Virus record (IMG/VR): IMGVR_UViG_3300007521_000118
Span: 1-23,897 of that record
Strand: one strand, 5' to 3'
Source: a virus
DNA length: 23,897 nucleotides
The notes beneath the pieces were generated by a model. The model was not told the origin of the DNA, ran no database searches, and saw only the letters and a list, made by a program, of their open reading frames with translations. Shown here piece after piece: positions 1 to 23,897 of this stretch (its first letter is position 1; each line of letters starts with the position of its first letter). The translations under genes were made by a program, and so were the position numbers.

Positions 1-96
1 AAAAAAAGAATGAGGGGAAAGGAAAACGAAGTGGTTGTTTATGGTTAAAATATGGAAAAAAAACGGAAAATACAACCGAAAAAATTAAAAGAAAGA

Positions 97-129
97 GGGG
101 GGGGTCCCCCCCAGGGGGGGGGGGGGGGG
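97..129. repeat. G8-T-C7-A-G16 homopolymer tract
   Basis: Eight G, one T, seven C, one A and sixteen G follow one another. Two copies of a 14-base unit reading GGGGTAGTCCGCCA then follow (126-139 and 147-160). The G8 and C7 arms could fold back on each other, and the G16 run could slip during replication or form a quadruplex. The tract lies inside open reading frames on the plus strand. The exact base count could also be a sequencing or assembly error. Confidence 0.9.
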
Positions 130-274
130 TAGTCCGCCAGAAATACGGGGTAGTCCGCCAAAAACACCCAAAGAAGAACGATATAAGAAGATCTATATAA
201 AAAACGATAAAGAAGCCGAGCAAGACCTAAAGCATGAGAAAAAACCAGCTAAACTGGAAATCCAAGAAACCGAT

Positions 275-775
275 TTGGTAAAAGCTGATGATGATCGTTC
301 TTCAGCTTCGCAACATTCTAACGTTTCTTTTGATCGTTCTTCAGCTTCGCAATATGATATCGTTTCTTTTGATCCTGAAACTTATAAATTTCCTGATGGG
401 ACAAGAATTTCCGATAGAATGAAAAACGGAATTAAAAAATATACTCAAGATCAATTTAAAGCACTTCAAGATACAATATTTTATTTTGAAGAGCAAATTG
501 CAGAAGGTAGGAAGCCAAAAAATTCATATGAACAGATGCTGCAATCTTATATAAATGGAAAATATGCTGAACAAGCTCAGAATATTGAAAGAAATAGAAG
601 GGAAGCAATTGTTTTTAAAGGAACTAATGATCTTCCTAACGTGAAAGTTTTAAAAACAGTAGTACAGTACAGAGGATCAAGTTCAGAGCCTTGGGAAACT
701 GTATCTTTAAATTTACCATCTAGCACACTTGATGACTGTTTAAAAAACTACATGTCAAAATTGGAAAATAAATAA
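275..775 (+). CDS. Hypothetical protein, possible C-terminal part of a replication-associated protein
   Basis: I do not recognise the 166-residue product. The only available start in this frame is TTG at 275, but the frame is open back to position 89, upstream of which is a TAA at 86-88. That upstream extension encodes Gly-Ser-Pro-Pro repeats and then a Lys/Glu-rich stretch, so the TTG is probably not the true start. The real gene may begin left of the window and enter this frame through the G16 tract. The protein contains a duplicated 13-residue unit rich in Ser, Ala and Gln, then a polar helical region and a C-terminal part with a VVQYRGSSSEPWETVSLNL segment. A winged-helix gene follows 22 bases downstream. 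Proteins with a wHTH domain followed by a Gly/Pro linker are common phage replication proteins, so a link to replication is possible but unproven. Confidence 0.6.
   Translation: MVKADDDRSSASQHSNVSFDRSSASQYDIVSFDPETYKFPDGTRISDRMKNGIKKYTQDQFKALQDTIFYFEEQIAEGRKPKNSYEQMLQSYINGKYAEQAQNIERNRREAIVFKGTNDLPNVKVLKTVVQYRGSSSEPWETVSLNLPSSTLDDCLKNYMSKLENK
293..370 (+). repeat. Tandem 39-bp duplication inside the 275-775 ORF
   Basis: Two adjacent 39-bp units start at 293 and 332. Each begins GATCGTTCTTCAGCTTCGCA and ends with GTTTCTTTT. They differ mainly in the middle of the second half. The unit is a multiple of three and encodes DRSSASQ, four variable residues, then SF, so the frame is kept. Confidence 0.9.
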
Positions 776-797
776 AAACCTGAAAAGGAAATTTAAA

Positions 798-1157
798 ATG
801 ACTAACACTGAAGATCGGGCTAATAATTTAAAATTACGTGTGGAATTACCTTCCATAGCTCACGTACCTTACGTTGTCCAATCCGACAAAAGGCTATCCG
901 ATGCCTGTAAAATATTTTATGGTCAAATTTTGAGTTTATCGAAAACATACGGGTATATATCATCCACGAATGATCAATTGGCAGACATGAAAAAAACATC
1001 TAAAAAAAATATAGAAAGATGGATCATGATCTTAGAAAAAACTGGCTACATAAAAAGAGTCACAGAAAATAAACGTATTGAAAGTGAAAAAGGTACATTT
1101 GTATGGAAGAAATTAAGAAAAATTTACATCGAAGATGTGCATAAATCTAAAAAATAA
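798..1157 (+). CDS. Winged helix-turn-helix protein, phage replication-initiator-like
   Basis: This 119-residue basic protein has a winged-helix fold signature between about residues 30 and 90. A helix containing KIFYGQILSLSKTYGYI is followed by a recognition-type segment with TSKKNIERWIMILEKTGYI and a basic wing ending KKLRKIYIEDV. The pattern matches the N-terminal DNA-binding domain of many phage replication proteins and plasmid Rep-like regulators. The usual longer C-terminal half is missing here, so it may be a stand-alone regulator or a domain separated from its partner. An AAGGAA ribosome-binding site lies about 8 bases before the ATG. It sits among early plus-strand genes with an AlpA-like protein and a RusA-like nuclease. 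The fold assignment is fairly sure. The replication role is inferred. Confidence 0.8.
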   Translation: MTNTEDRANNLKLRVELPSIAHVPYVVQSDKRLSDACKIFYGQILSLSKTYGYISSTNDQLADMKKTSKKNIERWIMILEKTGYIKRVTENKRIESEKGTFVWKKLRKIYIEDVHKSKK

Positions 1158-1186
1158 ACTCCTAATAAAAACCTTGCAGAGAAAAA

Positions 1187-1411
1187 ATGAAAGACTTACG
1201 CCAAGAAATACTAAACAAAGTCCCAATGCGTCTAATTTTAAAACCTCAAGAGCTTGTAAAATTGGGTATTGGATCAACCTCAACCTTACTTCATTGGCGA
1301 AAGAAAAAAATAGGCCCTAGATGGTTCAAGCTATCCGATAGGTGCTATGGGTACTTAAGGGAAGACGTTATAGAGTGGCTTATCAAAAATGAGGGGGTTA
1401 GCAATGATTAA
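1187..1411 (+). CDS. AlpA/MerR-like helix-turn-helix protein
   Basis: This is a 74-residue DNA-binding protein. The central segment LVKLGIGSTSTLLHWRKK resembles the helix-turn-helix of AlpA and excisionase-like regulators. It is followed by the typical GPRWFKLSDRCYGYLREDVIEWL wing, in which a Tyr/Arg-Glu-Asp-Val pattern leads into a final tryptophan helix. Such proteins act as excisionases or transcription activators in prophages. A longer overlapping frame starting at 1135 is rejected because only this frame carries the domain. The gene is in the early plus-strand cluster, 29 bases after the winged-helix gene and 17 bases before the next gene. Which promoter it controls is unknown. Confidence 0.85.
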   Translation: MKDLRQEILNKVPMRLILKPQELVKLGIGSTSTLLHWRKKKIGPRWFKLSDRCYGYLREDVIEWLIKNEGVSND

Positions 1412-1428
1412 AATTGGAGTAAAAAATT

Positions 1429-1662
1429 ATGAGTCAAATTAAATTGAAAAAAGAAACGCAAAAGCAAATTTATGATACCATAGATTATTTCTTATCAAAA
1501 TCACACAATTGGCCTAAGATAACAAAAAAACAGGAAAGGGTACCTAAGTCCAAGAAAAAAGATATAACGCAAGGCGTGCCAAGTAAAGGGGTAATTTGGG
1601 AGTTTCCCGCAAATATACCAGATGATAATCTCGATGTTTTAATAAACTGGGACAGATTCTAA
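1429..1662 (+). CDS. Hypothetical small protein
   Basis: This 77-residue protein is not recognised. The N-terminal half is Lys/Gln-rich and probably helical, with KKETQKQIYDTIDYFLSK. The middle is very basic. The C-terminal part ends WEFPANIPDDNLDVLINWDRF. Its TAA stop shares one base with the ATG of the RusA-like gene (TAATG), so the two are probably translationally coupled and may work together in DNA recombination or replication. No catalytic motif is visible. Confidence 0.7.
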   Translation: MSQIKLKKETQKQIYDTIDYFLSKSHNWPKITKKQERVPKSKKKDITQGVPSKGVIWEFPANIPDDNLDVLINWDRF

Positions 1663-2042
1663 TGTTTAGTGTCACCATTCCCATGAGAACAGTCAGTGAA
1701 GCAAACATGACAGGCGAACATTGGGCTAAAAAATCAAAGCGACATAAAGAACAAAGAAAATTAATTATATTCATCTTCAAACCTCAAATGCCTTTACCAA
1801 TTTCTTTGCCTATTAAAATTACCCTTACCCGAATAGCTCCAAGAAAATTAGACGTAGGCGATAATCTTCCAATGTCTATGAAAACGATTAGGGATCAATT
1901 GGCTGAGATTTTAACAGGAGTTGATAAAGCAGGAAGGGGAGATGGAGATGAACGCTTACAATTCGAATACAAGCAAGAAAAAGGAAGACCTCGAGAATAC
2001 TCAGTTAAGATTGAGTTACTACCCATCACTCACATTCCCTAA
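1662..2042 (+). CDS. rusA: RusA-like Holliday junction resolvase
   Basis: The 126-residue length is normal for the RusA family. Typical family features are the early S-x-x-N and H-W-x-x-K-x-x-R-x-x-x-Q-R segment (residues 12-32), the LTRIAPRKLDVGDNL core, then K-x-I-R-D-Q (74-79) and DKAGRGDGDERL (88-99). D67, K74 and D94/D96 are the likely metal-binding and catalytic residues by comparison with RusA, where aspartates and one lysine are essential. RusA cuts four-way DNA junctions that arise during recombination and rolling or branched phage replication, which resolves DNA before packaging. The start overlaps the preceding stop by one base. It is the last gene of the early plus-strand cluster and is convergent with the minus-strand operon. 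Confidence 0.85.
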   Translation: MFSVTIPMRTVSEANMTGEHWAKKSKRHKEQRKLIIFIFKPQMPLPISLPIKITLTRIAPRKLDVGDNLPMSMKTIRDQLAEILTGVDKAGRGDGDERLQFEYKQEKGRPREYSVKIELLPITHIP

Positions 2043-2088
2043 TTGAATAAATCTATGCGAATGCAGATTGCCTATTTTTCTAACGGGC
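2043..2088 (-). pseudogene. Decayed partial copy of the 2132-2323 gene
   Basis: This short segment resembles the 3' part of the neighbouring minus-strand gene at about 2156-2204. Shared blocks include GAATAAATC/TATGCGAAT and ATTTTTCTAACGG. Read on the minus strand it gives V-R-K-I-G and then loses the frame where the intact gene continues KRLIIRMDLFD. A small deletion relative to the intact copy explains this. It appears to be a leftover of an ancient duplication. Confidence 0.55.
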
Positions 2089-2131
2089 ACGCTATGAGGA
2101 AGTTTATATTTTATTGATAATCAATTACTTA

Positions 2132-2323
2132 TCATTTATAGGATTCGATCCACTTATCGAATAAATCCATGCGAATAATAAGACGCTTGCCGATTTTTCT
2201 AACGGCCTTTTCTAACCCGTTGATATCACGTATTAATAGATGATGACGCATTTGAGCCAATGTAAATGGGTATAAATCGCTCTTGGCGATTTGTGATATT
2301 GTCCAATACTTTAATTTTTCCAT
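2132..2323 (-). CDS. Small helix-turn-helix DNA-binding protein
   Basis: This 63-residue protein has the pattern WTISQIAKSDLYPFTLAQMR, an arginine-rich centre with RDINGLEKAVRKIGKRL, and a closing LFDKWIESY helix. It looks like a short excisionase-like or AlpA-like DNA-binding protein, a type common in prophages. It is the last gene of the eight-gene minus-strand operon. Its ATG lies inside the 3' end of the 54-codon gene upstream (13 bases of overlap), so its translation is probably coupled. It may be the regulator of this operon or of the neighbouring plus-strand early genes, but its binding site is unknown. Confidence 0.75.
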   Translation of the reverse strand: MEKLKYWTISQIAKSDLYPFTLAQMRHHLLIRDINGLEKAVRKIGKRLIIRMDLFDKWIESYK

Positions 2324-2475
2324 TCCTTAATCTCCCTTACCCTTTTATGTACAAAATTATTATTTAATATGTCATTGAGTATGTTGTTTACCCTTTCAAC
2401 CTTATGATCTATAGTATCGTATATATCATTTCTAGGGCGTGAAGTATAGTGTTTGGATCTATTTAATGGGGTCAT
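2311..2475 (-). CDS. Hypothetical 54-residue protein
   Basis: This short gene was found by reading the minus strand between its neighbours. The ATG is three bases after the stop codon of the upstream gene, AGAGGA lies about 11 bases before the ATG, and the stop at 2311-2313 falls within the start of the next gene. The protein begins MTPLNRSKHYTSRPRNDIY and continues with a charged helical stretch, IDHKVERVNNILNDILNN. No domain is recognised. The tight packing with genes on both sides is the main support. Confidence 0.6.
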   Translation of the reverse strand: MTPLNRSKHYTSRPRNDIYDTIDHKVERVNNILNDILNNNFVHKRVREIKEWKN

Positions 2476-2478
2476 GCC

Positions 2479-2691
2479 TTACGTTCCTCTGCAAATGTTA
2501 CGCTCAATTATATCCATCTTATTCTCTAGCTCAAGAATACGCTTGTTATGCTCACCAAGTTTTGCAAATTGGCCACGGCGTATTCTGCCAATACTAGCTT
2601 CCAACTCCTTAATATGATCTATTAAAGCACGATTTTCTGTTTCTTCTTTAGTTTCAAAAAAGGAGTATTGGCAATTGATTACTGATGACAT
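2479..2691 (-). CDS. Small coiled-coil phage protein
   Basis: The 70-residue product has a short N-terminal segment with NCQYSFFE and then a highly charged heptad-like region from about residue 15 to 66, including ELEASIGRIRRGQFAKLGEH and LENKMDIIERNIC. Small proteins of this style, with a central R-R-x-x-F-A-K motif, occur in many prophages, and their function is unknown. It starts two bases after the preceding stop and is followed three bases later by the 54-residue gene. It probably forms a dimeric coiled coil. I infer no activity. Confidence 0.7.
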   Translation of the reverse strand: MSSVINCQYSFFETKEETENRALIDHIKELEASIGRIRRGQFAKLGEHNKRILELENKMDIIERNICRGT

Positions 2692-2693
2692 AA

Positions 2694-2879
2694 TTAGATC
2701 TTTTCTTCATTTGAGATATCCAACTCTACGCCTATCTCACGTAAAAAGTCAATTTTTTTCTCTGTCAAACACATGCGATTACCTCTACCGCATTTGAAAG
2801 TCGATAAAAACTTCTCAGCAGCTTCATTAGCTGGATAAAAACGCCATCCATCTTTATGGTTCTTAAATTTCAGTATCAT
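2694..2879 (-). CDS. Hypothetical protein sharing its start sequence with the upstream paralogue pair
   Basis: This 61-residue protein contains DGWRFYPANEAAEKFLSTFK, a Cys/Arg-rich loop, and a final segment with LTEKKIDFLREIGVELDI. Its first six residues MILKFK, and 24 bases around its start codon, are identical to those of the 3110-3373 gene, but the rest of the protein is unrelated. Its start overlaps the end of the 2863-3126 gene by 17 bases. It is probably the ancestral downstream neighbour of the duplicated gene pair. The function is not recognised. Confidence 0.7.
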   Translation of the reverse strand: MILKFKNHKDGWRFYPANEAAEKFLSTFKCGRGNRMCLTEKKIDFLREIGVELDISNEEKI

Positions 2880-3126
2880 ATTTCCCTTCCTTGATTGATT
2901 TTATCAAATCGTTATATTTTTTAAGTCCTAGTTTCATATCATTTACTTCTTCTGCAAATATTTCTATCAACTCTCTATAGTTAATAAGTTTTATACCTTT
3001 TTCCTTAATTTTAGTTTCGACTAAATTAATAAAATCATTATATTTCTCAATCTTCATCAATATATAATCAACGTCATCTTCGATTAATTCTATCAATTTT
3101 TTATTGTTATCAAATTTCGTCATCAT
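2863..3126 (-). CDS. Two-module helical protein, paralogue 2
   Basis: This 87-residue protein has the same length as the preceding paralogue and is roughly half identical to it. It has two related helical modules. The first contains LIELIEDDVDYILMKIEKYN and the second LIEIFAEEVNDMKLGLKKYN. Each follows a leucine, acidic, methionine and KY pattern. I place the start at 3126 rather than at an upstream ATG at 3168, because this start falls at exactly the position equivalent to the paralogue's start and lies in the repeated 24-bp junction. The gene overlaps both neighbours by 17 bases. It has no signal peptide, membrane segment or known catalytic motif. A role as a small helical binding protein is inferred from composition only. 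Confidence 0.75.
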   Translation of the reverse strand: MMTKFDNNKKLIELIEDDVDYILMKIEKYNDFINLVETKIKEKGIKLINYRELIEIFAEEVNDMKLGLKKYNDLIKSIKEGKYDTEI

Positions 3127-3373
3127 ATGTTTCTTCCTTGATTGATTTGATCCACTCATTATATTCATTAACTGTCAGTTTTAAATCATGTATTTCATCT
3201 GAAAATAATTTTATAAAATTTTTATCGTTAATAATTTTTATACTTTTTTCTTTTATTTTAATTTCGATTAAACTAATAAAATCTTTATATTTCCTAATTC
3301 TTATTCTCATATAATTTACGTCATCTTTGATGAATTTTAACAGGTGTTCATTTTTCTTAAATTTCAGTATCAT
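3110..3373 (-). CDS. Two-module helical protein, paralogue 1
   Basis: This 87-residue charged helical protein has module 1 around residues 7-43 (LLKFIKDDVNYMRIRIRKYK) and module 2 around 49-85 (FIKLFSDEIHDLKLTVNEYN). An AAGGAG ribosome-binding site lies about 11 bases upstream of the ATG, within the end of the preceding gene. The same module is visible in the C-terminal third of the two 149-residue proteins upstream, so the operon seems to have grown by copying this unit. The function is not known to me. Confidence 0.75.
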   Translation of the reverse strand: MILKFKKNEHLLKFIKDDVNYMRIRIRKYKDFISLIEIKIKEKSIKIINDKNFIKLFSDEIHDLKLTVNEYNEWIKSIKEETYDDEI

Positions 3374-3375
3374 AT

Positions 3376-3825
3376 TTACATTATCTCCTTGATCATATCT
3401 CTGCTGATTGACATGAAGACAAATTCATGTTTTTCAAGTTTTATGCTCATACAATTTAATTCATCTTCGATTAATTTCATCAAATCTCTATTTTTTGAAT
3501 AATCTGTTCTTTTTTCAAGTGATTCTGTCAAAACAAAAAGTTCTTCAATTTGTTTTTGCATTGCATGCGTGCCGTTTCCTATAAAATTTATTAATTCTTT
3601 ATGACGGCAAATTGTTTCTATCATATCGCTTACTTGGCTTCGGCTTAATTCCTGATAATCTTCTGAGTCCTGAATTGCATCGAATTTTTCCCTCATTGTA
3701 TTTAGTTTATTATACATGTATTCCCTAGCTTCATCGAATTCACATAGTTTTGAGGATATAGCTTCTCTTTGGATATTTATTAATTCTAACGCATTTCTTA
3801 ACTTATTATTTGTTGCTACTATCAT
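3376..3825 (-). CDS. 149-residue helical protein, paralogue 2
   Basis: The product is a fully helical-looking, charged protein, clearly paralogous to the upstream 149-residue protein. Shared blocks include the N-terminal ALELIN-x-QR, the REYMY-x-K motif, and a conserved centre with GTHAMQK followed by LFVLTESLEKRTD. The C-terminal third (LMKLIEDELNCMSIKLEKHE) matches the module of the 87-residue pair. The central part (ELINFIGNGTHAMQKQIEEL) may be a more distant copy. An AGGGG ribosome-binding site followed by T6 precedes the ATG, as in its paralogue. The stop is two bases before the next start. The family is unknown to me. It could be a coiled-coil bundle that binds a host or phage partner. 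Confidence 0.75.
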   Translation of the reverse strand: MIVATNNKLRNALELINIQREAISSKLCEFDEAREYMYNKLNTMREKFDAIQDSEDYQELSRSQVSDMIETICRHKELINFIGNGTHAMQKQIEELFVLTESLEKRTDYSKNRDLMKLIEDELNCMSIKLEKHEFVFMSISRDMIKEIM

Positions 3826-3841
3826 AAAAAACCCCTATTTT

Positions 3842-4291
3842 TTATTTAATTTCCTTGAAAAGATCTTCTTTGATTTGCACGAATACATTTTCCAAATATT
3901 TAAGTCTTTTGCTCATTAAATTTATTTCAGCTTCAATTTTTCCTATCAAATCTTCATTGTTTACACAATCTGTTCTTTCTACAAGTGATTCTGTCAAAAC
4001 AAAAAGTACTTCAATTTCTTTTTGCATATCATGTGTGCCGCATCCAACAAAATTTCTTAATTCTGAATAACGGCGTATTGTTGTCATCAAATTGGATGCC
4101 TCATCATCGGTAGATGGATCATATTCTTCTACTTCATGAATCGCATTGAATTTTTCCCACATTGTATCTATTTTGCTATACATGTATTCTCTAACATCAC
4201 GGTAATCACGTATTTTTAAGGATATATCTTTTCTTTGTGCATTTATTAACTCTAGCGCATCTTTTAAATTTCTCTTTGGTGCTGTTGTCAT
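3842..4291 (-). CDS. 149-residue helical protein, paralogue 1 (first gene of the operon)
   Basis: This is the first gene of the minus-strand small-protein operon. The protein aligns over its whole length with the next gene: ALELINAQR near the N-terminus, REYMYSKIDTMWEKFNAI, then GTHDMQKEIEVLFVLTESLV in the centre, and a final helical module NEDLIGKIEAEINLMSKRLK. Identity by eye is roughly 40 to 50 percent. No signal peptide or membrane helix is visible, so it is probably cytoplasmic. An AGGGG element followed by T5 precedes the ATG. A promoter and palindrome are located just upstream. The function is unrecognised. Confidence 0.75.
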   Translation of the reverse strand: MTTAPKRNLKDALELINAQRKDISLKIRDYRDVREYMYSKIDTMWEKFNAIHEVEEYDPSTDDEASNLMTTIRRYSELRNFVGCGTHDMQKEIEVLFVLTESLVERTDCVNNEDLIGKIEAEINLMSKRLKYLENVFVQIKEDLFKEIK

Positions 4292-4343
4292 AAAAACCCC
4301 TGTTTTTGATTTGTTTTCAGCTTTCGGCTGCTTTTGTATCTAC

Positions 4344-4372
4344 AGTTTACACCGTGTAATAATTTAACACAA
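4344..4372 (-). promoter_or_regulatory. Sigma70-like promoter with overlapping palindromic operator
   Basis: On the minus strand TTGTGT (4372-4367) and TAAACT (4349-4344) are separated by 17 bases and lead into the eight-gene small-protein operon that starts at 4291. A perfect 13-bp palindrome, TTACACCGTGTAA at 4347-4359, overlaps the -10 box and spacer. That position suits a repressor operator. The match is by eye and the binding protein is unknown. Confidence 0.5.
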
Positions 4373-4401
4373 GCGTTTTGCGTTTTTATTTTTTTTTATT
4401 T

Positions 4402-4974
4402 TTATATTAGCTGCTGAACTGTATCCACAGGGCATTTTAAATATTCATAAACTGTGGTTCTTCCGATCTGAAAATGATTGGATATCTCTTCAATCTTCAT
4501 TTTTTCATGTTTCATCTTCTTAAGTAGGGCAATATCTGCGGGTGTTAAGTACTTAGACTTGCCTTTATAGACTCCTTTTTGCCTCGCCTTAAGTATTCCC
4601 TCCCTTTGACGTTCTAATATAATCTCGCGTTCAAACTCTGCAAATGCTCCCATCATGCTAAGTAAAAGATTAGACATCATATTCTTCTCACCATTGAACG
4701 TAAGTGACTCAGTTATAAAGTGAACCGTCACTTGTTTTGCCACTAATTCCATTACCATTCTTCTTAAATCGTCTAGATTCCTAGCAAATCTGTCTAAGCT
4801 ATGAACATATAAAGAATCACCTTCTCTTAAAAAATTTAGCATATCTTGAAGGACAGGTCTTTTTGTATCTTTGCCCGAAGCAAACTCAATAAAAATCCTC
4901 TCCAGCTCCATTCCATTCAATTGTCTTTCTGGGTTTTGTTCGTGTGAACTAACTCTTTTGTACCCAACTCTCAT
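4402..4974 (-). CDS. Serine site-specific recombinase (resolvase/invertase family)
   Basis: This 190-residue enzyme belongs to the small serine recombinases. The N-terminal catalytic domain starts MRVGYKRVSS, where S9 is the expected nucleophile. It has the family segments LYVHSLDRFARNLDDL, with conserved arginines, and AFAEFEREIILERQREG on the long E helix. A short C-terminal helix-turn-helix follows with KIEEISNHFQIGRTTVYEYL. The ATG at 4974 is chosen because GGAGG lies directly upstream. The in-frame TTG at 4986 is less likely. Such enzymes cut all four strands at a short crossover site and either resolve or invert DNA. Three direct repeats upstream may be its binding sites. It is not the large-serine-integrase type, so integration is not implied. 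Confidence 0.93.
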   Translation of the reverse strand: MRVGYKRVSSHEQNPERQLNGMELERIFIEFASGKDTKRPVLQDMLNFLREGDSLYVHSLDRFARNLDDLRRMVMELVAKQVTVHFITESLTFNGEKNMMSNLLLSMMGAFAEFEREIILERQREGILKARQKGVYKGKSKYLTPADIALLKKMKHEKMKIEEISNHFQIGRTTVYEYLKCPVDTVQQLI

Positions 4975-5004
4975 ATTTACCTCCAAAGTAGGGATAGATC
5001 TTAA

Positions 5005-5094
5005 GAGTCAAACGGGAATATGTCCAGATAAAAATAAAACACTTTAACGGGACGATCGGAAATTTCTGTACGGAGGGAGTACTCTAATGGGACA
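5005..5094. repeat. Three 15-bp direct repeats upstream of the recombinase
   Basis: Related 15-base units occur at 5005-5019, 5040-5054 and 5080-5094. They read GAGTCAAACGGGAAT, CACTTTAACGGGACG and TACTCTAATGGGACA, with the shared core AA(C/T)GGGA. They occupy the gap between the recombinase start at 4974 and the zinc-ribbon gene. Resolvases commonly bind several repeated subsites next to their own gene (a res site), so these may be a recombination site that also controls the gene. Confidence 0.5.
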
Positions 5095-5106
5095 CAGGCA
5101 ATCCAG

Positions 5107-5481
5107 CTATTCTGTCTTGAATATCTGACTAATCAACATAATCAAACTTGCATGATCATAATGAGTTATAGGGGCTGACATTGCAGAAGAGGGCAATTGA
5201 TCTATATCCTTAACCATTCTATCTAACATATCTATCAAATCGACGCGGCTTGGTTGTGTGTTTGACTCACAAATATCGATTCTTTCTTCATTTTTTATAG
5301 TTGTTATAATCTCATTTCCTTCATCATCTACTCTAATAAAATCTTTCCAGTCTATTGCTGCACACTTCATTGATTCACCTCCATATACATCTATAGAACC
5401 ACATTTGCATGAAACATGATCACCGTTAAAGAAACTTTCTATTATATCGCTGCACTTTTTGCACTTTGCCCTATTGCGCAT
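5107..5481 (-). CDS. Small zinc-ribbon protein
   Basis: This 124-residue protein has an N-terminal zinc ribbon. C7-x2-C10 and C25-x-C27 lie in the pattern RAKCKKCSDIIES and VSCKCGSIDVYGG, which resembles small phage and plasmid zinc-ribbon proteins (DUF7695-like). The remainder is acidic and ends in a hydrophobic helical segment. I place the start at 5481 because AAGGAG precedes that ATG at good spacing. The in-frame start at 5520 has no such site. The gene is divergent from the terminase genes, so the 52-base gap at 5482-5533 must hold both leader regions. Its function is unknown. Confidence 0.75.
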   Translation of the reverse strand: MRNRAKCKKCSDIIESFFNGDHVSCKCGSIDVYGGESMKCAAIDWKDFIRVDDEGNEIITTIKNEERIDICESNTQPSRVDLIDMLDRMVKDIDQLPSSAMSAPITHYDHASLIMLISQIFKTE

Positions 5482-5533
5482 ATTCAACTCCTTGCATATA
5501 CTAAAATTAAAACTATACACTAGGAAATATTTT

Positions 5534-5974
5534 ATGGCAGCTCCAAAAGGTCATCCCGCATACCCCGGTTGTGAAAAGGGTGGAAAACCAAAAAAATACA
5601 CCACTGAGGTGGTAGAGAAATTTGCCGATGATTTACTAGAATGGTATAAAATAGAGAAAAATATCTGGTTTAAAGATTTTTGTTTAGAAAATGGATTACA
5701 TCCAGATTATTTACGTGATTGGTCAAGTTCAAATGAAAAGTTTCGCAACGCTTATGATTTAGCTTACTTGATACAAGAAAGTAAAATATTTAATGGATCT
5801 TTGTTAAATAAATTAAACACAACTATGTCTAAAATGGCACTATGTAACTGGCATGGTTGGAGTGATAAAACAGAAACAAAAATTTCAGGCGACCCCATCA
5901 ATCCAGTGATTTTACTTTATCAAGAAGCAATAAACACCTCAAAGGATCTTGTGAATGATCCAGTACAAGAATAA
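5534..5974 (+). CDS. terS: Terminase small subunit
   Basis: This 146-residue protein starts MAAPKGHPAYPGCEKGGKP, a basic N-terminus typical of phage packaging proteins. A helical DNA-recognition region follows with IWFKDFCLENGLHPDYLRDW, and the final part contains LCNWHGWSDKTETKISGDP, also common in small terminases. The small subunit recognises the packaging site on phage DNA, forms a ring and hands DNA to the large subunit. The start at 5534 has a nearby TAGGAAA ribosome-binding site. The longer frame from 5459 is rejected because its N-terminus has no family similarity. The gene overlaps the large subunit by 20 bases in another frame, as is usual for terminase pairs. Confidence 0.88.
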   Translation: MAAPKGHPAYPGCEKGGKPKKYTTEVVEKFADDLLEWYKIEKNIWFKDFCLENGLHPDYLRDWSSSNEKFRNAYDLAYLIQESKIFNGSLLNKLNTTMSKMALCNWHGWSDKTETKISGDPINPVILLYQEAINTSKDLVNDPVQE

Positions 5975-7460
5975 TTTAAAAGATCCGTATTGGCGTATCA
6001 ACAACCTATACAACATTGTTAATAAGCAAGGTCAAAAGATCACATTTAAGCTTAACTGGGCTCAAGAAGAGCTATTTCAAAACATGTGGTATTGTAATGT
6101 TATTCTTAAAGCTCGTCAGCTTGGCATGTCTACATTTATTTGTTTACTTTTTCTTGATCGTTGCCTTTTTAACACTAATCAGTCTGCAGGTATTATTGCA
6201 CATACTATTGAAGATGCTCAGCACATGTTCAAACGCGTTAAGTTTGCTTATGACAATCTTCCCGCAGAAATTAAGGGATTAGTTACAGCTGACAATGATA
6301 CGGCTCAGATGCTCAAGTTCAGTAATGGTAGTTCATTGCGTATTGGTACATCATTAAGATCGTCTACATTTCAATATTTGCATATATCAGAATTTGGCAA
6401 GATCTGCGCTAAATATCCTGATAAGGCCGAGGAGATTGTCACTGGATCACTTAACACTGTTGCAGCTGGACAATACGTCTTTATTGAGAGCACGGCTGAA
6501 GGTCGAGAAGGGTACTTTTACGATATTTGTAAGCTTGCCGAGAAGCGTAGAGGTAGGGATTTATCTAAGCTGGATTTTAAGTTTCATTTCTTTCCTTGGC
6601 ACAAAGAGCCTGAATACAGGATAGGGAATAGTTTGCCATTCGATAAATATCTTACAGATTATTTTGATCACTTACTAGGTATTGGAATAGACCTCGATGA
6701 TGAGCAGAAGAACTGGTATGCTGCAAGGTTTAATACTCAAGGCGATAATATGCGCAGAGAGTATCCAAGTACGTCAGAAGAGAGCTGGGAGCAGTCTAAT
6801 ATTGGTACTTATTACGGTAAGTTAATGACTCAAGTCAGGTCAGAAAAGCGTATAGGTTTTATTCCTTATGATGAGCAATTGCCAGTATATACCGCTTGGG
6901 ATCTTGGTTACAATGACGCTACTTCAATTATTTACTTTCAAATCTATCAGAAAGAAATAAGAATAATTGATTATGATGAGGGATCAGGTGAAAGTTTATC
7001 TCATTGGCTGGGTGTTGTTAAATCAAAAGAATATGTTTACGATAAGCATATTGCACCCCACGATATCATGGTTCATGAGTATACCACAGGGCAAACAAGG
7101 CAATTAGCTGCAAGAAAGATGGGTTATAATCTAATACCCGCCAAGAAAATGGATATCATACCGGGTATTGATGCGGTTCGTGGTTTACTAAATAGATGCT
7201 GGTTTGATGAACGAAAATGCTCACAATTAATCAAATGTCTAGAGAACTACAAGAAAGATTGGGATGAAAGGCTTGGATGCTATAAGTCTTGTCCGTTACA
7301 TAACTGGGCTTCTCATGGTGCCGATGCATTCAGGACTTTAGCAACAGGAATGCATCTTATTACTAATCAACCAAGTCTAGTTGAACAAAAGCAAGCAGCT
7401 TTATCACAGAAACAGTACATGCATAGCAGGTTTGATTCGAGGTCTTCTATGTTCGGCTAG
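5955..7460 (+). CDS. terL: Terminase large subunit
   Basis: This 501-residue packaging motor has an N-terminal ATPase and a C-terminal RNase H-like nuclease. The Walker A variant is KARQLGMST (52-60), the Walker B region is YLHISEF (141-147), and the coupling segment FIESTAEG is at 177-184. The nuclease carries AWDLGYND with D316, PHDI with D370, and SHGADAFRTLA with D457, which form the expected acidic triad. The enzyme pumps DNA into the prohead through the portal and cuts the concatemer. The length and motifs are those of P22/Sf6-type enzymes. The 20-base overlap with the small subunit implies coupled translation. The Walker B motif has Ser-Glu where many relatives have Asp-Glu. Confidence 0.96.
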   Translation: MIQYKNNLKDPYWRINNLYNIVNKQGQKITFKLNWAQEELFQNMWYCNVILKARQLGMSTFICLLFLDRCLFNTNQSAGIIAHTIEDAQHMFKRVKFAYDNLPAEIKGLVTADNDTAQMLKFSNGSSLRIGTSLRSSTFQYLHISEFGKICAKYPDKAEEIVTGSLNTVAAGQYVFIESTAEGREGYFYDICKLAEKRRGRDLSKLDFKFHFFPWHKEPEYRIGNSLPFDKYLTDYFDHLLGIGIDLDDEQKNWYAARFNTQGDNMRREYPSTSEESWEQSNIGTYYGKLMTQVRSEKRIGFIPYDEQLPVYTAWDLGYNDATSIIYFQIYQKEIRIIDYDEGSGESLSHWLGVVKSKEYVYDKHIAPHDIMVHEYTTGQTRQLAARKMGYNLIPAKKMDIIPGIDAVRGLLNRCWFDERKCSQLIKCLENYKKDWDERLGCYKSCPLHNWASHGADAFRTLATGMHLITNQPSLVEQKQAALSQKQYMHSRFDSRSSMFG

Positions 7461-7527
7461 TCTTGCAATAATAAAATATTTAATATATTTTCTAGCCTTA
7501 ATAATTTAGATATTTTAGGGGGCTAAT

Positions 7528-9771
7528 TTGAGTTTATATATACCGCCTTGGCAAGATGGGATGGAACCCAATTCTGGTAATGTTAGGCAATATTTAGATA
7601 ATATATATGCTAAGTTACAGCCTCTGGAACAAAGTCGCTGGAACCAATCTAATATTGACACCCTTTTTTATGCTGGTAATCAGTCAATTATCAATCGAAG
7701 CTTTTCATTTAGTCCGGGTATTTCCCCCCAATCTTATTACTTCAACCTAATTCAACAGCCCGTTAACATGGTTACAGGAAGGCAGAGACAAAGGCGAAAG
7801 AGTATTATCTATCAACCAGCTGATGGAGCAGATCCAAAGACTACCGATCAATATACAAAACTTATGTCAAATGTCACTCGTAAAGAGGGGATACATGAGG
7901 ACTTTTCAAAGAGCTGTGAGCTTGCTGCAATTGCTGGTATGAATTTGATACAACCCTATTTAGATTACACGGGTGACGATCCAGCACAAGGGCAATTAAA
8001 GATAAAGATTTGGGAATACAATTCTTTCATGATTGACACTCATTTTCGTAAGGCCGACGCCTCAGATGCGAATTTAGTATGGTGCCAAGAATACATATCG
8101 AAACAAGAAGCAGATAGCAGATTCCCCGGAAAAGTAAAAAATCTTAGGCCAATGCCAGGAACACCTCAACGAAACGGATCATTCTATTTTCTGCCTGAAA
8201 ATTATAATATGGCTCGTAATGATCTTATGGTTCTTTCGTATGTATGGTATAAATCTAAGCAAACAAAGAAAAGACTATACAGTAAAAGTAGGAATCAATT
8301 CTTTGATTATGCGGGTGGAGATGGTAATTTAGAGCAAATACTATATAACATCCATGATATGGAGCCAGTGACTGTTGAAGCACCATGCTGGAAGGTATGT
8401 GTTATCTTAAATGATCAGCTTATGTATCAAGGCGTTAACCCTCTGTGGGATGGTTCAGAGTGCCCATTTATCCCAAACTTCTGGAACTATGATCCACATA
8501 TTAATCAGCCTGATTTAAGGTCTAGATCACTAGTGTTTCCAATGCGATCGCCACAGATGCTGTTTAGCTACAAAGTTATCAATAACAACGATATTGCAGC
8601 AGCAACCATAAATGCTGGATGGATGCGTAAGAGTGGAGCCGTAGCCAACGAGGATAACCTTAAAAAATCAGGTCAGGGATTCGACATCATCATCAATGAT
8701 GGTTATGAAATGTCAGATGTTCAGAAAATCATTCCAAGTGCTGTTCCTGAATCTGATTTAGCTTTAGCGCAACAAATGTCGGATCTAGTGTTTAAAACGT
8801 CAGGAATAGACCTTGAAAACTGGTCAGGGCAACAAGAAAAACAAATCTCATCACTAACTCTTATGATGAAGCAAGATGCTAACCTTTTGCCATTCCAAAA
8901 ATACTTTGATCAATGGGATCAGGCTTTGAAATTAACAGGAACAATGTTACTAAACATTGCATTACAGAATTGGAATGAGGCTAAAGTTAGTTTGCTTATC
9001 GGTGAAGAGCCTTCTCCTCACTTCTACAGCCGTATATTTGCTAAGTATCAAACAGTGGTAGAAGAAGCCGATCTAACACCCACCCAGCAAAACTTGCAAG
9101 CTCAGCAGATGATGGATATTAATAATGCATTTGGTAGAGAGGTGTTTCCTCCTTCCATGATTATACCGAAACTTAATATAACTGGTAAGGGTGAGATTAT
9201 TCCATTCCTCCAGCAGCAAGAAGAGCAGCAGAACGCTACACAATCTGAGGCTGTAAACATTCAGCATGCATTTGAAGAAGCTAAGCTTAAAGAGATGATG
9301 ACTAAAGCTATGAGCAATCTAGCCCGTGCGCGTGAAGATCACTCAAGATCTGAAAGCAATCTTGGACTTTATGAAGAAAGACTATCTATGATTGAACGAA
9401 ATAAAGCCATGACTCTTAAAGAGAAACAGGCAGCAATAACCTCAATGCTTGAGAATGCTGAAAAATTTGGTAAAATAGAGACACAATATCAAGAAAATAT
9501 TTTTAAAATTGATGATTACGGACTCATGCAAAAAGAAGAACTCGAGAAGCAAGAAGTGCACCAAAGAACAGAATCTAATAAGTTTATGGAACAGATTTTA
9601 GGAGCTGGCATGAATGTAATGGCACAAGAAGAAATGCAAGGCCAGCAGAATCCTCAAGATATGCAAGGTTCACAGGGAATGGATGATCAAATGCAAGGAC
9701 AGCAAGATCAAATGCAAGGCCAGCAAGATACTCAATATGGTCAACAAATGCCTATGCAAAATATGCAATAA
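7528..9771 (+). CDS. Portal protein, P22-like
   Basis: The 747-residue length is close to the P22 portal (about 725). The N-terminal part has the conserved NIDTLFYAGNQSIINRSFSF and FNLIQQPVNMVTGRQRQRRK region found in P22-like portals. The wing and stem follow, then a long charged helical C-terminal section (about 590-690), and a Met/Gln-rich tail with repeated MQGQQ units. The dodecameric ring sits at one head vertex, where DNA enters and leaves. TTG at 7528 is taken as the start because AGGGGG lies 5 bases upstream and no ATG fits. The MQGQQ tail appears to have expanded by slippage. Confidence 0.95.
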   Translation: MSLYIPPWQDGMEPNSGNVRQYLDNIYAKLQPLEQSRWNQSNIDTLFYAGNQSIINRSFSFSPGISPQSYYFNLIQQPVNMVTGRQRQRRKSIIYQPADGADPKTTDQYTKLMSNVTRKEGIHEDFSKSCELAAIAGMNLIQPYLDYTGDDPAQGQLKIKIWEYNSFMIDTHFRKADASDANLVWCQEYISKQEADSRFPGKVKNLRPMPGTPQRNGSFYFLPENYNMARNDLMVLSYVWYKSKQTKKRLYSKSRNQFFDYAGGDGNLEQILYNIHDMEPVTVEAPCWKVCVILNDQLMYQGVNPLWDGSECPFIPNFWNYDPHINQPDLRSRSLVFPMRSPQMLFSYKVINNNDIAAATINAGWMRKSGAVANEDNLKKSGQGFDIIINDGYEMSDVQKIIPSAVPESDLALAQQMSDLVFKTSGIDLENWSGQQEKQISSLTLMMKQDANLLPFQKYFDQWDQALKLTGTMLLNIALQNWNEAKVSLLIGEEPSPHFYSRIFAKYQTVVEEADLTPTQQNLQAQQMMDINNAFGREVFPPSMIIPKLNITGKGEIIPFLQQQEEQQNATQSEAVNIQHAFEEAKLKEMMTKAMSNLARAREDHSRSESNLGLYEERLSMIERNKAMTLKEKQAAITSMLENAEKFGKIETQYQENIFKIDDYGLMQKEELEKQEVHQRTESNKFMEQILGAGMNVMAQEEMQGQQNPQDMQGSQGMDDQMQGQQDQMQGQQDTQYGQQMPMQNMQ

Positions 9772-9823
9772 ATGATAAGAATATATTTAAATTACAAGAG
9801 TCAAAAGGCTCAAGGGGAATAAT

Positions 9824-10075
9824 ATGGCAGGTAGTCAACAAAGAGCATCAAATCAGGCTTCAGGTGGCATGAGGATTGATGATCACAGCTTTTTTGCGGG
9901 TTCAGGTTCTCCTCAATTTCCAAAAGGCGTGCATACTAAAGACATGTCTAGTGCTGAAGGCTCTGGATCTGTTATGAAGTATGAAGACACAACAGAAGCT
10001 ATCAAAGCAACACAGGTTGAAGCTGGAAAGCAAGTTAAATCCAAGCCAATGAAGCAACCAGGTTACAGAAACTAA
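9824..10075 (+). CDS. Small conserved phage protein
   Basis: This 83-residue polar protein has the central sequence FAGSGSPQFPKGVHTKDMSS and then AEGSGSVMKYEDTTEAIKATQ. I recall similar short proteins next to portals in P22-like phages, but no function is established. It has no transmembrane segment. An AAGGGGAA ribosome-binding site precedes the ATG. It is probably expressed with the portal gene, and a terminator-like hairpin follows its stop. It may be a minor head component. Confidence 0.75.
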   Translation: MAGSQQRASNQASGGMRIDDHSFFAGSGSPQFPKGVHTKDMSSAEGSGSVMKYEDTTEAIKATQVEAGKQVKSKPMKQPGYRN

Positions 10076-10080
10076 TTTTT

Positions 10081-10134
10081 GGTTGGTGCCGTGCTAGCAT
10101 TAAATCTCTGTAAATAGAGCGCACCAACCTTTTT
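10081..10134 (+). terminator. Terminator-like hairpin with long loop
   Basis: GGTTGGTGC (10081-10089) pairs perfectly with GCACCAACC (10121-10129), and five T follow at once. The 31-base loop has its own small CTCT/AGAG stem. The strong outer stem and T run fit an intrinsic terminator or attenuator between portal-linked genes. Confidence 0.65.
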
Positions 10135-10161
10135 AAATGTAAATCCGTTTACAAGGATCAT

Positions 10162-10443
10162 ATGAAAAGAATAAAAGAGCAGATCAATACAATATCAGGT
10201 TTTAAAGATCCAGCATCTGTTAAAGAGCAAAGAGAAATCGATAAGCCGATTGATGGAAAGAATTCCCCATGGGATTTTCGTTGTCCACAATATGATCAAA
10301 GGTCATCTTCATTCATCAATGCTGGAACTCATTATGGTGTTGGCATTAAACAACCAATAGGACATGTAGGCAATCCTAAAGATAAAGTGGATACTTTGCC
10401 TTTTGGAAGAGTTACAACTATGTGTGTAGATGGGACAGGATAA
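10162..10443 (+). CDS. Conserved phage hypothetical protein
   Basis: The 93-residue product contains KNSPWDFRCPQYDQRSSSF and then NAGTHYGVGIKQPIGHVGNP. These are highly specific motifs that I associate with small proteins in the same gene neighbourhood of other short-tailed phages. No enzyme motif is seen. A terminator-like hairpin precedes it, and a Lys/Ala-rich gene starts seven bases after its stop. It is probably a virion-associated or assembly protein, which is inferred from location only. Confidence 0.75.
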   Translation: MKRIKEQINTISGFKDPASVKEQREIDKPIDGKNSPWDFRCPQYDQRSSSFINAGTHYGVGIKQPIGHVGNPKDKVDTLPFGRVTTMCVDGTG

Positions 10444-10450
10444 AAATAAT

Positions 10451-10795
10451 ATGAAACATACAGATACTAAGAAAGCAGCCTTAAAAGTGGTTGGAAAGCC
10501 TAAAATAGCTGAAGTGATGAAGAAAGCACCTTCCAAGGCATTAGAAGAGACTAAGAAAGCACCTTCTAAGGCAGTTGCAGAGCCTAAGAAAGCAACGCCT
10601 AAAACGGCAACAGATACTAAGACAGCAACTAAAACGGCTACATCTACTAAGACATCTACCGACGCCTATACTCAGGGTAATATTACAGTTACTGGCGGAG
10701 CTGGCAAGGGAGCAACTAGTGTGAAGATTGGCCTTCCAGGTGGTGCCTTAGCAAACAATGCAAAAAAAGCTACTACAGCTAAAGCCAAGAAGTAA
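10451..10795 (+). CDS. Lys/Ala/Thr-rich, histone H1-like protein
   Basis: This 114-residue, very basic protein is dominated by Lys, Ala, Thr and Pro. About three 11-residue units begin KKAPSKA, KKAPSKA and KKATPKT. A run of TKTAT/TKTST follows, and then a glycine-rich end with GNITVTGGAGKGATSVKIGL. It resembles the lysine-rich tails of histone H1 and of bacterial histone-like proteins that bind DNA non-specifically. I choose ATG 10451 over the in-frame ATG at 10430, because AGGA lies 10 bases before it and this start is just after the preceding stop. DNA-binding is inferred from composition. Confidence 0.7.
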   Translation: MKHTDTKKAALKVVGKPKIAEVMKKAPSKALEETKKAPSKAVAEPKKATPKTATDTKTATKTATSTKTSTDAYTQGNITVTGGAGKGATSVKIGLPGGALANNAKKATTAKAKK

Positions 10796-10797
10796 CT

Positions 10798-10965
10798 ATG
10801 AAGAATAAGAAACCAATGATTGCACATACCCCTAAATCTTCTATAGGTATGGGTGACAGTTACGGAACAGCTATAAAGAATCCAGTTGGACGTATTATTG
10901 AATGGGAAGGTGTAAAGGTAACCCCTAAATCAAATAAGGGTAAGCCTCCTAAGTCTATGGCTTAG
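10798..10965 (+). CDS. Small conserved phage protein (55 residues)
   Basis: This short gene was found by reading on from the 10795 stop. It begins MKNKKPMIAHTPKSSIGMGD, continues SYGTAIKNPVGRIIEWEG and ends PPKSMA. The sequence GDSYG...NPVGRI...PPKS is one I associate with a short protein in related phages. The ATG is two bases after the preceding stop and the frame is open to TAG at 10963-10965. Its function is unknown. It is the last plus-strand gene before the minus-strand gene, which ends 10 bases further on. Confidence 0.7.
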   Translation: MKNKKPMIAHTPKSSIGMGDSYGTAIKNPVGRIIEWEGVKVTPKSNKGKPPKSMA

Positions 10966-10975
10966 TGCTTTGTTG

Positions 10976-11473
10976 CTAATATAGCTTATTCATCATTGAA
11001 TCTTGTCTAATCTCAGTTAGTACTTGCCTAAGTATAGCTTTCTGTCTTTCTTCTGGTAGATCTTCAGGGTGGGCATCATCCAAAATCTTAAAATTAGCTT
11101 TAAACATCTCAATAGACCATTTAACATCTTGATTTTCTGTTACCTTTCCTTTCTCATATTGTCCCCATGTCTCTTGTGGTGGTAATAGCCAGCAAACTTC
11201 AATCCTATCTGTCTTAGATATTGCTCTAAAGCAATAGGAGTTTGTTTGGGGTGTAGGCCTTGATATTCTAGGTTGCCAATACATTATTTTAGTCACACCA
11301 TCTTCAGCAGTTCTAGGATGGGCAAAGAGATATATGTATGGACATTTGTCTTGAATCAGCAAGCTGTCGGGATTACGTTTTAGACAATCTTCTGCCCCTT
11401 TAGCTACATTTAAGGACTGATCTTTCTTAAAGTGTTGTAATCGATCGTGAGTTTCTAATCTATTTAGTTTCAT
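10976..11473 (-). CDS. Conserved phage protein on the opposite strand
   Basis: The 165-residue protein contains CPYIYLFAHPRTAEDGVTKIMYWQPRI, an RPTPQTNSYCFRA segment, and CWLLPPQETWGQYEKGKVTEN. I recall close relatives in other P22-like phages, where the gene also lies opposite to the morphogenesis genes, but I know of no function. The AGGG before the ATG supports the start at 11473. The inverted direction suggests its own promoter and possibly expression in the early or lysogenic phase (a moron-like gene). Confidence 0.8.
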   Translation of the reverse strand: MKLNRLETHDRLQHFKKDQSLNVAKGAEDCLKRNPDSLLIQDKCPYIYLFAHPRTAEDGVTKIMYWQPRISRPTPQTNSYCFRAISKTDRIEVCWLLPPQETWGQYEKGKVTENQDVKWSIEMFKANFKILDDAHPEDLPEERQKAILRQVLTEIRQDSMMNKLY

Positions 11474-11532
11474 TTTTTCCCTCTTGATATTCTATAACAT
11501 TTCTTCATATTTTTAGTTATAAATCTATCATC

Positions 11533-11561
11533 TTGCCTATAAATAAAAATTTAAGTTTAAT
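11533..11561 (+). promoter_or_regulatory. Candidate sigma70-like promoter for scaffold/capsid genes
   Basis: TTGCCT (11533-11538) and TTTAAT (11556-11561) are 17 bases apart, 52 bases before the scaffold-like gene. They lie in the gap created by the opposite-strand gene, where the downstream plus-strand genes may need a new promoter. The match is by eye only. Confidence 0.35.
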
Positions 11562-11612
11562 GAAAACAACTCCTAACCGCTACCCAGCGTTAAGGGCACT
11601 AAAAAGGATATC

Positions 11613-12275
11613 ATGGCAGATCAAGCATCAGTAAATCAAGCAGAACAACAACAAACAAGTGACAAAGAATTTAACTTTAGAGCACTTGAACAAAAATACC
11701 AAAGAGCCTTAGATCAAGAAAGGCAAGCAAGAGAACATGCTGAGGCACAAGTCAGAGAAGCAAATAACCGAAAGGCTGCTGTAGAAGAAGAAGAAGATGA
11801 TAATGAGCCTTACATTGATAAAAAAAAGCTTATAAAAACTATGAACAGTTTTGGCCAATCAACTCAATCAGATATCCAAAAAGCGATGGAAAGAGCCAAA
11901 AACTCAGCAAAAGAAGAATTAAAACAAGAGATGTGGCTGGAAAACAATCCAGACTTCTATGATGTCTTACAACATGCTGAGAAGTTTGCAAATAGGGCTC
12001 CAAAACTAGCTGAGACGATATTAAGAATGCCTGAAGGATTCGATAGGCAAAAACTCGTGTATCAAAACATAAAAGAACTCGGAATTGATAAACCTAAAGC
12101 CACAGATTCGTCGATACAACAGAAAGTGGATGCTAATCGTCGCGGACCATATTACCAGCCTACAGGTATGGGAACGTCTCCTTATGCGGGTCAGCAAGCC
12201 GATTTTAGTCAGGCGGGACAGAAAAGCGCGCATGATAAAATGCAAGAATTGAAGAACAGATTAAGAATGGGATAA
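11613..12275 (+). CDS. Capsid scaffold-like protein
   Basis: This 220-residue, charged, Gln/Glu-rich protein is directly upstream of the capsid gene. The N-terminal part forms a heptad-like coiled coil (about residues 22-55). An acidic block with EEEEDDNEPYIDKK and then a helical region follow. The C-terminus ends HDKMQELKNRLRMG, a basic helix like the coat-binding end of scaffolds. Scaffolds guide coat protein assembly and leave the head before or during packaging. AAAGGA precedes the ATG. The assignment rests on gene order, composition and the C-terminal helix rather than a clear sequence match. Confidence 0.75.
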   Translation: MADQASVNQAEQQQTSDKEFNFRALEQKYQRALDQERQAREHAEAQVREANNRKAAVEEEEDDNEPYIDKKKLIKTMNSFGQSTQSDIQKAMERAKNSAKEELKQEMWLENNPDFYDVLQHAEKFANRAPKLAETILRMPEGFDRQKLVYQNIKELGIDKPKATDSSIQQKVDANRRGPYYQPTGMGTSPYAGQQADFSQAGQKSAHDKMQELKNRLRMG

Positions 12276-12298
12276 GTAGTTTTTACATTTTATAAAGA

Positions 12299-12347
12299 AA
12301 CAGGATGGCTAAAGATTGCATCCTGTTGAATAATCAATTCTTTTTTT
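12299..12347 (+). terminator. Hairpin with nearby T run after the scaffold gene
   Basis: AACAGGATG (12299-12307) pairs with CATCCTGTT (12319-12327). Seven T follow at 12341-12347, after a 13-base gap. The gap is longer than in a normal intrinsic terminator, so it may be a weak terminator or an mRNA processing structure. The region between it and 12512 is AT-rich at first and holds no gene. Confidence 0.4.
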
Positions 12348-12512
12348 GTATAAAAAATACTATATATGTTATCTATAAATTTCTCCGCTCTGAGTTACGA
12401 GCAAATCGCGTAAGATAGCATCGCAACTATCATCCGATATGATCGAAGAAGAATGTAAGTTAGGCTCGTTCACCGATCATCATATCAATATGAATCCTCA
12501 AATTGGGGTTTT

Positions 12513-12620
12513 ATGTCGATTACTACTACAGGCAATTTAGGACCAATGATATTGCAGTCGCTTGCGCCCGCAATGCTTTACGTCCCTACACCTACAATGA
12601 ATTATATTACAGTCTGCGAT
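12513..12620 (+). CDS. Major capsid protein, exon 1 (residues 1-36)
   Basis: Exon 1 starts at ATG 12513, preceded by GGGG and four T, the same leader style as the 3825 and 4291 genes. It encodes MSITTTGNLGPMILQSLAPA and then MLYVPTPTMNYITVCD. Translation of unspliced RNA would stop at TAA 12621-12623, the first codon of the intron. The splice site after U12620 is set by pairing of CUGCGAU with GUCGCAG at 12642-12648. The exon ends in phase 0 after Asp36. Confidence 0.9.
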
Positions 12621-12840
12621 TAACAAAAGATTATACATCTAGTCGCAGTAAAATTCTCTCTGATTGACTCGGAAGCCCGATGGGGTGACGAGGCGGAAGC
12701 GAAAGCACCGTGAACGACTGAGCGAGAGAACTCCGAAAGGGGATGCAACAGTCTGAACATGACGGATAACAATAAGGTCATGAGGGAGATTCGAAGAGGT
12801 TTCCCCGCCATATAAATATGGTCACCAAAGTAACAGAATG
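12621..12840 (+). ncRNA. Group I intron 1 in the capsid gene (220 nt, no ORF)
   Basis: A complete small group I core can be drawn. P1 pairs exon 12614-12620 with 12642-12648, 7 bp with a U-G wobble at the splice site. P10 pairs 12637-12640 with exon bases 12842-12845. P3 is TTCTCTC (12654-12660) with GAGAGAA (12724-12730). P4 is CTCG (12668-12671) with CGAG (12689-12692), and P5 is CCC (12676-12678) with GGG (12683-12685). P6 (12694-12710) is capped by GAAA. P7 is GACTG (12716-12720) with CAGTC (12749-12753). P8 is CTCC with GGGG around a GAAA loop (12731-12742). P9 is CATGAC (12758-12763) with GTCATG (12777-12782). The last base is G12840. Removal joins Asp36 to Lys37 in frame. It encodes no homing endonuclease. 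Confidence 0.95.
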
Positions 12841-13002
12841 AAGATATCCATGCCAGCCAATGGCGGAACCACTTGTCGCTTTATGCGCCCAAGAGCGCTA
12901 CAGCCACCCACTGTTCAATTGGGAAATTCTGGTATTGATCCACCAGCACAAGTGCCTCAGAGAGATATCATTGATGCGTCAATGTCTTTTTTTGGAACAG
13001 GT
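12841..13002 (+). CDS. Major capsid protein, exon 2 (residues 37-90)
   Basis: The 54 codons begin KISMPANGGTTCRFMRPRAL, which matches the conserved N-terminal arm and G-G-T-T-x-R-F motif of N4-gp56-type coat proteins, and end with ASMSFFGTG. A longer open frame to 13035 is misleading. The last 10 codons before that stop belong to intron 2, and homologous coat proteins go directly from the FFG-T region to the next exon. The 5' splice site is after U13002. Confidence 0.9.
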
Positions 13003-13348
13003 AAAGAAGTTTACTCTGAAAAATTAGCTGCATAATTAAATTGTGGCTTTAAATAAGAGTGGCAGCCTGTTGTGTGAATCTCAAAATGGTTAGAGATCAC
13101 ATAAAACTTGGCTATATGCTGGAAACCCCTAAAGCTATCAGTACCAAAGTGTGAAAATCTGATAGATGTAACAATGGGCAATCAGCAGGGAAGGCTCGAA
13201 AGAGAACCCTCAACGACTACACGCCAGGCACTCTGTAACCGCAGAAGTGAAGATATAGTCTGAACAATGGTGAGAGCCATTGAGAGAGGAATGACAAGAC
13301 TCTCCGCCATGTAAATTTACTTTACATGGTCATCAAAGTAACAGCTAG
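13003..13348 (+). ncRNA. Group I intron 2 in the capsid gene (346 nt, no ORF)
   Basis: P1 pairs exon AACAGGU (12996-13002) with GCCUGUU (13065-13071), 7 bp with a U-G wobble at the splice site. P10 pairs GCA 13062-13064 with UGC 13349-13351. P6 has AGGG (13187-13190) with CCCT (13207-13210) and an inner CTC-GAAA-GAG hairpin. P7 is GACTA (13215-13219) with TAGTC (13256-13260), inside the signature AAGATATAGTCT. P8 is CACT-CTG with CAG-A-AGTG (13229-13249). P9 is CAATGG with CCATTG (13265-13282), and a 9-bp hairpin (13307-13315 with 13321-13329) precedes the 3' end. The last base is G13348. The sequence around 13174-13187 matches the classic group I P/Q region. The 62-base P1 loop is long and contains an in-frame stop. 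Confidence 0.95.
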
Positions 13349-14071
13349 TGCATCATTAATGAACAGGTAATCTTGCAAGATCAAGAGGGTGTTTTAGCTT
13401 GGGTTTCAGAGCGTTTAGCAGTAGCAATGCGTCAAGCAGAGGATTTAATCCTCCGTGATTTTGTTGTATCAGCTGCCTCCCCAATAAATTGTGGTGGAGG
13501 TTCAAACGGTTTTAACCCGACAAATATGGGTTTGACAGATTTTAGCTTAGTAGCTACTACACTCGATAGTAATAACGCCTATAAGTTTATGACTGGTATT
13601 GAAGGCATGGATAGATTCGGTACTGGCCCAGTTAGATCAGCATATTTTATGCTATCTTCAACTGAACTACAGTCAGATTTTGATGCTTTAGGTAGTAATG
13701 GTTCGATTAGTTTCATTTCACAGTGGAATTATCCTACTAATGCCTCTGCATTGCCATCTGAATATGGTTCTGTAGCTAATATCAGAATTCTAACAAGTTC
13801 TGAGGCTCCAGTAGCTAGAAACGCTGTTACTAATAGTGTAGGTACTACAAATGACCTTTACTATAATACAGTGCTTGGTAAGCAGGCTATTACGCATATT
13901 AATCAGGACGGCTATAGCATGAACCTGATCTATCGTGATCCTTATTACTCTGGTATGCTAGCGCAGAATGCTACGTTAGCCGTTAAGTTTGCGCAAGCAC
14001 AAGCGATCACTCAAGATACGGCTATCCGAAATCTTATGTGTACACGCTCATCAAACTTATGGAGTGTTTAA
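13349..14071 (+). CDS. Major capsid protein, exon 3 (residues 91-330), N4-gp56 family
   Basis: This exon holds most of the coat protein. It starts CIINEQVILQDQEGVLAWVS and continues with RLAVAMRQAEDLILRDFVV. Both segments match the N4-gp56 family, in which an N-E/T-D-x-V segment follows the FFG-T region of exon 2. Spliced residues are 1-36, 37-90 and 91-330, a normal length for this family. The protein forms the icosahedral shell with a HK97-type fold. Both junctions keep phase 0. A frame that starts at TTG 13373 is only the part after a false start. Upstream in this frame a TAG at 13346-13348 ends exactly at the splice site. The next gene starts two bases after the stop. Confidence 0.93.
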   Translation, partial: CIINEQVILQDQEGVLAWVSERLAVAMRQAEDLILRDFVVSAASPINCGGGSNGFNPTNMGLTDFSLVATTLDSNNAYKFMTGIEGMDRFGTGPVRSAYFMLSSTELQSDFDALGSNGSISFISQWNYPTNASALPSEYGSVANIRILTSSEAPVARNAVTNSVGTTNDLYYNTVLGKQAITHINQDGYSMNLIYRDPYYSGMLAQNATLAVKFAQAQAITQDTAIRNLMCTRSSNLWSV

Positions 14072-14072
14072 T

Positions 14073-15230
14073 ATGACTGAATATTCAAGAATGGCGAAAG
14101 GCCGATTTACATCAACGGGTGGTGCGCAAGCTATTAATTTGCCATTTAGACCTGATTATGTAGAGTTTTTTAACTACTCTGCAACATTTGCAGCTCCTAC
14201 ATCACAAGCGGTTGTTTCTGGTCGATGGGATGCAAATATGGGTCAGGGTTTTGCAGTTCAGCAAGGTTATAACGCAACACCTACTTTAATTCAGGATACT
14301 GTTGTTGCTAATGGTATTAGCACGTTTAATGCTGGCCAATTGCTACAATTTGGACCTACTTTAAACATTGTTGGTATTACTAAAGCGGCAGCAGGGGTTG
14401 TTACAACAACAGCTGCACACGGCCTGACTTCTGGCGATGTTGTTACGTTTCAAGGTTTATATCAGACTTCAACAACTGGTATGCCTCAAATTGCAGGGAT
14501 TCCTTTCACTGTAACAGTAACTGGAGCTACAACATTCAGTATTCCATGGAATACTAACCAAACTAATTTTACCGCTTTAACAGGGTCACCAGTAGGATCT
14601 ACAGTTAAGAGGGTTTTATATCCTTACTTGTATTTTCCAGGTCACACCTTTATTAGCGCTATTACATTAGGCGTAAACACTACTATTAGCACAACAAATG
14701 CACATAACTTTGTTGTTGGTCAAGAAGTGGCGTTCCGCATACCTTCATCTCCAACACATAGTTGGGGTACAGTTCAGTTAAACTCTCTACCAAATATTCC
14801 AATTCCAGGATCACCGATCTATGGTTATGTAATTGCGGTAACGAATTATAACACTGTGGTAGTTAACTTTGATTCTACTGCTTTTACACCGTTTAATAGC
14901 AATGCAACCGTGGCAAGTGTTGTTGGACTTTCTTGGCCTCAAATCGTTGCTGTTGGCGATATAAATACTGGTGGCGTTCAAATATCTGCGGGGTCTGAGT
15001 TATATCCTTCTCCTCAGTATAGACCTATCGGTAACACGCTATTCAATACAATCAATGGGCCAGCTATTCAAGGCGCTTTTGTTAATAATACAAGAATGGG
15101 CTTTATTATTGGTATTGGAGCGGGTACGAATCTGACAACGTCAGCACTTGTTGGAGCTGCTGGTAATGTAATTTACTGGAGGGCATTCCTTCATGATATT
15201 AGTTACCCATCACCTTCAATAGTATTGTAG
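14073..15230 (+). CDS. Structural protein with FCCH-like beta modules
   Basis: This 385-residue Thr/Val/Gly-rich protein is directly after the coat gene, with its ATG one base after the TAA. The N-terminal 90 residues (FRPDYVEFFNYSATFAAPTS) are followed by two beta-rich modules. The first is around 110-200, with TTAAHGLTSGDVVTFQGLYQ. The second is around 215-310, with TTNAHNFVVGQEVAFRIPSS. The H-G/N and G-D/Q-x-V pattern is that of the domain labelled FCCH-like in phage proteins. A third region, PQIVAVGDINTGGVQIS, is shared with the next gene. The position suggests a head decoration or capsid-associated protein. It ends before a strong terminator. Confidence 0.8.
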   Translation: MTEYSRMAKGRFTSTGGAQAINLPFRPDYVEFFNYSATFAAPTSQAVVSGRWDANMGQGFAVQQGYNATPTLIQDTVVANGISTFNAGQLLQFGPTLNIVGITKAAAGVVTTTAAHGLTSGDVVTFQGLYQTSTTGMPQIAGIPFTVTVTGATTFSIPWNTNQTNFTALTGSPVGSTVKRVLYPYLYFPGHTFISAITLGVNTTISTTNAHNFVVGQEVAFRIPSSPTHSWGTVQLNSLPNIPIPGSPIYGYVIAVTNYNTVVVNFDSTAFTPFNSNATVASVVGLSWPQIVAVGDINTGGVQISAGSELYPSPQYRPIGNTLFNTINGPAIQGAFVNNTRMGFIIGIGAGTNLTTSALVGAAGNVIYWRAFLHDISYPSPSIVL

Positions 15231-15240
15231 TAATTTATTT

Positions 15241-15254
15241 AAACATGCATGTTT
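15241..15254. repeat. Perfect 14-bp palindrome
   Basis: AAACATGCATGTTT is a perfect inverted repeat immediately before the terminator stem at 15255. It may be a protein-binding site or part of a cruciform or larger hairpin. Confidence 0.7.
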
Positions 15255-15279
15255 GGGAGAGAGAAATCTCTCCCTTTTT
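15255..15279 (+). terminator. Strong intrinsic terminator
   Basis: GGGAGAGA (15255-15262) pairs perfectly with TCTCTCCC (15267-15274) around a GAAA tetraloop, followed at once by five T. It ends the coat and decoration-type gene segment. Confidence 0.92.
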
Positions 15280-15289
15280 ATAGGTATAT

Positions 15290-15718
15290 ATGACAAGTAT
15301 GGGCACTGTGATTAGTTATCCAACACCTCTTTATAGAAACCCTCCTATACAGCCTGAGTTTTTCAAACCATCCAGATTTGTTATTTCTAATGTAAGTTTA
15401 GGACAAACGACAACGGTAACAACATCAGAGGAACATAATTATGTTATAAGTCAGCAGGTTAAATTGTTGATTCCCGCGCAATTTGGGTGCTTTCAATTAA
15501 ATAATTCTTTTGGATATGTGGTATCAATTCCATCAACGACACAAGTAGAAATAACCATAGATTCATCTACAAACGTGAATCAATACATAGCTGCTACATC
15601 AAAGCAATCTCCTCAAATAATTGCTATAGGTGATGTAAGTAGCGGACAAATTAATAGTAATGGTAGATTAAATTTGAATTTATATATACCAGGTTCATTC
15701 ACTAACATTAGCCCTTAG
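15290..15718 (+). CDS. Phage structural protein, single FCCH-like module
   Basis: This 142-residue protein has the N-terminal sequence ISYPTPLYRNPPIQPEFFKP and one beta-rich module (about 30-105) with TTVTTSEEHNYVISQQVKLL and FGCFQLNNSFGYVVSI. The end, PQIIAIGDVSSGQINSNG, is close to that of the preceding gene (PQIVAVGDINTGG). It therefore seems to be a shortened relative of that protein's second module. It is probably a minor head or tail component. The ATG lies shortly after the terminator, with AGGT upstream. Confidence 0.75.
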   Translation: MTSMGTVISYPTPLYRNPPIQPEFFKPSRFVISNVSLGQTTTVTTSEEHNYVISQQVKLLIPAQFGCFQLNNSFGYVVSIPSTTQVEITIDSSTNVNQYIAATSKQSPQIIAIGDVSSGQINSNGRLNLNLYIPGSFTNISP

Positions 15719-15727
15719 AGGTATTAC

Positions 15728-16315
15728 ATGACAGATTTTAAAAAACCAAAGGTTACTTCTTCACTAGCTGAAAGAGAATTAGATAGTGCTGAAGAGCAAT
15801 TTAAGAAATATGATGAAAATATTCAATCATTGACAGTCGACAGAATGAATGAAGCTCCAAAGCTGGAAGTCGAGCAGCAAACGAAATTGTCACAGTCAGA
15901 AATATCTAAATCAAAAGAAATTTACTTAAAGCCTCATAGATCTATTGGAAGCAGAGAAAAGTTCAATGAAGATTACAGAAAAGAGTATGAATATGCAAAA
16001 GAATATGTTCATTTCATAGCTGAAAACAAAGAAATTATTGGCGAAGATATTGATCTTTGGTCTAAGCCCTTTGCAGGTATGCCAGCAGAGTGGTGGAAAG
16101 TGCCAGTAAATAAGCCAGTATGGGGTCCTAGATATCTAGCAGAACAGATCAAGAAATGTCGCTACCATAGATTGTCAATGCAGCAAAATTCAATTACTTC
16201 TTCTGATGGCATGGGAACGTATCATGGCACTATTATTGCTGATAATATAATCCAAAGACTTGACGCAATTCCAGTGAGTAGCCGTAAATCAGTCTTTATG
16301 GGAGCAAACTTTTAA
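15728..16315 (+). CDS. Conserved phage structural or assembly protein
   Basis: The 195-residue product is polar and helical in the N-terminal half. It then has KPHRSIGSREKFNEDYRKEY, EYVHFIAENKEIIGEDIDLW and KPFAGMPAEWWKVPVNKPVWGPRYLAEQIK. I recall this as a conserved family of related phages without a known function. The C-terminus ends with IIQRLDAIPVSSRKSVFMG. The TAA shares a base with the ATG of the next gene (TAATG), pointing to coupled translation with the head-completion-like protein. A role in head-tail joining is inferred from its place. Confidence 0.78.
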   Translation: MTDFKKPKVTSSLAERELDSAEEQFKKYDENIQSLTVDRMNEAPKLEVEQQTKLSQSEISKSKEIYLKPHRSIGSREKFNEDYRKEYEYAKEYVHFIAENKEIIGEDIDLWSKPFAGMPAEWWKVPVNKPVWGPRYLAEQIKKCRYHRLSMQQNSITSSDGMGTYHGTIIADNIIQRLDAIPVSSRKSVFMGANF

Positions 16316-17748
16316 TGAATCTAGTAAGCGACATTATAACATATATAAGAAGAATCATTAAGAGTCCTTCAAATGCCTCGATTAGTAATGACCTTCTTAT
16401 AGATTATATTAATCGTTTCTGGATTATGGACGTAGACGCTAGGATTCAGTTGTTTGATTTGAAGACAAAATATTCTTTTCAAACAACTCCAGGCGTCGAT
16501 CGATATAATATGCCCATGTATGACGTCCAAACAGAGTTAGGGGATAATTTTACTCAAAGTATTAATATGTATCCCGTTTATCAAGGGTTTTTAGGTCCCG
16601 CATATATAAATGGGGTTCAAGTTGCTTTTCAAACTCAAAAACAACATTTTTACAGTTCATTCCCAAATATTGTACAAAACTCAATTGTTTTGGCAACTGG
16701 CAATGGTACTGCTGGACCTTATACTTTAACATTCCCAATAGGCCCAAATAACAACCCGCCTAATCCTCCATACAACACACCTATCAATGCAATTGTTCGC
16801 GGTCATGTCGATATGTATGGGATAGTTGCAACTGGATTGAATGTAGACCCCGTATTCGGTACTACATTAAACTTGAATATCCCATCAACGAGTATTGAAC
16901 CAGCTGTTTATTTCACGGCTACTGGTAACGATGGTTCAAATATTATAGTACAAGATAGCGGTCAGTTCTTAACGGGTAATCAGAATTACGGACTTTTAAT
17001 GGTTCCAGGTAAGGCTCCATTTGGGTATTCAGCATCACCAAATGGCTATCAAGTATCATTTGTTATTACAGGAGCTACTCAATCGTCTTCTGTTGTTTTA
17101 ACAGCTGTTACTTCTTTTGAAGAGGGTCAGATTGTTCTAATATCTGGTGTTTCAGGCATGACAGAACTCAATGGGAACACCTATACAGTGACATCTGTCA
17201 CACCTACGACTGTAACCTTAAACGTCGACTCTACAGGATTCACCGCGTACACTTCGGGGGGAACAGTATCTAGTTTGCAAAACGTTATAAACTATTTCAC
17301 TGGAGTTGCAACGAATGTGTATTTTCCCGCTGCTATTCCTAATGGTGCTCATATCAATGGTCAGTGTAATTACTTTCAAACTGGAATTCCTAGGTCTATT
17401 TTATTCTATAACAATACAATTACTTTACGTGTACCTCCTTCTAGGCAATATCTCGTGGAAATGGATGCTTACTTAAGTCCTACCTCCTACTTAAACACAA
17501 CTAGTGGACTAAAGTTTGCTTACATGGCTGAGTATATAGCCAGAGGAGCTGCAAGAAAGATATTGAGTGACACGGGCGATATAGAACAATTACAGTTTTA
17601 CGAACCGTTATTTAGAGAGCAAGAAATGCTTGTATGGAAAAGATCACAGAGACAATGGACCAGCACAAGGACAGAAACAATCTACAGCCAAGGCATGAGA
17701 TCTGGACAATCAGGATTTAGTGGATTTGGAGGAGGAAACACAATATGA
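16315..17748 (+). CDS. Head-completion (gp4-like) protein with inserted beta module
   Basis: This 477-residue protein has an N-terminal segment LVSDIITYIRRIIKSPSNAS, then SNDLLIDYINRFWIMDVDAR and PGVDRYNMPMYD, which resemble P22 gp4-like head-completion or adaptor proteins that bind under the portal. The C-terminal part has YIARGAARKILSDTGDIEQL and ends in a Gly/Ser/Arg-rich tail. An FCCH-like module (about 245-323, SSVVLTAVTSFEEGQIVLIS through TAYTSGGTV) sits in the middle, so the protein is far longer than gp4 (about 166 residues). It shares coupled starts and stops with both neighbours: a one-base TAATG overlap before it and a four-base ATGA overlap after it. Confidence 0.8.
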   Translation: MNLVSDIITYIRRIIKSPSNASISNDLLIDYINRFWIMDVDARIQLFDLKTKYSFQTTPGVDRYNMPMYDVQTELGDNFTQSINMYPVYQGFLGPAYINGVQVAFQTQKQHFYSSFPNIVQNSIVLATGNGTAGPYTLTFPIGPNNNPPNPPYNTPINAIVRGHVDMYGIVATGLNVDPVFGTTLNLNIPSTSIEPAVYFTATGNDGSNIIVQDSGQFLTGNQNYGLLMVPGKAPFGYSASPNGYQVSFVITGATQSSSVVLTAVTSFEEGQIVLISGVSGMTELNGNTYTVTSVTPTTVTLNVDSTGFTAYTSGGTVSSLQNVINYFTGVATNVYFPAAIPNGAHINGQCNYFQTGIPRSILFYNNTITLRVPPSRQYLVEMDAYLSPTSYLNTTSGLKFAYMAEYIARGAARKILSDTGDIEQLQFYEPLFREQEMLVWKRSQRQWTSTRTETIYSQGMRSGQSGFSGFGGGNTI

Positions 17749-18458
17749 CAATGTTCAATTATAATGAAAATATCCCTAATGGGCCTAATAATCCCACGAA
17801 TGATCAACCTAAAATCCAAGAAAATACTAATAGTGTTAATGGTTTGATAGAAGTCGATCACGTTACTTTTAATGAAAATGAGGGTGGTTATCATAAGATA
17901 ATCCATGAAATACCTTCAAGTAGAGCAAGGTCAGGAGTTGGAGCTACTTTTACTAACTTTCCTTCAGGAATCCCTGGAATAAATCAAATATTCACGGCTT
18001 TATATACGCCAGATACAACGGTGGGAGGAACTCCAGAAACACAATTGTTTACTACAAATGGCAATGGAAATGCTAGTGGGGTAGGAGTATCTCAATTAAC
18101 GGGATCTTTGATAACTGATCCAGCTCAAAGTGACGGGTATCAATGGGTTGGCAGTATTTTAATACAATGGGGAAAAGTAGCCCCACCTGTTGTACCAGGA
18201 CCAAACCCATTTCCACCAGGGGCCTCAGGTACAGTTACTTTTAAAGATAGAAAGCCAGGGGCTATAGCGTTTCCTAACAATTGTTTTTCTATACAAACTA
18301 CATTACTCTATAGAAGTACTGTACCTGTTATTTCAGCAAGTGTAAGCATAAGAACGTCTGGAAGTTCATTTAGTTTAAGTCCAACATCGTTCGATTGGAA
18401 ATCTACTGCAGTAACATCTGAGTATCGTGGTTTTTATTGGATGGCGATAGGAAACTAA
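17745..18458 (+). CDS. Tail-fibre-like protein with gp53-like C-terminal domain
   Basis: The 237 residues comprise an Asn/Pro-rich N-terminus (NIPNGPNNPTNDQPKIQENT, then LIEVDHVTFNENEGGYHKII) that is typical of short phage fibre or host-contact proteins. The C-terminal domain (about 125-237) has GYQWVGSILIQWGKV, GTVTFKDRKPGAIAF and FYWMAIGN at the very end, like gp53-type fibre tips. It probably forms a trimer and contacts the host surface. The ATGA overlap with the preceding gene means coupled translation. Confidence 0.82.
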   Translation: MTMFNYNENIPNGPNNPTNDQPKIQENTNSVNGLIEVDHVTFNENEGGYHKIIHEIPSSRARSGVGATFTNFPSGIPGINQIFTALYTPDTTVGGTPETQLFTTNGNGNASGVGVSQLTGSLITDPAQSDGYQWVGSILIQWGKVAPPVVPGPNPFPPGASGTVTFKDRKPGAIAFPNNCFSIQTTLLYRSTVPVISASVSIRTSGSSFSLSPTSFDWKSTAVTSEYRGFYWMAIGN

Positions 18459-18459
18459 G

Positions 18460-21400
18460 ATGGCAGAAAAAATTGTAGTCGGTCCAATTCAAAGTGGCTT
18501 AAAGCTTGATGTGTTGCCATTTAACATTGATAATGGATCTTTCCCCCAATTATTCAATGCGTATCAATGGCGGGGGCGTGTAAAGCGAAAGAGGGGTACT
18601 GAGACACTTGGAAGACTAACAAGGTATTTTAATTCTGCTATTCCTTCTTATGGATCTATCACTACTTTTAACCTTGCAGGTGGAAGTGGAAATATCCTCA
18701 CTAGCTTTTCCTTAGAAACGAATGGAAACATCGAATCAGGAAGTCTTACGCTTACAGTAGGTGCTAACGAATATAAAGATGTGTTATTAGGCGTTAAAAC
18801 ACTTGGAATTTTAAATGGAAATCCCGCTGGTTCAGGAACTATTAATTATGCTACTGGTGCCGTTACAATAGTTGGTGGTGGGGCAGGAGCTGTTACCTTA
18901 GTTTCGTTTAGGTATCATCCAAGTCTCCCAGTTATGGGGGTTGAAGATTTACAATTAGAATCAGACCAGTTTCCTCTAACATTAGCATTTGATACTAAAT
19001 ACTCTTACAACGTAGTTACATCCAGCCCATACCCAAATTACGATGTTAGTTTTTACAAGAATGCTGCCGTATCCGCTTCTTTACCAGGATATGTTCCTAA
19101 AACAAACTCTACACCAGTGACATGGAACGGTAAAGATTACCAGCAGTTTTGGACTGTGAACTATGAAGGTGCTTTATTTGCCACTAACGGGATTCCTATA
19201 CCTTTTGCATCTACAAATTTAGGGATGCAATTCAATACGATATCAGCAGTTACGATTGCTGCGGTTGTTCCACCTACAACAGTAACAATTACTACATCGA
19301 CTAACCACGGACTTGTAATAGGTGATTTTGTATTTATAAATGAAATTATTGGAATATCAGGAATCAATTTTCAAACGGGTTATGTCACCGCAATACCCGC
19401 TTTAAATCAGATTACAGTAATATTTCCAAATTCTAGTATTGCAGGAGCTTGGATCAGTGGCGGTATAGTCCAATACTTGACAAATAGATCAGACAAAACG
19501 AAAGACTGCATGAGATGGTATGATGGGGATCCAACAGACGGAAATGAAACACCTACACTAACTACAGGAAAAGGATGGGTTAACTTCTGCCCGCCTCTTA
19601 GTCAATTTGACTACAATATAGCTAATGCACCAGCTGATCAATATTATTTGATAAACGCTAGAATGATCGTTACTTTCAAGGATAGGCTTCTTTTCCTAGG
19701 TCCAGTAATACAAAATTCTGCTGGGAAAGTTATTTATCTTCAGGACACGATTGTTTACAGTGAGAATGGCACGCCTTATTATACTGCCTCATATGTAAAT
19801 AATCCAACTGCAACTATTGATACGCCTACATCTTCAGGAAATGTGTTTTTTCCTATGCTATTGCCTGAAAATCAAACATCAGTTTCCGCGGCTTGGTTTG
19901 GAGATCAAACGGGATTTGGGGGATGGATATCAGCAGGTATTGCCCAACCTTTAACTACCGTTGCAGCAAATGGAGATGTTTTAATTGTAGGTTTTAGCTC
20001 TCAGAAAGCAAAAGTGGTTTACACAGGTGACGATATTATACCTCTAAACTTCTACACGATAAATTCTGAATACGGCGACGCTTCTACATTCAGCAGCATT
20101 ACAACTGACTCTGGCGTTTTAACTAGAGGTTCACGTGGTTATTTAATCACAAACCAGACAAATACACAGAGATTTGATTTAGATATTCCCGATCAGGTAT
20201 TTCAAATTAATTTGCAAAACAATGGAAATGAAAGATTATGTTCTGTTAGGGATTTTATCAAAGAATGGATATATTTTACGTATAATGCAAATGATATAGA
20301 TAGTAGTACAACAAAGTTTCCTAATGAAACTTTAATGTATAATTACAGAGATGAATCATGGGCCATTTTTAAAGAAACATATACGACATATGGAGCTTTT
20401 AGAAAACAAACTGGGTTTACTTGGGCGACAGTTGGCAAAACGTATCCTACTTGGAATGATTGGACAGATCCGTGGGATTCGGCAGAATCGACTTTACTTA
20501 ATCAACAAGTATTGGCTGGAAATCAACAAGGATTTTTGATCATTAGAGATGTTGGGATCGGTGAAGGTGAATCCCTTTATATTAAGAGTATAAACGGGGC
20601 TGGCAATATTATAACATCACCCTCTCATAATCTATTGAATGGGGATTATATAAAAATTGATAATTGTATAGGAAATGTAGGACAGTTTTTAAATGGACGA
20701 ACATTTTCAGTGTTCAATATCACAGAAAACACATTCAGGTTGAATCCAAATCCTGAAATCACATCGCAAATCTATTTTGGTGAAGGGACGATAACAAGGA
20801 TTTATTTCCCTCAAATACAAACTAAGCAATTTCCAGTATCATGGGCTATGTCTAGAAAGACTAGAATAGGACCGCAACAGTATTTATTTACGAAAACAGA
20901 AAACTCACAAATCACTCTACAGATATTCTTAAGCCAGAATTCTAGTAATGCATATAATGAAAGATTTATTGAACCAGATCTACTTTCTACAAACGGAAGT
21001 TTAATATACTCTAATATACTTTACACATGCTCAGAAAGCACTAATTTGGGTTTAACTCCCGCAAATTCAAATTTACAAACCCCCACAGCTATTCAGCAAT
21101 CTCAATTATGGCATAGAATGAATACATCATTGATTGGGGATACGGTTCAGATTGGATTTACTCTTTCGGATGAACAAATTAGAAGTTTAGAGCCTATTTC
21201 AACTACAGAAAATATTACTGGTGCAACACAATCATACCCTTGTGTTTTGAATTCCACGGCTAGCTTTGCTGCTAAAACCCTTATTCTTATAAAAGATGTA
21301 GCTGGAATGTTCCAATTGAATAATAAAGTTTGGCAGGTAATTTCTTCTACACTTACAACAGTGACAATTAACGTTGATTCCACAGGGTTTACAGCTTACA

Positions 21401-21504
21401 CATCAGGGGGAAATGCAACTCCAGTAGCTAACTTAAATGCTAACGCTGAAATCGAGCTACACGGGTTTGTTCTCGAGGTATCACCAAGCCAACTTTTAGT
21501 GTGA
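18460..21504 (+). CDS. Large tail hub/nozzle-like protein (gp10/gp12-like)
   Basis: The 1014-residue product is the largest in the window. The N-terminus (GPIQSGLKLDVLPFNIDNGS, then LFNAYQWRGRVKRKRGTETL) matches short-tail nozzle or DNA-stabilisation proteins of the P22 gp10/T7 gp12 kind, which form a beta-propeller ring under the head-completion ring. Three FCCH-like modules are visible at about 260-340 (TITTSTNHGLVIGDFVFINE), 705-785 (SPSHNLLNGDYIKI) and 915-990 (AAKTLILIKDVAGMFQLNN, TAYTSGGN). They are probably surface insertions. It starts one base after the preceding stop. Confidence 0.8.
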   Translation: MAEKIVVGPIQSGLKLDVLPFNIDNGSFPQLFNAYQWRGRVKRKRGTETLGRLTRYFNSAIPSYGSITTFNLAGGSGNILTSFSLETNGNIESGSLTLTVGANEYKDVLLGVKTLGILNGNPAGSGTINYATGAVTIVGGGAGAVTLVSFRYHPSLPVMGVEDLQLESDQFPLTLAFDTKYSYNVVTSSPYPNYDVSFYKNAAVSASLPGYVPKTNSTPVTWNGKDYQQFWTVNYEGALFATNGIPIPFASTNLGMQFNTISAVTIAAVVPPTTVTITTSTNHGLVIGDFVFINEIIGISGINFQTGYVTAIPALNQITVIFPNSSIAGAWISGGIVQYLTNRSDKTKDCMRWYDGDPTDGNETPTLTTGKGWVNFCPPLSQFDYNIANAPADQYYLINARMIVTFKDRLLFLGPVIQNSAGKVIYLQDTIVYSENGTPYYTASYVNNPTATIDTPTSSGNVFFPMLLPENQTSVSAAWFGDQTGFGGWISAGIAQPLTTVAANGDVLIVGFSSQKAKVVYTGDDIIPLNFYTINSEYGDASTFSSITTDSGVLTRGSRGYLITNQTNTQRFDLDIPDQVFQINLQNNGNERLCSVRDFIKEWIYFTYNANDIDSSTTKFPNETLMYNYRDESWAIFKETYTTYGAFRKQTGFTWATVGKTYPTWNDWTDPWDSAESTLLNQQVLAGNQQGFLIIRDVGIGEGESLYIKSINGAGNIITSPSHNLLNGDYIKIDNCIGNVGQFLNGRTFSVFNITENTFRLNPNPEITSQIYFGEGTITRIYFPQIQTKQFPVSWAMSRKTRIGPQQYLFTKTENSQITLQIFLSQNSSNAYNERFIEPDLLSTNGSLIYSNILYTCSESTNLGLTPANSNLQTPTAIQQSQLWHRMNTSLIGDTVQIGFTLSDEQIRSLEPISTTENITGATQSYPCVLNSTASFAAKTLILIKDVAGMFQLNNKVWQVISSTLTTVTINVDSTGFTAYTSGGNATPVANLNANAEIELHGFVLEVSPSQLLV

Positions 21505-21505
21505 T

Positions 21506-21997
21506 ATGAATAAAGTAACTAACCAAATACCATTCTTACGCACCTCTAGAGAGTTTCCAGAGGATTTGAAACAACTTACTGTTGAGTTAACCAAGTCTTA
21601 TATTGACACTTCTCTTGTTGTAAATGATAGAACGATAGGAATTTTTTCAACAAATAGACCCTCAATAAATGGGGAAAAGTGGTTTTTAAAACAAAATAAG
21701 AAACAGCAGGGCTTAAGACAAGTATATAAATTTACTTCATTTGCAGATATCCCTATAGGATTTAAAATTAAGACTATTTCAGAATTTACTAGATGCTGGG
21801 GTGTCTATACAAATTCTAGTAAAACAGCTTGGTTCGGCATTAATTTCGGTACTAGTGTTTTAGTTGCAGGTCAGGTTTTTTTCTATATCGATACTGACGC
21901 CTCTCCCAATACTGATCTAATTAAGTTTGTACAAAATGGGACTCAGCCAGCTATTTCTGAAGGAAAAATCATATTAGAATGGGTTTCAGAAACATGA
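21506..21997 (+). CDS. Conserved tail-associated hypothetical protein
   Basis: The 163-residue protein has IPFLRTSREFPEDLKQLTVE, then NDRTIGIFSTNRPSINGEKW, a central KKQQGLRQVYKFTSFADIPI and a conserved FTRCWGVYTNSSKTAWFGIN. The alternating beta pattern and location suggest a small fibre or spike-like protein. Its ATG is one base after the preceding stop, so it is translated with the nozzle-like gene. I recall the family in related phages without a known function. Confidence 0.75.
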   Translation: MNKVTNQIPFLRTSREFPEDLKQLTVELTKSYIDTSLVVNDRTIGIFSTNRPSINGEKWFLKQNKKQQGLRQVYKFTSFADIPIGFKIKTISEFTRCWGVYTNSSKTAWFGINFGTSVLVAGQVFFYIDTDASPNTDLIKFVQNGTQPAISEGKIILEWVSET

Positions 21998-22049
21998 GTT
22001 ATGACAATAAATTTTTAAAATGTTAACATGCGAAAAAATGAGGTAACTT

Positions 22050-22631
22050 ATGGCTTATGGTATGAAAAACCCTGTAACTATGTCTAAAGGTCGATGGCAA
22101 GGGGACATCCTTCCTAACAAGCATAAATTGATGCAGATGCAAAACTTTACACCTGAACAAATGCAGTTAATGGGTCAGGGGATGCAGAATGTAGGGCCTG
22201 ATAGTTACCTTTCAAGACTGGCAGGCGGTGATCAATCTACGTTTGACGAAATGGAATCGCCAGCAATGCAGCAATTTAGTAGTCAAATGGGTGGACTTGC
22301 TTCTCGATTTAGCGGTATGGGAATGGGAGGAAGACGATCAAGTGGATTCCAAAATTCTGCTACATCGGCATCATCAAACTTTGCTCAGCAATTGCAATCT
22401 AATCGCCAAAACCTCATGCGTCAGGCACAGCAAGATCTTCATGGTATGAGTACTGACTTAATGGGACAAAGACCTTTTCAAAGAAATGTGTTCGGGAAAC
22501 AGCAGAATTCATCAGGATGGGGCGGGGCTTTAGGTGCTTTAGGTGGTGGGGCTTTAGGTTTCTTTGCAGGTGGTCCAGCTGGTGCGTTAAAAGGTGCTGC
22601 TACAGGTTATGGTATTGGTTCTCAATTTTAA
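22050..22631 (+). CDS. Gly-zipper protein, putative ejection or tail protein
   Basis: This 193-residue, Met/Gln/Ser-rich, likely flexible protein has repeated MQ and QQ pairs and a C-terminal glycine zipper (about 158-193, GALGALGGGALGFFAGGPAG). Such Gly/Ala-rich segments insert into membranes. Together with the long Gln-rich protein that follows, it resembles internal proteins that short-tailed phages eject to form a DNA channel. That role is inferred from composition and position. GAGGTAA before the ATG supports this start. Confidence 0.7.
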   Translation: MAYGMKNPVTMSKGRWQGDILPNKHKLMQMQNFTPEQMQLMGQGMQNVGPDSYLSRLAGGDQSTFDEMESPAMQQFSSQMGGLASRFSGMGMGGRRSSGFQNSATSASSNFAQQLQSNRQNLMRQAQQDLHGMSTDLMGQRPFQRNVFGKQQNSSGWGGALGALGGGALGFFAGGPAGALKGAATGYGIGSQF

Positions 22632-22641
22632 AAGGTGAAAC

Positions 22642-23897
22642 ATGACAATTCCAAGATTTGATTTAGGTCCTAGACGTCCAAGTATAGGCGAACGTTTTTC
22701 AAATGCTTTTGGAAAAGGTTTAGAACTATATGATCAGTTTGAGAAAAAACAAAAGGTGATAAGAGAATACGATGAAGAAAACGTGGCTGGCGACCTTTTA
22801 GGTATAAATCTCCGTGGTTACCGTGATAAATTGACGCGTCAACAATTTATTGCTAATAAATTAAAAGCAGATGACGAACAACGAACAGCAGATCTGAAAG
22901 GGTATCGCAGTAAACATCAGATAGAAAATCAAGCAAACGACGATGTTGAATTAAGTGAAAAAGGTATTAATGTTAAAGGCATTAGAGATGTTGCAGCGCG
23001 TAAAGAAGTTACCAAAAGCACCCTTAATCCAATAGGCTCAAAAAACAAAGCACCCCTTACAGAGCATCAGCAAATGCTTAGAAACGAAGAAGATGCTCAA
23101 TGGAAGAAAGAAGGGCTTGATCTTACACAAATTCATGATCCTGATGCGCGTAATAAGAAAATAGACGAATTCATCGAAGTGGGGAAAGAAAAACGAGCAA
23201 AAGAAGACAGGGGATATCTCAGCCCGACTGAAAAAGAAAATATGAGTAAAGAAAACGCAGCCATTTTTAAATTAAGTGGTTATGACATGACAGGCATCCT
23301 TGACGTAAAGATGCGTCAAGAGATTGTGAACTATTTTACTAATCCACCATCCAAGAATAATAAATATCCTACTACTCCAAAAGAAATAGAATTTTATAAA
23401 GCAGAAAATGCTTCTATTTTAGAAAAATACGGGGTAAATCTTGAAGGAATTTATGATCCAGATATTCGTCATAAATTGATTGCACATGGTATGGAAAAAG
23501 AATTAATAGAATTTAAAGAAAAAAAGGAAACAGAAGCTTACGACAGAATGCCAAAATTAAACGAAACGCAGCAGCAATTTCAGCAACCGCCACAGCAGCA
23601 ACAGGAAGAACCGCAACAACAACAGCCACAGCAGCAACAGCCTGAATTTGATTTACAACAATATATGCAACAGCCAGAGCAGCAACAGCAGCGGCAGCCT
23701 AATATGCAGCAATTAATGGAGCAATCTACTCAACAGAAACCGCAATTTAATCTACGGCAGCAGCAGCAATTAATGCAGCAACAACAAGAATATATGCGTC
23801 AGCAGCAATTAATGCAGCAGCAGGAAGAACAGCAACAACAATATATGCAGCAGCCACAGCAACCGCAGCAACAGGAAGAACCGCAACAACAACAGCC
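22642..23897 (+). CDS. Repeat-containing, Gln-rich putative ejection/internal virion protein (incomplete)
   Basis: ATG 22642 opens a frame that runs to the right edge without a stop (more than 418 codons). The first 60 residues are basic and helical. Five diverged repeats follow, with G at about 54, 108, 158, 213 and 264, a 50 to 55 residue period. They share the pattern G-[V/I/L/Y]-[N/D]-[L/V/M]-x-[G/Q]-I-x-D-x-x-x-R, for example GINLRGYRDKLTR and GVNLEGIYDPDIR. From about residue 310 on it is a Gln-rich tract with QQQ, YMQQ and QLMQQQ units. An AAGGTGAAAC site precedes the start. The family is unrecognised. Confidence 0.78.
   Translation, partial: MTIPRFDLGPRRPSIGERFSNAFGKGLELYDQFEKKQKVIREYDEENVAGDLLGINLRGYRDKLTRQQFIANKLKADDEQRTADLKGYRSKHQIENQANDDVELSEKGINVKGIRDVAARKEVTKSTLNPIGSKNKAPLTEHQQMLRNEEDAQWKKEGLDLTQIHDPDARNKKIDEFIEVGKEKRAKEDRGYLSPTEKENMSKENAAIFKLSGYDMTGILDVKMRQEIVNYFTNPPSKNNKYPTTPKEIEFYKAENASILEKYGVNLEGIYDPDIRHKLIAHGMEKELIEFKEKKETEAYDRMPKLNETQQQFQQPPQQQQEEPQQQQPQQQQPEFDLQQYMQQPEQQQQRQPNMQQLMEQSTQQKPQFNLRQQQQLMQQQQEYMRQQQLMQQQEEQQQQYMQQPQQPQQQEEPQQQQ
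23569..23897 (+). repeat. CAG/CAA-rich low-complexity tract
   Basis: This is a mixed CAG/CAA run with interspersed CCA/CCG, GAA and TATATG, encoding a poly-Gln region with QLMQQQ and YMQQ units. The mixture of the two Gln codons suggests selection for the protein rather than pure triplet slippage. It runs off the right edge. Confidence 0.85.

What the first reader, a model, noticed from the sequence alone, without database searches (positions are those of the whole stretch)
12513..14071. Major capsid gene split by two group I introns
Three open segments encode consecutive parts of one N4-gp56-type coat protein. They are separated by sequences with full group I features: P1 with a U-G wobble at both 5' sites (7 bp each), P7, P8, P9, GAAA loops and terminal G. 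Splicing at U12620/G12840 and U13002/G13348 keeps the frame at both joints and restores the family's FFG-T...N-E-Q-V continuity. Two self-splicing introns in the coat gene of one small phage is, to my knowledge, very rare. Standard gene callers would call this a broken gene or two separate proteins.
Basis: partly seen in the sequence, partly recalled or inferred. Interest (0 to 1): 0.92.

Follow-up and report, generated by a model that had tools for sequence, protein, structure and literature searches.

The report
Capsid-gene introns carrying a degradation tag
The coat-protein gene of this uncultivated phage is cut by two self-removing RNA introns, and comparison with many relatives suggests that such introns carry a built-in 'destroy me' protein tag (...LAA) that would mark the useless coat fragment made whenever an intron is not removed.

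Summary
Exons 12513-12620, 12841-13002 and 13349-14071 join in frame to a 330-aa N4-gp56 capsid protein (TIGR04387, E 2.5e-20). About 60 intronless relatives encode it uninterrupted. Intron 2 matches Rfam RF00028 (85 bits). Intron 1 does not, but a covariance model built only from relatives' introns finds it at 182 bits.

Multiple introns are common here, not rare: up to five per capsid gene at about 20 sites.

Capsid introns past about codon 60 do this (17/18 end Ala-Ala-stop). Early introns (0/10), introns shielded by an upstream tag (1/29) and other frames (0/167) do not; background is 0.18%. More than 100 such introns occur across N4-gp56 capsid genes. (2) In relatives, where a core-bearing intron lacks the tag, a 32-79-nt core-less 'mini-intron' just upstream carries it. 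Mini-introns have U|...G| ends and P1/P10 guide pairing but no ribozyme; they are probably excised by the neighbouring intron's core.

The introns are solid. Degradation by ClpXP-type proteases and excision of mini-introns by a neighbour are inferred from sequence; neither is tested.

The parts
12513..12620 (+). Exon 1 of the capsid gene (36 codons, MSITTTGNLGP...YITVCD)
   Evidence: uninterrupted relatives
12621..12840 (+). Group I intron 1 (220 nt, no ORF); in-frame stop immediately after exon 1, so no tag (early site, codon 36)
   Evidence: R1 covariance model 181.6 bits at 12633-12840; P1 12614-12620/12642-12648; no Rfam hit
12642..12648 (+). Internal guide (P1 strand) of intron 1, GUCGCAG, pairs with exon CUGCGAU with U.G at the splice site
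12841..13002 (+). Exon 2 of the capsid gene (54 codons)
13003..13348 (+). Group I intron 2 (346 nt)
   Evidence: RF00028 13024-13282, 85.1 bits; R1 13084-13348, 43 bits
13003..13035 (+). In-frame read-through extension KEVYSEKLAA plus stop, inside the enlarged P1 loop of intron 2: putative ssrA-like degron on the unspliced 90-residue capsid fragment
   Evidence: rule tested
13065..13071 (+). Internal guide (P1 strand) of intron 2, GCCUGUU, pairs with exon AACAGGU; GCA 13062-13064 can pair with exon UGC (P10, 3 bp)
13349..14071 (+). Exon 3 of the capsid gene (240 codons and stop)

Best explanation
The capsid gene carries two self-splicing group I introns whose removal from the mRNA restores the 330-aa coat protein. 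When intron 2 is not removed, ribosomes run ten codons into it and finish the truncated 90-residue coat fragment with ...YSEKLAA, a mimic of the tmRNA (ssrA) tag, so that host proteases such as ClpXP would remove it before it can poison capsid assembly. Introns that interrupt the gene before about codon 50-60, such as intron 1, leave only a short peptide and need no tag. In relatives whose ribozyme-bearing intron has no tag of its own, the tag sits in a 32-79-nt core-less mini-intron 24-168 nt upstream, which has the splice sites and guide of a group I intron and is most likely excised by the neighbouring intron's catalytic core. Shown by sequence: introns, junctions, group I cores, the tag and its position dependence. 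Inferred: splicing itself, proteolysis of the tagged fragment, and excision of mini-introns by a neighbouring core.
For: Exact empty sites in about 60 relatives and purifying selection on all exons. Group I cores by Rfam and by an independent covariance model. Ala-Ala-stop at the end of the unspliced frame: 17/18 late unshielded introns, 26/30 mini-introns, against 1/29 shielded, 0/10 early, 0/167 in other frames, 0.18% of all stops (Fisher p 2e-12). 14 codon combinations and all three stop codons. Frame kept although insertion phases differ. Five genes found by protein search in genome contigs show the same. 114 of 118 matches of a frame-blind DNA pattern have the tag in frame with a long upstream ORF, the sampled ones N4-gp56 capsids. 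Mini-intron P1/P10 pairs covary with the exons and 29 of 30 are followed by a longer intron.
Against: No RNA or protein data. Host and its tmRNA tag unknown. T4 introns lack such endings, so this is not general to phage introns. One late intron misses (L003, LLAI). The mini-intron at nt 275 ends CAAA and four others end VA, so the tag is not strictly LAA. No pairing found that would dock a mini-intron to its neighbour's core. Related introns are not independent data points, so the p values overstate the evidence.
Confidence: 0.8

Rival explanations
1. Plain group I introns; the Ala-Ala-stop endings reflect an RNA structural motif, shared ancestry of one intron family, or chance, not a protein tag.
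For: Most tagged core introns belong to one family with the tag next to the same conserved stretch (GACTTGGA...). In BAKA/LittleE the Ala codons overlap the guide and a possible stem.
Against: The tag lies at structurally unrelated places: P5 region of core introns, P1 loop of window intron 2, start of L068, inside mini-introns, or across their 3' splice site. Codons and stops vary. It is absent in early and shielded introns of the same family and the frame is kept across insertion phases.
Confidence: 0.15
2. The 32-79-nt insertions of relatives are not spliced but are crossed by the ribosome (bypassing or frameshifting).
For: Short size resembles the T4 gene 60 gap (own knowledge); many lengths are 2 mod 3.
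Against: Lengths of 0, 1 and 2 mod 3 all occur. P1 and P10 pairings change together with the exons. One copy is 953 nt with an endonuclease ORF.
Confidence: 0.07
3. The interrupted genes are inactivated or assembly artefacts, and the window gene is simply broken.
For: Metagenome assemblies only; no RNA data.
Against: Purifying selection on all three exons, frame-exact junctions, group I cores, and recurrence in many samples.
Confidence: 0.02

Closest known systems
Phage group I introns in virion genes: LittleE capsid, BAKA tail (PMC3706429), Tuc2009 capsid
   Same: Group I intron in a major capsid or tail gene, U|...G| ends; LittleE and BAKA splicing shown by RT-PCR in that paper; BAKA and LittleE read-through also ends in Ala-Ala.
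   Different: One intron per gene; unrelated capsid families and hosts; no degron or mini-intron described there.
T4 td, nrdB, nrdD group I introns
   Same: Phage group I introns in protein genes.
   Different: Metabolic genes; read-through ends VFLG, VSFA, YELT, no Ala-Ala tag.
ssrA (tmRNA) degradation tags recognised by ClpXP (own knowledge)
   Same: C-terminal LAA (also LVA) after a short peptide.
   Different: Here encoded in cis inside an intron and reached only by unspliced mRNA; not added by tmRNA.
Engineered trans-splicing and trans excision-splicing group I ribozymes (PMC6155759)
   Same: A group I core acting on splice sites of another RNA segment, as proposed for mini-introns.
   Different: Engineered; guide lies in the ribozyme, whereas mini-introns carry their own guide.
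Group III introns of Euglena chloroplasts (own knowledge)
   Same: Tiny introns lacking catalytic domains, thought to need a core in trans.
   Different: Derived from group II introns; unrelated.

Membership tests
Group I intron, window intron 2 | Covariance match to RF00028 above the gathering score | tested here: met
   85.1 bits, cutoff 50
Group I intron, window intron 1 | Covariance match to RF00028 above the gathering score | tested here: not met
   no hit even at E=10; most introns of relatives also fall below the Rfam cutoff
Group I intron, window intron 1 | Group I core shared with related introns | tested here: met
   R1, built without the window, 181.6 bits; R1 also finds intron 2 (43 bits), which is itself an RF00028 member
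Group I intron, both | P1 with U.G at the 5' splice site and terminal G | tested here: met
   7-bp P1 in both, G12840 and G13348
Group I intron, both | Self-splicing with guanosine | not testable with these tools
   needs in-vitro splicing
N4-gp56 major capsid protein (TIGR04387) | Spliced product above the curated cutoff | tested here: met
   73 bits, cutoff 60
ssrA-type degron | C-terminal LAA at the end of the unspliced reading frame | tested here: met
   KEVYSEKLAA* in window intron 2; 17/18 late unshielded introns end Ala-Ala
ssrA-type degron | Protease-dependent degradation | not testable with these tools
   needs a reporter and clp mutants in a laboratory strain
Group I intron, mini-introns of relatives | Own catalytic core (P3-P8) | tested here: not met
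   32-79 nt leave no room; the 953-nt copy in L186 has no R1 match
Group I intron, mini-introns of relatives | Splice-site signals: U before, G at the end, P1 and P10 | tested here: met
   P10 changes with the exon

The most novel reading that the evidence does not exclude
Capsid genes of this phage clade harbour a two-part splicing system: core-less group I mini-introns of 32-79 nt, each with its own guide sequence and a protein degron, are excised by the ribozyme of a neighbouring intron, so that late capsid introns obey a protein quality-control rule in which unspliced message yields a self-tagged fragment for destruction.
Probability: 0.65. Interest if true: 0.95.

Novelty: new variant of a known kind. 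Interest (0 to 1): 0.88.

Why it matters
It would show that selfish ribozymes have evolved a protein-level safety device, a cis-encoded degradation tag for intron-retained products, which would explain how introns persist in one of a phage's most highly expressed genes. The mini-introns of relatives would be natural non-autonomous group I introns, a possible model for how self-splicing introns can come to depend on a core supplied elsewhere. Both ideas are testable with short constructs in E. coli. It also means that gene callers misread many capsid genes of these phages.

Tried and rejected
Rfam at E up to 10 for intron 1: no hit; resolved with a clade-specific model. Ribosomal bypassing and frameshifting for the mini-insertions: rejected on length mod 3 and on P1/P10 covariation. 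Base-pairing between mini-intron tails and the cognate core: no excess over non-cognate pairs. Host assignment through genome contigs: five MAG contigs in unrelated bins, probably mis-binned phage. tblastn of exon 3 against cultivated phages: no match. Tree of capsid proteins: intron presence scattered about as in shuffled labels, consistent with mobility, deep branches weakly supported. Literature searches for intron-encoded degrons or core-less group I introns found no precedent in the open library; that library lacks most subscription journals, so absence there is not proof.

Full report
WHAT IS THERE. The window is one uncultivated IMG/VR virus record of 23,897 bases. A terminase, portal, capsid and tail-type gene run lies on the + strand. 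The capsid gene starts at ATG 12513; its frame hits TAA at 12621. Joining 12513-12620, 12841-13002 and 13349-14071 gives 330 residues in frame, an N4-gp56 capsid protein (TIGR04387, 73 bits, cutoff 60). tblastn finds no relative of exon 3 in 50,697 cultivated-phage records but 192 in IMG/VR. About 60 of the 80 closest encode residues 1-327 without a break, so the empty sites are known. Each exon is under strong purifying selection (pN 0.00-0.10, pS 0.65-0.89).

BOTH INTERRUPTIONS ARE GROUP I INTRONS. Intron 2 hits RF00028 with 85 bits. Intron 1 does not hit Rfam, nor do most introns of relatives at the gathering score. A covariance model (R1) built from ten relatives' introns, excluding the window, finds intron 1 with 181.6 bits (E 5e-36) and intron 2 with 43 bits. 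In the interrupted loci it matches in the long introns that I checked by coordinates, but not in the 953-nt insertion of L186. The window's P1 helices have 7 bp with the U.G pair at the splice site.

THE CLADE. Of 97 distinct capsid genes (a set enriched by mini-intron pattern searches) about 60 are uninterrupted and 34 interrupted, with up to five introns in one gene (L175), at about 20 sites along the gene. In the unenriched set of the 80 closest relatives 17 are interrupted. Presence is scattered over the capsid tree. Some introns carry LAGLIDADG-type endonuclease genes (L031, just under the Pfam cutoff; L186, by inspection). The portal gene of two relatives also has introns, both early. 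So two introns are not a rarity here.

THE TAG. Reading from exon 2 straight into intron 2 gives KEVYSEKLAA and a stop, which resembles the end of tmRNA tags. This is a rule in the clade. I classed all introns by structure only. Late introns (site at or beyond nt 180) not directly preceded by a mini-intron: 17 of 18 end in Ala-Ala-stop. Early introns: 0 of 10. Longer introns directly preceded by a mini-intron: 1 of 29. Other frames of the same introns: 0 of 167. All stops in these loci: 0.18%. Fisher p for late unshielded versus the rest is 2e-12, with the caution that related introns are not independent. The Ala-Ala-stop triplets found within the stretch examined use 14 codon combinations and all three stops, and the preceding residue is Leu in 21 of 31, which argues for selection on the peptide rather than on RNA. 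The homologous introns sit at codon phases 0 and 2, yet the 5' segment varies in length so that LAA stays in the exon's frame. Five genes found in genome contigs with the capsid alignment alone include four interrupted ones that follow the same pattern.

A pattern search that did not fix the exon frame gave 116 stretches. In 114 of 118 matches the frame of the tag is continuous with an upstream ORF of at least 36 codons, whereas an alternative frame is that long in only 2. Six sampled ones match N4-gp56 capsids of diverse sequence (five above the TIGR04387 cutoff, one at 51.7 of 60 bits). In the mycobacteriophages whose splicing was shown by RT-PCR (PMC3706429), read-through of the BAKA tail exon ends LSDDLAAAAA and of the LittleE capsid exon WNSVATAAA. 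This is one intron family, and its Ala codons overlap the guide and a possible stem, so it is only suggestive. T4 nrdD, nrdB and td lack such an ending.

MINI-INTRONS. Relatives (not the window) also carry insertions of 32-79 nt at nt 264, 275, 312 and 342 of the coding sequence. Exact removal restores the protein. They have U before and G at the end, and a guide in which a P1 strand (6-9 bp with the 5' exon) directly abuts a P10 strand (4-8 bp with the 3' exon). The P10 strand changes with the exon: ACUGGC with GCCAGU, ACAGG with CCUGU, GUAGC with GCUAC, GUCGCU with AGCGAU. Some of the nt-264 cases were found with patterns containing the P1 strand, but L027, L031, L036, L037, L046, L050, L064, L077, L111, L113, L124 and L186-L189 came from protein searches, and the other sites were in no pattern. 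There is no room for a catalytic core. One relative (L186) has a 953-nt version with an endonuclease ORF before the guide, the guide 25 nt from the 3' end (P1 8 bp, P10 6 bp), and no core by R1.

Of 30 mini-introns, 26 end AA and all end A in the unspliced frame. In 29 a longer intron follows 24-168 nt downstream, and the 30th meets the contig end. Those longer introns are, with one exception (L187), the ones without a tag of their own. In nt-264 mini-introns with no stop inside the intron (17), codon 92 is always ATA, which makes the TAA after LAA across the splice site. It is ATA in 4 of 60 uninterrupted genes and in none of the seven mini-introns with an internal stop; one of the patterns required this ATA, so part of that count is ascertained. 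Lengths of 0, 1 and 2 mod 3 rule out a common frameshift.

MECHANISM. The simplest account: late introns in this highly expressed gene would leave large capsid fragments when unspliced, so the intron supplies a degradation tag. The mini-intron is the substrate half of a group I intron (P1, P10, terminal G) using the core of its neighbour. Engineered group I ribozymes can act on splice sites in another RNA and excise segments in trans (PMC6155759). Splicing, proteolysis and excision by a neighbouring core are all inferences here. I found no pairing that would dock mini-intron and core, and the host is unknown.

VERDICT. The window holds an ordinary early group I intron and a late group I intron with a putative degron tag. 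I found no description of the tag rule or of the mini-introns in the searched literature.

Noticed in passing
L186:4813-5765: A 953-nt insertion in a relative's capsid gene with a 300-codon LAGLIDADG-like ORF, a guide 25 nt from its 3' end and no group I core by model R1: looks like a mini-intron that carries an endonuclease gene.
   Followed up: partly
L040 near 3967: An uninterrupted capsid gene with the exon signature of mini-intron alleles (GGTACTGGCTGCATAAT): possible precise intron loss, or an uninvaded allele.
   Followed up: partly
L084:2557-2773 and L168 7894-8118 (minus strand): Group I introns in the portal gene of two relatives, both early in the gene and without the Ala-Ala tag.
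   Followed up: partly
window 12621-12840: Past its immediate stop, intron 1 reads on in the exon frame as ...SLIDSEARWGDEAEAKAP*, close to the tagged reading of late introns of the same type (L188 ...GQAQAA*, L189 ...AQAKAA*): possibly a decayed tag.
   Followed up: no
window 4402-4986 (-): Serine recombinase / DNA invertase gene (PHROG 125, E 4e-57) upstream of the terminase genes.
   Followed up: no
window 2863-4291 (-): Four small minus-strand ORFs with similar sequences (e.g. 3376-3825 and 3842-4291), apparently tandem paralogues of unknown function.
   Followed up: no
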